Shown here: in pieces, positions 1-64,000 of the stretch | Numbering within the stretch: the stretch's first letter is position 1 | Layout: every line of letters starts with the position of its first letter | Assembly (NCBI RefSeq): GCF_040436365.1 | Contig: NZ_AP026369.1 | Location: 248,001 to 312,000 of the forward strand | From: Hydrogenimonas sp. SS33 | GTDB taxonomy: Bacteria > Campylobacterota > Campylobacteria > Campylobacterales > Hydrogenimonadaceae | Direction of reading: 5' to 3' | Length of the DNA: 64,000 nucleotides | Made by a program: the position numbers and the translations under genes | The notes under the pieces: generated by a model | Seen by the model: the letters and a program-made list of their open reading frames with translations, nothing else | What the model was told of the DNA's origin: nothing | Database searches by the model: none

Positions 1-1862
1 TCGGTCAGTTTCTGGATGCCCTTTTCCTGATAGCAGTCGGGGTCGGCCAGGCATTCGTTGATTTCGGCGATGCGGTTTTCGAGCGCATCGATCTCCTCCG
101 GCAGGGCGTCGAGTTCCCGCTGCTCTTTGTAGCTCAGTTTTCTTTTCTTTCTCTGGGCCTGCTTTGCCACCGGCCGGGGTTTCTCCTGTTCCGTTTCGAT
201 CTCGTGTTCGTAGGCTTCCAGGTTTTTGAGCTCCTTTTCGATGGCGAGAAATTCGGAGTAGGGCCGGAAGCTCTCCTCGACGATGCCATGGCCTTTGAAA
301 ATGAAAAGTTTTTTTGCGATCTTGTCCACGAAATAGCGGTCGTGGCTGACGAAAATGAGGGCGCCGGGAAAGTTGAGCAGGTACTCTTCGAGAATGTTGA
401 TGGTGGGAATGTCGAGGTCGTTGGTCGGTTCGTCGAGGATGAGGCAGTCGACCTTTTTAGTAAAGAGCAGGGCCAGGGCGACCCGGTTCTTTTCACCGCC
501 GCTGAGCACGCCGATCTTCTTGTCCAGGTACTCCTTGGGAAAGAGAAAATTTTTCAGGTAGCCGTAGACGTGCATGTTCTTGCCCTGTACGTCGACCCGG
601 TCGCCGCCGTAGGGGCAGAAGGTTTCGATGAGGTTTTTGTCGTCGTCGAGCATCTCCCTGTGCTGGTCGAAATAGCCGATTTTGAAATCACCCCGTTTGA
701 TGACGCCGGCGTCGGGTTTCTCCCGCCCCAGCAGCAGGTGAAGGAAGGTCGATTTTCCGCTGCCGTTCTTGCCGACGATGGCGATGCGGTCTTTCTGGAG
801 GATGCGGTTGGAGAAGTTGTGGATGAGCAGTTTCTCCCCCAGCCGTTTCTCCAGATGCTCGATCTCGAAGAGGACCTTTTTCCGGCTGACCCCCTCTTCG
901 CGGTTGAAGTGGTGTTTCTCCCGCTCCAGTTCCAGTTTGATCTTCCGGATGGCGGCAGGGTTCTTTTTCGCTTTTTCCCGCAGCTCCATGACCCGCTTTT
1001 TGCGCCCCTCGTTGCGTTTGAGCCGTGCTTTGACCCCCCGGCTGAGCCACTCCTCTTCGGCTTTGAGGAGTTTGAGGAGGTTTTCGTGCTCCTTCGCCAT
1101 GGCCTGCAGCAGCTGCTCTTTTTGCTGGAGGTAGCTTTCGTAGCCCCCCTTGAAGCTGCGCAGTTTGTGGTCGTCGATCTCCACGGTGCGCGTGGCGATG
1201 CGGTCGATGAAGTAGCGGTCGTGAGAGATGAGAAGCAGGGTGAAGCGCTCTTTGAGCAGGAGCTCTTCGAGAAATTCGACCATATAGACATCCAGGTGGT
1301 TGGTCGGCTCGTCCAGCATCAGGATGTCCGGCTTTTTCAGAAGCAAAGAGGCCAGCGCCACGCGGCGCTGCTCGCCCCCGCTGAGGAGGTTGACGGGGCG
1401 TTTTTCGTAGGTTTTGAGGTCGAACTCTTTGAGGATGCGTTCGATCTTGTCGTCCAGGTTCCAGGCGTTGTGGTAATCGAGAAAGGCAGTCAGTTTGGCG
1501 TGCTCCTCCAGCAGCGCTCTGTTGTCAAAATCCTCAGCCAGAAGATGGGAGAGCTCTTCGTAGCGGGCTTTGGCGGCCTGGATTTCGGTCAGCTCCTTCT
1601 CGATGGCCTCCCTGACCGTGACGCCCGCCTCGAACACGGGCTGCTGCGGCAGCATCTCGATACGGATGCCCTGACGGACGATGCGCTTGCCGCCATCGGG
1701 TTCGATCTCGCCGGCGACGATCTTCATGAGGGTGCTCTTGCCGCTGCCGTTACGCCCCACGATGACGATGCGTTCGCCCTCGTCGATATGGAAATCGATC
1801 CCTTTGAAAATGATCTGATGTTCGAACTGCTTGTCGACATCCAGGAGGTCTACGAGTGCCAT
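1..1862 (-). CDS. uup: ABC-F family ATPase (Uup-like), 3' end outside window
   Basis: This is a soluble duplicated-ATPase protein of the ABC-F family, which acts on ribosomes or nucleic-acid structures and has no membrane domain. The reading frame starts at ATG 1862 (AAAGGA about 5 nt upstream) and runs off the left edge after about 620 codons. Walker A GRNGSGKST lies at residues 36-44, followed by an LSGGEQRRVALAS signature. A second Walker A GKNGSGKST lies near residue 365. The last visible stretch (KLSYKEQRELDALP, then a predicted coiled coil) matches the Uup-type C-terminal DNA-binding domain, so only a few tens of residues are probably missing. It diverges from the M48 protease gene. The Uup-versus-Ettl assignment is inferred from the C-terminal extension. 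Confidence 0.9.
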   Translation of the reverse strand, partial: MALVDLLDVDKQFEHQIIFKGIDFHIDEGERIVIVGRNGSGKSTLMKIVAGEIEPDGGKRIVRQGIRIEMLPQQPVFEAGVTVREAIEKELTEIQAAKARYEELSHLLAEDFDNRALLEEHAKLTAFLDYHNAWNLDDKIERILKEFDLKTYEKRPVNLLSGGEQRRVALASLLLKKPDILMLDEPTNHLDVYMVEFLEELLLKERFTLLLISHDRYFIDRIATRTVEIDDHKLRSFKGGYESYLQQKEQLLQAMAKEHENLLKLLKAEEEWLSRGVKARLKRNEGRKKRVMELREKAKKNPAAIRKIKLELEREKHHFNREEGVSRKKVLFEIEHLEKRLGEKLLIHNFSNRILQKDRIAIVGKNGSGKSTFLHLLLGREKPDAGVIKRGDFKIGYFDQHREMLDDDKNLIETFCPYGGDRVDVQGKNMHVYGYLKNFLFPKEYLDKKIGVLSGGEKNRVALALLFTKKVDCLILDEPTNDLDIPTINILEEYLLNFPGALIFVSHDRYFVDKIAKKLFIFKGHGIVEESFRPYSEFLAIEKELKNLEAYEHEIETEQEKPRPVAKQAQRKKRKLSYKEQRELDALPEEIDALENRIAEINECLADPDCYQEKGIQKLT

Positions 1863-1928
1863 GGAATCCTTTTCTTATGCGATGCAACTACTTCGTTGTT
1901 TCGGAAATGGATTTTAACCTATCTGGGC

Positions 1929-1934
1929 TATAAT
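1929..1934 (+). promoter_or_regulatory. candidate -10 box upstream of M48 protease gene
   Basis: TATAAT lies 31 nt before the M48 start codon in the 103 bp divergent gap. No good -35 hexamer is seen at 16-18 nt, so the call rests on the -10 box alone. Confidence 0.35.
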
Positions 1935-1965
1935 CCGGCTAATTCAACCGATCGGGGCTATTTTC

Positions 1966-3216
1966 ATGATTCAGGCACTCTCCATTCTCTACTTTCTCTA
2001 TGTTCTCGTCAAGGTTTACATCAGTGTCATGCAGATCGGCTATGTGGCCAGGGCCAAAGATATGCCGCCGGTGCTGATGAAACCGAGCACCTGGATGAAA
2101 TCGGCCCGCTATCTCATATCCACGGAGCGGGTGAAGATCGTCGAGACGCTGGTCGATTACGCCCTCTTCGTCTTCTGGCTCGCCTGGGGCCTGCACTGGC
2201 TCGATACGGTCACCTGGAGCATGGATCCGGTATGGCAGGCGGCGGTGGCCGTCGACATCTTCCTGGTGGTCAACTATGTGGTTGAGCTTCCTTTCACCAT
2301 CTACCAGACCTTCGTCATCGACGAGCGTTTCAAATTCAACCAGATGACACCGGACCTTTTCATCAAAGACCAGCTCAAAAAGGGTGCGCTGACACTTGCG
2401 GTCGCATCGCTGCTGAGTGCGGCGGTCGCCTGGATCATCGTCAACGTGCCGATGTGGTGGTTCGTCAGCTTCCTGCTGATCTTCGCGGTGATCGTTCTGC
2501 TCAACCTTCTCTACCCCACCTTCATCGCGCCGATGTTCAACAGGTTCACCCCCTTGAAAGATGAGAAACTCAAGGCCAAAATCGACGACCTGCTCCAAAA
2601 GAGCGGTTTTCAAAGTGAAGGGGTCTACGTCGTCGACGCCAGCAAGCGTGACAGCCGGCTCAACGCCTACTTCGCGGGGCTTGGCAGGGCGAAGCGGGTG
2701 GTGCTGTTCGACACGCTCATCGAAAAGCTGACGCCCGACGAGATTCTGGCGGTGCTGGGCCATGAACTTGGCCACTTCAAACACCGCGACATCTACAAGA
2801 TGATCGCCATGATGGGCGGCGTCCTCTTCGTCGGTTTCTACATCTTCGGCAACCTCCCCACGTCGCTCTTCATGGAGCTCGGCGTGCGCCAGAGCCCGGC
2901 GATGATCATCATCCTCTTCCTTCTTCTGGTGCCCGTCTTCATCTTCATCTTCATGCCCGTCATCAGTTTCGTCAGCCGAAGCAACGAGTATGCCGCCGAC
3001 CGCTATGCCGCGTCGCAGCGCCCGGCTGCCGACCTGATCAGCGCCCTCAAAAAGTTGGTGGACGAAAACAAGAGCTTCCCCAAATCCCACAAACTGAGCA
3101 TCTTTTTCTACCACTCCCATCCCCCCGTCATCGAACGCCTCAGGGCGCTGGGGGACAAGAGCGTCTGCGACAAAGAGGGCAAAGACGAAGCCCTCAAAGG
3201 CGAATGCTCTCTATGA
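1966..3216 (+). CDS. M48 family metallopeptidase (CAAX prenyl protease 1 / Ste24-like)
   Basis: This is an integral-membrane zinc protease of 416 aa. The zinc motif HELGH is at residues 266-270 (context VLGHELGHFKHRD), and a third-ligand glutamate follows in SNEYAADRYAA, as in Ste24/M48A. Several hydrophobic segments surround the catalytic domain. Bacterial members of this subfamily resemble the eukaryotic CAAX protease but presumably act in membrane-protein quality control, since bacteria lack prenylated CAAX substrates. Its stop overlaps the prmC start (ATGA), so the two genes are probably co-transcribed. The start ATG follows a TATAAT-containing divergent gap. Confidence 0.92.
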   Translation: MIQALSILYFLYVLVKVYISVMQIGYVARAKDMPPVLMKPSTWMKSARYLISTERVKIVETLVDYALFVFWLAWGLHWLDTVTWSMDPVWQAAVAVDIFLVVNYVVELPFTIYQTFVIDERFKFNQMTPDLFIKDQLKKGALTLAVASLLSAAVAWIIVNVPMWWFVSFLLIFAVIVLLNLLYPTFIAPMFNRFTPLKDEKLKAKIDDLLQKSGFQSEGVYVVDASKRDSRLNAYFAGLGRAKRVVLFDTLIEKLTPDEILAVLGHELGHFKHRDIYKMIAMMGGVLFVGFYIFGNLPTSLFMELGVRQSPAMIIILFLLLVPVFIFIFMPVISFVSRSNEYAADRYAASQRPAADLISALKKLVDENKSFPKSHKLSIFFYHSHPPVIERLRALGDKSVCDKEGKDEALKGECSL

Positions 3217-4064
3217 GCGAACCGGACCGGAAGAGCAAAGAAGAGCCAGTGACGGTCGAGTCTGCCCTGCGTCGGGCGGCCCAGGCTCTGGCAACCACCT
3301 CCGAGCGCCCCAGGCTCGAGGCGGAGATACTGATGGCGCACCACCTTCAAAAAGAGCGTATCTGGCTCCATACCCATGGCGACGAACCCGTGACGGACCC
3401 GGAAGGGTACGAAGCGCTGGTGGTGCGCCGCAGCAGAAGCGAACCCATCGAATACATCACCGGCAGGGTCTCTTTTTACGATACCTGGCTGGAAGTGGGG
3501 GAGGGGGTGTTGATCGCCCGCCCCGAAACGGAACTTCTGGTCGACAGGGCGGCGGAGGTCATCGAAAAGGAGAGGGTCGAAAGGCTCTGCGAAATCGGCG
3601 TCGGAAGCGGGGCGGTGAGCATCGCTCTGGCGAGAAAGTTCCCCGGCTTGAAGATCGTTGCGACGGATATCTCCGAAAAAGCGCTCGCCTATGCCCGCCG
3701 CAACATCGCGGCCCACGGGCTGCAGGAACGGATCGAAACCCGCCATACCGACCTGATGGAAGGGGTCGACGGGCCTTTTGAAATGGTCGTCTCCAACCCC
3801 CCTTACATCAGCGAAGACTACCTCCTCCCCCATTCGGTCCGCTACGAACCGCACAACGCCCTCGTCGGCGGCACCCGGGGTGACGAACTGCTCAAAAAGA
3901 TCATCCTCACGGCCAAAGAGCGGAAGATTCCCCATCTTCTTTGCGAAATGGGGTACGACCAGAGAGAGGCGATTGCGGATTTTTGCCGGGAACAGGGCCT
4001 GGAGACGCCCCACTTTTACAAAGATCTGGCGGGGTTGGACAGAGGTTTCTATCTTCGGTTGTAG
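3213..4064 (+). CDS. prmC: peptide chain release factor N5-glutamine methyltransferase
   Basis: PrmC/HemK methylates the GGQ glutamine of release factors RF1 and RF2 using S-adenosylmethionine. The protein has 283 aa from ATG 3213, which forms an ATGA overlap with the upstream protease stop; an in-frame ATG at 3204 is a less likely start. An N-terminal helical domain is followed by the Rossmann SAM site (CEIGVGSGAVSIALA) and the diagnostic substrate motif NPPY at 195-198. Length and motifs are normal for the family. Confidence 0.95.
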   Translation: MSEPDRKSKEEPVTVESALRRAAQALATTSERPRLEAEILMAHHLQKERIWLHTHGDEPVTDPEGYEALVVRRSRSEPIEYITGRVSFYDTWLEVGEGVLIARPETELLVDRAAEVIEKERVERLCEIGVGSGAVSIALARKFPGLKIVATDISEKALAYARRNIAAHGLQERIETRHTDLMEGVDGPFEMVVSNPPYISEDYLLPHSVRYEPHNALVGGTRGDELLKKIILTAKERKIPHLLCEMGYDQREAIADFCREQGLETPHFYKDLAGLDRGFYLRL

Positions 4065-4140
4065 CTCCGTCTCCTTTTTGTGACGGAAATGGGATAAAAT
4101 TAGCTATAGGGCACCTCTAAAACAAGTAAGGACGAAAAAG

Positions 4141-5511
4141 ATGCATTTCAGTGAAATTCTCATTATCGGCGGCGGCCCCGCCGCCATGGTAGCGGCCGGA
4201 ACCGCCCGCCAGTACTATCCCGAAAAGTCGGTCACCGTTTTGAAGAAGACGAAGGATTCGCTGGTTCCCTGCGGTATCCCCTATCTCTTCGGGACGATGC
4301 TCGATTCGGTCGAAGATGACATGATCCCTTGCGGTGACATGGCTAAAAAGATGGGGACCACTCTTCTGCACGAAGAGGCGACCGCCATCGATTTCGATAC
4401 CAAAACCGTCACCTGCGCCAGCGGGGAGAGCTACCGCTACGACAAACTGATCATCGCCACCGGCTCCGTGCCGAAAATTCCCACCCAGATCGCCAATATC
4501 GGTGCGAAAGGGGTGTTCCATGTCCCCAAAGACCCCGACTATATCCGAAAGATGCATGCCGCCCTGCAGACGAAAGAGCGCATCGTCGTCATCGGCACCG
4601 GATTCATCGGCGTCGAAGTGGCCAACGAACTGAGAGATGCAGGCAAAGAGGTCGCCATTGTCGGGTCGAGAATTCTCAAACACTCCTTCGACCCGGAAGT
4701 GAGCGGCTACATGGAGGAGATCATCGAGAAAAAAGGGATCAAGCGCTACATGAATCGCCGGACCGCCGAGATCCTCGTCAATGAAAACGGCGAAACGGCG
4801 GGAGTCCGTTTCGAAGATGGGGAGAAGGTCGCGTGCGATGCCGTGGTTCTGGCCACCGGTTACCGCCCCAATACGGAACTGGCCAAAAAGAGCGGCCTCT
4901 CCATGCGCCAGGGTGATACGATCTACGTGGACGAGTATATGCGAACGACCCGGCCCGATGTCTTCGCCATCGGCGACTGCGCCGAGAAGCGGCACTTCAT
5001 CACCAAACGCACCATTCCGATCATGCTCGCTTCCACCGCCACGGCGGAAGCGCGCCTGGCGGTCGCCAACCTCTACAGCATCAACCTGGTCAAATCTTTC
5101 TCAGGGACCATCGCCATCTTCTCCACTGTCGTCGGCGATACCTGTTTCGGCTCCGCCGGCATCACCGAAGAGGATGCCAGGAAGCAGAAGATCGATATCG
5201 TCTCTACCGTCGTCAAGGTGGCCGACAAGCATCCCGCCAAACTACCCAATACCCACGAACAGGCGGTCAAGCTCATCGCAAGCCGCGCGACGGCCCAGAT
5301 TATCGGAGCGCAGGTCGTCGGCGGAACGGATATCGGGGAGATGATCAACATTCTCGGCGTCATCATCGAAAACCGCATGACGGCATTCGACCTGCTGGGG
5401 CTGCAGGTGGCGACCCATCCCCTGCTCACCTCCGCCCCGACCACCTATCCCATCGTCATGGCGGCGCAGAATATCGCGGCCATGCACATTTCCGGCGGCA
5501 GCAACGCATAA
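4141..5511 (+). CDS. FAD-dependent pyridine nucleotide-disulfide oxidoreductase (CoA-disulfide reductase / NADH:sulfur reductase-like)
   Basis: This 456 aa flavoprotein has an N-terminal FAD-binding dinucleotide fold (ILIIGGGPAAMVAA), a second NAD(P)H-binding fold (IVVIGTGFIGVEVANEL), the FAD motif DVFAIGDCAE, and a C-terminal dimerisation domain. A single candidate redox cysteine, Cys44, sits in VPCGIPY. This is the arrangement of CoA-disulfide reductases, NADH oxidases and NADH-dependent sulfur reductases, rather than the CxxxxC of lipoamide dehydrogenase. In a sulfur-metabolising Campylobacterota a role in persulfide or CoA-disulfide reduction is plausible, but the substrate cannot be read from sequence. 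It appears monocistronic; the start ATG follows AAGGACGAAAAAG. Confidence 0.88.
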   Translation: MHFSEILIIGGGPAAMVAAGTARQYYPEKSVTVLKKTKDSLVPCGIPYLFGTMLDSVEDDMIPCGDMAKKMGTTLLHEEATAIDFDTKTVTCASGESYRYDKLIIATGSVPKIPTQIANIGAKGVFHVPKDPDYIRKMHAALQTKERIVVIGTGFIGVEVANELRDAGKEVAIVGSRILKHSFDPEVSGYMEEIIEKKGIKRYMNRRTAEILVNENGETAGVRFEDGEKVACDAVVLATGYRPNTELAKKSGLSMRQGDTIYVDEYMRTTRPDVFAIGDCAEKRHFITKRTIPIMLASTATAEARLAVANLYSINLVKSFSGTIAIFSTVVGDTCFGSAGITEEDARKQKIDIVSTVVKVADKHPAKLPNTHEQAVKLIASRATAQIIGAQVVGGTDIGEMINILGVIIENRMTAFDLLGLQVATHPLLTSAPTTYPIVMAAQNIAAMHISGGSNA

Positions 5512-5610
5512 GATCTATTACGAAAAAAGTCACGGCATTTTTTTAGGGGGAACCTATTTCCCTTAGGTGCCAGTCCTGGCCAAAACATTTCAGACAAGGA
5601 AAAATCGACT

Positions 5611-6126
5611 ATGCAACCATCTTCGAACATACCCAAATCGCCCATCGAACTCTCCATGCCCAAGAAGCTCTGGATTCCCTACCTCATTCTTCTGGGTATA
5701 ACGCTGGGTGCGGGGCTTTGTGCCGGCGTTTTCGCCGCGCCGGTGATTTTTCATGCCGACGACCTTCTGGGGGGCGGGGTGCTGACCCACTACCAGGAGG
5801 GGCTTATCATGACCAAAGTCTTTTTGAAGATGAACTGGCTGGTCAACCTCACCTGTGCACTTATCCTGGTGGTGGAGGGGTACCACTTTCTGCGTTTCTG
5901 GCGGGATCAGATTACCTTTTACAGCGCCTTCGTGACGGTCTGGACCGGATTCATGTTCACCCTCTACTACACGCCCCAGATCGTCCAGTTTCAGCAGGAG
6001 GGGGAGTCGATCCTCACCAACGACCTTTTCCAAAAGACCCACATGATGTCTGAGTGGGACTTCAAGATCTTTGTGGTAGCATTGACGGTACTTTTGGGAC
6101 GGTATCTCTACCGCAAAATCGCATAA
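5611..6126 (+). CDS. DUF4149-like integral membrane protein
   Basis: This is a 171 aa hydrophobic protein with about four predicted membrane segments (the first around residues 18-40, then roughly 65-85, 95-120 and 145-165). The glycine/alanine-rich first segment (ITLGAGLCAGVFAAPVIF) followed by a hydrophilic loop resembles DUF4149/TMEM205-type proteins common in Campylobacterota. No catalytic residues or cofactor motifs are visible and the function is unknown. It sits 37 bp upstream of an orphan MlaF-type ATPase on the same strand, so the two may be co-transcribed, although DUF4149 is not an MlaE permease. The assignment is by recalled family resemblance. Confidence 0.75.
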   Translation: MQPSSNIPKSPIELSMPKKLWIPYLILLGITLGAGLCAGVFAAPVIFHADDLLGGGVLTHYQEGLIMTKVFLKMNWLVNLTCALILVVEGYHFLRFWRDQITFYSAFVTVWTGFMFTLYYTPQIVQFQQEGESILTNDLFQKTHMMSEWDFKIFVVALTVLLGRYLYRKIA

Positions 6127-6163
6127 CCGTCCGCCCGACTTCACGACCAAGGCGACAGACTCC

Positions 6164-6925
6164 ATGATCGAGATCAAAGGTTTGAAAAAACGTTTCGGCC
6201 CCAAAGAGGTGCTCAAAGGGGTCGACCTGACCATTCCGGAAGGGAAGACGACCGTCATTCTGGGCCTCTCCGGAGGCGGAAAATCGACGATCATCAAACA
6301 TATCGTCGGCCTTCTCAAACCCGACGAGGGGGAGATCTGGGTCGACGGCGAAGAGGTCGGCCATGCCGACGAAGAGACGATTCGCCGCATCCGGAAAAAG
6401 GTCGGGTTTCTCTTTCAAAGCGGGGCGCTTTTTGACAGTATGAATGTTTACGAAAATGTCGCCTTCCCCCTCAGGGAACATACGAAGATGAAAGAGAAGG
6501 AGATCAGAGAGCGTGTCGTCGAGTGCCTGGAGATGGTGGCACTCAAACCCAAAGAGGTCCTGAACCTCTTCCCCGACGAACTTTCGGGCGGTATGCGCAA
6601 ACGGGTGGGGTTGGCCAGAACCATCGTGCTGGGCCCCGGGACTATCCTCTACGACGAGCCCACCAGCGGACTCGACCCTATCACCAGCGACATGATCTCC
6701 CAGATGATCATCCATCTCAAAAACGAACTGGGCGTCACCTCCGTCCTCATCTCCCATGACATCAAAGAGAGCTTCAAATGCGGCGACTATTTCGCCATGC
6801 TCTATGACGGCAAAATCATCGAATTCGGCGATGCCGAACACTTCCGCACGACGAGCAACCCCTACGTCCGCCAATTCCTCGACGGCAAAAGCGAAGGCCC
6901 CATCAAGTTTCAGGAAAAGAAGTAA
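6164..6925 (+). CDS. MlaF-type ABC transporter ATP-binding protein (orphan copy)
   Basis: This is a 253 aa ABC ATPase of the Mla/Mce lipid-transport subfamily. Walker A is GLSGGGKST, the region after the Q-loop reads FQSGALFDSMNVYENV (a stretch typical of MlaF), the signature is LSGGMRKRVGLAR, and Walker B leads into DEPTSGLDP. No MlaE permease or MCE-domain protein is adjacent, whereas a complete MlaE-F-D set with its own ATPase lies at 25.4-28.4 kb. It may serve a permease encoded elsewhere. It is followed by ftsZ in convergent orientation. Confidence 0.9.
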   Translation: MIEIKGLKKRFGPKEVLKGVDLTIPEGKTTVILGLSGGGKSTIIKHIVGLLKPDEGEIWVDGEEVGHADEETIRRIRKKVGFLFQSGALFDSMNVYENVAFPLREHTKMKEKEIRERVVECLEMVALKPKEVLNLFPDELSGGMRKRVGLARTIVLGPGTILYDEPTSGLDPITSDMISQMIIHLKNELGVTSVLISHDIKESFKCGDYFAMLYDGKIIEFGDAEHFRTTSNPYVRQFLDGKSEGPIKFQEKK

Positions 6926-6940
6926 TTTAAGAGAGCGGGT

Positions 6941-6957
6941 CCGTGTGTTCCACACGG
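6941..6957 (+). terminator. hairpin after mlaF-like gene
   Basis: CCGTGTG-TTC-CACACGG forms a perfect 7 bp stem 16 nt after the stop codon. It is followed by only a short T-containing tract (TTAGGTCTTTTG), so it is a weak intrinsic terminator candidate. Confidence 0.4.
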
Positions 6958-7010
6958 CTTAGGTCTTTTGTGGTCTTTCGATTGGGGGATTGTTCTGAGA
7001 TTGTATAATT

Positions 7011-7024
7011 CCCGCCGAAGCGGG
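7011..7024 (-). terminator. UUCG-tetraloop hairpin after ftsZ
   Basis: Read on the minus strand this is CCCGC-TTCG-GCGGG, a stem closed by a stable UUCG-type loop, 28 nt beyond the ftsZ stop and followed by AATTATAC. It is a plausible end of the ppiD-like/ftsA/ftsZ transcript, but the U-tract is weak. Confidence 0.45.
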
Positions 7025-7052
7025 AGAGGAAGGAGAGGGGGAGCCCGGCGGC

Positions 7053-8213
7053 TCAATCCATCTGGTTGCGCATCCAGGTGGGGATGTCGAGGATATCTTC
7101 GTTTTCGTAGCCGCCGACCACTTTGACGCGGGGCGTACTGACGGGAATGTCGCCTTCCGACTCTTTTTCCGGTGTCATCAGCGTAATCTGCTGCTTTTTC
7201 GCCTCCTGCGTTGCACCGTTGTGCTGTTGAACCTCTTCCGCACTTTCGAAGCCCGTGGCGACGATGGTGATCTTGACTTCGTCAGGCGCGAGAGATTCGT
7301 CGGTGGTGGTACCGAAGATGACATGGGCCTCTTCGTCCGCATTGTCTTCGACAATACCCATCGCTTCGCTGATTTCGAGAATCGGATACTCGGGGTGGAT
7401 ATGGAAATGGACCAGCACGCCCATTGCCCCTTTGATATCCATGTTGTCCAGCAGGGGTGATTCGATGGCGTTTTTGATCGCCTCGTAGGCGGCACTCTGT
7501 CCGGTCGCTTCACCGACACCCATCAGGGCGAGGCCGCGGTGGCTCATGACGGTGTTGACGTCGGCGAAGTCGAGGTTGATGTCGTGCTCCCCTTTGGAGA
7601 CGATGACGTTGCTGATGCCGCTGACGGCGCGGGCGAGAATGTTGTCGACCATCCGGAAACTCTCTTTGATGCCCAGATTCTTCTCGACGATGCTCAGGAG
7701 TTTCTCGTTGGGGATGACGATGATGGAGTCGCTCTCTTTCTTGAGCTGTTCAAGGCCCGCTTCCGCCAGTTTCATCCGCCTCCGGCCTTCAAAACGGAAA
7801 GGCTTGGTCACGACCGATACGGTCAGGGCGCCTATCTCTTTGGCGGCCTGGGCGATGACGGGGGCCGCACCCGTCCCGGTTCCGCCGCCGAGACCCGACG
7901 AGACGAAGACGATGTCGGCGCCGTCGAGCACCTCTTTGATGGTCTCGTAACTCTCCATCGCCGACTCCTGGCCCACTTCCGGTTTCATTCCGGCACCCAA
8001 GCCCTTGGTAAGGCGCTCACCAAGTTGAATTTTATAAGGGGCTTTGGAACTTTCCAGCGCCTGGGCGTCGGTGTTGGCGACGATCAGGTCGATGCCTTCG
8101 ATGCCCTGGTTGATCATATGGTTGATCATGTTGCCGCCGCCGCCGCCGACACCGATCGCCTTGATTTTCGCTCCCGTGACCGTCGTCGCCTCTTCTATCG
8201 TAAAACCTGCCAT
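7053..8213 (-). CDS. ftsZ: cell division protein FtsZ
   Basis: This is the tubulin-like GTPase that forms the Z-ring at midcell. The protein has 386 aa. The GTP-binding T3 region GVGGGGGN is near residue 21, and the tubulin signature GGGTGTG is at 109-115. The synergy residues for GTP hydrolysis are in the NLDFADV stretch. The C-terminal tail LDIPTWMRNQMD contains the short conserved peptide that binds FtsA. The ATG start has AAGGAG about 6 nt upstream. It lies 13 bp after ftsA, the classical order. Confidence 0.98.
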   Translation of the reverse strand: MAGFTIEEATTVTGAKIKAIGVGGGGGNMINHMINQGIEGIDLIVANTDAQALESSKAPYKIQLGERLTKGLGAGMKPEVGQESAMESYETIKEVLDGADIVFVSSGLGGGTGTGAAPVIAQAAKEIGALTVSVVTKPFRFEGRRRMKLAEAGLEQLKKESDSIIVIPNEKLLSIVEKNLGIKESFRMVDNILARAVSGISNVIVSKGEHDINLDFADVNTVMSHRGLALMGVGEATGQSAAYEAIKNAIESPLLDNMDIKGAMGVLVHFHIHPEYPILEISEAMGIVEDNADEEAHVIFGTTTDESLAPDEVKITIVATGFESAEEVQQHNGATQEAKKQQITLMTPEKESEGDIPVSTPRVKVVGGYENEDILDIPTWMRNQMD

Positions 8214-8226
8214 GTTTCTCTCCTTC

Positions 8227-9594
8227 CTAGAATATCTGTGTCATCCAGTGCCACATTTTTTTGATTTTTTGTCCGAACGTCTCTTTGTTCTCTTCTGCCA
8301 CCCGGTCCGCGAGGGTCTGCTTCGCATCGGGAGGGGTGAGCGGCTGCTCCTTTTTCTCCTCCCGGTCGGCGTGGGGATGAACCGTGGGAAGCTCCCCCTC
8401 GCCGGCGGTGATGGGTTCTTTTTTGTGGATCATTTTCCTGTTGGAGTCGATTTCGTACTGGGTGTATCCGCCAGCGCCGTACTCCAGAAGCCCGATTGCC
8501 GTGGCGAAAGCCGGGTCGTTGAGGGCTTCGAAATCCCCCTCCACCGGACGCGGCTTGGCGATGCGCACCGGCATATTGTCGAAAATCGCCATCGCCAGTT
8601 CGCGGATGCCGTCGAGCTTGGTCATGCCGCCGGTCAGGACGATACCCGCACCGATCTGGTCCCGCAGGTTGCTTTTCTGCAGCTCTTTGGCCAGGATCAT
8701 CAGGGTCTCCTGCACCCGTGCCTGGATGACGTTGTAGACGATCTCCAGGGAGATTTCGTGGTTTTCGTTGTCATCTCCGATGACGGGAATCTCGATCAGA
8801 TCGTTGGAAGGAGCCCTGAGGGAACCGTATTCGAGCTTGATCTTCTCAGCCACGCTCAGAGGCGTGTGCAACGCCATCGAGAGGTCGTTGGTAATATGGT
8901 TGGACCCGACCGCGAGAAAAGTGTTGAAGCGGATCGAATTGCCCGAGTGGACCACCAGCTCGCAGGTCGCCCCGCCCATGTCGATGACGCAGACTCCCAA
9001 CTCCTTTTCGTCGTCGTTCAGGACGGAGATGGCGGAAGCGTATCCGGCGAGTACCACATTCTCGATTTCGATGCCGGCCGACTTGACCGCCTTTTTCAGG
9101 TTGCTCAGGTTGGATTTCTGGGTCGTGATGATATGGGTGTCCACCTCCAGGCGGCTCGCGTTCATCCCGTAGGGGTCTTCGATGAACTCCTGCTCGTCCA
9201 CCTTGAAGTTGTAGGGGAGGACATGGAGGACCTCATATTCGTTGGGGATGTTGGCGTTGTAGAGTGCCGTCTGCATCACCCGGTTGATCTCTTTGATCCC
9301 GATCTCCTGCTGGGGCACGTTGACGATGCCGGAGCTGTTGATGGAGCGGGTGTAGGCGCCAGAGATGGAGATGATGGCACGGCTCGGGATGGTGCCCGCA
9401 ATCCGCTTGGCGTCTCCGAGGGCCTGACGGATGGAACGGGTGGTCTGTTCTATATTGGTAATGGTTCCCTTGCGCACGCCCTGGGATTTGGCGACGCCGG
9501 AACCGATAATATGGATGCCGTCGTTTTTCTCTTCCGCGATGACGACGCTGATCTTGCTCGATCCGATGTCGATGGCGAGAAGGGGTCGGCTCAC
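8227..9594 (-). CDS. ftsA: cell division protein FtsA
   Basis: This actin-like ATPase tethers FtsZ filaments to the cytoplasmic membrane. The protein has 455 aa. The N-terminal phosphate-binding motif AIDIGSSKISVVIAEE and a second actin-type motif (CVIDMGGATCELVV) are visible. The C-terminus (KIKKMWHWMTQIF) is an amphipathic membrane-targeting helix. A long Lys/Glu-rich linker precedes it. The start overlaps the stop of the upstream PpiD-like gene (ATGA), and ftsZ follows, so the three are one operon. Confidence 0.97.
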   Translation of the reverse strand: MSRPLLAIDIGSSKISVVIAEEKNDGIHIIGSGVAKSQGVRKGTITNIEQTTRSIRQALGDAKRIAGTIPSRAIISISGAYTRSINSSGIVNVPQQEIGIKEINRVMQTALYNANIPNEYEVLHVLPYNFKVDEQEFIEDPYGMNASRLEVDTHIITTQKSNLSNLKKAVKSAGIEIENVVLAGYASAISVLNDDEKELGVCVIDMGGATCELVVHSGNSIRFNTFLAVGSNHITNDLSMALHTPLSVAEKIKLEYGSLRAPSNDLIEIPVIGDDNENHEISLEIVYNVIQARVQETLMILAKELQKSNLRDQIGAGIVLTGGMTKLDGIRELAMAIFDNMPVRIAKPRPVEGDFEALNDPAFATAIGLLEYGAGGYTQYEIDSNRKMIHKKEPITAGEGELPTVHPHADREEKKEQPLTPPDAKQTLADRVAEENKETFGQKIKKMWHWMTQIF

Positions 9595-11063
9595 TCGGTT
9601 TCCTTTAGAAAGATTTGGATCGGATACTTCTGCTGCAGCCTGGCGATGAGATTGCTTTGAAGCAAGTTGGCTTTCGTTTTGCGGGCATTCTCTTTGACAA
9701 AGGCTTCATGCTGCGTCAGTTTCGATTTGTCAAGCAACTTCTGTTCCAGAATGTTGAAACTGACAGCCTTGTTGTCAAGCAGTATCGCCCCTTTGCGTTT
9801 CTCGGAGGCGAAGAGGCGCTGCAGAAAGGCGGCCGCTTCCTGCTTCGTCAGGGGCGGCAGGCTGTCAACGCTGTCCCGTGTCACGAAGTCCGTCTCTTTG
9901 CCGTCCGTCAGGTTTTGACTCGCCTTCTGGGCCAGTTTCATCAACATCTCTTTACGTTTGGCGTTGACATAGTCGGCCTTGACGCGGGCGTAGGCTTCCT
10001 GGAAGGTTTCCGGCTTGGGAAGCTCCTCTTCGACCACCTTGATAACGGCGTAGCGGCCGCCCACGATTTTGGGTTTGAGGACCGTTCCGGGAGCCGCCTC
10101 GTTGATCGCCTGCCAGACATCGGCCCCGAATGTGGCGTCACCTTCGTCGAAGAGTTTCGTCTCGTCGGGGCTCTTTTTTCCCTTCTTCAGGTCGATGTAG
10201 GCGAGCTGCGCACGCTTTTTGGCGTGTTTCAGGCGGACCGCCTCGGCCACCTTGTCGCGCACCTTCTCCAGGGGAAGAATCTCTCCGTCGGCGTTGGTGA
10301 AGTCGGTGCGGTGCTCTTTGTAGTAGGCTTCGATCTCCTTGTCGGAAGGGGCGGCGCCGGCGGGCGCGATCCAGAGAATCGCCAGTTTGAAGCGGGTGGG
10401 GGTCATGTAGTCGTTCTTGTGGGCTTCCCAAAACTTTTTCAGAGCCGCTTCGTCCACCCGGACCTCCACCTGGTCGGCGGTGAAGACCTTGTACTTAAGT
10501 TTGTCGGCCATGAAGACGGCGGCACCGAAAGCTTCGACCTCCAGCGGCACCGCGTCGGGGTCGAGCAGGGAGAGGGTCTTTTTGATGAGCAGTTCGCTTT
10601 TGATGTTGGCTTCGAAGGTTTTGGGCTTCATGCGCATATTCTGCAACACCGCAAGATAGGTCGCTTTGTCGAAGTGGCCCTCTTTCCGGAAAGCGGGGAT
10701 GGAGACGATGGCCCGCTGCACCTCTTCGTCACTGACGATGATGCCGTGCTCCAGGGCGAAGTTTTTGATGAGCGCCTGGTAGACCAGGGACTGGAGAACC
10801 TGCTTTCTCAGCCCGAGCTTTTTGGCGGTCGCTTCGTCGAGGCGTCCGCCCATCGCCTGGTTGTACTGCCGGTAGATGTTGCTGTAGGCGCTCTGATATT
10901 CGGCGACGGTGACGGGCACGTCGCCGACCATCGCCACGTTTTTGCTCTTTTTGCCGTACTGGTAGGTGCCCCATCCGACGAATCCGGCACCGACGAACGC
11001 GATGGTGCTGATCCAGATGGTGACGACAAGATATTTACGATGTTTCTGCATCCAGGTGATCAT
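9591..11063 (-). CDS. SurA_N/PpiD-like periplasmic folding protein
   Basis: This 490 aa protein is inner-membrane anchored. A single transmembrane segment around residues 12-32 is followed by a SurA-N/PpiD-type chaperone domain (VAMVGDVPVTVAEYQSAY, later LRKQVLQSLVYQALI). The middle and C-terminal parts resemble a degenerate parvulin region and the lysine-rich PpiD tail, but I cannot point to an intact parvulin active site. PpiD-type proteins hold newly secreted proteins near the Sec translocon. It is the first gene of the ftsA-ftsZ operon, and its start faces bioA across a 238 bp gap with operator-like repeats. Confidence 0.85.
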   Translation of the reverse strand: MITWMQKHRKYLVVTIWISTIAFVGAGFVGWGTYQYGKKSKNVAMVGDVPVTVAEYQSAYSNIYRQYNQAMGGRLDEATAKKLGLRKQVLQSLVYQALIKNFALEHGIIVSDEEVQRAIVSIPAFRKEGHFDKATYLAVLQNMRMKPKTFEANIKSELLIKKTLSLLDPDAVPLEVEAFGAAVFMADKLKYKVFTADQVEVRVDEAALKKFWEAHKNDYMTPTRFKLAILWIAPAGAAPSDKEIEAYYKEHRTDFTNADGEILPLEKVRDKVAEAVRLKHAKKRAQLAYIDLKKGKKSPDETKLFDEGDATFGADVWQAINEAAPGTVLKPKIVGGRYAVIKVVEEELPKPETFQEAYARVKADYVNAKRKEMLMKLAQKASQNLTDGKETDFVTRDSVDSLPPLTKQEAAAFLQRLFASEKRKGAILLDNKAVSFNILEQKLLDKSKLTQHEAFVKENARKTKANLLQSNLIARLQQKYPIQIFLKETE

Positions 11064-11127
11064 GGAGAAAGCCTTTTTCCGCTGCTTCGGATATTGGGTA
11101 TAATTATTTAACAGATTCTATTGAATT

Positions 11128-11141
11128 CGAAATTAATTTCG
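11128..11141. promoter_or_regulatory. 14 bp perfect AT-rich palindrome
   Basis: CGAAATTAATTTCG is a perfect palindrome in the bioA/ppiD-like divergent region, 65 nt upstream of the ppiD-like start codon. It is a possible regulator site or chance AT-rich symmetry. Confidence 0.3.
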
Positions 11142-11190
11142 GTTTAAATATGGTTCGAAAATGTCGAATTCTCCGCTGTTTTGCACCGTT

Positions 11191-11220
11191 TTGACAAAGT
11201 GTCAACCTGATTGACACTTT
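11191..11220. promoter_or_regulatory. operator-like TTGACA/TGTCAA inverted repeats between bioA and ppiD-like gene
   Basis: Positions 11196-11220 form a perfect inverted repeat, AAAGTGTCAA-CCTGA-TTGACACTTT, with 10 bp arms and a 5 bp spacer. An overlapping palindrome TTGACA-AAG-TGTCAA covers 11191-11205, so there are three half-sites in alternating orientation. This looks like a binding site for a dimeric repressor that could govern bioA, the division operon, or both. It does not match the BirA-type biotin operator that I know. No TATAAT-like box is suitably spaced after either TTGACA. Confidence 0.5.
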
Positions 11221-11301
11221 CACCCCCTGTATCGGCCGGAAAAGCGTTTTTCTTAGGGGCTTTTGCGGGAGAATCGGCATGTCGCAGAGAAAGGATAAAA
11301 G

Positions 11302-12600
11302 ATGGACAACCGGGAGTTGGCAGAGCGGGACCTGGCGCATGTCTGGCACCCCTGCACCCAGATGAAAGACCATGAGTCGCTGCCGCTCATTCCCGTCAAA
11401 AGAGCGGAGGGTGTCTGGCTCGAAGATTTCGAGGGGAACCGTTACATCGACGGCATCAGCAGCTGGTGGGTCAACCTCTTCGGCCACGCCAACCCGACCA
11501 TCACCGAAGCGCTCTGCCGCCAGGCTTCGACGCTGGAGCATGTCCTTCTGGCCGGTTTCACCCACGAACCGGCGGTGCGCCTGGCCGAGCGTCTGAGCGC
11601 ACTGGTTCCTGGCCATCTGAACCGCCTCTTCTTTGCCGACAACGGTTCGAGCGCGGTGGAGGTGGCGCTGAAGATGAGCTACCATGCCCATCTCAACGCG
11701 GGCGAGAGCAAACCCCTCTTCCTCTCTCTGACCAACAGCTACCACGGTGAGACGATCGGCGCCCTCTCGGTGGGGGATGTGGAGCTCTACAAAAAGACCT
11801 ACGAACCTATCCTCATCCGTTCCGTACAGACGCCGGTGCCGGCCGACCGGAGCGAAGCGGCGGCCCGGGAGGCGTCCGAAAGGCTGGAGACGATTTTGAA
11901 AGTGCATGCGAGCCGCATCTCCGCCATGATCGTCGAGCCCCTGGTCCAGTGTGCGGGCTCGATGCATATGTACCACCCTCTCTACCTGAAGCTGGCGAAA
12001 TCGCTCTGCGAACGCTACAACGTCCACTTCATCGCCGACGAGATCGCCGTCGGTTTCGGCCGTACGGGGACGATGTTCGCCTGCGAGCAGGCAGGCATCG
12101 CGCCCGATTTCATCTGCCTCTCCAAAGGGTTGACGGGCGGTTTCATGCCCCTGGCCGTCGTCATGACCCACGAGGAGATCTACCGACGCTTCTACTGCGA
12201 CTATCTGGAGTACAAAGCCTTTCTCCACTCCCACAGCTACTCGGGCAATCCCCTTGGTTGCGCCTGCGCCAATGCGGTGCTCGATATTTTCGAAAGGGAC
12301 GACGTTCTGGAGAGTAACCGGGAGAAAGCGGGCTGGATGGCCGAACTGACGGAGCCCTTCAAGGCCCTCCCCAATGTCAGGGAGGTGCGCCAGACGGGGA
12401 TGATCGCCGCGGTGGAGCTGCAGGGCTACCGGCCCGAAGAGCGCATCAACCTGAAGATTTTCGACTACTGCCTCCGGCGGGGTGTTTTCATCCGCCCCCT
12501 CGGGCCGGTTCTCTACTTCATGCCCCCCTATATCATCGAACGGGAAGAGATGGAGAAACTGATCCAGACGGCCTATGAGGCGGTCAGGAGCCTTTCATGA
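11302..12600 (+). CDS. bioA: adenosylmethionine-8-amino-7-oxononanoate aminotransferase
   Basis: BioA converts 8-amino-7-oxononanoate to 7,8-diaminononanoate in biotin synthesis, with S-adenosylmethionine as amino donor and PLP as cofactor. The protein has 432 aa. The N-terminal HVWHPCTQMKDHE and the SSWWVNLFGHANP stretch are diagnostic of BioA rather than other class III aminotransferases. The PLP-binding lysine is Lys275 in LSKGLTGG, and DEIAVGFGRTG supplies the cofactor aspartate. The 3' end overlaps the DUF72 gene by 4 bp. No other bio genes are in the window. Confidence 0.96.
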   Translation: MDNRELAERDLAHVWHPCTQMKDHESLPLIPVKRAEGVWLEDFEGNRYIDGISSWWVNLFGHANPTITEALCRQASTLEHVLLAGFTHEPAVRLAERLSALVPGHLNRLFFADNGSSAVEVALKMSYHAHLNAGESKPLFLSLTNSYHGETIGALSVGDVELYKKTYEPILIRSVQTPVPADRSEAAAREASERLETILKVHASRISAMIVEPLVQCAGSMHMYHPLYLKLAKSLCERYNVHFIADEIAVGFGRTGTMFACEQAGIAPDFICLSKGLTGGFMPLAVVMTHEEIYRRFYCDYLEYKAFLHSHSYSGNPLGCACANAVLDIFERDDVLESNREKAGWMAELTEPFKALPNVREVRQTGMIAAVELQGYRPEERINLKIFDYCLRRGVFIRPLGPVLYFMPPYIIEREEMEKLIQTAYEAVRSLS

Positions 12601-13322
12601 AAGTTCGCATCGGGACGTCGGGCTTCTACTATGAACACTGGCGCGGGGTTTTCTACCCCGAAGACCTGCCCAAATCGCACTTCTTCGAGTACTATATGAC
12701 CCGTTTCGATACGGTGGAGCTCAACAGCACCTTCTACCATCTGCCGCGCCTCAAAACCACGGAGCACTGGGCCCAAATGTCGCCGGATGATTTTCTCTTC
12801 TCCCTCAAAGCCTACCGGGGCATCACCCATTACCGCAAACTCAAAGAGGTTTCCGACGAGCTCTACCGCTACCTCCACCTGGTCAAACCGCTCAAACCCA
12901 AACTGGGGACCATCCTCTTCCAGCTTCCCCCGTCGCTCCACCGGGACGACGTGCTGCTGAACGACTTTCTGGCCATCCTTCCCAGGGGGTACCGGTATAC
13001 CGTGGAGTTCCGTCATGACAGTTGGCTTGACGATGCCGTCTACGACCTTTTGCGCAGTGCAGGCGTGGCGCTCTGCATCAACGATTTCGGCAAGCGGGAG
13101 ATGGAGCCGGTCATCACGGCCGATTTCGGATATCTCCGTTTTCACGGCCCGACGGGGCGCTACGGCGGAAGCTACGAAGATGCGACCCTGAAGATGTGGG
13201 CCGACCGACTCGCGGGGTTATCGGATAGGGCGAAACTCTTTTTCGTCTACTTCAACAACGATGTGGGCGGGTATGCCGTCCAAAACGCCCTGCGCTTCAA
13301 AGAGCTGGTCGATGGGATATAA
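12597..13322 (+). CDS. DUF72 domain protein (YecE-like)
   Basis: This 241 aa protein starts IGTSGFYYEHWRGVFYPEDLP, the hallmark N-terminus of DUF72/YecE, a TIM-barrel family of unknown biochemical role. Further conserved stretches are FDTVELNSTFY, FSLKAYRGITH and the C-terminal YVYFNND-like FFVYFNNDVGGYAVQNA. The length is near the family norm. It is translationally coupled to bioA (ATGA overlap), which may reflect compaction rather than function. A TATAAT at 13318-13323 spans its stop and may serve the following rsmH gene. Confidence 0.9.
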   Translation: MKVRIGTSGFYYEHWRGVFYPEDLPKSHFFEYYMTRFDTVELNSTFYHLPRLKTTEHWAQMSPDDFLFSLKAYRGITHYRKLKEVSDELYRYLHLVKPLKPKLGTILFQLPPSLHRDDVLLNDFLAILPRGYRYTVEFRHDSWLDDAVYDLLRSAGVALCINDFGKREMEPVITADFGYLRFHGPTGRYGGSYEDATLKMWADRLAGLSDRAKLFFVYFNNDVGGYAVQNALRFKELVDGI

Positions 13323-13346
13323 TGGCGAAAAAATTTCGGTGAGGCC

Positions 13347-14279
13347 ATGAACGAAACGACACCCCATATTCCTGTCCTGCTGGAGCAGGTCCTCGCATGT
13401 TTCGAAGCGATGCCGCCCGAGGGGACTTTTGTTGACTGCACCCTGGGATACGGCGGCCACAGTGAAGCGATTCTGAAGAAGTTCGCCGGCATCCGCCTCA
13501 TCGGGATCGACCAGGATCCGGAGGCGATCGCCTTTTCCACGAAGCGCCTGGCGCCGTTTGGGGAGCGTTTCGAAGCGAAGCGGGGGCGTTTTTCCGACCT
13601 GCTGCCTGAAATTTTGCGGCAGCGGGACGATATATGCGGCATACTAGCCGATTTCGGCGTCTCCTCTTTGCAGCTCGACAAAAAGGAGCGGGGGTTCAGT
13701 TTCCTCTCCGAGACGCTGGACATGCGGATGAACCCCGAAGCCGCACTGAGCGCCCGTGACGTGGTCAACGGCTATTCCCAGGCCGAACTGGAACGCATTT
13801 TCAAAGAGTATGCGGAGGAGAGGCACTACAAAAAAGCGGCCAGGGCCGTGGTGGAGGCCAGGGGGAGAAAACCCATCGAAAGCGGCAGGGAGCTTTCACA
13901 GATCCTGGGGCGGGTGCTTCCCAAGCGGGGCCGGACCAACCCCGCCACGGCCCTCTTTCAGGCCATACGGATCGAAGTCAACGACGAGCTGGGAGAGATC
14001 ACCCGCCTGCTCGACACGCTGGAAGCCCATCCGCCGGTAAATGCGGTGGTCGGGCTCATCACCTTCCACTCCCTGGAGGACCGGCTGGTCAAGCAGCGCT
14101 TCAAAAGGTGGAGCACCTCCTGCATCTGCCCGCCGGAGGTGATGCGCTGCACCTGCGGCAATAACCACGCCCTGGGAAAACCCCTTGGGAAAAAACCCAG
14201 AATCGCCGATGCCGAGGAGTTGAAACACAATCCCCGCAGCCGCAGTGCGAAACTGCGCTGCTTCAGGTTCGGTGAGTAA
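13347..14279 (+). CDS. rsmH: 16S rRNA (cytosine(1402)-N4)-methyltransferase
   Basis: RsmH (MraW) methylates N4 of C1402 in the ribosomal P-site. The protein has 310 aa. HIPVLLEQVLACF and FVDCTLGYGGHSEAIL form the start of the SAM-binding fold. LADFGVSSLQLD and the C-terminal TFHSLEDRLVKQRF are typical family signatures. Two cysteine-containing turns (CICPPEVMRCTCG) and the KPRIADAEELKHNPRSRSAKLR tail are also usual. In many bacteria this gene opens the division and cell-wall cluster; here only an FtsL-like gene follows. Confidence 0.97.
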   Translation: MNETTPHIPVLLEQVLACFEAMPPEGTFVDCTLGYGGHSEAILKKFAGIRLIGIDQDPEAIAFSTKRLAPFGERFEAKRGRFSDLLPEILRQRDDICGILADFGVSSLQLDKKERGFSFLSETLDMRMNPEAALSARDVVNGYSQAELERIFKEYAEERHYKKAARAVVEARGRKPIESGRELSQILGRVLPKRGRTNPATALFQAIRIEVNDELGEITRLLDTLEAHPPVNAVVGLITFHSLEDRLVKQRFKRWSTSCICPPEVMRCTCGNNHALGKPLGKKPRIADAEELKHNPRSRSAKLRCFRFGE

Positions 14280-14292
14280 CAGGAGTCAAGGA

Positions 14293-14622
14293 TTGGGAGA
14301 GAAAACGAAAAAAAAGAGCCCCGAGCAAAAAAACACCTCCACGACCGCTAAAGAAAAATCGGAACTGGCCGATAGTGTACATGAGGCCACATACGATGGC
14401 ACGGCCGATTGGCAGTTTTTGCTGCTGGTTATGATCTCTATAGCCATTGCTCTCCTCCTTTTATTGCCGAAGATCTACCTTCGGAACTCCATCTACTATG
14501 AAAGCCGTGCCATCGATCGTCTCCAGACCCAGTACGGCGCTTTGGTGGAAGAGAACAAGCTTCTTAGCCGCAAGGTGGAGGGGCTGAAAGTCAAAAACCA
14601 GATTCTCGACACGATTTTTTAA
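14293..14622 (+). CDS. small single-pass membrane protein, FtsL-like by position and topology
   Basis: The protein is about 109 aa if it starts at TTG 14293, which has AGGAG 7 nt upstream. An in-frame ATG at 14245 would overlap rsmH and lacks such a site. A Lys/Ser-rich cytoplasmic tail of about 40 residues is followed by one membrane segment (FLLLVMISIAIALLLLLP) and then a heptad-rich coiled coil (RAIDRLQTQYGALVEENKLLSRKVEGL). This topology, and the place right after rsmH, are those of FtsL, the divisome scaffold that pairs with FtsB. FtsL sequences diverge strongly, so the identification is inference from context. Confidence 0.65.
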   Translation: MGEKTKKKSPEQKNTSTTAKEKSELADSVHEATYDGTADWQFLLLVMISIAIALLLLLPKIYLRNSIYYESRAIDRLQTQYGALVEENKLLSRKVEGLKVKNQILDTIF

Positions 14623-14627
14623 TGTCT

Positions 14628-14758
14628 GATGTTACGCAAAACATGAGCCAAGCCCAAGCTTTGGCGGGGAGTGGCCGTCCCAAAAGTTGATATAGCCTCT
14701 CCCCTAAAGCTTCGAAATCTTTAGATTAGAGAGGACGTTACGCTTTTTGCGTAACGTC
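14628..14758 (+). repeat. dispersed structured repeat, copy A (terminal inverted repeats, internal hairpins)
   Basis: The left end GATGTTACGCAAAA (14628-14641) and right end TTTTTGCGTAACGTC (14744-14758) are near-perfect inverted repeats. The interior shares AAGCCCAAGCTTTGGCGGGGA, GGCCGTCCC, CCCCTAAAGC and GAGAGGACGTTACG with the reverse complement of the copy at 28514-28631. The right end itself folds (GACGTTACG/CGTAACGTC). Internal hairpin AATC-TTTA-GATT is at 14716-14727. The first hairpin is mismatched in this copy. Confidence 0.8.
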
Positions 14759-14828
14759 TGTTTCTCAATTTTGTTCCATTTTTTCCTATTCCCAATTTTT
14801 TCGTTTCTATAGGCTGAAAGGGTCGGCG

Positions 14829-14837
14829 TGGTATAAT
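14829..14837 (+). promoter_or_regulatory. extended -10 promoter for the 14895 gene
   Basis: TGGTATAAT fits the TGnTATAAT extended -10 form. It lies 58 nt before the start codon of the 93 aa protein gene. The 272 bp gap before that gene otherwise holds repeat copy A. Confidence 0.55.
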
Positions 14838-14894
14838 GGCACGTTTTGAAAGGGAGGGCCACCTTCCCGTTTTGCACTGACATAGGGGGAAAGT

Positions 14895-15176
14895 ATGTTT
14901 TTTGAAGACGAAGAGGATATCTTTACGGGCGGTTCGCCCAAGGCCAAATTTTTCGATATCGTCTACAACGCCAATCGCAACCTGGTGGAAGACGAGATCG
15001 ACAAACTGGTCATGCGGCTCTGCATCGTCGAGTCGATGCTTGAAGAGCAGATGGGAGAGGAGGCGGTCGAACGGGCCGTCAAAGAGAAGTCGCTGCTTCC
15101 TTCCAAGGAGCTGGAAGGGTGCATGTTCGACAAATATATCGAATTGACGGCGAACATTCTGACCCGGAATGAGTAG
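14895..15176 (+). CDS. conserved small acidic protein, unknown function
   Basis: This 93 aa protein is acidic and mostly alpha-helical by eye, with no signal peptide or membrane segment. It begins MFFEDEEDIFTGGSPKAKFFDIVYNANRN and continues with an amphipathic helix rich in Glu/Leu/Met and one Cys near each end (LCIVES, GCMFDK). It appears to be a Campylobacterota-type hypothetical protein. It has its own extended -10 promoter, a GGGGGAAAG ribosome site, and overlaps the next gene by 8 bp. I do not recognise a function. Confidence 0.8.
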   Translation: MFFEDEEDIFTGGSPKAKFFDIVYNANRNLVEDEIDKLVMRLCIVESMLEEQMGEEAVERAVKEKSLLPSKELEGCMFDKYIELTANILTRNE

Positions 15177-15606
15177 GCACCTTTTCGCCGTCGGGCTTTT
15201 GTCGGCGCTGCTTTTCGGCGCCGGCTCCAACAGCCCGAACGGCGATTGGACCTTCGAAGATACGTTCGCTTTGAAAAAAGATCAGCGGCAGTACATCGAG
15301 ATCCATGCGAAGCAGAAGACCCACCGGCTCACATTCCGCTGGACCCTCTACCAGAACGGGGGGCTGGTGATGCTGGTGAAGTACGACGGACACCGGTACC
15401 AGCCGCTTCTCTATGCCGACTACAAAAGGGACGGCTTCAGGATCGATCTCTTTTCAAAGCCGAACGACGCTTCGCCGATGCAGTTTGTTACGCCCCATGC
15501 CCTTCTGCTCTTCAAGCGCTTCGACGAAAAGAAGAGAGAGGCCTGGATCGACGTGAAGATCAAGGCGGACGAGAAGACCGAAGTACTCTATACCAAAGGG
15601 AGATAA
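15169..15606 (+). CDS. exported hypothetical protein
   Basis: This 145 aa protein has an N-terminal signal peptide (RHLFAVGLLSALLFGAGS), which suggests export to the periplasm. The mature part is predicted to be beta-rich (WTFEDTFALKKDQRQYIEIHAK, TFRWTLYQNGGLVMLVKYDG) and ends with charged residues; there are no cysteines or known motifs. It overlaps the upstream gene by 8 bp and abuts the polyprenyl synthase gene, so it likely belongs to the same transcript. Function unknown. Confidence 0.8.
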   Translation: MSRHLFAVGLLSALLFGAGSNSPNGDWTFEDTFALKKDQRQYIEIHAKQKTHRLTFRWTLYQNGGLVMLVKYDGHRYQPLLYADYKRDGFRIDLFSKPNDASPMQFVTPHALLLFKRFDEKKREAWIDVKIKADEKTEVLYTKGR

Positions 15607-16521
15607 GTGGCTGCCAACTCCGATATGCTCGAAGCCGTGGAACGACAGATGCGGCACTATGTCGCCGAGCTGAACAACGACATCATCATGCAGCTTTTCG
15701 AAAAACTTCCCAAAGGCAAACGCCTGCGGGCGAAGCTGGTTTTGAAAGTGGCCGGGGCACGCCGGGAAGCGGTGGAGCTGGCGGCGATCATCGAGATGAT
15801 CCACGCCGCGAGCCTGCTTCACGACGATGTCATCGACGATGCCCGGACACGCCGGGGCGTGGCGTCGATGAACGCCACGGAGGGAAGCAAACAGGCGATC
15901 ATGATGGGGGATATCCTCTACTCCAAAGGCTTCGAGGCGTTGACGGGTTTTTCGCCCAAAATCGCCTCCGCCGTGGCCCGGGCCGTTACGCAGCTGAGCA
16001 TCGGGGAGCTGATGGATGTACGCCTGGGAGAGCGTTTCAACCCGGATCTGGATGCCTACAGGCAGATGATCTACCAAAAGACCGCCGCCCTCATCGAAGC
16101 GACGGCGGCGGCTGCGGCGCTGCTGGCGGGGCGGGACGAGAAAATCTACGCCATCTACGGCCGCAACCTGGGGATCGCCTTTCAGATCATCGACGATATT
16201 CTCGATATTACCCAGACTTCCGAGCAGCTGGGCAAACCGGCGATGCACGACTTCGAGGAGGGGAAAACGACGCTGCCCTACATCTACCTCTACGAAGCGC
16301 TGGACGAAAAGGGGAGGGAAAAACTGGTCTCGCTGCACGGCAAACCCCTCGATGAAGAGGAGAAAGGGTGGATCGTCACCCAGATGGAGGAGTCGGGCGC
16401 GCTGCGTAAAGCCTACCTCTACGCCAGGGAGCTGGGGGAAGAGGCGGTCGCCCTGATGGAAGGGGAGGGTGAAGAGGCCCTCGCCCAGATCGTGACGGCG
16501 ATGATCGAGAGGGAGTATTGA
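15607..16521 (+). CDS. ispB: polyprenyl diphosphate synthase (octaprenyl/solanesyl type)
   Basis: This enzyme extends farnesyl or geranylgeranyl diphosphate with isopentenyl units to the long side chain used for quinones (menaquinone in Campylobacterota). The protein has 304 aa with GTG start 15607, directly after the preceding stop. The first aspartate-rich motif is LLHDDVIDDARTRRG and the second is QIIDDILDIT. KGKRLRAKLVLKVA is the substrate-binding region. The small residues before the first motif suggest a long-chain product, but the chain length cannot be read reliably. hemA follows with a 1 bp overlap. Confidence 0.9.
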   Translation: MAANSDMLEAVERQMRHYVAELNNDIIMQLFEKLPKGKRLRAKLVLKVAGARREAVELAAIIEMIHAASLLHDDVIDDARTRRGVASMNATEGSKQAIMMGDILYSKGFEALTGFSPKIASAVARAVTQLSIGELMDVRLGERFNPDLDAYRQMIYQKTAALIEATAAAAALLAGRDEKIYAIYGRNLGIAFQIIDDILDITQTSEQLGKPAMHDFEEGKTTLPYIYLYEALDEKGREKLVSLHGKPLDEEEKGWIVTQMEESGALRKAYLYARELGEEAVALMEGEGEEALAQIVTAMIEREY

Positions 16522-17828
16522 TGCAGTACGTCGTCGTCAGTTTTTCCCATAAAAATACCGATATTGTTGTCAGGGAGAAGCTCTCCTTCTCCAATGAAGA
16601 GGAGAAACGCAAGGCGCTGGACAATGTGCTGGAGATCCGCGACATCAACGAAGCGATTCTCCTCTCCACCTGCAACCGGGTCGAATTCATCGTCAGTACC
16701 TCCAACCCCTCCGCGGCGCTGGATATCATCTTCATGACCCTGCACCATCACAGCGGCCTCTCGGTCGAAGAGCTCGAAGGGCGTGCCGACGTCTATGAAG
16801 ACGAGGGGGCGGTACACCATGTCTTCGCCGTCGCCTCCTCCCTCGACAGCCTCGTAGTCGGGGAGACGCAGATCGCCGGCCAGCTCAAGGACGCTTTCCG
16901 GTTCGCCTACGAAAACGGCTACTGCGGCCAGAAACTGGCGCGGGTGATCCACTTCGCCTTCAAATGTGCCGCCGAAGTACGCAACTCCACCGACATCTCC
17001 AAGAGCCCGGTCTCCGTCGCCGCGGCCGCCGTGGCCCAGGCGAAGGAGGTGATGGGGGGCAATCTCGGCGGGTTTACGGGCCTGGTCGTGGGGGCCGGGG
17101 AGATGAGCCGCATCGTCGCCCAGCACCTGGTGGCCAACGGGTGCAACGTCATCATCTTCAACCGTACGATGGAAAAGGCCAAGGCGATCGCCGACGAAGT
17201 GGGAGAGCGCATCGACGTGGAGCCTTTTCATGCCCTGCCCGAATTCATCAACCGTTACCGTCTTCTTTTTACCGCCACCGGCGCGCCCGAGGCGATCATC
17301 AGCGACGAAATGGTCCAGCATGCGGGGTTCGACCGCCACTGGTTCGACCTGGCGGTGCCGCGGGATATCGAAGTGATCAGCGACGACAAGGTCCATATCT
17401 ACGCGGTGGACGACCTGCAGCAGATCGTCGACACCAATATGAAACTACGCCAGGAGCAGGCGCGCAAAGCCTACGAAATCGTCGGCCGCTATACCCGTGA
17501 CTTTTTCAAGTGGCTCCAGAGCCTGATGATCGAACCTCTCATCAAGGAGATCCGGCTTCAGGCGAAAGAGGCGGCGATGGCGGAAGTGTCGCGGGCCGTG
17601 AAAAAAGGGTTCATTCCGCCCGAGACCCGAGAGAATGTGGAGCGCCTGGTCCACAACGCTTTCAAGAAGTTTCTGCATGTGCCCACCAAACAGCTCAAGG
17701 CCGTCGCCGACCAGCCCCGGGCCGATACGATCATCGAGGCGATGAAGTATGTCTTTCAAACCGATACGGATATCCGGATGGGTGACAAATATAAATGCGA
17801 ATTTATCATGAAAGACGAGATTAAATAA
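16521..17828 (+). CDS. hemA: glutamyl-tRNA reductase
   Basis: HemA reduces glutamyl-tRNA(Glu) with NADPH to glutamate-1-semialdehyde, the first step of C5 tetrapyrrole synthesis. The protein has 435 aa from ATG 16521. The catalytic cysteine lies in LLSTCNRVEFIV, VVGETQIAGQLKDAF is the usual substrate-domain motif, and GLVVGAGEMSRIVAQHL forms the NADPH-binding fold. hemC is also in this window, three genes further on after an inserted gene and proS, so a haem-proS-hemC block has been interrupted. Confidence 0.96.
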   Translation: MQYVVVSFSHKNTDIVVREKLSFSNEEEKRKALDNVLEIRDINEAILLSTCNRVEFIVSTSNPSAALDIIFMTLHHHSGLSVEELEGRADVYEDEGAVHHVFAVASSLDSLVVGETQIAGQLKDAFRFAYENGYCGQKLARVIHFAFKCAAEVRNSTDISKSPVSVAAAAVAQAKEVMGGNLGGFTGLVVGAGEMSRIVAQHLVANGCNVIIFNRTMEKAKAIADEVGERIDVEPFHALPEFINRYRLLFTATGAPEAIISDEMVQHAGFDRHWFDLAVPRDIEVISDDKVHIYAVDDLQQIVDTNMKLRQEQARKAYEIVGRYTRDFFKWLQSLMIEPLIKEIRLQAKEAAMAEVSRAVKKGFIPPETRENVERLVHNAFKKFLHVPTKQLKAVADQPRADTIIEAMKYVFQTDTDIRMGDKYKCEFIMKDEIK

Positions 17829-17851
17829 TTATCCAAAAGAGTATTAAGCAT

Positions 17852-18472
17852 ATGAACTTTACAGAAGTAGTCAAAAAAATTTTAGAAAATCAGCCAATGA
17901 CTCCACAGCAAATAAGAGATGAAATCAAAAAAAAGTATCCTGAATTCTACGGAACAGAATCACATCAAAGAAACTTTGAAAAAGGGCATTACAATAGTAT
18001 CGATCATGCAGTATTGGCACAAATTTATAGTATTATTAAAACTAACGACAATTTTTTAATTGATAAATCAACAAAACCATTAACTGTAATTATTGATAAA
18101 CCAGAGCCTATTATTAATGATAAGGGTTATGTTATAGAAGATTATGAGAAAGAAGAAGGCATAGTTTATGTTTTGAAAACAAATACTTTTACAAAAGATA
18201 ATCTTGAAATAATCAAAATTGGATTTACTACACAAGATGTTGAAACAAGAATAAACCAACTATATACAACCGGTGTTCCATTTAAATTTACATTATTTAA
18301 ATCATATCCAACAAAAAACTATATTGAGCTTGAAAAAGCACTACATAAATTACTGGAACCATTTAAACTAAATAATACAAGAGAATTTTTTACAGAAGAA
18401 GCGTTAGAATATATTGATGAGATAGTAAATATACATAGTAAAATATTAAACAAAAAAATGGATGACAAATAA
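17852..18472 (+). CDS. HARE-HTH-like plus T5orf172/GIY-YIG-like protein, AT-rich foreign gene
   Basis: This 206 aa gene is strikingly AT-rich and uses codons such as ATA, AAA and TTA unlike its neighbours, so recent transfer is likely. Residues 1-75 (VVKKILENQPMTPQQIRDEIKKKYPEFYGTE onward, then a second helix bundle) resemble HARE-HTH domains found on restriction and chromatin proteins. Residues 104-195 resemble T5orf172 (MUG113), a GIY-YIG nuclease relative: IVYVL at 104-108, KIGFTT at 122-127, Arg133, then a helical EKALHKLL and REFF at 177-180. Such proteins are often phage or defence associated. It separates hemA from proS. Domain calls are by eye. Confidence 0.8.
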   Translation: MNFTEVVKKILENQPMTPQQIRDEIKKKYPEFYGTESHQRNFEKGHYNSIDHAVLAQIYSIIKTNDNFLIDKSTKPLTVIIDKPEPIINDKGYVIEDYEKEEGIVYVLKTNTFTKDNLEIIKIGFTTQDVETRINQLYTTGVPFKFTLFKSYPTKNYIELEKALHKLLEPFKLNNTREFFTEEALEYIDEIVNIHSKILNKKMDDK

Positions 18473-18563
18473 TAGGAGAGAAATATTTGATACTACGGTC
18501 AAATATTCTCAACTTAACCATTATTGAGGTATCACTATATTGGTGAAATGAAAAAACCGATCT

Positions 18564-18594
18564 CCAATAACCAATACACCAACATACCAATAAC
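18564..18594 (+). repeat. degenerate ACCAATA-type short repeat before proS
   Basis: Four near-copies of CCAATAA (CCAATAA, CCAATAC, CCAACAT, CCAATAA) occur with 7-8 nt period just upstream of the proS ribosome site. This recalls the heptamer arrays at 24.4 and 33.0 kb but is too degenerate to be sure. Confidence 0.4.
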
Positions 18595-18607
18595 AAAAAG
18601 GAATAAC

Positions 18608-20371
18608 ATGCGATTTTCCAAAATGCTGATTCCGACACTCAAAGAGGCGCCCAAGGATGCGGTGCTTCCCAGCCACATCTATCTGGTGCGCGGCGGATTT
18701 ATCTATCAGGTGGCCAGCGGCATCTACGATTTTCTCCCTCTGGGGAAAAAGGTGCTGGACAAGGTGCGGGCCATTGTCAAGGAGGAGCTCGATGCGGCGG
18801 GATGCCAGGAGGTGCAGCTGGGCTTCGTGACGCCGGCGGAGCTTTGGAAACGGAGCGGCCGGTATGAAAAGTACGGGGCGGAGCTGCTGCGTTTCGAAGA
18901 CAGGAAGGGCAACGAATTCGTCCTGGGGCCGACCCATGAAGAGATGATGGTGGAGATGGTCAAGCAGTTCGTCAGCAGCTACAAGCAGCTTCCTCTGAAC
19001 CTCTACCAGATCAACCTGAAGTTCCGGGACGAGGCGCGGCCCAGATTCGGGCTGATGCGGGGCCGGGAGTTCATCATGAAAGACGGCTACAGCTTCCACG
19101 CCGACCGGGAAGATATGATCCGCGAATTCAACCTGATGGAGTCGACCTACCGGAAGATCTTCACCCGCATGGGCCTCGACTTCAGGGTTGTGGAAGCCGA
19201 CAGCGGCGCCATCGGCGGCGAAGGGAGCAAAGAGTTCATGGTGTTGGCTGACAGCGGGGAAGACACCATCGTCGTCTGCGAGGGGTGCGACTACGCCGCC
19301 AATATCGAAGCGGCCAAACGCAAAGCCCCCGAACCTCCGGCAGAAGCCCCCGAGGCGGAGCTCAACAGCTTCCATACCCCCGGCATCAAAAGCATCGACG
19401 ACCTGGCGAAATTTTTCTATGTCGACCCCTACCATCTCGTCAAAGCGGTGGCGAAAAAGGCCCTCTACGATGAGGGCAAAAGCGAGATCGTCCTCTTTTT
19501 CCTGCGTGGTAGCGACGAACTTCAGGAGACCAAGGCGGCCAATGCCGTCGGTGCCAACGAACTGGAGGATGTGAGCGAAGAGGAGCTGGAAGCGGCGGGG
19601 CTAGTGCCGGGCTTCATGGGCCCCGTGCTGATCGTCCGAAACGTAGGCGCGTTCGAAGGGGCTCCCGTTTTTAGGGAGGAGATCGCCCATCCGGGTCTGC
19701 GGATGGTGCTGGATGAAAACCTCAAAGGCGCGAAACAGATGATCGCCGGCGCCAACGAGAAAGATTACCACCTCGTCGGTGTCGACTTCGGTGCGCTCGA
19801 AGCGCTGCCCTATGCCGACATCGCCCAGGTCCGGGAGGGAGACGCCTGCCCCCGGTGCGGCGGCAAGCTTTCTTATACGAAGGGGATCGAAGTGGGGCAC
19901 ATCTTCCAGCTTGGAACCCGCTACTCCGAACCGCTGGAGGCGACCTTCCTGGATGAAAACGGCAAGCGCAAGCCCTTTGTCATGGGAACCTACGGCATCG
20001 GCGTCAGCCGCCTGCTGGCGGCGGTCATCGAACAGCATCACGACGACCGCGGCGCCATCTGGCCCGCACCCGTCGCCCCTTTCGAAACGGTGATCGTCAT
20101 CGGCAACGTCAAGGATGCCGCCCAGAAGGAGGCGGGAGAAGCGATCTACCGGACCCTTCTGGAGGGGGGTGTGGACGTATTGCTCGACGACAGGCCGGAG
20201 CGCTTCGGTTTCAAAATGAAAGATTTCGAACTGATCGGCTTCCCCTACGCCATTGTGGTGGGTAAAAAACTCTCCGAAGGGCGGGTGGAGCTGGTCAGCC
20301 GGGAAAGCCTCGAAAAAGAGGAGCTCCCCATCGACGACGCCGTCGCCAGACTCATGGAAAAGCTGGGATGA
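18608..20371 (+). CDS. proS: prolyl-tRNA synthetase, bacterial type
   Basis: ProS charges tRNA(Pro). The protein has 587 aa from ATG 18608, which has AAAGGAA upstream; an in-frame ATG at 18524 lies in AT-rich repeat DNA and would add a non-conserved tail. Class II motifs are visible: motif 2 around [24 protein letters not shown], and motif 3 [21 protein letters not shown]. The insertion (editing) domain typical of bacterial-type ProRS lies between them, and the anticodon-binding domain is C-terminal. It overlaps fxsA by 4 bp. Confidence 0.97.
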
Positions 20372-20796
20372 TCTATTTTCTCCTCTACCTTTTTCTGGAG
20401 ATTTTCGTCTCCGTCGAAATCGCCTCGGTCATCGGCCCGTTCTGGACTTTTGTGGAGGTCGTCGTCAGCGCCATCGCGGGTTTACTTCTGTTAACCAACT
20501 TCCGTTATACTTTTTTCGAAAATATGAGGGCACTGAGCGAAGGCGACATTTCGCCGGAGACCTTCCAGAAGCAGAATATGGCAGCGCTCATAGGAGCGAT
20601 TCTGCTCATCATCCCCGGTTTTTTGACCGATATCCTGGGCATTCTTCTGCAGTTCGGCGTTTTCGCCAATCTCATCGCCTCCAAGCTGGCAAGCCGGGGA
20701 AGAAAGCGCCACCCTCTCGACACCAATCCATTCCATGAAGGAGATACCGATGTCATCGATGTTGAAGTTATCGATCATCCTGACGATCGCAGGTAG
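20368..20796 (+). CDS. fxsA: FxsA family membrane protein
   Basis: This 142 aa cytoplasmic-membrane protein is of the FxsA type, whose E. coli member relieves F-plasmid-mediated exclusion of phage T7. Hydrophobic segments lie at roughly 1-20, 22-45 and 70-95; the stretch [26 protein letters not shown] is the family signature, and a charged tail follows. The start overlaps proS (ATGA), and its end overlaps the next gene by 47 bp. The real role in Campylobacterota is unknown. Confidence 0.88.
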
Positions 20797-21592
20797 CCTC
20801 GCGTTCGCCGGCGGCGACAGTGATGTACTGCGTTACGTCAAAGCGAAACTGTCCCACAACCCGGGGGTCAAGATCAACAGGGTCGAAGTGGCGGACAAAC
20901 TGCCCATTCCCGGCATCAAAGGGTGGTCGGCCTATGTGATGGCACTGGATATCAACCTGACCCGCGGCAAACAGACGCGGCGCATCAAATTCGAAGATAT
21001 TCTTTTCGTCAGCAAGAATCTCATCACCTCCGAGCTGGTTGACCGCAAGACAGGGCGGGATGTCCGCTCCATGATCCAGCCCAAACTGCCCGCAGATATT
21101 TACAGCCGGGACCATCTGCTCTACGGAAACCCGAATGCGAAGCACAAGATCATCGTCTTCTCCGATCCGCTATGCCCCTTCTGCCGCATGAGCGTGCCCG
21201 GCATACTAAAAGCGGCGAGAGAACATCCGGACGACATCGCCCTCTACTACTACCACCTGCCCCTGCTGGCGCTGCACCCTGCGTCCGGTACGCTGGTGCG
21301 GGTCATGGAGCTGGCCCAGAAAGAGGGCAAAACAGACGTGGTCGAGAAGATGTACAAAATCAAAATCGACCCCCAGCTGAAGGATGAGAAGAAGATTCTC
21401 GACATCGTCGCCAAGCAGACGGGCTACAGTGTGACGCCCGGACAGATACATCAGCCCTGGATCGAGAAAAAACTGGGCAAAGACCGCCTCACCGCACGAA
21501 AACTGCTGGTCTCCGGCACGCCGACCGTCTTTGCCGACGGCAAAAAGGATGTGACCAGAGAGCGCTACAAAACCTTTATAACAAAGAAATGA
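20750..21592 (+). CDS. periplasmic thioredoxin-fold protein (DsbC/DsbG-like)
   Basis: This 280 aa exported protein starts at ATG 20750, which has AAGGAG 6 nt upstream; an ATG at 20735 is in frame but lacks this site. A signal peptide ([18 protein letters not shown]) is followed by an N-terminal domain with no cysteines. A DsbA/DsbC-like thioredoxin domain then carries the redox motif CPFC in FSDPLCPFCRMSVPG and a cis-proline loop in SGTPTVFADGKK. This fits a periplasmic disulfide isomerase or reductase. It overlaps fxsA and is 1 bp from hemC. Confidence 0.88.
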   Translation: MSSMLKLSIILTIAGSLAFAGGDSDVLRYVKAKLSHNPGVKINRVEVADKLPIPGIKGWSAYVMALDINLTRGKQTRRIKFEDILFVSKNLITSELVDRKTGRDVRSMIQPKLPADIYSRDHLLYGNPNAKHKIIVFSDPLCPFCRMSVPGILKAAREHPDDIALYYYHLPLLALHPASGTLVRVMELAQKEGKTDVVEKMYKIKIDPQLKDEKKILDIVAKQTGYSVTPGQIHQPWIEKKLGKDRLTARKLLVSGTPTVFADGKKDVTRERYKTFITKK

Positions 21593-21593
21593 G

Positions 21594-22550
21594 ATGGAAA
21601 AACTGATTATCGCGACCAGGGGAAGCCAACTGGCCATGTGGCAGGCGGAGTATGTCAAATCCGAACTCCAGAAGCGCTTTCCCGACATGGCCATTGAATT
21701 CAACGTCATCACCGCCACCGGGGACAAGATTCTCGACAAGCCGCTTGCACTTATCGGCGGCAAGGGGCTCTTCACCAAAGAGATCGAGGAGGTGATGCTC
21801 TCGGGCGGCGCCCATCTGGCGGTCCACAGCCTCAAGGATGTCCCCACCGAACTGCCGGAGGGGTTGAAACTGGCGGCTATTACCGAGCGCGACGACATCC
21901 GGGACTGTTTTCTCTCCCACAAATACAGAAACCTCGACGACCTTCCCGAAGGGGCGGTCGTGGGAACCACCAGCCTGCGGCGCCAGATGCAGCTCAAGTC
22001 CCTCCGGCCCGACCTGGTCATCAAAAACCTGCGGGGCAATGTCAACACCAGGTTACGCAAACTGGCCGAGGGGCAGTATGACGCCATCATTCTCGCCTAT
22101 GTGGGAATGAAACGGCTGGGGCTTCTGGAGAGTGTCCCCTACCATGAACCCATCGACGACGATGTGATGATCCCCCCTTCCGGCCAGGCTTCGTTGGGTA
22201 TCGAAATCATCGACGATCCGGAAGTGGCGAAGATCGCCGAAACCCTCAACGATCCCGACAGCGCTCTGGCGGCGAAAATCGAGCGCGATTTCGTGGCGCG
22301 CCTGGAGGGAAGTTGCCAGGTGCCCATCGCCGTCAATGCCAAAGTGGGGGAAAGAGAGGTCCTGGGCCGCGCCATGGTCGGCCTGCCTGACGGGTCCGAG
22401 ATTCTGCGGGAAGAGATGGCCCTCCCCAAAGAGGAAGCGGAAAGCCTCGGCATCAAAATGGCCGACGTCATGATCGAAAACGGTGCGAAAGAGCTGCTTG
22501 AAAGAGCCGAAGCGATGGCCTTCAAAGAGGAGCGCTGCGAACGGCTCTGA
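21594..22550 (+). CDS. hemC: porphobilinogen deaminase (hydroxymethylbilane synthase)
   Basis: HemC polymerises four porphobilinogens to hydroxymethylbilane in tetrapyrrole synthesis. The protein has 318 aa. IIATRGSQLAMWQAEYVK at the N-terminus, GKGLFTKEIEEVML and VHSLKDVPTELPEG are substrate and catalytic-aspartate regions. The cysteine that holds the dipyrromethane cofactor is Cys241 in LEGSCQVPIAV. It follows the thioredoxin-fold gene directly and is followed by ubiD after 60 bp. Confidence 0.97.
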   Translation: MEKLIIATRGSQLAMWQAEYVKSELQKRFPDMAIEFNVITATGDKILDKPLALIGGKGLFTKEIEEVMLSGGAHLAVHSLKDVPTELPEGLKLAAITERDDIRDCFLSHKYRNLDDLPEGAVVGTTSLRRQMQLKSLRPDLVIKNLRGNVNTRLRKLAEGQYDAIILAYVGMKRLGLLESVPYHEPIDDDVMIPPSGQASLGIEIIDDPEVAKIAETLNDPDSALAAKIERDFVARLEGSCQVPIAVNAKVGEREVLGRAMVGLPDGSEILREEMALPKEEAESLGIKMADVMIENGAKELLERAEAMAFKEERCERL

Positions 22551-22610
22551 ATTGAAGCCGTACAAAGGATAGAGCCCGCGTTTCGGGCACGATCGTTGGA
22601 AAGGAAGGTG

Positions 22611-24431
22611 ATGGCGGATCTGCAAAGCTGGCTGGAAAGGCTGAAGAGGGAAGGGCGTTTGAGGGTTATCGACGAACCGGTCGATGTGGAGCTGGAGATG
22701 GCGCACATCGCCTATGTGGAGGTGAAAAAACCCGACTCGAAGGTGCTTCTTTTCACCAGACCGGTCAACCGGGCGAAGGGGATCGAGTATCCGATGCCGG
22801 TGGTGATGAACGTGTTTGCCGATTTTTCGACGACCGAAAAGATTTTCGGACGCCATCCCGACGCCATCGCTGCCGAAATCGAGGAACTCCTGCATATGAA
22901 GCCGCCCCAGGGCTTCATGGAGAAGCTCTCCCTGCTTCCCAAACTTTTCGCCCTCAAAAACGTCTTTCCCAAACGCCTGAAACAGCGGGGTGGCTGCCAG
23001 CAGGTGGTCCATACCGGTGAGGCGGTGAACCTGGATGCGCTCCCCATCCTCAAAACCTGGCCCGAGGATGGCGGGCCTTTCATCACGATGGGGCAGGTCT
23101 ATACCCGCTCGCTGGACGGGTCGATGCAGAATCTCGGCATGTACCGTCTGCAGCAGTACGGCAAAAACCGCCTGGGTATGCATTGGCAGATCCACAAGGA
23201 TGCCAGCCATTTCTTCGACCAGTACAGAGAGGCGGGAAAGAAGATGCCGGTGACGGTGGCCATCGGCGGGGACCCCCTCTACATCTGGTGCGGGCAGGCG
23301 CCGCTGCCCCATGGCATGTTCGAACTGCTGCTCTACGGTTTCGTGAGGGGCGAAAACCCGCGTCTCGTGAAGTCCCTGACCAACGATATCTGGATTCCGG
23401 AAGATGTGGATATCGTCATCGAAGGGGAGGTGGACCCGAGCGAAATGGTCATCGAAGGGCCGTTTGGCGACCATACGGGTTACTATACCCTCAAAGAGCC
23501 CTATCCGGTGATGGATGTCACGGCGATCACGATGAAGGAAAACCCCGTCTATCAGGCGACGGTAGTCGGCAAACCGCCGCTGGAGGACAAATATATGGGG
23601 TGGGGGACGGAGCGGATCTTCCTGCCGCTTCTCAAAACCACGGCCCCCGATCTCATCGACTACCATATGCCCGAAAACGGGGTTTTCCACAACCTGATTC
23701 TGGGCAAGATGGAGACCCACTACAAGGGCCATGCCAAGCAGTTCATGCATGCCTTCTGGGGCGTGGGGCAGATGAGTTTCGTCAAACACGCCGTCTTCGT
23801 GGGCAAAGAGGCGCCCGCATTGAGCGACTACGAGGCTGTTACCGACCATATCCTCAACCGGCTCGATCCCAAAAACGTGCTGATCACCGAAGGGATCGTC
23901 GATGCCCTGGACCACGCCAGCCCCGAAGCCCTGGTGGGCGGGAAACTGGGTCTCGACTGTACGGGCGGCGAAGTTTCGGAAGGCGTAGAGGAGCTTCTCG
24001 ACGACGCGAAACTGCTGGAAGCAATGCGGGCGATCGACCCCGATATCAAAGCCCTCAGGCAGTACGCCACCCACACCAAAAACCCGATCACCGTCGTCTC
24101 CTACGACAAGAAGCGGTGCGTGCAAAGGCTCTTCGACGATCTTGAGGGACTGCACAGGCATCTTCGGGTGCTGGTCGTCGTGGATGAGGCGAAAAACGAC
24201 GTGGAAAACCCCTACATGCTCGTCTGGCGCGTCGCTAACAATCTCGACGCCCAGCGGGATGTGCGGCTGGAGCCCTTCATGATGCTCGACGCCACCGACA
24301 AAAACGAACTGGACGGTTTCATGCGGGAGTGGCCGGACGACGTTGCCTGCGATCCGAAGGTGCTACAGTCACTCAAAGAGCGGGGATTGATCGATGTGGA
24401 TGAGAGGTTTTTGAAGAAGTATCAGGTGTGA
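22611..24431 (+). CDS. ubiD: UbiD family decarboxylase
   Basis: This is a prenylated-FMN-dependent (de)carboxylase of the UbiD family, with 606 aa from ATG 22611 (AAGGAAGG just upstream). UbiD acts on 3-polyprenyl-4-hydroxybenzoate in ubiquinone synthesis. Campylobacterota make menaquinone, by the futalosine route in many members, and there UbiD-like (MqnL-type) enzymes act on a late intermediate, so this is the likelier role. Conserved parts are MYRLQQYGKNRLGMHWQIHKD, the VIEGPFGDHTGYY metal/flavin region and a C-terminal NLDAQRD. The menaquinone role is inference. Confidence 0.9.
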   Translation: MADLQSWLERLKREGRLRVIDEPVDVELEMAHIAYVEVKKPDSKVLLFTRPVNRAKGIEYPMPVVMNVFADFSTTEKIFGRHPDAIAAEIEELLHMKPPQGFMEKLSLLPKLFALKNVFPKRLKQRGGCQQVVHTGEAVNLDALPILKTWPEDGGPFITMGQVYTRSLDGSMQNLGMYRLQQYGKNRLGMHWQIHKDASHFFDQYREAGKKMPVTVAIGGDPLYIWCGQAPLPHGMFELLLYGFVRGENPRLVKSLTNDIWIPEDVDIVIEGEVDPSEMVIEGPFGDHTGYYTLKEPYPVMDVTAITMKENPVYQATVVGKPPLEDKYMGWGTERIFLPLLKTTAPDLIDYHMPENGVFHNLILGKMETHYKGHAKQFMHAFWGVGQMSFVKHAVFVGKEAPALSDYEAVTDHILNRLDPKNVLITEGIVDALDHASPEALVGGKLGLDCTGGEVSEGVEELLDDAKLLEAMRAIDPDIKALRQYATHTKNPITVVSYDKKRCVQRLFDDLEGLHRHLRVLVVVDEAKNDVENPYMLVWRVANNLDAQRDVRLEPFMMLDATDKNELDGFMREWPDDVACDPKVLQSLKERGLIDVDERFLKKYQV

Positions 24432-24433
24432 AA

Positions 24434-24839
24434 TTGGTCGTTAGTCGTTTGTCGTTGGAACGGGGCTTCGCCCCTCTTTGATTTCAGTTTTTGTGCATTG
24501 GGCGCGTTGGGAATGATTCTAATACCAATCCCATCCAAAGAAAAACATCGGGTTCGTGCGTTTGGCACGCGGAGTGCGATTTGCCCTTCGGGACGCGGCC
24601 TCTTGCCTAAAAACCGCGAATGCCTACGGCACCCTACGGGCACGCGCGGTTTTCTTGACGGCAAGAGGCCGCTCAAATCGCAACGCTACCCAAACACACG
24701 CCCCCGATCTCTTGTATGGGATTGGCTAAGGATTGGTATAAATTAATATTTCTCAAAATTGACGAAAATCCTTGACAACGCATTCAAGATCAGCTTCGCT
24801 GATACTTTTCACTTTTCACTTTTCACTTTTCACTTTTCA
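24434..24839. repeat. composite intergenic repeat 1 with heptamer arrays at both ends
   Basis: The 398 bp gap between ubiD and the PqiC-like gene starts with heptamers TTGGTCG, TTAGTCG, TTTGTCG (24434-24454). The hairpin GGGGC-TTC-GCCCC (24462-24474), GCATTGGGC and GAATGATTCT follow. After a large palindrome (separate entry) come TTGACGAAAATCCTTGACAA and the hairpin ATCAGC-TTC-GCTGAT. It ends with five units of CTTTTCA (24805-24839). The same ordered motifs recur at 33016-33250, where the terminal heptamer is different. The last units encode the C-terminus and stop of the convergent lipoprotein gene. Confidence 0.8.
24521..24740. repeat. ~220 bp long imperfect palindrome
   Basis: The left arm from AATACCAATCCCAT (24521 on) pairs with the right arm ending ATGGGATTGG...GGATTGGTAT (24716-24739). 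Inner matched blocks are ATCGGG/CCCGAT, CGTGCGTTTGG/CCAAACACACG (one mismatch), GTGCGATTTG/CAAATCGCAAC, GCGGCCTCTTGCC/GGCAAGAGGCCGC and AAAACCGCG/CGCGGTTTT, with the centre near 24627. The whole block is absent from the sister repeat at 33.0 kb, so it looks like an insertion. Confidence 0.75.
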
Positions 24840-25438
24840 CTGCTAACCCTTCCCTCCGAAATCAACCACGCCGCTATCTCCCCCATCAGCCGGTCCATCG
24901 CTTCATTGAAGGCGGCGACGCCTCCCGGGGCATCGTCGCTCTTTGTTTTGACGGAGGCGGAAAAGAGTCGGGTGAGAACCTCTCCTTTCCGTGTCTTGAG
25001 GGTAGCCTGCAGGGTCACCACCGCCCTGGAGGGGGTGCCGTGGGAGAAGTCCTGCCATAACTCCGCCACCTCCACATAGAGCATGGCATCGGAGGGAATC
25101 GGCGTGGTACTGTCGGTGACGCTTCGGGCGATGCCGGCCTTGGAGAGGGCCAGCTGCAGCTTTTTTTCGAGCAAAGATGCGGGGGTATCGTACCAGCAGT
25201 GGTAGGCGTAGGGCTGAAGGGCGAACCCCTTTTCGAGATAGTAGATGTTCTTGGTGGCACTGAGGCGGGAATCGTGTTTGACCACGACCCGCAAGGTTTT
25301 GAAAAGGGGCGCCTTTGTGCTTCTTTCGATGGCGGGTGTTTCGGCGGCCAGGGTATAGCTGATCGTCGGCGGCACCTCTTTGACGGCACACCCTGCCAAA
25401 AGCAGCAGCGCCAGGGAAAAACCGAAAACCTTTTTCAT
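24830..25438 (-). CDS. PqiC/YmbA-like outer-membrane lipoprotein of an Mla/Mce transporter
   Basis: This 202 aa lipoprotein has a signal sequence and lipobox LLLAGC with the acylated Cys17 or nearby. The rest resembles ABC-type transport auxiliary lipoproteins (PqiC/YmbA, DUF330): ISYTLAAETP, VVVKHDSRLSATKNIYYLEKG and a C-terminal DRLMGEIAAWL helix. Such proteins are thought to receive lipid from MCE-domain rings at the outer membrane. It is the last gene of mlaE-mlaF-mlaD-lipoprotein, overlapping mlaD by 4 bp. Its last codons (SSEK and the stop) lie inside the CTTTTCA heptamer array, so repeat growth may have trimmed or replaced the natural C-terminus. Confidence 0.85.
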   Translation of the reverse strand: MKKVFGFSLALLLLAGCAVKEVPPTISYTLAAETPAIERSTKAPLFKTLRVVVKHDSRLSATKNIYYLEKGFALQPYAYHCWYDTPASLLEKKLQLALSKAGIARSVTDSTTPIPSDAMLYVEVAELWQDFSHGTPSRAVVTLQATLKTRKGEVLTRLFSASVKTKSDDAPGGVAAFNEAMDRLMGEIAAWLISEGRVSSEK

Positions 25439-26427
25439 TGTCGTCCCTTTCGATGCAGTCTTGTTTCGCCTTCGCCCGGCCCCTCCAGCACGGGGGCCTC
25501 TTTAAAAAGAAGGTCCCTGGGGCTCTGGCGAAGTGTCTCGATTTCGCTCTGAAGTTCGTATATCAGCGTCTGGGTGGCGTCGATCAGTGTATCAAAGCGT
25601 TGAAGGGTGGGGGTGAGCATCGTCTTGAAGTCGAATTCGCCCCCTTCCATTTTTTTGAGAAGGGTGGCGTTCACCGTTTCGAAAGCGTCGGCGCTTTGGC
25701 GGATGGAGCGCATGGTCAGGTTACCTTCTCTCCCCAGCTCCAACGAGACCTGCCGGATGGTGTCGGCGGTGGCGTAGAGTTCGTCGAGGCGGTCGGAAGC
25801 TTTGGCGAGGTTGGCCAGGGCCCTTTTGAAGTTGATCTCGTTCTCCGGGCTCAGAAGCCTGTTGAATCTTTCGGTCGCAGTGTCCAGGTGGTCGGCGATC
25901 TTTTCGATATGGGCGATCGTTTCGTCGTCGAGGGTTTGGTTGATCCGCTTGAAGGTTTCGGCCATGTTGACCGCCACTTCCGGCAGGGAATCCCCCAGTT
26001 TGCTCAAAGCCGAGGGGCGGGAGGGTATGACGGGAATCTTTCCCTTCTCCGTTTCGATCGGTTTGGCGCCGGCACGGCCGCCGCTGATCTCCACATAGGC
26101 GATGCCGGTGATCCCCTCCAATTTGAGCTGGGTGTACATCCCGCGGCGCACGATGAAATCGGCGGGCAGGTGGAGGGTGAGGCGCACATGGGTCGGGTTT
26201 TTTGGGTTGATGTGGATATCGGTCACTTTGCCGATCTCCACCCCCATATATTTGACGGCGCCGTCTTTTGGCAGGCCGGAGACCGATTCGAACATATAGG
26301 TATAGTAGTCTCTGTATTTGACTTTTTTGCCGTGGAATTCGCCCAGCCACAGTGTAAAAAGAACGGCACCTGCAGCAAGTACGATGACGAAAAGTCCGAC
26401 GATAAAGTAACTGGGGTTCCTCTCCAT
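25435..26427 (-). CDS. mlaD: MCE-domain protein, MlaD-like
   Basis: This periplasmic lipid-binding subunit of an Mla-type transporter has 330 aa from ATG 26427, forming a TGATG junction with the ATPase gene. An N-terminal membrane anchor (YFIVGLFVIVLAAGAVLFTLWL) is followed by the MCE domain (about residues 40-120: VSGLPKDGAVKYMGVEIGKV, GITGIAYVEISGG). A long helical C-terminal region (about 140-310) is predicted to form coiled coils. This is longer than E. coli MlaD and closer to other single-MCE proteins of epsilonproteobacteria. Confidence 0.92.
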   Translation of the reverse strand: MERNPSYFIVGLFVIVLAAGAVLFTLWLGEFHGKKVKYRDYYTYMFESVSGLPKDGAVKYMGVEIGKVTDIHINPKNPTHVRLTLHLPADFIVRRGMYTQLKLEGITGIAYVEISGGRAGAKPIETEKGKIPVIPSRPSALSKLGDSLPEVAVNMAETFKRINQTLDDETIAHIEKIADHLDTATERFNRLLSPENEINFKRALANLAKASDRLDELYATADTIRQVSLELGREGNLTMRSIRQSADAFETVNATLLKKMEGGEFDFKTMLTPTLQRFDTLIDATQTLIYELQSEIETLRQSPRDLLFKEAPVLEGPGEGETRLHRKGRQ

Positions 26428-27245
26428 CAACGCTCCTCTTTCCCGACATTTTCGTTACTACATATCGGCATTTTTTCCATCTTCATCGCTTCTATCCTCG
26501 CTTTCGCCCGTTTTCCTCCGAAAAATTCGTGGATGAAGGGGTGGTCGCTCTTCAGCACCTCCTCCAGGGTCCCCTCGGCCACCGCCTTTCCGTCACCCAG
26601 CACCGCCATGCGGTCGATGACGCCGAAAATGGTATCGATGTCGTGGGTGACCATGACGATAGTGAGGCCCAACAGGTCCCTCAGCTGCGTAATGAGGTCG
26701 TCGAAGGCTTCCGCACTCACCGGATCGAGCCCCGAAGTGGGTTCATCCAGGAAGAGGAGTCTGGGGTCCATCGCCAGCGCCCGGGCCAGGGCCGCCCGTT
26801 TGACCATACCGCCGCTCAGTTCCGCGGGGTAGAGCCTCCCCACATCGGGAGAGAGTCCCACCATCTCCAGCTTGGCAAAGACGATTCGCCGGATGGTCTT
26901 CTCCGACAGGCGGGTATATTCCCGCATCTGGATGGCGATATTGTCCGCCACGCTGAGGGAGGTGTAGAGGGCGCCGAACTGAAAGAGGACACCCCAGGCG
27001 CTCCGCAGTTTCTGGGCCTGCCTTTGGGAGATATGCAGCAGGTCGTGCCCCAGCACCCTGACACTCCCGCCCGAAGGGCGCAGGAGCATGATCATCTCCC
27101 GAAGCAGGGTGGTTTTGCCCGACCCGCTGCCGCCCAGCAGGCCGTAGATCTCCCCTTCGTAGACGGTCAGGTCGACCCCGTCGTGGACCGTTTTCCTGCC
27201 GAAACGGGTATGGATGCCGCGCATCTCGATGACCGGCTCTCTCAT
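26427..27245 (-). CDS. mlaF: MlaF-type ABC transporter ATP-binding protein
   Basis: This is the ATPase of the Mla/Mce lipid transporter, 272 aa from ATG 27245, which overlaps the permease stop by 4 bp. Walker A is GGSGSGKTT, LFQFGALYTSLSVADNI replaces the usual MlaF FQSGALFDS segment, the signature is LSGGMVKRAALARAL, and Walker B continues DEPTSGLDPVSAEAFD. A second, orphan MlaF-type ATPase lies at 6164-6925. The open frame extends upstream to about 28307, but that part runs antisense to codon structure of the permease and is not coding. Confidence 0.94.
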   Translation of the reverse strand: MREPVIEMRGIHTRFGRKTVHDGVDLTVYEGEIYGLLGGSGSGKTTLLREMIMLLRPSGGSVRVLGHDLLHISQRQAQKLRSAWGVLFQFGALYTSLSVADNIAIQMREYTRLSEKTIRRIVFAKLEMVGLSPDVGRLYPAELSGGMVKRAALARALAMDPRLLFLDEPTSGLDPVSAEAFDDLITQLRDLLGLTIVMVTHDIDTIFGVIDRMAVLGDGKAVAEGTLEEVLKSDHPFIHEFFGGKRAKARIEAMKMEKMPICSNENVGKEER

Positions 27246-28375
27246 ATGCCCAGCTCCGTGAAGATGACCGAAAAGAGGGCGTCGATGGCGACGACCAGAA
27301 AGATGGCGTTGACGACGCTCATGGTGGTGTAGCGGCCGATGCTTTCGGTGTTGCCCGCCACTTCGAAGCCTCGGAAGCAGCCGATGGCGGCAATGATGAA
27401 GGCGAAGAAAGGGGCCTTGACGAGCCCTACGATGTAGTGGCGCACATCCACGGCGCTCTGGAGCCGCTCCGTGAACTGGGCCGGGTTGATCCCCAGCTGC
27501 GTCTTGGCGATGATCATGCCGGCGTAGATGCCGATGATGTCGGCGAAAAAGATGAGCAGGGGCAGGGCGACGATCAGGGCGAAAATGCGGGGCAGGACGA
27601 TGAAACGGAAAATTTCGAACCCCATCGTCTTCATGGCGTCGATCTCTTCGGTAATCTTCATCACCCCGATCTGGGCCGTGTAGGAGGAGCCGGTACGGCC
27701 CGCGACGATGATGGAGGTAATCAGAGGCGCCAGTTCCCTGGGAATGGAGATGCCGATCATGTCGACGATGAAGATGTTGGCCCCGTACTTTTCGAGCTGC
27801 ACGCCGCTTTGGTAGGCGACGACGATTCCCACCAGAAAAGAGCTGAGGGCGACGATGGGGAGGGCGGTGACCCCCGCCTTGTAGATGTTGGCCGAGGTCT
27901 CCTTGATGCGGATGGCGGCGGGATGCAGCAGGCTTCGGAAAAAGGCGAGGGTGACGGCGCCGAGAAAATTGAGAAAGAGCAGGGAGTCGTTGACGATGGA
28001 GAGGGCTGCCTCTCCAATCTTTTCGACGAAAGCGGCGAAGGGATGCCAGAAACCGGTCCGTTTTTCGGGCAGCGGAACTTCGTAACGCCGTACCAGCCTG
28101 TACATGCGGCAAAACTCCCGGGAGGCGTGGCGGTATCTGGGGCGCAGCGGCGCCCTCTCCTCCCTGATGGAGAGAAAGAGGATCATCCCCGCCGTGTCGA
28201 CACTTTCGATGCCGGAGAGGTCGAAAAGGAGTGTTTTCCACCGTTTCAGCGTCGGAGCCAGGCGGTGCCACTCCGCCTCGATGCGGTCGAGCCGGTCGAC
28301 CTGCCATCTCCCCCGGGCATGGACGATCAGGGTATCGTCACGGGAATCGACATGAAAGAAGGTTCCGTTTTTCAT
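27242..28375 (-). CDS. mlaE: MlaE family permease with N-terminal STAS domain
   Basis: This is the membrane permease of the Mla/Mce lipid transporter. From ATG 28375 it has 377 aa; an in-frame TTG at 28411 would add 12 residues, and neither has a clear ribosome site. Residues 1-95 form a STAS domain (LLFDLSGIESVDTAGMILFL). The MlaE core follows with several membrane segments and the signature EKYGANIFIVDMIGISIPREL and APLITSIIVAGRTGSSYTA. STAS-MlaE fusions are common outside E. coli. It is the first gene of the operon. Confidence 0.93.
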   Translation of the reverse strand: MKNGTFFHVDSRDDTLIVHARGRWQVDRLDRIEAEWHRLAPTLKRWKTLLFDLSGIESVDTAGMILFLSIREERAPLRPRYRHASREFCRMYRLVRRYEVPLPEKRTGFWHPFAAFVEKIGEAALSIVNDSLLFLNFLGAVTLAFFRSLLHPAAIRIKETSANIYKAGVTALPIVALSSFLVGIVVAYQSGVQLEKYGANIFIVDMIGISIPRELAPLITSIIVAGRTGSSYTAQIGVMKITEEIDAMKTMGFEIFRFIVLPRIFALIVALPLLIFFADIIGIYAGMIIAKTQLGINPAQFTERLQSAVDVRHYIVGLVKAPFFAFIIAAIGCFRGFEVAGNTESIGRYTTMSVVNAIFLVVAIDALFSVIFTELGI

Positions 28376-28513
28376 AAGGAGATTGTATCGCAGTTGGCCG
28401 ATTTTACGCAAAGTATGGGCAAACCACTTTTTTCTCCATGACCTGATTCAATCTGATTTTAATCAAGGAGCCGATAAAATAGCCCATCATTCAAGGGTGC
28501 CTAGTTAAGAACT

Positions 28514-28631
28514 GACGTTACGCAAAAGACGTAACGTCCTCTCGAAATCTACGATTTTGTAGCTTTAGGGGGGTGCAGGGGACGGCCGGTCCCCGCCAAA
28601 GCTTGGGCTTTGCTCAAGCTTTGCGTAACGT
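28514..28631 (-). repeat. dispersed structured repeat, copy B (opposite orientation to copy A)
   Basis: The ends GACGTTACGCAAAA (28514-28527) and TTTGCGTAACGT (28620-28631) are inverted repeats. Internal hairpins on the + strand are AAATC-TAC-GATTT (28545-28557), GGGGAC-GGCCG-GTCCCC (28578-28594) and AAAGCTTG-GGCTTTGCT-CAAGCTTT (28598-28622). Stem sequences differ from the copy at 51.2 kb while loops are kept. It sits between the mlaE start and the S4 gene. Confidence 0.85.
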
Positions 28632-28658
28632 ATAAGAGGTGCCCTCAGGAGCGGTCCA

Positions 28659-28907
28659 TTGCGTGTCGACAAATACCTAAGCAGCGTCAACCTGGTGAAG
28701 CGGCGTACCATCGCCCAGGACATGGTCAAAAGCGGAGTCGTTTTCATCAACGAAACGGCGGCGAAACCGAGCAAAGAGGTGAAAGTGGGAGACATTATAG
28801 AAATCCGCTATCTGAAGGGACCGAAGAGGTACGAGGTCCTGAAGATCCCGACGACCAAGACCATTCCCAAAAGTGCGAAAGACGAGTATGTCAAGGAGCT
28901 TGCATGA
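28659..28907 (+). CDS. S4-domain RNA-binding protein
   Basis: This 82 aa protein starts at TTG 28659, with AGGAG 7 nt upstream. It consists almost wholly of one S4 domain: MRVDKYLSSVNLVKRRTIAQDMVKSGVVFINETAAKPSKEVKVGDIIEI. Proteins of this size (HslR/YlmH-like or RqcP-like) bind structured RNA such as stalled 50S-peptidyl-tRNA. No further domain is present, so RqcP (ribosome quality control) is possible but not provable here. It overlaps trpD by 4 bp and is preceded by repeat copy B. Confidence 0.88.
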   Translation: MRVDKYLSSVNLVKRRTIAQDMVKSGVVFINETAAKPSKEVKVGDIIEIRYLKGPKRYEVLKIPTTKTIPKSAKDEYVKELA

Positions 28908-29887
28908 CCTATGAAGAGGCAAAAACCGCTTTCGAGCGGCTCTTTTCGGGGCTGATGGATGAGGAGGAAGCCAGAGCGCTGCTCATTCAGATGCACGAGC
29001 GGGGCGAAACGACCGACGAGATCGCCGCGGCCGCGGAGACGATGCGGCGCTACAGCATCAAACTCCCCGTCCCCGATGACCTGCGCCCCAAACTGATCGA
29101 CAACTGCGGTACCGGCGGGGACAAAAGCGGCAGCTTCAACATCTCCACCACCGTTTCCATCCTGCTGGCGGGTGCGGGCTGCTATGTGGCCAAACACGGC
29201 AACCGCTCCATTACCAGCAAATCGGGAAGCGCCGACATGCTGGAGAAACTGGGGGTACGGCTCGACCTGACGCCGGAAAAACAGGTCGAGATGCTGCAGG
29301 AGTGCGGTTTCACCTTCATCTTCGCCATTCACCATCACCCCGCCATGCGTTTCGTGATGCCGATACGAAAATCGATTCCCCATCGCACCATCTTCAACAT
29401 ACTGGGCCCCCTGACCAATCCTGCCGGCGTCGAAAAGCAGTTCATCGGCGTCTTCGACCCCCACTTCGTCTCCCGCATCGCCAAGGCGCTGAAGCGTCTG
29501 GGAAGCCGGCGGGCCATGGTGGTCAGCAGCCGGGACGGGCTGGACGAGATCTCCCTGGGAGCCCCCACCGACGCGGCGCTGCTGGAAGAGGGGAATCTGG
29601 AGCTGCGGACCATCGACCCCCTCGACCTGGGAATCGAACGGGCACCCCTGAAGGCGGTTGCCGGAGGGGATGCCGAAACCAACGCCAGGATCACCCGGGA
29701 GATTCTCTCCGGGAGCGTGACCGGGCCGAAACGGGATATCGTACTCGTCAATGCCGCCGGGGCCCTGGTGGTGGACGGCAGGGCGAAGTCGCTGGAAGAG
29801 GGACTGGCCATCGCCGCCGAGACCATCGACTCGGGCCGGGCACTCTCGGCGCTGGAAAAGATTGTCGAGGTCTCCAACCGCCTATGA
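28904..29887 (+). CDS. trpD: anthranilate phosphoribosyltransferase
   Basis: TrpD transfers phosphoribosyl from PRPP to anthranilate in tryptophan synthesis. The protein has 327 aa from ATG 28904, which overlaps the S4 gene (ATGA). Signature stretches are LIDNCGTGGDKSGSFNISTTVSILLAGAG (PRPP binding) and KHGNRSITSKSGSADMLEKLG. FTFIFAIHHHPAMRFVMPIRK and RTIFNILGPLTNPA complete the family pattern. It is separated from other trp genes, which are not in the window, as is usual for scattered trp genes in Campylobacterota. Confidence 0.96.
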   Translation: MTYEEAKTAFERLFSGLMDEEEARALLIQMHERGETTDEIAAAAETMRRYSIKLPVPDDLRPKLIDNCGTGGDKSGSFNISTTVSILLAGAGCYVAKHGNRSITSKSGSADMLEKLGVRLDLTPEKQVEMLQECGFTFIFAIHHHPAMRFVMPIRKSIPHRTIFNILGPLTNPAGVEKQFIGVFDPHFVSRIAKALKRLGSRRAMVVSSRDGLDEISLGAPTDAALLEEGNLELRTIDPLDLGIERAPLKAVAGGDAETNARITREILSGSVTGPKRDIVLVNAAGALVVDGRAKSLEEGLAIAAETIDSGRALSALEKIVEVSNRL

Positions 29888-30303
29888 GAAAGTGTTTCGA
29901 ATCGGACCTGGAGCATCTGGAGGAGACGGCGGCCAAAATCGCCCCGCTGCTGCCCGAAAACGGCGTCGTCTTTCTGCGGGGCGACCTGGCGGCGGGAAAG
30001 ACGACGCTGGTGAAAGCCCTGGCGAAGGCGAAAGGGTGTGCCGATGAGGTCACCTCTCCCACCTTCTCTATCCAGCAGATCTACGACGGCGGGGTCGCCC
30101 ACTACGATCTCTACCAGTGCCCCAACGAGAAGTTCGTCGAAATGGGGCTGCTTGAGAGCCTGGAAGCGCCGGGGTGGCACCTGATCGAGTGGGGTGACGA
30201 AGCGCTGGAGAATTTTCTGAAAGCCCACGGCTTCGAGACGGCGGTCGTGACCATCGTCCCGACTTTCTCCGGACGGCGATACGAGGTGACGACCGATGCA
30301 TGA
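29884..30303 (+). CDS. tsaE: tRNA threonylcarbamoyladenosine biosynthesis ATPase TsaE
   Basis: TsaE is the small ATPase that works with TsaB and TsaD to make t6A37 in ANN-decoding tRNAs. The protein has 139 aa from ATG 29884, coupled to trpD by an ATGA overlap. Walker A is GDLAAGKTTLVKALAKA. The family motif TSPTFSIQQIYDGGVAHYDLYQ follows, then a C-terminal HLIEWGD. Its length is in the usual range. The end overlaps lptB by 8 bp. Confidence 0.94.
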   Translation: MRKCFESDLEHLEETAAKIAPLLPENGVVFLRGDLAAGKTTLVKALAKAKGCADEVTSPTFSIQQIYDGGVAHYDLYQCPNEKFVEMGLLESLEAPGWHLIEWGDEALENFLKAHGFETAVVTIVPTFSGRRYEVTTDA

Positions 30304-31018
30304 ACTCAAAGCCGAAAAACTGGTCAAGACGATCCGCCGCCATCCCATCGTCAAGGGGGTTTCCCTCTCCCTGAAGACCAAGGAAGTGGTGGGGCTGCTG
30401 GGGCCCAACGGCGCCGGAAAGACCACCACCTTCTATATGATCTGCGGCCTCATTCCCGTCACCGAAGGGCAGGTGACGATCGACGGGACCGATATTACCA
30501 AAGAACCCCTGCACCTGCGGGCGAAACGGGGCATCGGCTACCTGCCCCAGGAGTCGAGCATCTTCAAGGAGCTGACGGTCGAGGAGAACCTCCTCATCGC
30601 CGCCGAAGCGGCGAAGCTCGACAAGGAGAGCGCCGCCAAGCGTATCGAAAATCTGCTGGAGCTCTTCAACATCGAACCGATACGCAACCGCAAGGGGATC
30701 CGCCTCAGCGGGGGAGAACGGCGCCGGACGGAGATCGCCCGGGCGCTGGTGAGCAAACCCAAATTTCTTCTGCTGGACGAACCCTTCGCCGGGGTCGACC
30801 CGATCGCCGTCATCGACATCCAGAATGTCATCAGGCAGCTGCTTGACCTGGAGATCGGCGTACTGATCACCGACCACAACGTACGGGAGACCCTGGGCAT
30901 CTGCCACCGCGCCTACGTGATGCACCACGGCGAACTGATGGCGGAGGGGAGCACCGAAGAGATCGCCAGGCACCCCGACGTCATCAAACACTACCTGGGA
31001 GAGCATTTCACTCTATGA
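30296..31018 (+). CDS. lptB: LPS export ABC transporter ATP-binding protein
   Basis: LptB powers LptFG extraction of lipopolysaccharide from the inner membrane to the Lpt bridge. The protein has 240 aa. Walker A is GPNGAGKTT, the signature is LSGGERRRTEIARAL, and Walker B with the D-loop is LLLDEPFAGVDPIAV. GIGYLPQESSIFKELTVEENL is the hallmark LptB Q-loop. It overlaps tsaE and rpoN (ATGA); the lptB-rpoN order is widely conserved in Proteobacteria and Campylobacterota. Confidence 0.96.
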   Translation: MHELKAEKLVKTIRRHPIVKGVSLSLKTKEVVGLLGPNGAGKTTTFYMICGLIPVTEGQVTIDGTDITKEPLHLRAKRGIGYLPQESSIFKELTVEENLLIAAEAAKLDKESAAKRIENLLELFNIEPIRNRKGIRLSGGERRRTEIARALVSKPKFLLLDEPFAGVDPIAVIDIQNVIRQLLDLEIGVLITDHNVRETLGICHRAYVMHHGELMAEGSTEEIARHPDVIKHYLGEHFTL

Positions 31019-32286
31019 GACTCCGCCAGACGCAGAGGTCCGGGCTCAAGACGAAGCTCTCCAGTACCCTGCGAAGCTGGCTTCCCATCCTGCAGGCAGG
31101 CCTCGACGAGCTCGAAGAGCAGCTTCGGGCCTACGAAGCCGAGAACCCCTATATGCAGGTGCGTTCCGGTTTCGAGAGCGCCGTCTCCCCCCATTCTCCC
31201 CCTCCCAAAACGCAGCCGACCCGATTCGACGGGGAGAGGTCGAGCCGCAGCGATACCATCGAAGCCCTGACGCTCCATGAAAAGTCGCTCTACGAAGTGC
31301 TGGGCGAGCAGGTCAATGCGCCGCTCTTTCCCACCCCGCGCAGCGAAGCGGCCGCCTATGCCATCATCGAACGGCTCGACCACGAGGGCTATTTCGACGG
31401 GGAGATTGCCGAAGTGGCTGAGAGTGCCGGCATGAGCCCCGAAGAGGCGGAACGCATCCGGCAGCGTTTCGCCTATCTGGAACCGGCGGGGGTCGGCGCC
31501 AGGGACCCTGCGGAGGCGATGCGTTTCCAGCTTCGCCAGAGCGGCCTGGAAGAGCCGCTCTACTCCTTCGTCGAAACCCTTCTCGATCACTTCGACTCCC
31601 TCGCGACCTTCAGGAAAGAGCCGCTCTACGAAGAGGCCATGGCCGCGATACGCCGCTTCCGGGTTCCCCCCGCCATCGATTTTCTGGAAGAGTTCCCCGC
31701 CGCGGTGCCCGACCTGGTCATCACCCGCCACAGGGAAGGGATCGAAGTTTACATCAACGACGACTACTATCCCGATATCGAGATCGAAACCCCCGACATC
31801 GACCACCGTTACGTCAAAAAGAAGATCAAGGAGGCGCGGGACCTGATCGATGCGCTGAATATGCGCAAAGCGACCCTCTACAAGATCGGGCTGATGATCG
31901 TGGAGTTCCAGTACGACTTCTTCCAGGGCGGCGACATCCGCCCCATGACACTCAAGGACATCGCCGACGAATTCGACCACAACCCCTCCACGATCTCCCG
32001 TGCCATCGCCAACAAATACCTGATGTGCGACCGGGGGATTTTCCCCATGAAAGCCTTCTTCACCCAGGGGCTCGACGAGGAGGTGAGCAACGCCTCCATC
32101 AAGGAGTTCATCGCCGACGCCATCGCGCAGGAGGATAGGGAAAAGCCTCTGAGCGACCAGAAACTGCTGGAGATGGTGGAGGCGAAATTCGGCGTCAAGA
32201 TGGTGCGCCGCACCATCACCAAATACCGCAAACAGATGCGGATCGGCGGTTCCAGTGAGCGCAAACGTTTCTACAGGCTTGCGTGA
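31015..32286 (+). CDS. rpoN: RNA polymerase sigma-54 factor
   Basis: Sigma-54 directs RNA polymerase to -24/-12 promoters. In Campylobacterota it drives flagellar hook and filament-related genes, among others. The protein has 423 aa. The N-terminal activator-contact region is present as LSSTLRSWLPILQAGLDELEEQL, although shorter in Gln than usual. The core-binding domain follows, then the HTH (MTLKDIADEFDHNPSTISRAIANKY) and the C-terminal RpoN box VRRTITKYRKQMRI. It overlaps lptB by 4 bp and TIGR02757 by about 8 bp. Confidence 0.95.
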   Translation: MRLRQTQRSGLKTKLSSTLRSWLPILQAGLDELEEQLRAYEAENPYMQVRSGFESAVSPHSPPPKTQPTRFDGERSSRSDTIEALTLHEKSLYEVLGEQVNAPLFPTPRSEAAAYAIIERLDHEGYFDGEIAEVAESAGMSPEEAERIRQRFAYLEPAGVGARDPAEAMRFQLRQSGLEEPLYSFVETLLDHFDSLATFRKEPLYEEAMAAIRRFRVPPAIDFLEEFPAAVPDLVITRHREGIEVYINDDYYPDIEIETPDIDHRYVKKKIKEARDLIDALNMRKATLYKIGLMIVEFQYDFFQGGDIRPMTLKDIADEFDHNPSTISRAIANKYLMCDRGIFPMKAFFTQGLDEEVSNASIKEFIADAIAQEDREKPLSDQKLLEMVEAKFGVKMVRRTITKYRKQMRIGGSSERKRFYRLA

Positions 32287-33019
32287 GCGGCTGGAGGCGG
32301 AAGCCGCGAAACGCAACGACCTTGACGAACTCTCTTCGGGTCGCCCCGACCCTCTGATGGTGGCCCGGAAACTCGGTGACGACCGCGCCGTTTTGCTCTG
32401 TGCGCTTTTCGGCTACGGCAATGCGGGAAATATCGTCGCCTTTCTGGAGAGCCTCGATTTCTCTTTGCTGGAGCGGGGGGAAGGAGAGATCGCCCGAAGA
32501 TTGCAAAACAGCTACTACCGTTTTCAAAATCGCGACGACGTGATACAGGCTTTCGTGACCCTCTCCAGAGTGGAGCGGGGGGAGCTCAAAAGCCTCTTTC
32601 TGGAGGGGTACCACAGGGAGGGGCAGGTGATCGACGGGGTCTTCGGAATTCTCCATGCCCTCTACGGGCGCAATGGCTACCGAAGCCGTGGCTACCGCTT
32701 CCTTTTCGGAACGCTTCCCGAAGATGGAAGGCCCAAGAGCCCCTACAAACGGTGGATGATGTTCCTTCGATGGATGGTTCGCAAAGATGCCCTGGACCTG
32801 GGAAGGTGGCCGGAGGTTTCCAGGAAGGACCTGGTCATTCCCCTTGATACCCATACCTTCCATGTGGGCCTCAAAACGGGGCTGCTTAGGCGCAAAACCT
32901 ACGACTGGAAGGCGGCCCTGGAGCTGACGGAACACCTCAGGGGTTTCGATCCCGAAGATCCGGTCCGCTACGATTTCGCCCTCTACCGGATGGGGCAGGA
33001 GGGGGTTCTCGGCCGTTAG
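32279..33019 (+). CDS. TIGR02757 (DUF2400) family protein
   Basis: This protein has about 246 aa if it starts at TTG 32279; an in-frame GTG at 32255 would deepen overlap with rpoN. RNDLDELSSGRPDPLMVARKLGDDRAVLLCALFGYGNAGNIVAFLESL is the characteristic N-terminus of TIGR02757. Later FLRWMVRKDALDLGRWPEV and LVIPLDTHTFHVG are family stretches. Function is unknown; the fold is thought to be helical, related to DNA glycosylases. The stop codon TAG lies inside the first TTAGTCG heptamer unit of the following repeat. Confidence 0.85.
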   Translation: MRERLEAEAAKRNDLDELSSGRPDPLMVARKLGDDRAVLLCALFGYGNAGNIVAFLESLDFSLLERGEGEIARRLQNSYYRFQNRDDVIQAFVTLSRVERGELKSLFLEGYHREGQVIDGVFGILHALYGRNGYRSRGYRFLFGTLPEDGRPKSPYKRWMMFLRWMVRKDALDLGRWPEVSRKDLVIPLDTHTFHVGLKTGLLRRKTYDWKAALELTEHLRGFDPEDPVRYDFALYRMGQEGVLGR

Positions 33020-33250
33020 TCGTTGGTCGTTGGTCGTTGGTCGTTGGAACAGGGCTTCGCCCCTCTTTGTTTTCAGTTTTCAGTTTTTAGTTTTAGGGCA
33101 TTGGGCATTGACGAGTGTTGAGAATGATTCTCGGTTTAAAATTTTGTAGAGTTGACAAAAATCCTTGACAAGCAATTTAAAATCAGCTTTGCTGATACTA
33201 CCCACTACCCACTACCCACTACCCACTACCCACTACCCACTACCCACTAC
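33016..33250. repeat. composite intergenic repeat 2 with heptamer arrays at both ends
   Basis: The 329 bp gap before atpB begins with TTAGTCG and three TTGGTCG units (33016-33043). It continues with GAACAGGGCTTCGCCCCTCTTTG-like hairpin, GCATTGGGC, AGAATGATTCT, TTGACAAAAATCCTTGACAA and the hairpin ATCAGC-TTT-GCTGAT. It ends with seven CTACCCA units (33198-33246). Order and sequence of these motifs match the copy at 24434-24839, but the terminal heptamer differs and the palindrome is missing. 33251-33348 holds only the atpB leader. Confidence 0.85.
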
Positions 33251-33348
33251 TATATTTCAATCCCGACGACAAAAAAAAGAGCACGTTAAAGCCCGATTAA
33301 ACGTCCTTGTGTTAAAATCGCAAAACTCTATGCAAAAGGACGTTGGAC

Positions 33349-34032
33349 ATGGAAGGTCGCATCTTCACCTTTTTGGGGCTGATTTCTGAAAATCACTCCT
33401 TTCTTTTCGCTGCCCACTACATTCTCGCCGCTATTCTGGCCCTGGTGGTCGCCCGCATGGCGACCAAGCAGATGAAACTGGTTCCCACCGGTGCCCAGAA
33501 TGTGATGGAAGCCTATCTGGAAGGAATCGTCGCTATGGGACGCGACGTCATCGGCGAAAGCAATGCCCGCAAATACCTCCCCCTCGTCGCCACCATCGGC
33601 CTCATCGTCTTCTTCTCCAACCTGATGGAAATCATCCCTGGTTTCGAGCCGCCGTCGGGCAACATCAACATGACGCTGACTCTGGCGCTCATCGTCTTTC
33701 TCTACTACAACTTCGAGGGTATCCGCAAAAACGGATTCATCCACTATTTCGCCCACTTCGCCGGACCCGTCAAATGGCTTTCGCCCCTGATGTTCCCCAT
33801 CGAGATCGTCTCCCACATCAGCCGCATCATCTCCCTCTCTTTCCGACTCTTTGGTAACATCAAAGGGGATGACCTCTTCGTCATGGTACTGCTGCTGCTC
33901 GTGCCCTGGATCGTTCCCGTTCCCGGCTTTATGCTGATGGGCTTCTCCGCCATTCTGCAGACCTTCATTTTCATGATTCTGACCTATGTCTACCTGGCGG
34001 GAGCGGTGATGCTCGAAGAGGAATCTCTCTGA
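33349..34032 (+). CDS. atpB: ATP synthase F0 subunit a
   Basis: Subunit a forms the proton half-channels of the F0 stator next to the c-ring. The protein has 227 aa from ATG 33349. It has five or six membrane segments; the essential arginine lies in [15 protein letters not shown], and the C-terminal [18 protein letters not shown] helix holds the usual Gln and Tyr residues. Other F0F1 genes are not in the window. In Campylobacterota atpB is often apart from the F1 genes. It is preceded by composite repeat 2. Confidence 0.95.
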
Positions 34033-34045
34033 TACCGGGCCATCG

Positions 34046-34372
34046 TTGAGACGCACCGTCGCCGAAACCCTCATAAGCTTTCTTCTCGGTGCCGCCTGGG
34101 CTCTGGCTCTGGGCGGTGCCGCTCTCTTTTTCTGGTCCTTTCTTCCTTTCGGATTTGTCGTCGCTTTCATGGCCGCCTTCATAGGCTCCCTTGCCGGCCT
34201 GCTCTTCGTGGTGCTGCTGGAGGTGGCGGCGCTGCAGTTCGAGCGGCAGCGGGAGATACGGCACCAGACCCGCCTGCTCAAGAAGATTCTCCAGGCGGTC
34301 GAGTCGGAGACGCCGACTACTCCGAGCGCATTGCGAGAGAGCGTAGACGATGCTTCGCTACGCGATCACTGA
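34046..34372 (+). CDS. small two-helix membrane protein
   Basis: This 108 aa protein starts at TTG 34046. Two closely spaced membrane segments (about residues 8-30 and 33-62) are followed by a basic/helical cytoplasmic tail (RQREIRHQTRLLKKILQAVESE) and a polar end that overlaps thiE by 23 bp. No cysteine or catalytic motif is visible. Similar short membrane proteins next to atpB occur in Campylobacterota. Its role is unknown, and a link to the F0 sector is only positional. Confidence 0.7.
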   Translation: MRRTVAETLISFLLGAAWALALGGAALFFWSFLPFGFVVAFMAAFIGSLAGLLFVVLLEVAALQFERQREIRHQTRLLKKILQAVESETPTTPSALRESVDDASLRDH

Positions 34373-34904
34373 CCCCGCCTACTACACCGACGACCCCACC
34401 CTTTTTGCCGACCGCGTGGCGCGGATGCTCCTGAGCCACCGTCCCGACATGGTCTGTTTCCGCGACAAACGGACCGGCCGCTACGAAACGGTGGCCGAAG
34501 CCTTTCTTTCCCTGAAAGAGCGGTTTCCGAAGACCCTCTTCCTTCTTCATGGCGACCCCGCTCTGGCGGTCAGCCTGAGAGCCGACGGCGTCCACCTTCC
34601 CTCCGACGGGGCCGGGCGCATCGAAGAGGCGAAGCGGGCCGGCCTCTTCTGTATCGTCAGCACCCACTCCCTCGAAGAGGCGGCGGCGTGCGAAGCCCTC
34701 GGTGCCGATGCCGTCACCTTCAGCCCCGTCTTTGCCTCTCCGGGCAAGGGGGAGCCCCAGGGTTTAGAGAAGTTGAAAGAAATTAAAGATAAAATATCTC
34801 TCAAAACCATTGCGTTGGGCGGTATCGTCACGCGCGAGCAGATCGAAGCGGTCGAAGAGGCCGGCGCCGACGGTTTCGCGTCGATCCGCTATTTTGTCCC
34901 ATAA
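34350..34904 (+). CDS. thiE: thiamine phosphate synthase-like protein (ThiE/TenI)
   Basis: This 184 aa TIM-barrel protein is of the ThiE/TenI family. ThiE joins hydroxymethylpyrimidine diphosphate and thiazole phosphate. [19 protein letters not shown] is the second-strand region, [24 protein letters not shown] resembles the HxGxxD..A..AdGVHL(G/P) core, and [20 protein letters not shown] and IALGGIV close the phosphate site. It is shorter than typical ThiE (about 210 aa), so a TenI-like variant function cannot be excluded. It precedes gatB by 13 bp. Confidence 0.85.
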
Positions 34905-34917
34905 GGAACTTTTTTAT

Positions 34918-36354
34918 ATGAGCGCATTCGAAGTCATCATCGGGCTGGAGGTTCATGTCCAGCTCAACACGAAAACGAAAATTTTCTGCAACTGTGCCAC
35001 CAGTTTCGCCGACAGGCAGAACAGCCATACCTGCCCCGTATGCCTGGGGCTGCCCGGTGCGCTGCCGGTGCTGAACAAAGAGGCGGTCAGAAAGGCGATG
35101 ATGTTCGGCAACGCCATCGAGGCGACCGTCCACCGCAAGTCGGTCTTCAACCGCAAAAACTACTTCTACCCCGACCTTCCCAAGGGGTACCAGATCAGCC
35201 AGTTCGAGATTCCCATCGTCGAACACGGCCATCTGATGATCGACTTCGACGACGGTAGCCAGAAACGCGTCGGAATCACCCGGGCCCACCTTGAGGAGGA
35301 TGCGGGCAAGAACATCCACGGGGGGGACCACTCGCTGGTGGACCTGAACCGGGCGGGCACGCCCCTGCTGGAGATCGTCAGCGAGCCGGACATGCGAAGC
35401 GCCGACGAAGCGGTGCGCTACCTCAAGAAGCTCCATGCCATTGTCCGCTATCTGGGCATCAGCGACGCCAACATGCAGGAGGGCTCCTTCCGCTGCGACG
35501 TCAACGTCTCCATCCGCCCCAAAGGGGACGAGAAGCTCTACACCCGGGTCGAGATCAAAAACATGAACAGCTTCCGCTTCATCCACCAGGCTATCGACTA
35601 TGAGGTAGAGCGCCAGATCGAGGCGTGGGAGGACGGCGTCTACGACGAAGAGGTGTGGCAGGAGACCCGCCTTTTCGACCCCGACAAGGGGGAGACCCGC
35701 TCCATGCGGGGTAAGGAGGACAGCGCCGACTACCGCTACTTCCCCGAACCCGACCTGCTTCCCGTCATCCTCGACGACGCGATGATCGAAGAGGCGAAGA
35801 AGATCCCCGAAATGCCCGACGAAAAGCGGCGCCGCTACGTCGAGGAGTACGGCCTGCGCCCCTACGACGCGGCGGTCATCACCGCCGAAGTGGAGACGGC
35901 CGCCTATTTCGAAGCGATGGTGGCGGAAGGCGCCGACCCGAAAGAGGCGGCCAAATGGCTCACCGTCGAACTCCCCGCGCGCCTGAAGGGCGGCATGGGG
36001 GTCGACGAAGCGCCGGTGCGTCCAGCCCAGCTCGCCAAGCTGATCGGACGCATCGCCGACGGCACCATCAGCGGCAAGGCGGGCAAAGAGGTGCTCGACT
36101 ACCTCTTCGAACATGAAGGGGCCGACGTTGACAGCGCCATCGAAATGCTGGGCCTCAAACAGGTCAGCGACGACGGCACCATCCTGGCCCTCATCGACAA
36201 CGTGCTCGCCGCCAATGCGGACAAAGTGGAAGAGTACAGAAACGGCAAGGAGAAGCTCTTCGGCTTCTTCGTCGGGCAGGTGATGAAAGCCTCCAAAGGC
36301 ACCGCCAATCCCGGCAAGGTGAACCAACTCCTCAAAGAGCGTCTCAACTCTTGA
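34918..36354 (+). CDS. gatB: Asp/Glu-tRNA(Asn/Gln) amidotransferase subunit B
   Basis: GatB is the kinase and tRNA-binding subunit of GatCAB, which makes Gln-tRNA(Gln) and/or Asn-tRNA(Asn) in bacteria without the matching synthetases. The protein has 478 aa from ATG 34918 (AAGGAAC 10 nt upstream). [22 protein letters not shown] and ranges [32 protein letters not shown] are signatures. The C-terminal YqeY-like domain ends with [16 protein letters not shown]. It overlaps the K+ channel gene by 4 bp (TTGA). gatA and gatC are elsewhere. Confidence 0.97.
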
Positions 36355-37949
36355 AAGAGCTCTTCGTCAAATATCTCGTCGCGTTTTCCTACTACCTGGA
36401 GAGCGCCCCCCGTTACAAACGGGTCAAGCGCTTTTTCAACAACCTCCTCAATAACGACGACTACCCCTACAAAAAATATTTCGACCTCTTCATGGTCTTC
36501 ATCATCCTCTCTTCGGTCATCATTCTCGTGGAGGATGTCCACCACCATGTGGCGAAGTTCCTGGAGTGGTACGACCTCTATGTCGTCACCGTCATCTTCA
36601 TCGTCGAATACCTGCTGCGCCTCTGGGTCTACGGCGACATCCACAAGATCGTCATCGCACGCTACGAAGAGGCGGAGTTTTTCGAAAAGGAGTTCTCCCT
36701 CAAGAACCTTTTCAGCGAAATCTTCGCCCTCAAGTGGGAGTATGTCACCTCCATCCCCGCCATCATCGACCTGATCGCCATCCTTCCCAGCTACCGGGAA
36801 CTGCGGGTACTGCGGGTTTTCGTCCTCTTTCGCGCCTTCAAAATGCTGCGCTACTCCAAGAGCCTGCTGCAGTTTTTCGACATCCTCAAAAACAAGAAGA
36901 TCGAACTCTACGCCCTCTTCCTGCTGCTATCGTTCTTTACCCTGATCGCGTCGCTGATGATCTACGTCTTCGAAGGGGCGGGGCAGAATCCCAACCTGCA
37001 CAACCTCTTCGACGCGGTCTACTGGGCGGTGGTGACGGTAACGACGGTCGGGTACGGAGATATTTCGCCGGTGACGGACGAGGGGCGCATCGTCGCCATC
37101 TTCGTCATCCTGACGGGCGTGGGGGCGATGACCTTCCTCACCTCCATCATCGTCTCCGCCTTTGGGGAGAAGCTTCCCGAAATCAAGCGGACGCGGGTGC
37201 TCAACCAGGTCGCCAAAACCAAAGATCTCAACCTGGTCTGCGGTTATGGAAAAATCGGCCAGATCGTCTCCGACAAGCTTCGCGCCCAGGGGGAGAAGGT
37301 GCTTGTCATCGAGACCGACGAAAAGAAGGTGGAAAAAGCGGAGCTGGACGGCTTCAGGGTTCTGCAGGCCGATGCCACCAAAAGCGACACGCTCCTGAAG
37401 CTGAAGTTCTGTGACAACGTCAAGGCGGTCATCGCGGTCACCCATAATGATATTATCAACGTCTTCATCACGATCAACGCCCGAAGCCTCTGCAAGCGCG
37501 TGGAGATCATCGCCCGCTGCAGCGAAAAGAGTGTAGCGACGAAACTGAAACTGGCGGGGGCGAACCATCTCATCATGCCCGAAGAGATCGCGGGCCTGCT
37601 TGGCGCCGTCTACATCGGCCAGCCCGTCGCCTTCGACGCCCTGCAGGCGATTCTGACGAGAAAGAAGTCGGCGCGGATCGATGAAATAGAAATCAAGAAA
37701 GGCTCCATGCTCGACGGCAAGCGGGTGGGGGACTACGACTTCACGGCCTCCAGGCTGGTGCTTCTGGCGGTTCTGAAGCCCATCAAGGCGGGAGAGGAGG
37801 GGGAGGTGACCCACTACGTCATTTTCAACCCGCCGGAAGAGACGGAGCTGCACGCCCACGACGTGCTGGTGGTGATGGGTTATACCGTCAGCATCGCGGA
37901 TTTCAAAGAGAGGATGCTCGAAAGTGTTCGATACAATAAAGAAAGATAA
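36351..37949 (+). CDS. voltage-gated-type potassium channel with cytoplasmic TrkA (RCK) domains
   Basis: This 532 aa channel starts at TTG 36351. A six-segment ion-channel region (about residues 45-270) holds an S4-like charged helix ([21 protein letters not shown]) and the K+ filter TTVGYGD at 231-237. A TrkA-N/RCK domain with the nucleotide motif [11 protein letters not shown] follows, then a TrkA-C domain at the C-terminus. This architecture is that of Kch-type channels. The gene is coupled to gatB and overlaps the next TrkA-N gene by 26 bp. Confidence 0.92.
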
Positions 37950-38640
37950 CCGGGAGATCATCCTCTTCGGTTACGGCAAACTGGGCCACCGGGTCTACGA
38001 AATGCTTTCGACCTATTTCACTAAGATCACCGTGGTGGAGCAGACGGAGTTGCTGACCCGGGATGCGAAAGAACACGGCATCGCCAAATCCTTCACCGTC
38101 GACTTCAAACACGACCAGGAACTCATCGACCTGGGGCTGGAGAACAAAATCCTCTTCTGCGCCATGGATGAGATGGCGATGAACATCTTTCTCGTCCTCT
38201 CGCTGCGGAGCATGACCAAAGAGTCGACGATTATCTCCATCTCCACCTCGGCGGAGAATACCCGGAAGCTGAAATTCATCGGTGCCGACAAGGTGATCGA
38301 CATCTACGAAGCGAGCGCCAACCGCATCGTCGACATCATCACCCGTCCCGCCGTGACGCGGGTGCTGGACGAGATTATCTTCGTCGACAACGGCATCAGC
38401 CTGGAGGAGATCGAAATTCCCCCCGACAGCTTTCTGGAGGGCAAATATGTCCACGAGATCGACTTCAAGGAGTTCGGGTTGATTTTGGTGGGCATTACCG
38501 ACAAAGAGATGGGGGACGACTTCATCTTCGTCTCCCGGGGCATCGACCACAAGTTCGACGCCGGGGACATTCTGGTCCTGCTTGGAGAGAGTTACGACCT
38601 GGACCGATTCTACAAAAAACTGACCGGGGGTAGAGCATGA
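37924..38640 (+). CDS. TrkA-N/TrkA-C (RCK) protein paired with potassium channel
   Basis: This 238 aa soluble protein starts at GTG 37924, inside the end of the channel gene. The N-terminal Rossmann fold IILFGYGKLGHRVYEML is a TrkA-N domain; the C-terminal half (LEEIEIPPDSFLEGKYVHEIDF to ILVLLGES) is TrkA-C. It repeats the cytoplasmic domain organisation of the upstream channel without a pore and is likely a partner that forms mixed RCK gating rings. It overlaps gpsA by 4 bp. The partnership is inferred from gene order. Confidence 0.85.
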   Translation: MFDTIKKDNREIILFGYGKLGHRVYEMLSTYFTKITVVEQTELLTRDAKEHGIAKSFTVDFKHDQELIDLGLENKILFCAMDEMAMNIFLVLSLRSMTKESTIISISTSAENTRKLKFIGADKVIDIYEASANRIVDIITRPAVTRVLDEIIFVDNGISLEEIEIPPDSFLEGKYVHEIDFKEFGLILVGITDKEMGDDFIFVSRGIDHKFDAGDILVLLGESYDLDRFYKKLTGGRA

Positions 38641-39539
38641 AAAAGATCGCCGTCATCGGAGCGGGGAAGTGGGGGCAGGCGCTGGCCCATGCCCTGAGCC
38701 AGCGTTGCGACGTGGTCATCACGTCGCGCCACCGCCGCGACCTGCCCAACTTCGTCTCGCTGGAGGAGGCGCTCGAGAGGGATTGGATCGTCATGGTCAT
38801 CTCGGCCCAGGCGGTCCGGGGGTGGCTGACGGAGCACCGCCCTTTCACCGAACGGCACCGGGTTATGGTCGCCTCCAAGGGGATCGACGCCGACACCGGC
38901 GCCTTTATGAACGAGATTTTCGAGGAGTTCGTGGAGCCCTCCCGCCTCTCCTATGTCAGCGGCCCCTCCTTCGCCAAGGAGGTGATGGCCTCCCTTCCCA
39001 CGGCGGTCGTGGTGAGCAGCCACAACCGGCTCGTCGCCCAGGAATGGGCCGACGCCTTTCCCGACTTCATGAAGACCTACACCGACACCGATGTGGTCGG
39101 CTCGGAAGTGGGGGGCGCCTACAAAAACGTTATCGCCATCGCGGCGGGCATCTGTGAAGGGCTGCGTTTGGGCAGCAACGCCAAAGCGGCCCTGGTCTCC
39201 CGGGGCCTGGTGGAGATGGCACGCTTCGGCCGCCATTTCGGCGCCAAAGAGGAGACTTTCCTCTCCCTGACGGGGGCGGGGGATCTGTTTCTGACGGCCA
39301 ACAGCCCCCTCTCGCGCAACTACCGGGTGGGACTGGGGCTGGCGGAGGGCAAAAGCCTGGAGAGAATTCTCGAAGAGCTGGGTGAAGTGGCGGAAGGAAT
39401 CGGCACCGCCAGGGCGCTGCACAAAATCTCCGTCGAAAACGACATCTACCTGCCCATCGCGAACGAAGTCTTCGAAATCCTGGGCGGCAAGGATGTGCGC
39501 CAAAGCCTGAAAGATCTACTCTCACACAGGAGGAAGTGA
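38637..39539 (+). CDS. gpsA: glycerol-3-phosphate dehydrogenase [NAD(P)+]
   Basis: GpsA reduces dihydroxyacetone phosphate to sn-glycerol-3-phosphate for phospholipid synthesis. The protein has 300 aa. The cofactor fold is IAVIGAGKWGQALAHAL. VSGPSFAKEVMASLPTAVVV and the catalytic-lysine region GGAYKNVIAIAAGICEGL follow, then LTGAGDLFLTANSPLSRNYRVG. All are usual. It sits between the TrkA-N gene and proA with short overlaps on both sides (ATGA and TGATG). Confidence 0.96.
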   Translation: MKKIAVIGAGKWGQALAHALSQRCDVVITSRHRRDLPNFVSLEEALERDWIVMVISAQAVRGWLTEHRPFTERHRVMVASKGIDADTGAFMNEIFEEFVEPSRLSYVSGPSFAKEVMASLPTAVVVSSHNRLVAQEWADAFPDFMKTYTDTDVVGSEVGGAYKNVIAIAAGICEGLRLGSNAKAALVSRGLVEMARFGRHFGAKEETFLSLTGAGDLFLTANSPLSRNYRVGLGLAEGKSLERILEELGEVAEGIGTARALHKISVENDIYLPIANEVFEILGGKDVRQSLKDLLSHRRK

Positions 39540-40771
39540 TGGAAAGCTATCTGAAAGAGGCCAAAGAGGCCGCCTCGGTCCTGGCGACGCTCAGAGGCGA
39601 GCGCAAAAACGCGGTGTTGCGCCAGATCGCCGACGCGCTGGAGGCCGATACGGAGCGGATCGTCGAGCACAACCGAAAAGATATGGAGGCGGGCGAGCGC
39701 AGCGGCCTCTCTTCGGCGCTGATGGACCGGCTCTATCTGGATGCAGATCGCATCGCCGGCATGGCGCAGGCGGTGAGGGAGATCGCCGCGCTCAAAGAGC
39801 CAGTGGGCCGGGTACTGGAGGGCTGGATGACCGACAACGGCCTGCGCATCGAGAAGGTGACCATTCCCATCGGCGTCATCGGCATCATCTACGAATCGCG
39901 CCCCAACGTCACCAGCGACGCGGCGGCGCTCTGCTTCAAGAGCGGGAATGTCGCCATTCTCAAAGGGGGGAAGGAGGCGCAGCACAGCAACGAGGCGATC
40001 GCCTCGATCATCCGGGAGACGCTGGAGCGCAACGGCCTGCCCAGAGCTCTGGTGAGCCTGCTCCCCGACGCCAGCCGGGAGGGAGTGGCGAAGCTGATAA
40101 AGATGGACAGATATGTCGATCTCATCATCCCCCGGGGCGGCGAAAAGCTGATCCGTTTCGTCAGCGAAAACGCCACGGTGCCGGTGGTCAAACACGACAA
40201 GGGGCTCTGCCACACCTACATCCACGCCGGCGCGGATCTGGAGGAGGCGGTGAAGATCGCCGTCAACGCCAAGTGCCAGCGCCCCGGCGTCTGCAACGCC
40301 ATGGAGACCCTCATCGTCGACCGGGCCGTCGCCGCCGAAGCACTCCCCAGACTCAAGGCAGCTTTCGACGCCCAGGGGACGAAACTGCTGGGCGACGAAG
40401 CGACCCGCAGCCACATCGAGGCCGAAGCGGCGACGGAAGAGGATTACGACACCGAGTACCTGGCCAACATCCTCTCCATCAGAGTGGTCGACGGCATCGA
40501 CGAAGCGATCGCCCATATCCGGCGCTACGGCTCGGGCCACAGCGAGGCGATAATCACCAACGACCACCGGGCGGCGGAGAGGTTCCTCAACGAAGTGGAT
40601 GCCGCCTGCGTCTATGTCAACGCCTCCACCCGCTTCACCGACGGCGGCGCTTTCGGCTTCGGCGCGGAAGTGGGCATCAGCACCAATAAACTCCATGCCA
40701 GGGGGCCCATGGGCATCAACGACCTGACCACCTACAAATACAAAATCTTCGGGGAGGGGCAGATCCGCTGA
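39539..40771 (+). CDS. proA: gamma-glutamyl phosphate reductase
   Basis: ProA reduces gamma-glutamyl phosphate to glutamate semialdehyde in proline synthesis. The protein has 410 aa from ATG 39539 (AGGAGGAAG directly upstream). IPIGVIGIIYESRPNVTSDAAALC and IPRGGEKLIRFV are signatures. The catalytic cysteine lies in NAKCQRPGVCNAMETL, and FGFGAEVGISTNKLHARGPMGI is the C-terminal motif. proB is not present. It shares a stop/start junction with the following ABC ATPase gene. Confidence 0.97.
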   Translation: MESYLKEAKEAASVLATLRGERKNAVLRQIADALEADTERIVEHNRKDMEAGERSGLSSALMDRLYLDADRIAGMAQAVREIAALKEPVGRVLEGWMTDNGLRIEKVTIPIGVIGIIYESRPNVTSDAAALCFKSGNVAILKGGKEAQHSNEAIASIIRETLERNGLPRALVSLLPDASREGVAKLIKMDRYVDLIIPRGGEKLIRFVSENATVPVVKHDKGLCHTYIHAGADLEEAVKIAVNAKCQRPGVCNAMETLIVDRAVAAEALPRLKAAFDAQGTKLLGDEATRSHIEAEAATEEDYDTEYLANILSIRVVDGIDEAIAHIRRYGSGHSEAIITNDHRAAERFLNEVDAACVYVNASTRFTDGGAFGFGAEVGISTNKLHARGPMGINDLTTYKYKIFGEGQIR

Positions 40772-41349
40772 TGGCTGCCGGCGAGGTGGTGCTGAAGATC
40801 GAGGGTCTTACCTTCGGCTATTCGAAAGAGAAGCTCCTTTACAAGGATTTCTTCCTGACATTGCGCCGGGGGGAGATCGTCACGATCCTCGGCCCCAGCG
40901 GCAGCGGCAAGAGTACCCTTTTCGAATTGATCGCCGGCAACCTCAAACCGATGGCCGGGCGTATCGAAAAAGCCCCCTTCTCCCAGGTCTTCCAGGACCC
41001 CTACAGCTCCTTCCACCCCACCTACACCATCGAAAACCAGATCGCCGACGTGGCGCCGACGGAGGGGATGGCCTCTTTGGCGTCGCAGATGGGCATCGAC
41101 CCCGCGCTTTTGCGAAAATTTCCCCATGAACTCTCCGGCGGGCAGCTGCAGCGCGCCTCCATCCTCAGGGCCCTGCTGATGCGCCCGAAACTTCTGCTGG
41201 CGGACGAACCCACCTCGGCCCTGGATAACCTCATTCAGCTGGATGTGATGAAGATGCTCCTTGAAACCCTGAAAGAGGTGGGGATTTTGATGATCACCCA
41301 TGACCGTGACCTTGCCCGGTGGTGCAGCGACCGGATCGTGGAACTTTAG
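40771..41349 (+). CDS. short ABC transporter ATP-binding protein
   Basis: This is a 192 aa ABC ATPase, short for the superfamily. Walker A is GPSGSGKST, the Q-loop is FQDPYSSFHPTYTIENQI, the signature is LSGGQLQRASILRALL, and Walker B continues ADEPTSALDNL, then the H-loop ITHDRDL. The Q-loop with DPYSS and the DNLIQ region resemble oligopeptide/nickel uptake or PhnK-like ATPases. The segment between Walker A and the Q-loop is much reduced. No permease is nearby, and the substrate is unknown. Confidence 0.85.
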   Translation: MAAGEVVLKIEGLTFGYSKEKLLYKDFFLTLRRGEIVTILGPSGSGKSTLFELIAGNLKPMAGRIEKAPFSQVFQDPYSSFHPTYTIENQIADVAPTEGMASLASQMGIDPALLRKFPHELSGGQLQRASILRALLMRPKLLLADEPTSALDNLIQLDVMKMLLETLKEVGILMITHDRDLARWCSDRIVEL

Positions 41350-41366
41350 AAGTGCCCTATAGCACC

Positions 41367-42347
41367 ATGCGAATTGTCTGGGCGTTGATGGCGACAGCGC
41401 TTCTCCTTTTTTCCGAAACTCTTCACCCCTCGGCGCGTTTGGAGGTGCCGGGGATCGTCACCGACATCGCCCTGGAGGGAAACAGGCTCTATGTCGCCAC
41501 CGACGAGGGAAGCGTGACGCTCTTCGATCTTGACACCCTTAAACTCCTCGGACGACTGCGGTTACCTGAAACCCTCGACGGGGCTGGAAAGAAGATCCCC
41601 ATGCGCATCGAGAGTGTCGATGTACGCAAAGGGCGCGTACTGGTGACGGCCATCGGCAAAAACGGCTTTCGGCAGGTCTGGCTTTTCGGAAAAGGTAAGG
41701 TGCGCTCCCTCGTTTCGCCCGAAAAGCGGATGATGGTCAGGTGGGCCCGTTTCGCCGGTGACGGCCATGTGGTACTGCTGACCTACGGTGCGGAGATTCT
41801 GCGCTACTCTCTGGAGGAAGGGGGCATTCTCTACCGAAAAGAGGTGAGCGGATCCACGCCGGGTGACATGAGCGTCGATGGTGAGGGGCGCTACGCCTAT
41901 GTGGCTGATGAAGGAGGCGAAGTATGGAAGATCGACCTGGCGAGCGGAGAAAGAGTGGGAAATCTTCCTTCGAAGCATCTGGACCAGATCTTCTCCATCG
42001 CCCATGCCGGCGGGGTCATGGTGACCGGCGGCAGGGACCGAAAGGTGGTCGTGCTCTACCGTGGGCGTCGCTATACGCTCTGGAGCGGTTTTCCCGTCTA
42101 CTGCGTGGGGCTCTCCCCGGACGGCGGGAGGGGGGTCTACAGCGACGGCGATGCCCAGCTGCTGAAACTCTTCGATACGGCGACGGGACGCATCGAGGCG
42201 GTGCTCGAGGGGCACCGTTCCGTCGTCAACCGGATTCTCTTCGCCGGGAATGGGCGACTCGTCACTTCGGAACAGGGCCCAGCGGTGCTGATATGGGATG
42301 TGAATTCGACACGAAAGGAGCGAGATGGAAAAGATGAGCGAGAGTGA
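41367..42347 (+). CDS. exported WD40-like beta-propeller protein (NapL-like)
   Basis: This 326 aa protein starts at ATG 41367. A signal peptide (MRIVWALMATALLLFSETLHPSA) is followed by repeated beta-propeller blades such as IALEGNRLYVATDEGSVTLFDLDTLKLLGRL and MSVDGEGRYAYVADEGGEVWKIDLASGERV, ending with VNRILFAGNGRLVTSEQGPAVLIWDV. This layout resembles NapL, a propeller protein of the epsilonproteobacterial periplasmic nitrate reductase operon. No nap genes are nearby, so NapL is a guess and a general periplasmic propeller is equally possible. It overlaps the next small gene by 23 bp. Confidence 0.75.
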   Translation: MRIVWALMATALLLFSETLHPSARLEVPGIVTDIALEGNRLYVATDEGSVTLFDLDTLKLLGRLRLPETLDGAGKKIPMRIESVDVRKGRVLVTAIGKNGFRQVWLFGKGKVRSLVSPEKRMMVRWARFAGDGHVVLLTYGAEILRYSLEEGGILYRKEVSGSTPGDMSVDGEGRYAYVADEGGEVWKIDLASGERVGNLPSKHLDQIFSIAHAGGVMVTGGRDRKVVVLYRGRRYTLWSGFPVYCVGLSPDGGRGVYSDGDAQLLKLFDTATGRIEAVLEGHRSVVNRILFAGNGRLVTSEQGPAVLIWDVNSTRKERDGKDERE

Positions 42348-42519
42348 GCTGACGGCCCTGATGGTCCGCCTGAAGCGGCGATACAGGGAGGAGAAAGCAA
42401 AACTGCCGTGGGCCCAGGATGATGTGGAGGAGGGGGATATCCTGGAGACGATGGAGACGCTCAAGAAAAAGATCAAGGCGATCGCCAAAGAGCTGGAAAG
42501 GCGCCATGACTCCGAGTGA
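42325..42519 (+). CDS. small charged helical protein
   Basis: This 64 aa protein begins at ATG 42325 with AAAGGAG upstream, within the end of the propeller gene. It is nearly all charged helix: LMVRLKRRYREEKAKLPWAQDD, then a second helix METLKKKIKAIAKELERR. No known domain is seen. It lies between the propeller gene and the eIF-2B-like gene, overlapping both. It is supported by its ribosome site, frame continuity and Campylobacterota-like density, but by no homology that I can name. Confidence 0.6.
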   Translation: MEKMSESELTALMVRLKRRYREEKAKLPWAQDDVEEGDILETMETLKKKIKAIAKELERRHDSE

Positions 42520-43381
42520 GTGGAGAGATCTCCTCGACGCCATCGAAAGGGATGCCCTCCACGGGGCGACGTGGCTGACCGAAAAGGGGGCGGCGCTGTT
42601 GCTCTCCATGTTGCAAAAGGACGCCCCGGCGGAGGAGCTGGAAACGGCGGCGGTTTCTCTGGCGAGAGCGAGGCCGATGATGGCGTCGCTCTTCAACCTG
42701 GCCAACGGATTTCTGTGGGCATGGAGCCGGAACAAAGATATGGCCGCCGCTTTCGTGCGCGACTACCTCGCCGGTTTGAGGGGAGAGGGGAGTGCAGCCG
42801 CCCAAAAAGCCGCTTCCATCCTCCGAGAGGGTGACACGCTCTTGACCCATTCCGCCAGCTCCCTGGTGGAAAAGGCGCTTTTGCAGGCCCATGCCGAAGG
42901 AAAAGGGTTTCGTGTCTACTGCACCGAATCACGCCCGAAATGCGAAGGGATGTCCCTGGCGAAGCGGCTCTGCGAAGCGGGCATCGACGCGACCCTTATC
43001 GTTGATGCGGCGGCGGGGGAGGTTGCGCGGCGCTGCGATAAAATCCTGATCGGCTCGGACGGCATCGGATCCTTCGGCCTGGTGCACAAGATGGGGACGA
43101 TGCCCCTCTCCTGCCTCGCCAAAAGCGGAGGCGTTCCTCTCTATGCCGTCGCCACCTCCCAAAAGGTGTGGCCCGCGGCTTTTGCGAAGCCCGTCGAGAA
43201 AGAGAAGGATCCGAAGGATTTGGGTGTCGAAGGGTGTTTCGATGTGGAGAACCGCTATTTCGATATCACGCCTCCGGAATGGTTGGGACGCTTTCTGACG
43301 GCGGAGGGGGAGATGACGTGGGAGGGAGTTTTGAAAAGATACGGGAGAGAGGCGATCCACCCGCTGCTGATCAGCGGCTGA
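42506..43381 (+). CDS. eIF-2B alpha/beta/delta-like protein
   Basis: This 291 aa protein is of the initiation factor 2B-related isomerase superfamily, which includes ribose-1,5-bisphosphate isomerase and methylthioribose-1-phosphate isomerase. LLTHSASSLVEKALLQAHAEG, VYCTESRPKCEGMSLAKRL and IGSDGIGSFGLVHKMGTMPLS with a following GVPLYAVATSQK are the superfamily motifs. It is too divergent for a substrate call; a sugar-phosphate isomerase role is possible. It ends 11 bp inside the convergent PlsC gene. Confidence 0.8.
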   Translation: MTPSEWRDLLDAIERDALHGATWLTEKGAALLLSMLQKDAPAEELETAAVSLARARPMMASLFNLANGFLWAWSRNKDMAAAFVRDYLAGLRGEGSAAAQKAASILREGDTLLTHSASSLVEKALLQAHAEGKGFRVYCTESRPKCEGMSLAKRLCEAGIDATLIVDAAAGEVARRCDKILIGSDGIGSFGLVHKMGTMPLSCLAKSGGVPLYAVATSQKVWPAAFAKPVEKEKDPKDLGVEGCFDVENRYFDITPPEWLGRFLTAEGEMTWEGVLKRYGREAIHPLLISG

Positions 43382-44078
43382 CATCGTGTTCCGACAGCTG
43401 CTTGTCGATGATCGCCTGCATATCGTCGTGGAGTCTTTTGTACCAATCCTCCGGCGCCTTTTTCACGTCGATGGCGGGTAGAAAGATAACTTTGATCGTG
43501 CCGCTGCCGCCGGTCTTTTCGTGTTCGTTGACAATCTGCTTGCTGCCAACGATGACAACGGGCTGTACCACGAGGCCGAACTTCTCGGCGATGAATTTGG
43601 CCCCTTCCTTGAAGGGGAGCAGTTTCTGGTCTCTGGAGCGGGTCCCTTCCGGGAAGATGGCGACGGGGCGGTGCATCACCTCCAGGGACTCTTTCACATC
43701 CTTCATCAGCTTGATGAGGCCGCGCCTGTCCTGACGGTCGATGCTGATCATCTCCGCGTTTTTGAGCAAAAGTCCGAACCAGGGGACTTCGAAAAGTTCC
43801 CGCTTTGCCGCCCAGCGGAGATTCTTGTCCAAAAGCGCCTCCATCGTAATGATGTCGACGATCCCCTGGTGGTTCATCAGGTAGAGCTGGGCACGCTCGT
43901 CGGGTTGGCCCACCGTTTCGATTTTGGCGCCGAGGAGGAAAATCATCACTTTGTTGAAAGTGTGGAGAATCCAGGGTTTGTGTTTTGGAAAGAGGTAGAG
44001 CAGCACGATCATGATGCTGACGACGGTACTGATGACGAAAGCGGCGTAGTAGAATCTAAGGCGTGCAAAGATTTTCAT
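43371..44078 (-). CDS. plsC: 1-acyl-sn-glycerol-3-phosphate acyltransferase (PlsC-like)
   Basis: PlsC acylates lysophosphatidic acid to phosphatidic acid in phospholipid synthesis. The protein has 235 aa. An N-terminal membrane segment (FYYAAFVISTVVSIMIVLLYLF) is followed by the catalytic HX4D motif in LMNHQGIVDI, the substrate motif FPEGTRSRDQ and VVQPVVIVGS. This is the usual bacterial layout. The gene is the last of a minus-strand run and overlaps the upstream membrane-protein gene by 23 bp. Confidence 0.93.
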   Translation of the reverse strand: MKIFARLRFYYAAFVISTVVSIMIVLLYLFPKHKPWILHTFNKVMIFLLGAKIETVGQPDERAQLYLMNHQGIVDIITMEALLDKNLRWAAKRELFEVPWFGLLLKNAEMISIDRQDRRGLIKLMKDVKESLEVMHRPVAIFPEGTRSRDQKLLPFKEGAKFIAEKFGLVVQPVVIVGSKQIVNEHEKTGGSGTIKVIFLPAIDVKKAPEDWYKRLHDDMQAIIDKQLSEHDVSR

Positions 44079-45195
44079 GTTTGATCCATCCTATGCGGTT
44101 GTTGGGGAGTTCGATCTTGATGTACCCCGACCGACGGTCCATCTCTTTCGCTTCCGTCTGCTCTTCGAGGCGCATGAACGGGGTGCTCTGGGGGGTGGGC
44201 AGCAGGTAGACCGTCGTCCCCTTTTCGATGCAGACGGTTTTGAGGGGGATCAGATAGGTGACCAGGTAGGCGCCCGCCAGCAGGATCAGAACGGGATAGA
44301 TCCATTTGCCGCTCCGATACCAGAGAATGAACCAGAGGAGGATGAAAAAGAGGGTCGCCGCGATCTTGAAGCGGGTGAATTCGCTGGCCTGCGGGTCGAG
44401 ATTGGTCTGCGTGCTGACCGTGTCCCGTTTGACAAGTACGGGTACCTGAAATTTTTCATAGCGGTTTTTGGAGAGGTTGAAATAACTGAAATCGACATGT
44501 TCGACATCGGCGGGATAGACACCGTAATAGAGAAGCGTGGTATCGTTGATATCCCCCTCCAGGGAATCGATTCCCTGTTTCATGGCACGGGGCAGGCGGA
44601 AATCATTGGCATTCCCGTAGGTAATATGCAGTTTCAGGGCAAGGATACTGCTGTTGTCGTCATAAACCGAAGCCTGATAATTGACAAGTTCCATATCGCG
44701 GGCGAGAATTCCGCAGAAATCGGCGGGAGGATTGAGTCGGACGGCCGTCAATGCAACCCCTTCGATCCGGTAACTTTTGGAGTCGTCTTCATAACGGACG
44801 ACAAAAGAGGGAAGTGTGATACGGCCTCCTTCTGCTTTGAACCAGAAAGTCATGCGGCGGATCGCCTGCGGACGCGTATGGAGAAATTCCTTGGCATTGA
44901 TCGCCGTGACATTCCTGCCCCCTTTCAATACGACGGTATAGGGGACATGGCGTTTGAGTGATGTAATTTTGACGGTCACGGGAAAGACCTGACCGACATA
45001 GATCTTCTTGGGGAGGTCTTCGATCGTGAGGTATATCATACTTTCACCGGGAACGCCAGGGTGCGTTGCGTCGGCGGAAGTAGCGTTGGAAGTCGCGGAA
45101 GGAAGAGCGTACACAGGCGGTTCGTCGTCGATGGCCGTATAGGCGCCCAGCGGTACCCACAAAAGGACGAGAAAGAGGAGAAACCGTGCTACCAC
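44056..45195 (-). CDS. exported/membrane protein with C-terminal SH3-like segment
   Basis: This 379 aa protein starts at GTG 45195, directly after the purQ stop. A signal peptide (FLLFLVLLWVPLGAYTAI) leads to a large beta-rich periplasmic part (about 45-270), reminiscent of BatD/immunoglobulin-like folds (YLTIEDLPKKIYVGQVFPVTVKI). Two membrane segments near 285-300 and 308-325 (FFILLWFILWY, YPVLILLAGAYLVTYL) precede a C-terminal stretch resembling a bacterial SH3 domain (GTTVYLLPTPQST, GYIKIELPNNRIGWIKHENL). Function unknown; no link to purines is evident. Confidence 0.75.
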   Translation of the reverse strand: MVARFLLFLVLLWVPLGAYTAIDDEPPVYALPSATSNATSADATHPGVPGESMIYLTIEDLPKKIYVGQVFPVTVKITSLKRHVPYTVVLKGGRNVTAINAKEFLHTRPQAIRRMTFWFKAEGGRITLPSFVVRYEDDSKSYRIEGVALTAVRLNPPADFCGILARDMELVNYQASVYDDNSSILALKLHITYGNANDFRLPRAMKQGIDSLEGDINDTTLLYYGVYPADVEHVDFSYFNLSKNRYEKFQVPVLVKRDTVSTQTNLDPQASEFTRFKIAATLFFILLWFILWYRSGKWIYPVLILLAGAYLVTYLIPLKTVCIEKGTTVYLLPTPQSTPFMRLEEQTEAKEMDRRSGYIKIELPNNRIGWIKHENLCTP

Positions 45196-45867
45196 TTAGA
45201 GAATGAACCCTTCGAGCATCTTCACGCCGTCAGCGGAACCCAGAATCGTTTCGACGGCTCTTTCGGGATGGGGCATGAGGCCGAAGACATTACGCTTTTC
45301 GTTGCAGATGCCGGCGATGTCGTCCACCGAGCCGTTGGGGTTGTCAGGGTTGCCGTCGGCATCGCAGTAGGTCAGAAGCACCTGGCCGTTGTCGTGGAGC
45401 CGTTTGAGCCCTTCGTCGTCGATGAAGTAGTTGCCTTCCGCATGGGCGATGGGAATGTTGAGAATCTCCCCCTCTTCGCAGTGGCGAAGGAAGCGGTTGT
45501 CGTTGTTGACCACCTTGAGGTGCTGGTGTTTGCTGACGAAGTGGAGGTTTTCGTTGCGCTTCATGGCGCCGGGAAGCAGATGGCTCTCCAACAGAATCTG
45601 GAAACCGTTGCAGATGCCCAGGACGTAACCGCCGTTGTCGGCGTAGGCTTTGACCGCTTTCATGACGGGGCTGAAACGGGCAATGGCGCCGCTGCGGAGG
45701 TAGTCACCGTAGCTGAAGCCGCCGGGGACGACGACGAGGTCGGTATTGGCCGGGATCACCTCCTCTTCGTGCCAGACGATCGTGACACTCTGCGCCAGCC
45801 TTTTGAAGGCGTATTCGGTGTCGAATTCGCAGTTGGTCCCGGGAAAGCGAAGCACCGTCACGTTCAT
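45196..45867 (-). CDS. purQ: phosphoribosylformylglycinamidine synthase subunit PurQ
   Basis: PurQ is the glutaminase subunit of the three-part FGAM synthase (PurL, PurQ, PurS) in purine synthesis. The protein has 223 aa. The catalytic cysteine is in YVLGICNGFQILLES, and the His/Glu of the triad are in LPIAHAEGNY-like PIAHAEGNYFID and GLMPHPERAVE. VPGGFSYGDYLRSGAIA is the oxyanion region. purS overlaps its start by 4 bp. The matching purL lies 15 kb away at 60.4 kb. Confidence 0.97.
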   Translation of the reverse strand: MNVTVLRFPGTNCEFDTEYAFKRLAQSVTIVWHEEEVIPANTDLVVVPGGFSYGDYLRSGAIARFSPVMKAVKAYADNGGYVLGICNGFQILLESHLLPGAMKRNENLHFVSKHQHLKVVNNDNRFLRHCEEGEILNIPIAHAEGNYFIDDEGLKRLHDNGQVLLTYCDADGNPDNPNGSVDDIAGICNEKRNVFGLMPHPERAVETILGSADGVKMLEGFIL

Positions 45868-46106
45868 TGGACGATCTCGACGGCGTAATCTTCGATGACA
45901 GTGTTGGCCAGCAGGGTCTCACACATCTTCTCCACCTCTTTCTGGGCTTCGTGCATCGACGCAGCGTCGAGATCCAGGACGATCTGCTTGCCGATACGGA
46001 CATCGTTCACCCCTTTGAATCCCAGGGCGTCGAGGGCGTGGTGAACCGCTTTGCCCTGGGGATCCAGGACTCCTTCTTTGAGGTAGACGTTGACGATGGC
46101 TTTCAT
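45864..46106 (-). CDS. purS: phosphoribosylformylglycinamidine synthase subunit PurS
   Basis: PurS is the small bridging subunit that channels ammonia in the PurLQS FGAM synthase. The protein has 80 aa: AIVNVYLKEGVLDPQGKAVHHALDALGF, then VRIGKQIVLDLDA, typical of PurS. The start is ATG 46106. The stop overlaps purQ's start (ATGA), and purC lies 82 bp upstream. The 46107-46188 gap shows no clear site. Confidence 0.95.
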   Translation of the reverse strand: MKAIVNVYLKEGVLDPQGKAVHHALDALGFKGVNDVRIGKQIVLDLDAASMHEAQKEVEKMCETLLANTVIEDYAVEIVQ

Positions 46107-46188
46107 ATGAATCCTTTGGTTCGTGTGGTTCGGAAATCGGAAGAGTCTGACGGTGATTTGAAACGGCTGTCCCGATTCACCGGCCGGC

Positions 46189-46902
46189 TCACTTGGAGAG
46201 GATCCTCTTCAGAACCTCTTCGTAGGCCACTTTCAGGCCGCCCAGGCCCTGGCGGAAGCGGTCTTTGTCCAGTTTTTCGCCCGACTCCATGTCCCAGAAG
46301 CGGCAGCTGTCGGGGCTGATTTCGTCGGCGAGGATGATCTTCCCTTCGCTGTCGTAGCCGAACTCCACCTTGAAATCGACAAGGTTGAGACCCTTTTTGG
46401 CGAAAAAGCTTCGAAGGATGACGTTGATCTCCCTTCCCAGCCGCTTCAGCTCTTCAAGGTCTCCCTCGTTGCGCACCAGGTCGAGGATGATGCAGTGCTC
46501 GTCGTTGATGAGCGGGTCGCCCAAGTCGTCCCGTTTGTAGTAGAACTCCACGAGGGTGAAAGGCAGCTCCGTGCCGTCGGGGATGCCAAGCCGTTTCGTC
46601 AGGCTCCCCGTGGCGATGTTGCGCACGACCACTTCGATGAGGATGATCTCCACCCGTTTGACCAGCATGTGGTTTTCGTCGGGGGTGTCGACATAGTGGG
46701 TCGGAATGCCGTTTTGCTCCAGCAGCTTGAAGAGTTCGGTGCTGATGCGGTTGTTGAGGGCCCCTTTGCCCGCCTCCAGGTCATGTTTTTCGCCGTTGAA
46801 GGCGGTCAGGTCGTCCTTGAATTCGGCGAGGAGCAGGTCCGGGTCGTCGGTCGTGAAAAGCCGCTTCGCCTTTCCTTCGTAGAGCAGTTCCTTCTTCGTC
46901 AT
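46189..46902 (-). CDS. purC: phosphoribosylaminoimidazole-succinocarboxamide synthase
   Basis: PurC makes SAICAR from CAIR and aspartate with ATP. The protein has 237 aa. [31 protein letters not shown] is the usual N-terminal ATP-binding part; [24 protein letters not shown] and the C-terminal [14 protein letters not shown] are signatures. The start overlaps the ctpA stop (ATGA), linking purine synthesis genes to the protease in one transcript. Confidence 0.97.
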
Positions 46903-48224
46903 TTTCTCTCCTGGGTGATGATGAGCGCCTTGAGAATGTCGACCCCCTCTTTGAGCTGGTTGTCGTCGTTGAGCTCTTCGGGTGTGATGATTTTCTCTTT
47001 TTTGGGCGTCAGCTTCTTGGTTTTCGTCGTATCGGCCTTTTTCTTGCCGTCGATCTTTTCGAGTTCGCTTTTGAGGTGCTCTTTCAGCTCCGCCTCTTTG
47101 ATACTGAACTCATCTTTCTCCACCTGCACCTTTCCGAAAGGCACCACGATGTCGGGAGTGACGCCGACGGCCTGGATGGTACGGCCGCTGGGGAGGTAGT
47201 AGCGGGCGATGGTCAGGCGCAGCGCCTCTTTCTTGTTGATGGGCATGATGATCTGCACGCTTCCCTTGCCGAAGGTCTTCTCGCCGACGATGACGGCGCG
47301 GCGGTGATCCTGCAACGAACCGCTGACGATCTCGCTGGCGCTGGCGCTGCCGCCGTTGACGAGGACGACCATCGGGATCTTTTTGTGGGTGCCCGCTTCA
47401 TGGGCTTTGTAGACTTCGTTTTCACTCTTGACGCGTCCCTTCTGGGAGACGATGACGCCCTTGTCGACGAAGAGGTCCACCGTGCCGACCGCCTGGTCGA
47501 GTAGGCCGCCCGGATTGTTGCGAAGGTCGATGACAAGCCCTTTGGCGGTGGGATTCTCCTTCAGCGCCTTTTTGATGCCCCGTACCACCTTTTTGTCGAA
47601 GGAGACGATGCGGATGTAGAGGATGTCGTTGCCGATCTTCTTGGTGTAGACCGACTGAATCTTGATGATGTCCCGAACGATTGTGATGACCAGGGGCTTG
47701 GGTTCGTTTTTGCGGACGATGGTCAGCGTGATTTTCGTGTGGGGTTTGCCCCGCATCAGAGAGACCGCTTCATCCAGCGTCATGTTCAGCGTCGACTTGT
47801 CGTTGATCTTGAGGATGATATCCCCCGCCTTCAGGCCCGCCTTGTAGGCCGGCGTCCCTTCCAGGGGGGCGATGACCGTTAGGGCGCCGTCGCGCATTCC
47901 CACGGTGACGCCCAGGCCGCCGAACTCCCCGCTGGTCTGGATCTTCATCTCCTTGAAACTCTTCTCGTCGAGGAAGGAGGAGTGGGCATCGAGATTCTGC
48001 ATGAGCCCCTTGATCGACTTGTTGATGATCTGGTTGATCGTCAGGGGGTCGACGTAATACTTTTCGACGACGCCGATGACCTGGGTGAACTTGGTGAGAG
48101 CTTCCAGTTTGGATGCGGCGCTGTCCTGGCCGCCTTTGGCGAAAAGGGTCGGAGCGGTCAACAGCGTCAGCGCTGCGGCGGTGGAGAGGAATCCCGCCGC
48201 GATAAAACCTCTTTTTTTCTTCAT
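46899..48224 (-). CDS. ctpA: C-terminal processing protease, S41 family
   Basis: This periplasmic protease (CtpA/Prc family) has 441 aa from ATG 48224; an ATG at 48245 adds seven basic residues. A signal peptide ([24 protein letters not shown]) is followed by an N-terminal helical region and a PDZ domain ([23 protein letters not shown]). The S41 catalytic domain has its serine in [19 protein letters not shown] and the Lys in [12 protein letters not shown] Lys/Thr-rich C-terminal tail ([20 protein letters not shown]) is present. A minus-strand TATAAT at 48264-48269 lies upstream, divergent from clpB. Confidence 0.95.
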
Positions 48225-48389
48225 TTTCCGTTCTGTCCGTTTCATAGAAAAATTTTGGCTTCAATTATAGTGGTCCATCACTGAAAAAGGGATAAATGAA
48301 CCGCTCCCTTTCGCTGCGAAAAGGTTGGGTCGGAGCGTAAGGTAACAGAAGTATGAAAGATAGGATACAAAATGGTAACGTTCAAGTAA

Positions 48390-48420
48390 CTTGACAATAG
48401 TAGACTAAAGTTGATACAAT
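48390..48420 (+). promoter_or_regulatory. clpB promoter with HAIR-like (HspR) operator
   Basis: TTGACA (48391-48396), an 18 nt spacer and TACAAT (48415-48420) form a sigma-70-type promoter about 95 nt before clpB. Overlapping it, CTTGACA-N7-ACTAAAG (48390-48410) matches the HAIR consensus CTTGAGT-N7-ACTCAAG at 11 of 14 positions. HspR represses clpB and other heat-shock operons through HAIR in Helicobacter and Campylobacter. A separate palindrome TCAAGT-A-ACTTGA (48382-48394) abuts the -35 box. Control by HspR is inference. Confidence 0.6.
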
Positions 48421-48518
48421 ATAACCGACTAAAATTTGACCTGTACTGCAACCCAGGTTGCAGAAGAATCTGTGAAAAACAGGTTAGAATAACATCAGTA
48501 AAAGGAAAAGGAGTCGCA

Positions 48519-51092
<2,574 letters not shown>

Positions 51093-51111
51093 CCGGTCAC
51101 AACACAGAAAA

Positions 51112-51142
51112 GGGGGCGCCTTTCGGCGCCCCCTTTTTTTTT
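51112..51142 (+). terminator. strong intrinsic terminator of clpB
   Basis: GGGGGCGCC (51112-51120), loop TTTC, GGCGCCCCC (51125-51133) and a run of nine T form a textbook rho-independent terminator 20 nt after the clpB stop. Confidence 0.95.
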
Positions 51143-51150
51143 ATGCATTA

Positions 51151-51250
51151 ATGCAACGCAAAACATGAGCAAAGCCCATGTTTCGGCGGGGACTGGCCGT
51201 CCCCTGCACCCCCCTAAAGCCACGAAACCGTTGGTTTCGAGAAGAGGTGC
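51151..51250 (+). repeat. dispersed structured repeat, copy C (right end lost)
   Basis: The left end ACGCAAAACATGAGC matches copy A. Hairpins are AAACATG-AGCAAAGCC-CATGTTT (51161-51183), GGGGAC-TGGCC-GTCCCC (51188-51204) and CGAAACC-GTT-GGTTTCG (51223-51239). Homology stops after TTTCGAGA, so the GACGTTACG right terminus of copies A and B is missing. It is followed by the hairpin AAGAGGTG/CACCTCTT (51243-51270) just before the rpmH promoter. Confidence 0.8.
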
Positions 51251-51268
51251 CGTATTTTCGCCACCTCT

Positions 51269-51297
51269 TTGACTTCATCTCCTCTTAAGCATAATTT
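51269..51297 (+). promoter_or_regulatory. rpmH promoter
   Basis: TTGACT (51269-51274), a 17 nt spacer and TAATTT (51292-51297) lie 41 nt before the rpmH start. An upstream hairpin ends at the -35 box. Confidence 0.55.
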
Positions 51298-51337
51298 AAT
51301 TATTATTACGGGCTAAATTTTATAGAAGGATATGGCG

Positions 51338-51472
51338 ATGAAACGAACCTATCAACCCCACAATACACCCCGCAAGCGGACCCACGGTTTCCGCGCACGC
51401 ATGAAGACCAAAAACGGTCGCAAAATCATCAATGCACGCCGTGCTAAAGGTCGTAAGCGATTGGCGGTCTGA
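51338..51472 (+). CDS. rpmH: 50S ribosomal protein L34
   Basis: L34 is a 44 aa basic protein of the large ribosomal subunit. The translation begins [20 protein letters not shown] and continues with [17 protein letters not shown], as in L34 from Campylobacterota. The start is ATG 51338 with AAGGA 7 nt upstream; ATG 51332 is possible but adds two non-conserved residues. It heads the conserved rpmH-rnpA-yidD-yidC-jag-mnmE run. Its stop TGA overlaps the putative rnpA start region. Confidence 0.97.
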
Positions 51473-51798
51473 TCCACTACGATTCCCTGAAGCGCACTGC
51501 CGATTTCAATCGGATCTACAAAAGCAACAAGCGTTGGCACGACAAGGCCTTCGTTCTTTTCGCAGTGCCGGACGGGAAACGTTGTCAGGTCGGTTTTGTC
51601 GCGAGCAAAAAGCTCGGCAATGCCGTCAAACGGGCCCGGGCCAAGCGCAGGCTCCGGGCGCTCTTTTTGCGGATGATTCCGAAACTCAAGCCGGGAAGTT
51701 ACGTCCTGGTGGCGAAACCGCCCGTGCTGGAGGCGCCTTTCGACGAATTGGAAAAGGCGTTTTTAAAGGCCATCCGCCGGCTGGATTTGGGAGAGTGA
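51469..51798 (+). CDS. rnpA: ribonuclease P protein component, non-ATG start
   Basis: RnpA is the protein subunit of RNase P, which trims 5' leaders from tRNA precursors. The conserved part [20 protein letters not shown], then [26 protein letters not shown], is complete (about 109 aa). The frame is open only back to 51457. It offers no ATG, GTG or TTG before the conserved N-terminus; candidates are CTG 51469 (which forms a CTGA overlap with the rpmH stop) or ATT 51460. GTG 51565 would cut off the conserved N-terminal third. RNR appears as RAR. The exact start is uncertain. Confidence 0.88.
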
Positions 51799-51807
51799 GG
51801 CGATGCG

Positions 51808-52146
51808 ATGATCAGGAAAACGGTTTCGAAACCTTTGAAGTTCTACCAGAAATACCTGACGCTTCTCGGTTTCGGCAGCTGCCGCTACTATCCCACCTGT
51901 TCCGAATACGCCAAATGGCAGATCGAAACGAACCCCAGCCTCCCCAAAGCGCTTCTCTCCTCCTTTCTGCGCATTCTGCGCTGCAACCAGCTTTTTCCCG
52001 GCGGCATCGACTATCCGACCGTCTCATGCCGCCACATCGAACCTTCCCGCCAAAAACCGAAAACTGAAATACGCTACTGGTACGTTCCCGGGAAGGATGG
52101 ATGCAAAGTGATCAAAAACATTTTTTCGAAAGGCCCAACGTGTTAG
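51808..52146 (+). CDS. yidD: membrane protein insertion efficiency factor YidD
   Basis: YidD is a small peripheral membrane protein that helps YidC/Sec insertion. The protein has 112 aa. KFYQKYLTLLGFGSCRYYPTCSEYAKWQI is the hallmark, followed by ILRCNQLFPGGIDYP. The C-terminal 35-40 residues (KTEIRYWYVPGKDGCKVIKN) extend beyond the usual domain, a form seen in Campylobacterota. It sits between rnpA and yidC as is normal. Confidence 0.93.
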   Translation: MIRKTVSKPLKFYQKYLTLLGFGSCRYYPTCSEYAKWQIETNPSLPKALLSSFLRILRCNQLFPGGIDYPTVSCRHIEPSRQKPKTEIRYWYVPGKDGCKVIKNIFSKGPTC

Positions 52147-52151
52147 AGAAT

Positions 52152-53738
52152 ATGAACACCCAGACGCGCGTCGTCATCGCGACCGTTCTGTCGCTGCTCG
52201 TCTTTATCGGTTATGACTACTTTTTCATGCCCAAACAGCCCCTTCGCGAGAACAATGCGACGGCCGCCGTGCAGACGGCACAACCGGCACAAAAGGGGGC
52301 CGCGTCGCAAACGGCACCCGCCGAACCCGCCAATGACAAAAGCGAAAGCGCTCCCGCCAAGGCGGCCGCCGAAAGCGGTTTGAGCAAAACCCTCGCGACG
52401 GTGGAGACCTCCAACGCCACCCTGGAATTCGACGCATTGGGACGCATCAAACAGGTCTATCTGAAAGATCGCCAGTACCGGACCGAAGAGGGGAACGAAC
52501 TGAAGCTCTTCAACTCTCCGAAGATTCCCAAACCTCTCGAGATCCGTTTCCAGGATGCCAAACTCAACGAACTGGCCTTCAAAACCCCCTATACCGTTTC
52601 CGCTTCCCATCTGAAAGTGGCCGACGGCAAGCCCGGGACGCTGACATTCACACAGAATCTGGACGGATTTAGGGTCAAAAAGGTCGTGACAATCTACCCC
52701 GACCACCATTACGACGTCAAAGTGGAAATGAGCGGCGCCAGGCCCTGGTTCATCTCTCCGGGCTACCGCCCCGACATCCGCATCGACCGGATGACGGTTC
52801 ACGGTGCCATGATCGAAGAGGCGGACGGCACCCTGACGATTATAGACGACGGTGACGCCAAGGGGACCGAAGCTTTCCGCAAGGCGCGCATCGCCGTCGC
52901 TTTCGACCGCTACTACGCCACCGCCTTCTACGACTTCGACAAGGGGATGGATGTGGTCGTCAACAAGGATGCCGAAGAGAATCCCGTCCTCTTCGTCAAG
53001 GGCGATGCCGCCCAGCGGACCCTGCACGGCTACATCGGCCCCAAAGAGTACAAAATCCTCAAAAAGATCCATCCGGAACTGACGAAGATCATCGAGTTCG
53101 GCTGGTTCACCTTCATCGCGGCGCCCATGTTCAAAGTGCTCATCTGGCTGCACAACTTCATCCCCAACTGGGGCTGGACCATCGTGGCGCTGACCCTGCT
53201 GATCCGCATCATCCTCTACCCCCTGACCTACAAGGGGATGGTCTCCATGCACCGTCTCAAGAAGCTTCAGCCCAAAATCAAAGAGCTGCAGGCCAAATAC
53301 AAGGGCGACCCGCAGAAGCTCAACATGCACATGATGGAGCTCTACAAGAAGCACAAAGCCAACCCTCTGGGCGGATGTCTGCCGATGCTGCTGCAGATCC
53401 CCGTCTTCTTCGCCATCTACCGGGTCCTTCTCAACGCCATCGAACTCAAAGGGGCGCCCTGGATTCTCTGGATCCACGACCTCTCCGTCATGGACCCCTA
53501 CTATGTCCTGCCGGTGCTGATGGGTGCCTCCATGTGGATGCATCAGCGTGTGACACCCAGCAACTTCACCGACCCGATGCAGGAGAAGATCTTCAAATGG
53601 CTGCCGGTCATCTTCACCTTCTTCTTCGTCACCTTCCCGGCGGGCCTGGTTCTCTACTGGTTGACCAACAACATCTTCTCCATCGCCCAGCAGTTGATGA
53701 TCAACCGCGTTCTTGACAAGCACCCCGAGGTGGAGTGA
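52152..53738 (+). CDS. yidC: membrane protein insertase YidC
   Basis: YidC (Oxa1 family) inserts and folds membrane proteins, alone or with SecYEG. The protein has 528 aa from ATG 52152. An N-terminal membrane anchor (VVIATVLSLLVFIGYDYFFM) is followed by an Ala/Thr-rich linker, the periplasmic beta-supersandwich domain (about 85-310), and the conserved core of five membrane segments (GWTIVALTLLIRIILYPLTYKG, GGCLPMLLQIPVFFAIYRVL). This is the Gram-negative form with the periplasmic domain. The stop overlaps the jag start. Confidence 0.96.
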   Translation: MNTQTRVVIATVLSLLVFIGYDYFFMPKQPLRENNATAAVQTAQPAQKGAASQTAPAEPANDKSESAPAKAAAESGLSKTLATVETSNATLEFDALGRIKQVYLKDRQYRTEEGNELKLFNSPKIPKPLEIRFQDAKLNELAFKTPYTVSASHLKVADGKPGTLTFTQNLDGFRVKKVVTIYPDHHYDVKVEMSGARPWFISPGYRPDIRIDRMTVHGAMIEEADGTLTIIDDGDAKGTEAFRKARIAVAFDRYYATAFYDFDKGMDVVVNKDAEENPVLFVKGDAAQRTLHGYIGPKEYKILKKIHPELTKIIEFGWFTFIAAPMFKVLIWLHNFIPNWGWTIVALTLLIRIILYPLTYKGMVSMHRLKKLQPKIKELQAKYKGDPQKLNMHMMELYKKHKANPLGGCLPMLLQIPVFFAIYRVLLNAIELKGAPWILWIHDLSVMDPYYVLPVLMGASMWMHQRVTPSNFTDPMQEKIFKWLPVIFTFFFVTFPAGLVLYWLTNNIFSIAQQLMINRVLDKHPEVE

Positions 53739-54655
53739 TGCAGCGGTTCGAAGCTCCGACGCTGGAAGAGGCGTATGCCGAGGCGGCCCGGACCTTCTCC
53801 TGCTCCGTCACCGAACTCGACATCCAGGTGGTGCAGAACCCTTCCCGGGGGTTTCTGGGACTGGGGCGCAAAAACGCCGTCATCATGGCGAGCGCCCCGG
53901 CGCAGGAGAAGAAGCAGGAAAAGGCGGCCGGAGAGAGCGAAGAGCAAGCTAAAGAGAGCCTGCCGGAGGCCGAAAGCGCCGCATCCCAACCTGCGGAGAA
54001 GGTAGAGCCGAAGGAGGCGGCTTTTCCCAAAACTTCCGAGCCGGAAGTTAAAGAGGCCGAAACCCTCGACGAAACCTCCGAAGAGCCGGAAGAGGCGAAG
54101 GAGGAGGCAGAAAGCAAAGTGCAGACAACCCTCCCGGAAATCGAGGACGACAGCGACCTCTTCGGCAACTTCTACTCCGATACGCCCGACATCCATACCG
54201 CTATTCTCGAGATCGAAAGGGATGTCAACCACCTTTTTGACCAGGCATGTTTCGACATCGAACCGGTCAAGGTGGCGGTCTATGACGACGAGACGGTGCT
54301 GGTGGAGTTCAACGGCAACGACGCGGCCCTGCTCATCGGAAAGGAGGGGTACCGCTACAAGGCGCTGGCCTCGCTCCTTTACAACTGGATTCACGGCAAG
54401 TACGGCTACCGGGTCCGCCTGGAGATCGCCGAATTTCTCAAAAACCAGGAGACGATGATCGAAAACTACCTCCAGCCGGTTATCGAGCGGGCCGAAAAGG
54501 AGGGGAGGGCGCAGACCAAAGTGCTCGACGGCATTCTGGTGCAGATCGCCCTCCAGCGTCTTCGGGAAGTCTTTCCCGACAAGTATGTGGCGGTCCGTAC
54601 CAACCGTGAAGGGGGGCGCTACGTCATCGTCAACGAATTCATGGAGAAGCGGTGA
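53738..54655 (+). CDS. jag: Jag/KhpB-like RNA-binding protein
   Basis: This 305 aa protein starts at ATG 53738. An N-terminal Jag-N domain (RFEAPTLEEAYAEAARTF, then QNPSRGFLGLGRKNAVI) is followed by a long Glu/Ala/Lys-rich linker (about 55-140). A KH domain (LLIGKEGYRYKALASLLYNWIHGK) lies near 195-235. The C-terminal part (EGRAQTKVLDGILVQIALQRLREVFPDKYVAV) corresponds to R3H by position, but the RxxxH signature is not evident. Jag/KhpB binds RNA and affects cell division in Gram-positives; the role here is unknown. It overlaps mnmE (GTGA). Confidence 0.88.
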   Translation: MQRFEAPTLEEAYAEAARTFSCSVTELDIQVVQNPSRGFLGLGRKNAVIMASAPAQEKKQEKAAGESEEQAKESLPEAESAASQPAEKVEPKEAAFPKTSEPEVKEAETLDETSEEPEEAKEEAESKVQTTLPEIEDDSDLFGNFYSDTPDIHTAILEIERDVNHLFDQACFDIEPVKVAVYDDETVLVEFNGNDAALLIGKEGYRYKALASLLYNWIHGKYGYRVRLEIAEFLKNQETMIENYLQPVIERAEKEGRAQTKVLDGILVQIALQRLREVFPDKYVAVRTNREGGRYVIVNEFMEKR

Positions 54656-55995
54656 GCGACACCATCGCCGCCGTCGCCACCGCCGCCGGGGTGGGGTCGG
54701 TGGCCATTGTCCGCGTCAGCGGAGAACGTGCCCCCGACATCGCCCGGCGTCTGAGCAAACGCGACACTTTCATCCCCAGACATGCCCATCTTTGCAATCT
54801 CTACGACACCCATGACGAACTGATCGACGAAGCGATCGTCATCTGGTTCAAAGCCCCCCACAGTTTTACGACCGAAGAGGTGGTGGAGTTTCAGTGCCAC
54901 GGCGGGACTGTGGTGGCGGAGAAGATTCTCGACACCGTTCTTGCTTACGGGGCCCGTCTGGCGGAACCGGGTGAATTCACCCGCCGCGCTTTTCTGGGCG
55001 GGCGAATCGATCTGAGCGAAGCGGAGGCGATCGCCAAGCTCATCGAAGCCAAAAGCGAAGATGCCGCCAAAATATTGGCACGGCAGATGAAGGGGGAACT
55101 CAAAACCTTTGTCGAAGCGTTGCGCGACCGGCTGCTTCGTGCTATCGCTTTCGCGGAAGTGACCATCGACTATGCCGAAGAGGACCTGCCCCCGGATATG
55201 GTGGACGACCTGCTCCACCAGCTGGACGAACTGACGGAGCGCATCGGCAGGATCGTCGCCTCCAGCCGGCGCCGCAGAGGCCTGGTGGAGGGGTTCAAAG
55301 TGGCCATCGTCGGCAAGCCCAATGTCGGCAAAAGCTCCCTTCTCAACGCGCTTCTCGATTACGAACGGGCCATCGTCAGCGAGATCGCCGGCACGACCAG
55401 GGATACCATCGAAGAGCAGGTGCGCATCGGCACCCATCTGGTGCGCATCGTCGATACGGCGGGCATCCGCCGATCGAAAGACGCCATCGAGAAGATCGGC
55501 ATTGAACGCTCCATCGCCGCCATTGAAGAGAGCGACATCGTTGTGGCCCTTTTCGACCTCTCCCGCCCATGGGACGCGGAGGACGAGCAGATCATGGAAC
55601 TGCTGGAGCGGTATGCCGGCGAAAAGGAGATTATCGTCGCCCTCAACAAAACGGACCTTCCCCAAAAACTCTCTTTGGAACCTCTCGAAAAATGGCACCC
55701 GCTGATGCTCGAAAGCGGGCGAAAAGGGGAACAGATCGCCGAAGCCCTGAAGAGGAGGCTCGATGCCATGGGAAAATCGGACGAGATCCTTCTCATCTCC
55801 GCCCGGCAGATCGAAACGGTGGAGCGGGCGGCCGGAGCGATCGAGGCGGCGAAAGAGCCCCTTCAAAGGGGAGAGCTGGAACTTTTCACCTTTCATCTGC
55901 AGGAGGCGGTCGAAGCGGTCGCTTCCATCTCGCGCCCAGTAAATTTTAACGAAATTATGGATAAAATGTTCGGCGAATTTTGTCTAGGAAAGTAA
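54652..55995 (+). CDS. mnmE: tRNA uridine-5-carboxymethylaminomethyl(34) synthesis GTPase
   Basis: MnmE with MnmG modifies U34 of some tRNAs (cmnm5U). The protein has 447 aa with GTG start 54652. The N-terminal folate-binding domain begins DTIAAVATAAGVGSVAIVRVSG. The central helical domain follows, then the inserted G domain with GKPNVGKSSLLNALL, GTTRDT and NKTD. It ends with the C-terminal CLGK motif that matches the family C(I/L/V)GK. It is the last gene of the rpmH run; glmS follows after 9 bp. Confidence 0.97.
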   Translation: MSDTIAAVATAAGVGSVAIVRVSGERAPDIARRLSKRDTFIPRHAHLCNLYDTHDELIDEAIVIWFKAPHSFTTEEVVEFQCHGGTVVAEKILDTVLAYGARLAEPGEFTRRAFLGGRIDLSEAEAIAKLIEAKSEDAAKILARQMKGELKTFVEALRDRLLRAIAFAEVTIDYAEEDLPPDMVDDLLHQLDELTERIGRIVASSRRRRGLVEGFKVAIVGKPNVGKSSLLNALLDYERAIVSEIAGTTRDTIEEQVRIGTHLVRIVDTAGIRRSKDAIEKIGIERSIAAIEESDIVVALFDLSRPWDAEDEQIMELLERYAGEKEIIVALNKTDLPQKLSLEPLEKWHPLMLESGRKGEQIAEALKRRLDAMGKSDEILLISARQIETVERAAGAIEAAKEPLQRGELELFTFHLQEAVEAVASISRPVNFNEIMDKMFGEFCLGK

Positions 55996-56004
55996 AGGTT
56001 AACT

Positions 56005-57804
56005 ATGTGTGGAATTGTAGGATACATCGGAAAGAGGGAAATAAAGCACCAACTCATCGAAGGATTACGTGAACTGGAGTACCGCGGATACGATTCGGCG
56101 GGTATCGCCGTCATGCAGGAGGGCGAGATCCGGGCCTTCAAGGCGGTGGGAAAACTGGCCAACCTGGAAGAGAAGACGAAAAACTTCGAAACCCGCGGCC
56201 TGGGTGCGGGCATCGGCCATACACGCTGGGCCACCCACGGCAAGCCCACCGAACTCAATGCCCACCCCCACATGGGCGAGTACAGTTATGTGGTCCACAA
56301 CGGTATCATCGAAAACTACCGGGAGATCAAAGAGCGTCTGGAAAAAGAAGGTGTGCAGTTTTTAAGCCAGACCGATACGGAGGTGATCGTCCACCTTTTC
56401 GAAAAGGAGATGGAGACGAAGGGCGACCCCTTCGACGCTTTCAAATCGACCATCGACCAACTCGACGGCGCCTATGCGGTGCTGCTACTGACGCGCAAAG
56501 CGCCCGACACCATCTTCTTCGCCCGCAAGGGATCGCCGATGATCATCGGACGGAACGGGGAAGGGGAGATCTTTTTCGCCTCTTCCGACGCTCCGCTCAT
56601 CGGTGAAGCGACGGAAGTGGCCTATATGGAAGACGGGACGGTCGGCTACGTCTCACCCGAAGGGCTGCACGCGGAGCCGGTCGAGCTGCAGTTCGTCCCC
56701 CTCTCCGGGGACAAGATGACGGCGCAGAAGGGCGGCTACCGCTTCTTCATGGAGAAGGAGATCTACGAACAGTACCAGGTCATCGGCGATACGATGATCG
56801 GGCGGGTACTGGACGAAGATATCCTCTTCGAAGAGCTGGATGAAGCCTTCCTGAACGGTATCGAACGGATCAAGCTCTGCGCCTGCGGCACCAGCTACCA
56901 TGCGGCGCTGACGTCGAGCTACCTCTTCGAGCGGCAGGCGAAGATGCCGGTCAATGTGGAGATCGCCAGTGAATTCCGCTACAAAGAGCCGCTCCTGACG
57001 ACCGATACCCTCTTTGTCGTCATCAGCCAGAGCGGAGAGACCGCCGATACGCTGGAAGCGCTGAAAATGGCCAAAGAGGCGGGCCTCAAAACCCTGGCCA
57101 TCTGCAACGTGGACAACTCCTCCATCGTCCGGCTCGCCGACGCCACCATCCTGACACGGGCGGGCATCGAGAAGGGGGTCGCCAGTACCAAAGCCTTTGC
57201 CACCCAGGTGATGGTTTTGTGGATGCTCAGCCTCTTTTTCGCCAAAAAGCGGCAGACGATCCCCCAAGAGACGATGCTCGACGAACTGCGGTACATGAGC
57301 TACGTCCCCAAAGTGTTGCAAAAGTCGCTTGAGGTCCACGAAAAGTGCCGCCGCCTCTCCAAACGCTACCTCCACGGCCACGGCTTCTTCTTCATCGGAC
57401 GCGATATCTTCTTCCCGCTGGCGCTGGAAGGGGCGTTGAAACTCAAGGAGATCAGCTACCTGCACGCCGAAGGCTACCCCGCGGGCGAGATGAAGCACGG
57501 CCCCATCGCACTGGCCGACGCCGAACTCTTTACGATTGCCTTGATGCCCAAAACCCTCCTCTACGACAAAACCAAAAGCAATGTGGAAGAGCTCAGCGCC
57601 AGGGACTCCACGATTCTGGCCATCTCTCCGGAGATGTTCGAACTGGCGGACGACTTCATTCTCACCCATCCCCACAAGCATCCGATGCTGGAGTTTTTCG
57701 AAATGATGGTCGTCGAACAGCTTCTGTCCATGGAGATCGCCATCCGCCTCGGCAACGACGTCGACATGCCCCGCAACCTTGCCAAAAGCGTCACGGTTGA
57801 ATAG
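56005..57804 (+). CDS. glmS: glutamine-fructose-6-phosphate aminotransferase (isomerizing)
   Basis: GlmS makes glucosamine-6-phosphate for peptidoglycan and LPS. The protein has 599 aa. The N-terminal nucleophile Cys2 is in MCGIVGYIG. The glutaminase domain (about 1-220) has HTRWATHGKPTELNAHP. Two SIS sugar-isomerase domains follow (ISQSGETADTLEAL; HGFFFIGRDIFFPLALEGALKLKEI). The end LAKSVTVE is canonical. No glmS ribozyme is visible in the 9 bp upstream. It overlaps the next gene by 8 bp. Confidence 0.97.
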   Translation: MCGIVGYIGKREIKHQLIEGLRELEYRGYDSAGIAVMQEGEIRAFKAVGKLANLEEKTKNFETRGLGAGIGHTRWATHGKPTELNAHPHMGEYSYVVHNGIIENYREIKERLEKEGVQFLSQTDTEVIVHLFEKEMETKGDPFDAFKSTIDQLDGAYAVLLLTRKAPDTIFFARKGSPMIIGRNGEGEIFFASSDAPLIGEATEVAYMEDGTVGYVSPEGLHAEPVELQFVPLSGDKMTAQKGGYRFFMEKEIYEQYQVIGDTMIGRVLDEDILFEELDEAFLNGIERIKLCACGTSYHAALTSSYLFERQAKMPVNVEIASEFRYKEPLLTTDTLFVVISQSGETADTLEALKMAKEAGLKTLAICNVDNSSIVRLADATILTRAGIEKGVASTKAFATQVMVLWMLSLFFAKKRQTIPQETMLDELRYMSYVPKVLQKSLEVHEKCRRLSKRYLHGHGFFFIGRDIFFPLALEGALKLKEISYLHAEGYPAGEMKHGPIALADAELFTIALMPKTLLYDKTKSNVEELSARDSTILAISPEMFELADDFILTHPHKHPMLEFFEMMVVEQLLSMEIAIRLGNDVDMPRNLAKSVTVE

Positions 57805-58414
57805 AAAGTTCCAAACCCTCGCCATCGTCGCTGGTGTGGTGGCCGTGGGAGCGCTCTGGTGGCTCAACCGCCACACCCCGGAGATGATCGGTGTGACGGA
57901 AAAGGGGTTGGTGCTGCGCCACGGGGCGTGCAAAACGGGGCTTCCCGCTACCCGGATCCGCTACGAAAGCCTCAAAGCCGACGTCCTCGACATCGACCGC
58001 ACCCTTCTGACCATGCCCGACGGTTCCGTAGTGGTGGACGAGAGAATCCATATGCCCGAAAACGACACCTTCGGCAAAGCGGTCGATGCCATCGTCCAAG
58101 CCGTTTTTCATCTGGAGAGCCTCGAAACCGTCGGCGACAACGGCAAGGCGGCTCTGTATGAAGGGACCACGAAAGAGGGGCGAACTTTCGGTATCGTTGC
58201 CGTCTACAAGGGAAAGGCCGACCTGGAACTGCTCTACCCCCTGGGCAGTGATCTTATGAAGATCGTCTCCGAGTGCCTTCTCAAGGGCAGAAAGAGTGAG
58301 GGGCCGACCATTGTCAACCGCGTGGTCGAATCAAAAAGGAGTGGGCTACCCCTTTTGAGTGACTGGAATGAAAAACTCTTTACGTTGGGGATCATTGTCA
58401 ACAAAGATATGTGA
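57797..58414 (+). CDS. hypothetical single-pass membrane-anchored protein
   Basis: This 205 aa protein probably starts at TTG 57797, overlapping glmS by 8 bp; a TTG at 57779 is also in frame. An N-terminal hydrophobic anchor (FQTLAIVAGVVAVGALWWL) precedes a soluble part of mixed alpha/beta character (DVLDIDRTLLTMPDGSVVVDERIHMPEND). No known domain or catalytic motif is recognised. It is probably co-transcribed with glmS and ends before a 156 bp gap carrying the next gene's promoter. Confidence 0.7.
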   Translation: MNRKFQTLAIVAGVVAVGALWWLNRHTPEMIGVTEKGLVLRHGACKTGLPATRIRYESLKADVLDIDRTLLTMPDGSVVVDERIHMPENDTFGKAVDAIVQAVFHLESLETVGDNGKAALYEGTTKEGRTFGIVAVYKGKADLELLYPLGSDLMKIVSECLLKGRKSEGPTIVNRVVESKRSGLPLLSDWNEKLFTLGIIVNKDM

Positions 58415-58535
58415 AAAAAATTGTTTTTCTGCAGCTTTCATGCAAAAAGAAATATGGAAAAATAGAAAAATCCAAACTTTGTAAACCTGCTTGAACAGCT
58501 TTTTTTTACTGAAACAAAATCTCTTTTTTCTAATG

Positions 58536-58541
58536 TATAAT
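58536..58541 (+). promoter_or_regulatory. candidate -10 box for GGDEF-like gene
   Basis: TATAAT in the AT-rich 58415-58570 gap lies 29 nt before the GGDEF-like start codon. The -35 region is AT-rich without a clear match. Confidence 0.4.
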
Positions 58542-58570
58542 TTCGGCAATTTACCCTGGTCGGGTGTGTC

Positions 58571-59242
58571 ATGGAGCCGAATTTGTCGAGTCTACAACTG
58601 GCAGTCAGCGGCGGTCTAGGTGGTTTGGCGCTACTTCAAAGTGCCTACATTTTTTACCAGACCCGCAAAATAAAGCAGTATAAAAGCAGGATCGTTCAAC
58701 TCGACAACTCACTTGAATCGAGCCGAAAACTCGACGAAGTAACCGGAGCGTGGAATTACCCTTTCTTCACCAAAGCCGCAAACGTAATTATCAAACAGGC
58801 ACGTCGGAAAAAAGAGGCTGTAAGTATGCTGCTTGTCGACATAGACCGGTTGGAACGGGTAAATCTGCGGGGAAGCTACAAAGCGGGCAACGCTTTACTC
58901 AAACACGTATACCGACGTATCTCCCATACACTTTCCGAAAGAGCTGTCATAGGGCGTTTCGGGGGGTCAGGTTTTTTTATTCTTCTGGCAGGCTGTGACG
59001 AGAGAAGGGCCGAGGATTTTCTGAAAGATCTGCATTTCGAATTTGACGGAGATGTTCTTAAAATCTATCATCAACAATATTCCTATACGGTGACAATGAC
59101 CTGTGTAACGATGCACGGCAAGCAAATTCTTCTGGCCTCGATGCTGGAAGCGGTGGAAGAGGGATTGTTGAAGGTCAAGCAGGGAAGAAGAGGTGCCGGT
59201 GTTTCCGATGCATTGGGGAAAATTGTGAAATGGGTGGAATAA
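58571..59242 (+). CDS. degenerate GGDEF-domain membrane protein
   Basis: This 223 aa protein has an N-terminal hydrophobic segment (about 8-30, LQLAVSGGLGGLALLQSAYIFY), a short coiled coil, and a GGDEF fold (about 55-215). The fold is clear: DEVTGAWNYPFFTKA, VSMLLVDIDRLERVNLRGSYKAGNALLKHV. The active-site loop GG(D/E)EF is replaced by GGSGF at 131-135 (GRFGGSGFFILLA), so diguanylate cyclase activity is unlikely. Such degenerate domains often act as sensors or c-di-GMP/GTP-binding regulators. It has its own -10 box and is followed by a convergent terminator. Confidence 0.85.
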   Translation: MEPNLSSLQLAVSGGLGGLALLQSAYIFYQTRKIKQYKSRIVQLDNSLESSRKLDEVTGAWNYPFFTKAANVIIKQARRKKEAVSMLLVDIDRLERVNLRGSYKAGNALLKHVYRRISHTLSERAVIGRFGGSGFFILLAGCDERRAEDFLKDLHFEFDGDVLKIYHQQYSYTVTMTCVTMHGKQILLASMLEAVEEGLLKVKQGRRGAGVSDALGKIVKWVE

Positions 59243-59251
59243 AATAAAGAA

Positions 59252-59272
59252 CGAGGTGCCGGAAGCACCTCG
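59252..59272 (-). terminator. intrinsic terminator of cold-shock gene
   Basis: On the minus strand CGAGGTGC-TTCCG-GCACCTCG is followed by TTCTTTATTTTATT, 9 nt after the cold-shock stop codon. The stem may also serve the plus-strand GGDEF-like gene. Confidence 0.8.
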
Positions 59273-59280
59273 CAGAGGGA

Positions 59281-59556
<276 letters not shown>

Positions 59557-59627
59557 CTAAATCGAAGAATCGAAGGTAGAACTGTCACACACAAAGACGA
59601 GAATCGAAATCATCTTTCTTGGGAAGC

Positions 59628-59656
59628 AGTATAGCTGAATGTTTCGGCAATAGCAA
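59628..59656 (-). promoter_or_regulatory. promoter of cold-shock gene with long 5' leader
   Basis: On the minus strand TTGCTA (59656-59651), a 17 nt spacer and TATACT (59633-59628) form a sigma-70 promoter. The leader to ATG 59499 would be about 120 nt, a length common for csp mRNAs that fold in a temperature-dependent way. The 254 bp gap holds no gene that I can see. Confidence 0.65.
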
Positions 59657-59753
59657 GCTTTTTCGAAAATTCGCATAAAAGCCCTCCGTGCGAGCCGATC
59701 CCAAAAGATGTAAGAGGTAAAATGCGTAAAGAAGAAAATGGAAAAGGGAAGAA

Positions 59754-60209
59754 ATGAATAACGCTTTCAAAACCCTGCTAGTCTGGATGCTGATTTTTGT
59801 TTCGGCACCTCTCTATGCGTACCGGTTTCGTCTGCTTTTTCCGCACCCAGGCAGCGTCCTGCACGAGGGAGAGACATATACCCTCAGGTGGAAGAGCGAT
59901 CTTTGCGGGAAAATGTGCATTACCGCCTATCTGGGAGGACACGAACGCGGACCGCTGGACGACTGCCGCATCGATGCCCGGTCGGGAGAGTTCGAGTGGC
60001 ATATACCCAAAGGGTACATCAGCGGTTTCGGGATCACCCGAGAAGACCATACCGTTCTTGAATTTTCCATTCCGGTCAATGACGTCAAAATCGACTTTTT
60101 CCGTTCGATGCCTTTCACCATCGTCGTTCCGGAAGCGGACCATCACCCCAGGCCCAACCCCATCCGCTTTCCGCCTGTAGAGCCGCTTGGAAACGTGACG
60201 AACAAATGA
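59754..60209 (+). CDS. secreted small beta-rich protein (Kre9/Knh1-like fold?)
   Basis: This 151 aa protein has a signal peptide (FKTLLVWMLIFVSAPLYA). The mature part begins with LLFPHPGSVLHEGETYTLRWKSD, a pattern like Kre9/Knh1 or related Ig-like domains (P-x-G-x-x-W/x-x-G-x-x-x-x-I-x-W). Two cysteines close together (CGKMC) and a third (DDC) could form a disulfide. FEWHIPKGYISGFGI and FTIVVPEADHH end the domain. Function is unknown. The 5' gap to the csp leader carries no clear promoter. Confidence 0.7.
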   Translation: MNNAFKTLLVWMLIFVSAPLYAYRFRLLFPHPGSVLHEGETYTLRWKSDLCGKMCITAYLGGHERGPLDDCRIDARSGEFEWHIPKGYISGFGITREDHTVLEFSIPVNDVKIDFFRSMPFTIVVPEADHHPRPNPIRFPPVEPLGNVTNK

Positions 60210-60362
60210 AGCCCGATGTGAGGCGAAGTCCCGGCCCTGGCGGCGACCGGCCGTGAAGGTCGGCCTGCCCACCGAAGGTGTCGAAACCGGAAATTTCGTG
60301 AAGATGTTTCACCGAAGCTTTTGTGATTTCGATCTTTAACGCTTTTTCAAGCCCCCATAGAC

Positions 60363-60368
60363 TATAAT
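60363..60368 (+). promoter_or_regulatory. candidate -10 box for purL
   Basis: TATAAT 34 nt before the purL start in a 193 bp gap. No strong -35 match is seen. The rest of the gap is GC-rich (60210-60280) and holds nothing that I can name. Confidence 0.4.
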
Positions 60369-60402
60369 CCAACCCAACTATTCCAACATTCCAAGGACCC
60401 CT

Positions 60403-62610
60403 ATGCAGGATATCGCCGAAGTGTTGAAAGCGCACAAGCTTTCAATGGAAGATTACGAGCATATCAAAGAGATTCTCGGACGCGAGCCCAATCTGGTGGA
60501 GATCGGCATCTTCAGCGCCATGTGGAGCGAGCACTGCAGCTACAAATCGAGCAAGAAGTATCTGCGCGGTTTCCCCACCGAGGCGCCGTGGGTGATCCAG
60601 GGGCCGGGCGAGAACGCCGGTGTCATCGACATAGGCGACGGCATGGCGGCCGTCTTCAAGATGGAGAGCCACAACCACCCCAGTTTCATCGAACCCTACC
60701 AGGGCGCGGCGACGGGCGTGGGCGGCATTTTGCGCGACGTCTTCACGATGGGGGCGCGACCCGTGGCCAACCTGAACGCCCTGCGTTTCGGACGGGTACG
60801 CGGCGACGACGAATCGGCGGCCTATCAGCGCCACCTGGTACGCGGCGTCGTGGCGGGCATCGGCGGTTACGGCAACTGCATGGGCGTCCCCACGGTCGGC
60901 GGCGAAACCTTCTTCGACGACAGTTACAACGGCAACATCCTGGTCAACGCCTTTACGTTGGGCATCGCCAAAGCGGACGAGATCTTCTACGGCAAGGCCG
61001 AAGGCATCGGCAACCCGGTCATCTACGTCGGCTCCAAGACGGGCCGCGACGGCCTGGGCGGCGCGGTGATGAGCTCCGACAGCTTCACCGAAGAGTCCAA
61101 GAGCCTGCGCCCCACCGTACAGGTGGGTGACCCCTTCACCGAAAAGCTGCTGCTGGAAGCTTGCCTGGAGCTTTTTAAAACCGACTACGTCGTCGGCATC
61201 CAGGACATGGGGGCGGCGGGGCTGACTTCCAGCTCCTTCGAAATGGCGGGCCGCAGCGGCAGCGGCATGCGGATGGATCTGGACAAAGTGCCCATGCGCG
61301 AAGAGGGGATGACCCCCTACGAACTGATGCTCAGCGAATCGCAGGAGCGGATGCTCATCTGCGCCCGCAAGGGGACGGAAGAGAAGATTATCGAGATTTT
61401 TAAGAAGTGGGACCTCGACTGCGCCGTCATCGGCGAAGTGACCGACACGGGCCGCATGGAGCTTTTCTGGCACGGCGAAAAAGTCGCCGACGTGCCCGTC
61501 GACCCGGTCAGCGAAGAGGCGCCGGTGCTCGACCGCCCCGTCAAGCGCCCCGCCTATCTGGATGAAATCGCCAGCATCGGCATCGACCGGTACGATCTAC
61601 CCTGCAACCAGGAAGCCTTCGAAACCCTCGTCAAATCGATCGAAGTGGTCGACAAGGGGTGGGTCTACGAGCAGTACGACTCGATGGTGCAGACCAACAC
61701 CATCAAAAAAGGGGGCGACCTGGACGGCTCGGTCATCCGTGTCAAGGAGAACGGCCGGGCCATCGCCATGAGCAGCGACTGCAACCCCCGCTACTGCTAC
61801 ATCGACCCCAAAGGGGGCGCCGCGGCGGCGGTGATGGAGTCGGGACGCAACGTGGCCATGACGGGGGCGCGACCCCTGGCCATCACCGACTGCCTCAACT
61901 ACGGCAACCCCGAAAACCCCGAAGTGATGTGGCAGTTCGCCCAGGGGTGTGAAGGCATCAAAGAAGCCTGCGCGAAGCTGAATACCCCCGTTACCGGCGG
62001 CAACGTCTCCCTCTACAACGAAACCAACGGCGTCAGTGTCTTCCCCACCCCCACCATCGGCATGGTGGGACTCAACGATTCACAGGAAAAGGTGCTTCCC
62101 TCCTGTTTTCAGGAAGAGGGCGACGCCCTGCTGCTGGTGGGCGAAACCAAAAAGGAGTTCGGCGGCAGCCTCTACATGAAAGAGCTCTTCAAAACCGTCG
62201 GCGGCAGACTGCCTGACATCGACTACGACAAAGAGCTGGCGCTGTGGGACCTGGTCATCGAAGCCAACAAAAAAGGGCTGCTCAAAGCGGCAAAAGACCT
62301 CAATGTCGGCGGCCTCGCCATCGCTGTAGCGAAAATGGCCGTCGTCGGCGGCAAAGGTGCCGAAGTGGATGCCGACCTGGGAGAAAACGTCAACATCTTC
62401 AGCGAAAGCTTCTCCCGCGCGCTTCTTGAAGTGGCGCCCGAAAACGTCGAAGCCGTCACACAGATGGCCAAAGAGCGCGGCCTCGCATGCCAAAACGTCG
62501 GCACCGTCGGCGGAAACCGCGTGAAAATCAACGACGTCCAAATGCCGATGTCACAGCTGGACGACCTCTACTACCACACCTTCAAACGCATCATCGAACA
62601 GGATATCTGA
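60403..62610 (+). CDS. purL: phosphoribosylformylglycinamidine synthase subunit PurL
   Basis: PurL is the ATP-dependent synthetase subunit of FGAM synthase, working with PurQ and PurS (45.2-46.1 kb). The protein has 735 aa, the small-PurL form. [15 protein letters not shown] is the N-terminal signature; [36 protein letters not shown] binds nucleotide. [22 protein letters not shown] and GGNVSLYNE are further motifs. It starts at ATG 60403 after AAGGACCCCT. The stop is only 22 bp from the convergent integron integrase frame. Confidence 0.97.
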
Positions 62611-62632
62611 GCGGGGCCTGGGCCCCGTGGAG

Positions 62633-63604
62633 TCACATATCAAGCGGACTCATCACTTTCGCCCGATTCATCTCGGCAACAACATGGGTATAGATCATTG
62701 TGGTTTCTACGCTTTTATGCCCCAGTAGCTCCTGGATCGAACGCAAGTCGATGCCGCTTTGCAGCAGATGGGTGGCATAGGAGTGGCGGAATATGTGGGA
62801 AGTGATCCGCTTGTTGATTTTGGTTTTTTGAGCTGCCTGCCGAATATTTCTTCCAAGTGTCGCTTCCAATATATGATGTCTGCGGACGATGCCGCTTCTA
62901 GGATCGCGTGAAACCTTTCTCATGGGAAAAAGATACTGCCATTTCGTTTCAAATTTCGCATTTGGATATTTACGATCCAGACGATGAGGCAGTTCCACGC
63001 TTCCGAATCCTTGTTTCAGGTCTTCTTGATGAATCGCCCTCACATTCTCGATCTGGATTTTGAGTTCTTCTTTGATCGATAACGGCAAAGGCAATGTACG
63101 GTCTTTTTGACTCTTGCTCTCCCAAAAATAGATGGTGTTAAAGCCGAAATCGACATCTTTTATGCGCAGATTGAGTACTTCACTCATACGCAATCCGCAT
63201 CCATACATGAGTTTGACAATCAGGCGATAGATACCGTCAAGATTGGCGATCACGCTCTGGACCTCTTCACGAGTCAATACCACAGGAATGTGTTTGCGCT
63301 CTTTGGCTCTCAATGCCTGAATGTTCCAATCACTTATATCGATACCGAGGACCTCCCTATAGAGAAAAAGCAGCGCGCTGAAAGCCTGGTTTTATGTCGT
63401 AGGTGAAACGTTCTGCTCTGCCGCCAACCAACTGAGAAACGACTCGATTTCTGCTTTTCCCATATGAATAGGATGCTTTTTATCATGGAAAAAAATGTAG
63501 CGTTTGACCCCCCCGATGTAAGAGCGTTCCGTCTTGAGGCTGTAATGTTTGAGTCGTATTTTGTCACGAACCATATCGAGAAGCTTCTTTTTGATCGGTG
63601 CCAT
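62633..63604 (-). pseudogene. intI: integron integrase (IntI-type tyrosine recombinase) with one in-frame stop codon
   Basis: One frame of 324 codons runs from ATG 63604 (AGGAGGT directly upstream) to TGA 62633, interrupted only by TAA at codon 71 (63394-63392), between SPTT and [16 protein letters not shown] where IntI proteins usually have Gln. A CAA-to-TAA change would explain it. The catalytic set is intact: Arg139 (GCGLRMSE), His270 and Arg273 (HIFRHSY), His296 and Tyr305 (TMIYTHV). The IntI-specific insertion before box [15 protein letters not shown]...TKWQYLFP (about 206-227), and [11 protein letters not shown] identify it as an integron integrase, not a phage one. It is either a recent pseudogene, a restart product or a sequence error. 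Confidence 0.9.
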
Positions 63605-63876
63605 TTCTACCTCCTGATAGCAGTATATTTTGTCATGCTATTGAATTTCATGGTCATTATCACGACAAAATGTGTTGATAACGGCTGAAAAATCAATAGC
63701 AAGACATTATGAATACGGAGAAATATTAGTGAAAAATGGTAAAATGGACCCAGAATATATCAATTTCTAAATTTATTTGAAATAGCACAACATTTTTTGT
63801 GTTTTGTTATTCGCAGTGGAACGGAAGATTAGGTATAATTTTTTCACACAATAAATAGTTAGCTCAAGGGGAATAC
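63605..63876 (+). other. candidate attI/Pc region between intI and first cassette
   Basis: This 272 bp AT-rich stretch lies where integrons carry attI and the cassette promoter. GTTAGCT at 63858-63864 fits the recombination core GTTRRRY at six of seven positions. TATAAT at 63834-63839 could be the -10 of a Pc-type promoter reading into the cassette; its -35 is unclear. An inverted repeat ATTTTGTC (63627-63634)/GACAAAAT (63664-63671) lies next to the intI start and may be regulatory. No second core site could be placed with certainty. Confidence 0.5.
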
Positions 63877-64000
63877 GTGACGTCATTCGTAGCGTTTTGT
63901 GAAAACCCCAAGTGTGGAGCCGTCTTTGAGGTTCCTATTCTTGTTGGTGGTCCTGGTAACGCCACTATCCACATGACAAATACGAGAGCAGGGCCATGCC
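63877..64000 (+). CDS. start of possible first cassette gene, zinc-ribbon-like protein, truncated by window
   Basis: The frame starts at GTG 63877 with AAGGGGA 5 nt upstream and runs open for 41 codons to the window end. It begins TSFVAFCENPKCGAVFEVP, and GPC comes at the end. The CxxxxC spacing and later Cys suggest a small metal-binding or zinc-ribbon protein. It begins 13 nt after the candidate GTTAGCT core site, as expected for a promoterless cassette gene. I do not recognise the family with certainty. Confidence 0.6.
   Translation, partial: MTSFVAFCENPKCGAVFEVPILVGGPGNATIHMTNTRAGPC

Follow-up and report, generated by a model that had tools for sequence, protein, structure and literature searches.

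A lone integron cassette behind hemA in Hydrogenimonas sp. SS33 with a gene for a probable HARE-HTH–GIY-YIG nuclease

A CALIN, by definition, has at least two attC sites; CALINs and In0 elements are on record for Sulfurovum and Sulfurimonas (PMC10295459). The integron integrase, IntI, also acts off target (PMC10127599), and insertion of cassettes at genomic attG or secondary sites has been obtained by experiment, as related in two papers that cite the work (Loot et al., 2024, cited in PMC12444791 and PMC11023631). In V. cholerae, anti-phage activity has been observed for at least 16 of 179 integron cassettes, and defence systems carried in this way are streamlined (PMC12409362). Among nucleases, the wH-GIY-YIG enzymes Ahi29725I and Apa233I cut m6A-containing DNA, and the HARE-HTH domain has been suggested as a reader of cytosine modification (PMC11037411); SNIPE, which is PD-Lambda-1, has a GIY-YIG domain in which residue E414 is essential for defence (PMC13190303).

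Within a 64,000-nucleotide stretch of the Hydrogenimonas sp. SS33 chromosome (the window), a gene for a 206-residue protein lies between hemA and proS. We consider it likely that this open reading frame is a single integron cassette that IntI inserted off-array behind hemA, and that it carries a type IV-like or anti-phage nuclease. As in integron cassettes and sedentary chromosomal integrons, one open reading frame is joined to an attC of the array type and begins with bases that complement its own R'' box, and a cognate intI, attI and array are present on the same chromosome; unlike those cassettes, it stands alone, 44 kb from intI, in a run of housekeeping genes, and the core triplets of its attC are mutated. 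Because CALINs need two or more attC sites, a lone cassette would not be called one, and lone natural cassettes are easily missed. The locus shares with the anti-phage cassettes of Vibrio integrons a small single-gene candidate defence system in cassette form, but it belongs to another bacterial group and lies outside the array, behind a housekeeping gene. Integrons, CALINs, secondary-site insertion of cassettes and wH-GIY-YIG nucleases are already known; what we provisionally regard as new is their combination in a lone cassette of natural origin whose two ends can both be read, placed behind a housekeeping stop codon near its own integron and carrying a HARE-HTH–T5orf172 cargo. Fusions of the HARE-HTH–T5orf172 type may, reportedly, be listed by Aravind and Iyer in 2012. 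The features of the locus are as follows.

16518 to 17828, forward strand: hemA (glutamyl-tRNA reductase), the upstream neighbour, an open reading frame with a C-terminus conserved in congeners
17829 to 18520, forward strand: the off-array integron gene cassette, 692 bp, its ends placed by its own R''/R' complementarity and the attC alignment
17829 to 17834, forward strand: TTATCC, the R' half with which the cassette begins, immediately after the hemA stop codon TAA
17852 to 18472, forward strand: the cassette gene, 206 amino acids, with a HARE-HTH-like domain at about residues 1-83 and a T5orf172/GIY-YIG domain at residues 103-193
18460 to 18526, forward strand: attC, with R'' at 18460-18466 (GGATGAC), a hairpin at 18478-18511 and R' at 18520-18526 (ATTATTG), core triplets mutated
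18609 to 20371, forward strand: proS (prolyl-tRNA synthetase), the downstream neighbour

The first-pass annotation had described an AT-rich outlier between hemA and proS and suggested that a gene had been captured within a run of housekeeping genes, and composition, empty congeners and cassette ends bear out both points. The GC content of the gene is 0.258 (25.8%) with a GC3 of 0.159, against 0.58-0.60 (58-60%) and a GC3 of 0.65-0.80 in hemA, proS, hemC and ubiD, and nowhere else in the window is the DNA so AT-rich. In the synteny comparison that the annotation had called for, hemA and proS are direct neighbours in each of the 17 congeneric genomes, and the position between them holds no gene. 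SS33 itself has one copy of the gene; 100 sampled relatives gave partial domain matches only, no further full-length relative was found among 397 genomes of the phylum, and four scans of viral contigs returned no relative. Rfam and tRNA scans gave no match at the insertion site. Freed of the cassette, the hemA–proS spacer would measure 88 bp. In several congeners (L006, L007, L010 and L011) this spacer is filled by GTGAACA/GTGAAAA heptad repeats arranged as long inverted repeats; the heptads recur at 24804-24852 of the window and resemble a small dispersed repeat family.

The attC overlaps the stop codon of the cassette gene, so that, as in a cassette, an imperfect-hairpin site closes the open reading frame at its 3' end. 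What revealed the attC was the only similar copy of its hairpin elsewhere in the genome, which lies 51 kb downstream and closes a second AT-rich gene, ahead of purH. A covariance model of five attC sites of the genus, with the window's own copy left out, finds the site at full length with 56.4 bits (E 3.4e-9 for a search of 158 kb, 5.0e-8 for the genome), and it is the sole significant site in the window. Its bottom strand folds with a z of -3.4. The array on this chromosome holds a sister attC that scores 83.1 bits, and four congeners (G005, G009, G012 and G016) have sister sites too; these sites close cassettes next to intI, an intI remnant (G005) or attI (behind it in G012). Across the 18 genomes scanned, the 69-nt element occupies about ten places, spread over five genomes. 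In an alignment of nine copies, pairing holds in 96.5% of cells and survives two-sided changes at four pairs (shuffle mean 1.2); it is lost once the arms are slid against each other. Short palindromes are common in AT-rich DNA, and a hairpin directly 3' of a stop codon might be nothing but a terminator or a common repeat, with the gene having arrived by another route. We give that explanation hardly any weight: the match takes in all 69 positions of the model, the boxes as well as the stem; no T-run follows the hairpin, and a terminator scan did not report it; the other copies whose surroundings were read are cassette ends; and an R' half is present on the 5' side.

The core triplets of this attC read GAC in R'' and ATT in R' instead of AAC and GTT. 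Because both are mutated, an R-box pattern search for attC in the insert found nothing, and for the same reason the cassette, which is probably decayed, is probably now immobile.

In a cassette, the bases just past the crossover complement its own R'' box. Here TTATCC is complementary to the R'' box at five of six positions, with a chance expectation of 0.002-0.005, and the single mismatch is the mutated core base; the starts of four array cassettes, checked against their own R'' boxes, gave 6/6, 6/6, 5/6 and 6/6. The right border falls in the R' box, at 18520^18521, and the cassette gene starts 23 bp behind the hemA stop. A 14-nt direct repeat, ATGG(G/A)TGACAAATA, at 17778 and 18458 was considered as a target duplication and is probably a chance match, because its copy at 18458 is the R'' region of the attC and its copy at 17778 lies inside conserved hemA.

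These ends bear on a further suggestion of the first-pass annotation, that of a homing-type element. Such an element would spread when its GIY-YIG nuclease cleaves the unoccupied target site and repair then copies the gene in. PHROG matches do include endonuclease and homing-endonuclease families (phrog_681, 2.2e-8; phrog_18411, 0.003). However, cassette ends on both sides (attC at 3', the R' half at 5') and a cognate integron in the same window speak against homing, and there is no intron or intein; homologs sit at unrelated places rather than at a cut site of their own, and the intergenic hemA–proS position is occupied in one species of 18 only. We consider this the least probable of the explanations weighed here.

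The cognate integron lies at the right end of the window.

62633 to 63604, reverse strand: intI, integron integrase (TIGR02249), interrupted by an in-frame TAA at 63392-63394 (codon 71)
63848 to 63861, forward strand: attI core, ACAATAAATAG^TTA, a sequence that in G012 and G016 likewise precedes the first cassettes or array genes
63877 to 64000, forward strand: first array cassette gene (SEC-C protein), running past the window end

Against a TIGR02249 cut-off of 265, intI scores 418.8 bits over the whole region and 339.7 bits after the stop, and the array extends to purH, about 6.4 kb beyond the start of attI in the window. The 3' end of hemA reads ATTAAATAA^TT and would form the left half of the insertion site. 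The pattern AWTAAATARTTA has two exact matches in the 64 kb, at attI and at the hemA junction; it was written from both and is descriptive only. In several relatives hemA ends in ATTAAATAG, that is, with TAG, which would supply a G. Both junctions of the cassette read A^TT and not G^TT, the GTT/GNT core of attG insertion, so that a mutation at one or both of them, or an atypical site, must be assumed.

We propose that a cassette circle, excised by IntI or received from outside, left or passed by the chromosomal integron, and that the folded bottom strand of its attC would have recombined with the end of hemA, which would have served as a double-stranded secondary site (attG) similar to attI; the sequence proposed for this site is ATTAAATA[A/G]^TT. 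For a single insertion, the expected clean empty site has the form ..AAATA(A/G)^TTATTGAGG... The frames of hemA and proS would have been kept, and the promoterless gene would be read through from the hemA transcript. Later, the attC cores would have changed from AAC to GAC and from GTT to ATT, intI would have been interrupted, and the gene would have become fixed in place; since intI is interrupted now, the insertion should be older or have come about through another IntI. As far as attG insertion is described in the papers that cite it, the present case resembles it in lying outside attI and attC, at a site with only a short core in common, and differs in being a natural, fixed single event with A^TT junctions in place of the reported GNT core.

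The A^TT triplets on both sides would equally suit a real cassette that arrived without IntI, either as the remnant of a shrunken array (a CALIN) or by homologous or illegitimate recombination of a cassette-bearing fragment, and a two-attC cluster with no adjacent integrase at 383.8-385.4 kb attests that arrays occur off the main integron. Nevertheless, the left border is an exact cassette start that touches the hemA stop codon, there is no second attC or foreign DNA on the left side, and the hemA end resembles attI. We therefore judge arrival without the integrase unlikely and prefer insertion by IntI.

Full-length homologs of the cassette protein are found on a Desulfobacterales contig (63% identity, frameshifted), on a conjugative plasmid of Burkholderia glumae (47%), where the gene adjoins a restriction-modification system, and on a Paraburkholderia plasmid (46%), near vapBC and recombinase genes. 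The Desulfobacterales contig has a classic attC at 6464-6548 and an attC-like half 3' of the homolog itself; attC is absent by the plasmid homologs. A sequence, TAGGAAAA, recurs at gene junctions near the plasmid homologs (L032 at 8850, 9375, 9924, 10592 and 12591; L031 at 9739, 10634 and 18812), with five occurrences in L032 against 0.23 expected. It was set aside as a cassette signal of these Burkholderiaceae plasmids, being probably a stop codon plus a ribosome-binding motif.

The C-terminal half of the protein matches T5orf172 in Pfam (PF10544; E 1.7e-14, 54.6 bits against a gathering cut-off of 20), and MUG113 also matches there. Residues Y106, G124, R133, E161, H165 and R177-E178-F179-F180 are invariant in the full-length homologs. 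PADLOC reports PDC-S57 (4.6e-24) and PD-Lambda-1 (E 2.3e-5), both confined to the nuclease domain (residues 100-204 and 119-195, respectively) rather than spanning the whole protein. By profile coordinates, E161 would fall near the position of the essential E414 of SNIPE; apart from this related GIY-YIG domain, the two proteins differ, with no membrane segment and no DUF4041 here and a HARE-HTH-like domain in their place. Sequence searches of the PDB and a Foldseek search with a low-confidence model (pTM 0.37) gave nothing informative.

The N-terminal half of the 206-residue protein gave no Pfam match, to HARE-HTH (PF05066) or any other family. In the Desulfobacterales homolog, HARE-HTH is the top Pfam family at E 0.0059 and 17.4 bits, below the cut-off of 25.9. 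Profile-profile comparison of the N-terminal domain (five relatives) with 12 genuine HARE-HTH domains from within the phylum returned a probability of 94-95% and a score of 42.7 over the whole domain, whereas 200 column shuffles scored at most 17.8. As judged from these profiles, the N-terminal domain is clearly homologous to HARE-HTH, and both domains first read from the letters, the T5orf172 (GIY-YIG-like) domain and the HARE-HTH domain, are supported, the latter despite its sub-cut-off Pfam score. Predicted helices at residues 3-13, 18-28, 36-43 and 50-64 fit a HARE-HTH with an extra helix, in a model of low overall confidence. The same HARE-like domain is fused to an unrelated, unassigned C-terminal part in another genome (L040, 742-1749, reverse strand), and it can thus be regarded as a module. 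The fusion gene in L040 adjoins a PLD-like helicase-type gene.

An N-terminal reader of winged-helix type joined to a GIY-YIG nuclease is the architecture of the type IV endonucleases Ahi29725I and Apa233I (PMC11037411). The cassette protein departs from them in its HARE-HTH-like reader, with an extra helix and a suggested preference for cytosine rather than adenine modification, and in its nuclease, which is of the T5orf172 branch and known from sequence alone. Its domains suggest that it is most likely a small modification-sensing endonuclease of type IV-like restriction or phage defence, in which the HARE-HTH domain would bind modified or foreign DNA and the GIY-YIG domain would cut it. Taken part by part, the protein is very probably a DNA endonuclease, to judge by its domains; a defensive role is slightly favoured; and the reading of a base modification is conceivable, with the balance tilting somewhat against it.

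The annotation had called the domain combination one of a kind found in restriction, defence or phage systems; the class of domain is indeed used in restriction and defence, while the defensive role is one that we infer, with PADLOC matches to the nuclease domain only. The domain class, the homolog beside a restriction system and a PD-T7-5 relative in the array of G009 make that role plausible. Since the PADLOC matches cover the GIY-YIG half only, the cassette may also be real and its protein something else, namely a factor of DNA repair or regulation, or else the nuclease component of an addiction-like cassette stabiliser, a serious contender that falls short of an even chance. Against it, HARE-HTH and GIY-YIG domains are both common in restriction enzymes (PMC11037411, PMC10853773), no partner gene adjoins, and one homolog lies beside a restriction-modification system.

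We are more doubtful of the fullest version of the defence reading, in which a new minimal, cassette-sized, modification-dependent anti-phage nuclease would have been moved by IntI to an attI-like stop-codon site of a conserved gene, would be steadily expressed there without harm to the host gene, and would have been fixed by decay of its attC. If it is true, the genome shows the route of such a gene from an integron into a housekeeping operon. With both cassette ends, the cognate integron and 17 empty relatives readable, the locus lets one ask whether integrons feed single genes into operons, the route at issue being the use of gene ends that resemble attI. Further, a domain of modification-reader type and a nuclease within 206 residues fit the reports of streamlined defence genes in integrons.

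Several minor observations concern the integrons of the genus. The attI-like sequence ACAATAAATAG^TT is found again inside the array regions of G000 and G016 (L081 at 5317; L096 at 7104 and 9617), as if attI had been duplicated or arrays had fused. An array gene with a sister attC (L081, 5332-5643) was at one point read as GIY-YIG-like from its motifs; it has no Pfam family, and that reading was dropped. In G009, an array gene (L095, 7768-9105, reverse strand) matches the PD-T7-5 defence family strongly, at E 1.4e-84. A cassette of G005 with the same attC type (L097, 991-2061, reverse strand) encodes a 356-residue protein that has no Pfam family and by eye resembles HARE-HTH/restriction-like proteins of the phylum (QERDLHKLL..FHEKS motif). 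The second off-array cluster in the SS33 genome itself, the integrase-free pair of attC sites noted above (L110, 2290-3930), consists in order of a classic attC, a frameshifted ATPase-like cassette gene and an attC-like site, followed by a GC-rich gene of housekeeping type.

Follow-up and report, generated by a model that had tools for sequence, protein, structure and literature searches.

The window analysed in this work is a stretch of 64,000 nucleotides (bases 248001-312000) from the genome of Hydrogenimonas sp. SS33 (order Campylobacterales), a single contig of 2,254,567 bases designated G000. At its right edge, beyond the chromosomal gene purL, lies an integrase frame (intI) carrying one stop codon, and divergent to it a block with a putative promoter (Pc) and an attI site, followed by the first part of a cassette gene. 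A lone cassette-like insertion is located further to the left (Table 1).

Table 1. Features of the integron edge and of the lone insertion (window positions, except where a genome position is indicated)
Feature	Position	Strand	Basis
Lone cassette-like insertion between hemA-like and proS-like genes	17852-18526	+	R2 match, Pfam; neighbours named by reading
purL, chromosomal gene left of the integron	60403-62610	+	Open reading frame, named by reading
intI, integron integrase frame with one stop	62633-63604	-	TIGR02249 match and Pfam domains
In-frame TAA of intI, codon 71	63392-63394	-	Position invariant among the other panel members
attI-Pc block, intI leader to crossover point, about 230 bp	63629-63862	+	Two intI-less copies elsewhere
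Predicted Pc, promoter-like pair TTCGCA-18 nt-TATAAT, reading toward the cassettes	63810-63839	+	Consensus scan
attI core AATAAATAGTTA, crossover expected within GTT	63850-63861	+	Core common to 27 of 32 loci
First cassette gene, 201 aa, SEC-C motif, GTG start	63877-64000, on to genome 312482	+	Open reading frame, Pfam

The intI frame matches the integron integrase family TIGR02249 (integrase_gron) with 418.8 bits, against a cut-off of 265, over positions 1-313 of 315, and the part after the stop reaches 312.2 bits alone. The reading frame is not intact, its single TAA separating the Pfam N-terminal SAM-like domain from the Phage_integrase domain. The tyrosine recombinase positions Arg, Lys, His-x-x-Arg, His and Tyr were all located by alignment, and an AGGAGGT ribosome site precedes the ATG. 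Among solved structures the integron integrase 2a3v comes nearest (E 2.9e-60 over 221 residues), named IntI4 in its PDB entry and presumably the Vibrio cholerae enzyme; the next structure is a XerC-like enzyme (E 5.2e-27). The alignment with 2a3v passes with one gap through the stretch before His-x-x-Arg, which we take to be the integron-type extra region. A preliminary description of this DNA had proposed an IntI-type integrase with all catalytic residues, a good ribosome site and one TAA at codon 71, and each of these was recovered. Among 557 genome relatives obtained with an integrase profile, the best 80 show 65-84% identity, 79 of them carrying Campylobacterota-type names and one just 'bacterium'.

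The same description spoke of a single lesion with no other decay. The frame has one TAA. The 29 other sequences of the panel share 110 invariant columns, of which the window intI keeps 107; its three departures are the TAA of codon 71, glycine for tryptophan at residue 32 and serine for threonine at residue 58. Judged from these columns, the damage to intI is light, and a recent inactivation, also proposed earlier, is plausible but unproved.

The block upstream of intI contains GTTAGCT at 63858-63864, where a core-like site had been announced. We scored it with R1, a sequence-only attI model built from 27 sites and used with a threshold of E<=0.001; the window attI obtained 36.8 bits (E 1.2e-9), being itself one of the 27 training sites. 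A consensus scan of the region gave 6 promoter-like pairs for 2.7 expected, and the -10 region of the predicted Pc is kept in the attI alignment. Both attI and the predicted Pc are divergent to intI. The new gene foreseen on the strand opposite to intI corresponds to the GTG-started frame of Table 1, and an attC-like hairpin comes after it at genome positions 312484-312543, that is 484-543 nt beyond the window end.

A further attC of the array was recognised at L004:11417-11483 (57.0 bits, E 8.1e-11) by R2, an attC model built from 37 sites in intI-linked arrays, and the array stops before purH (named by reading), which starts at genome position 318357. From the first attC to position 316815 there are genes without recognised attC, so that not all of this stretch need consist of cassettes. 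One part of the array (L004:7929-10557), again without recognised attC, contains the gene of a 692-aa protein with repeats, which by eye resembles a lipoprotein, and a frame in reverse orientation that reads like a DUF1501-type fragment; the purL-purH array therefore seems mixed with other insertions. A core at G000:316815, exact over 13 nt, scored 10.7 bits with R1 (E 0.16) and was not counted. Same-strand cassettes with attC, by which a chromosomal integron is recognised, lie behind the window attI. The chromosomal integron edge and the cassette array suspected to continue right of the window are borne out by the divergent promoter-attI block and by attC-bearing cassettes between purL and purH, the first attC lying well within the next few kb. 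On its sequence the element is classified as an integron with a pseudogene integrase, the functional integrase being contradicted by the stop codon.

Two more attI blocks of about 230 bp were found in the same genome, at 381791-382021 and 387903-388150 (R1 scores of 51.4 and 31.6 bits), with 68-69% identity to the block in the window. No integrase-family match lies beside either of them, and genes and attC come after both. The left end of one of these orphan blocks matches the intI leader of the linked copy, 25 nt before the start codon. A transposase-like gene (L006:6465-7454; Pfam rve, integrase core domain) is part of the first cassette that follows the orphan attI at genome position 382008. 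After the other orphan attI, the first long frame encodes a retron-type reverse transcriptase, RT-Toprim_I-C (L006:12312-14075, genome 388312-390075; PADLOC, 614.4 bits), and inverted repeats between attI and this gene could, by eye, be an msr-msd region.

The stop was seen in one assembly. It might be a sequencing or assembly error in an integron that is complete and active. The light damage described above would fit such an error, as would the fact that 34 of the 41 intI matches listed for the phylum have no internal stop. Against it, the tryptophan invariant elsewhere is a glycine in the window intI, and two other R1-positive attI of this genome have no integrase match beside them. The sister genomes, in which a comparison of intI had been recommended, weigh in the same direction. 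At E<=1e-40, intI was found in 3 of 18 genomes of the genus and is damaged in all three, by the TAA in G000, by truncation at about residue 201 in G015 and by a TAG together with a truncation in G009. Real decay is therefore likelier than a sequencing error, and we regard an error as quite unlikely.

The attI core is conserved across the phylum. Upstream of intI, 27 of 32 Campylobacterota loci contain the sequence AATAAATAGTT(A/G), at a distance of 139-348 nt from where the integrase match starts. In four of the other five loci the upstream DNA is 265 nt long or shorter, and the fifth, L041, which is outside the R1 training set, scored 37.2 bits with R1. As read from the alignment, a -10-like box (TATAAT and variants) stands ahead of the core, frequently at a distance of 8 nt and in the window type at 10 nt, and many loci also have an ACAT-ATGT inverted pair before the core. 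Around the best 80 of the 557 relatives, the core (with A or T at the second base) was present in 44 of 56 testable loci, at 242-301 nt, after 24 of the 80 had been set aside for too short upstream DNA. Of the 12 testable loci without the core, 6 gave an R1 match at E<=0.001, which is partial in one case. These counts and those of the 32 loci are not independent, some contigs being common to both. In the 500-nt flanks on the other side of intI, the core occurred in 0 of 79 cases. As to integrases outside the phylum, R1 gave no match at E<=0.01 in the two intI records considered (Kovacikia and Pseudoalteromonas), and the core was absent from the 3 kb upstream of both; two records are too few for a claim of phylum specificity.

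An AT-rich motif with a -10 box could also be an ordinary promoter resembling attI by chance. As a pattern, the bare 13-nt core is indeed at chance level when mismatches are allowed, with 18 matches against 17 for the reversed control in the window genome (two mismatches) and 50 against 44 in 18 genomes (one mismatch), so that the evidence lies in its place and in its conserved context. With R1, by contrast, scores reach 59.9 bits over 87 positions. At least 287 sites, training sites included, were found in 109 of 397 genomes of the phylum (at most 11 candidates being scored per genome), and 288 of the 397 have no match at E<=0.001. Together with the absence of the core from the 79 control flanks and with the strand-specific link to attC described below, this makes chance resemblance extremely improbable.

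We then compared the distributions of intI, attI and attC in the 397 genomes. At E<=1e-60, with 5 candidates scored per genome, intI was present in 39 genomes and 18 of 68 genera (30 of the 41 listed matches came with loci); at this threshold fragments such as the split intI of G364 count as absent. R1 sites were found in 37 of these 39. The earlier remark that integrons are uncommon in this phylum is supported neither by these counts of intI nor by the attI element, which occurs in more than a hundred genomes. A further 72 genomes carry R1 sites without intI, and 30 of them, with 76 sites, are single contigs, so that broken assemblies do not account for the absence of the integrase.

R2 identified attC in 107 of the 397 genomes. 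Among the 358 without intI, attC was present in 57 of the 72 with attI versus 13 of the 286 without, and 15 of the 72 had no R2 match. Integrase-free arrays might arise mainly by off-target insertion of cassettes at places other than attI. The 13 genomes with attC and neither intI nor an R1 site are what such insertion would leave, as is the lone cassette of the window. The latter encodes a 206-aa T5orf172/MUG113 protein (PF10544, PF13455) followed by a degenerate attC-like site (18460-18526, R2 40.0 bits, E 1.8e-6); no attI was seen at this insertion, which is possibly an off-target one. As 57 of the 70 intI-less genomes with attC carry the attI element, however, loss of intI from an existing platform is favoured over off-target insertion. 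The position of attC, same-strand and downstream of attI, rarely upstream and not opposite, likewise argues against off-target insertion as the main source, which we find improbable.

This position was established on 40 stretches around orphan attI sites, picked from the listed rows of the R1 census and from matches to the bare-core pattern; 35 of the stretches, including that of G017, belong to single-contig genomes and 5 to other genomes. The set comprises 44 R1 sites above 24 bits, two matches below 20 bits being left out. R2 matches below 36 bits were also left out (11, namely nine opposite-strand matches to a hairpin already matched more strongly and two further same-strand sites), as were 5 matches in the window, L004, L006 and L097. 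Same-strand attC of at least 36 bits were found within 9 kb downstream of 28 of the 44 orphan attI, 26 of them within 3 kb; an opposite-strand attC was found for 0 of the 44. Within 3 kb upstream, same-strand attC occurred for 3 of the 44, and two of these sit behind another attI of the same stretch. For 16 of the 44, R2 found no attC within 9 kb downstream. All 26 intervals within 3 kb contain a frame of at least 50 codons between attI and attC, which in many cases fills most of the interval; both are observations made without a control set.

The proteins of these 26 first cassettes showed no defence enrichment of cargo, again without a control set. Between 2 and 4 matched PADLOC-DB, through four models with one member each, three of which are versions of one candidate, and at most 6 gave Pfam matches at E<=1e-5.

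Remains of the integrase were found beside some of the orphan sites. Fragments of intI, divergently oriented as is normal and sharing up to 96.6% identity with integrases of the panel, lie within 350 nt of 8 of the 44 orphan attI; in one of these cases the match is weak (13 residues, E 0.005). No such scar was found within this distance of the other 36. Given the 16 sites without attC and the 36 without a scar, some of the orphans could have another origin or not be attI.

One such origin would be a mobile or duplicated promoter-attI module, spreading alone or by the action of IntI between attI and other sites, so that the dispersed sites would not be remnants of platforms. Copies within a genome can in fact be very alike (91% over 379 nt in G305, including the start of intI, 88% over 295 nt in G200, 87% over 229 nt in G000 and 86% over 212 nt in G002). 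Several of these matches end a few nucleotides from the crossover point and others run on. Tandem attI occur within one stretch in L152 and L182, and G020 and G179 have 9 attI copies each. The likeness of the copies also points to gene conversion or to duplicated platforms, preceding the loss of intI or acting alongside it. The divergent intI fragments next to 8 of the 44 orphans speak against a spreading module, and so do two loci of the genus at which orthologous sites can be compared.

The first is the purL locus. In G001, G003, G008 and G016 purH follows purL at once or nearly, with no integron, and in G009 one other gene precedes purH. G000 has the stopped intI and attI, and G002 only the last intI codons (IASPLDM-stop versus VMSPLDM-stop in G000) and then attI, so the deleted form retains the end of the integrase. 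Neither purH nor the core was found downstream of purL in the available DNA of G004, G011, G013, G014, G015 and G017; the sequence of G006 ends at this locus, and a purL match is absent in four genomes. At the second locus, nspC, attI stands without a trace of intI in G000, with intI residues 5-25 in G015 and with residues 42-76 in G017. No core was found beside nspC in the available DNA, in some cases short, of the other 15 genomes of the genus. These unlike leftovers suggest that different deletions have hit the same platform. Two related species with different pieces of intI at one locus, and none in the window genome, are hard to reconcile with a promoter-attI module moving as such, and we judge this alternative somewhat unlikely.

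At L096:582-1335 of G015 the truncated intI runs into an apparent short C-terminal piece of purL, and purL is also present on another contig, G015:C47; the platform looks as though it had been relocated together with a remnant of its former neighbour.

The arrays also share sequences within genomes. We counted 42 repeat matches between arrays of the same genome, among them the attI block and a mini-cassette; other repeats measure, for example, 642 nt in G216, 1336 nt in G356 and 233 nt in G149. The mini-cassette is a recurrent element of about 155 nt without an open reading frame (L171:5367-5523, L148:3083-3237, L161:8848-9004, L185:3084-3238 and others), present in 24 copies in 16 of 84 stretches, 7 of them directly behind an attI core, with 72-100% BLAST identity to a single reference copy. 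A hairpin and a three-armed part make up the fold of eleven copies, which shows covariation, both sides being changed in 15 of 52 pairs; 0 of 500 shuffles reached that value, the structure having been derived from the same alignment. The element could be a multi-armed attC, an RNA or both. An Rfam search with E values up to 0.5 of three stretches bearing it gave three matches, none at the mini-cassette, and three stretches of the window genome gave nothing at gathering scores. A pattern screen for attC (RYYYAAC...GTTRRRY with folding) also matches coding DNA and controls; its use was confined to the selection of training sites and the reading of single cases, including the first attC behind the window.

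Taken together, the window edge is very probably a chromosomal integron platform in a phylum in which intI is lost recurrently and the promoter-attI block and cassettes stay. The recombination chemistry, the activity of Pc and the loss of IntI activity we infer as follows. As in other integrons, IntI would join the attC of an incoming cassette to the attI core (AATAAATA-GTTA), and Pc would transcribe the newest cassette. A stop in intI, its truncation or its deletion would leave the promoter-attI block and the cassettes in place, and the resulting integrase-free arrays would still have a recognisable attI at their start. The window would represent an early stage of this process. With a nonsense codon after 70 residues, its platform should no longer capture cassettes by itself, and Pc could still express the first cassette. 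Selection on cassette expression may be what keeps the promoter-attI blocks.

The platform might alternatively be part of a distributed integron, in which one type of attI provides several docking sites per chromosome, loaded in trans by a single or transient integrase. We consider this unlikely. If it were true, the promoter-attI blocks and not intI would be the lasting part of the system, and loading in trans would have left its trace in the shared, structured mini-cassette without an open frame that follows several attI and attC sites.

An integron with a broken integrase is of a known, ordinary kind. Campylobacterota are among the phyla listed with integrons (PMC8618304), and pseudogenes account for almost a third of all intI (PMC2426708). 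In Xanthomonas, intI adjoining ilvD has been inactivated repeatedly, and clusters of attC without intI occur at other loci (PMC12444791). Such sedentary integrons resemble the one described here in having intI, attI and attC cassettes, in the interruption of intI by a stop or deletion and in the persistence of the cassettes. As far as they are described in these sources (PMC2426708, PMC12444791), they differ in two respects, since here the attI core is nearly identical across the phylum and several attI-headed arrays are found at different loci of one chromosome. At the level of the protein, 2a3v, the closest solved relative, has no stop, whereas the window intI carries one.

The loss of an integron in Treponema (PMC3607928) is similar in that attC and cassettes remain where intI is gone. 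There a single loss was inferred, in one clade, and intI is transcribed toward attI; here there are several losses, intI is divergent and attI is retained. That paper also states that attI is less conserved than attC, and attI sites are elsewhere called poorly described and undetected outside class 1 (PMC9024848), so that an attI at the head of an array would go unreported by the program concerned. The conserved attI and the attI-headed integrase-free arrays are the new part of this work; we recognised no description of either for Campylobacterota in the literature searched, which mostly did not extend to subscription papers. This attI can serve as a marker for platforms missed by searches for intI.

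A further parallel is with the clusters of attC without a nearby integrase known as CALIN (PMC9024848, PMC8618304), which have been reported in Sulfurovum and Sulfurimonas (PMC10295459); three origins have been proposed for them, among these the loss of intI (PMC8618304). Compared with the CALIN definition of at least two attC and no nearby intI, 28 of our 44 orphan sites have at least one attC and only some have two or more. The arrays described here are like CALIN in consisting of attC without intI, and differ in keeping attI at their head; an attI recognisable by sequence throughout the phylum allows the origin of integrase-free cassette arrays to be asked directly.
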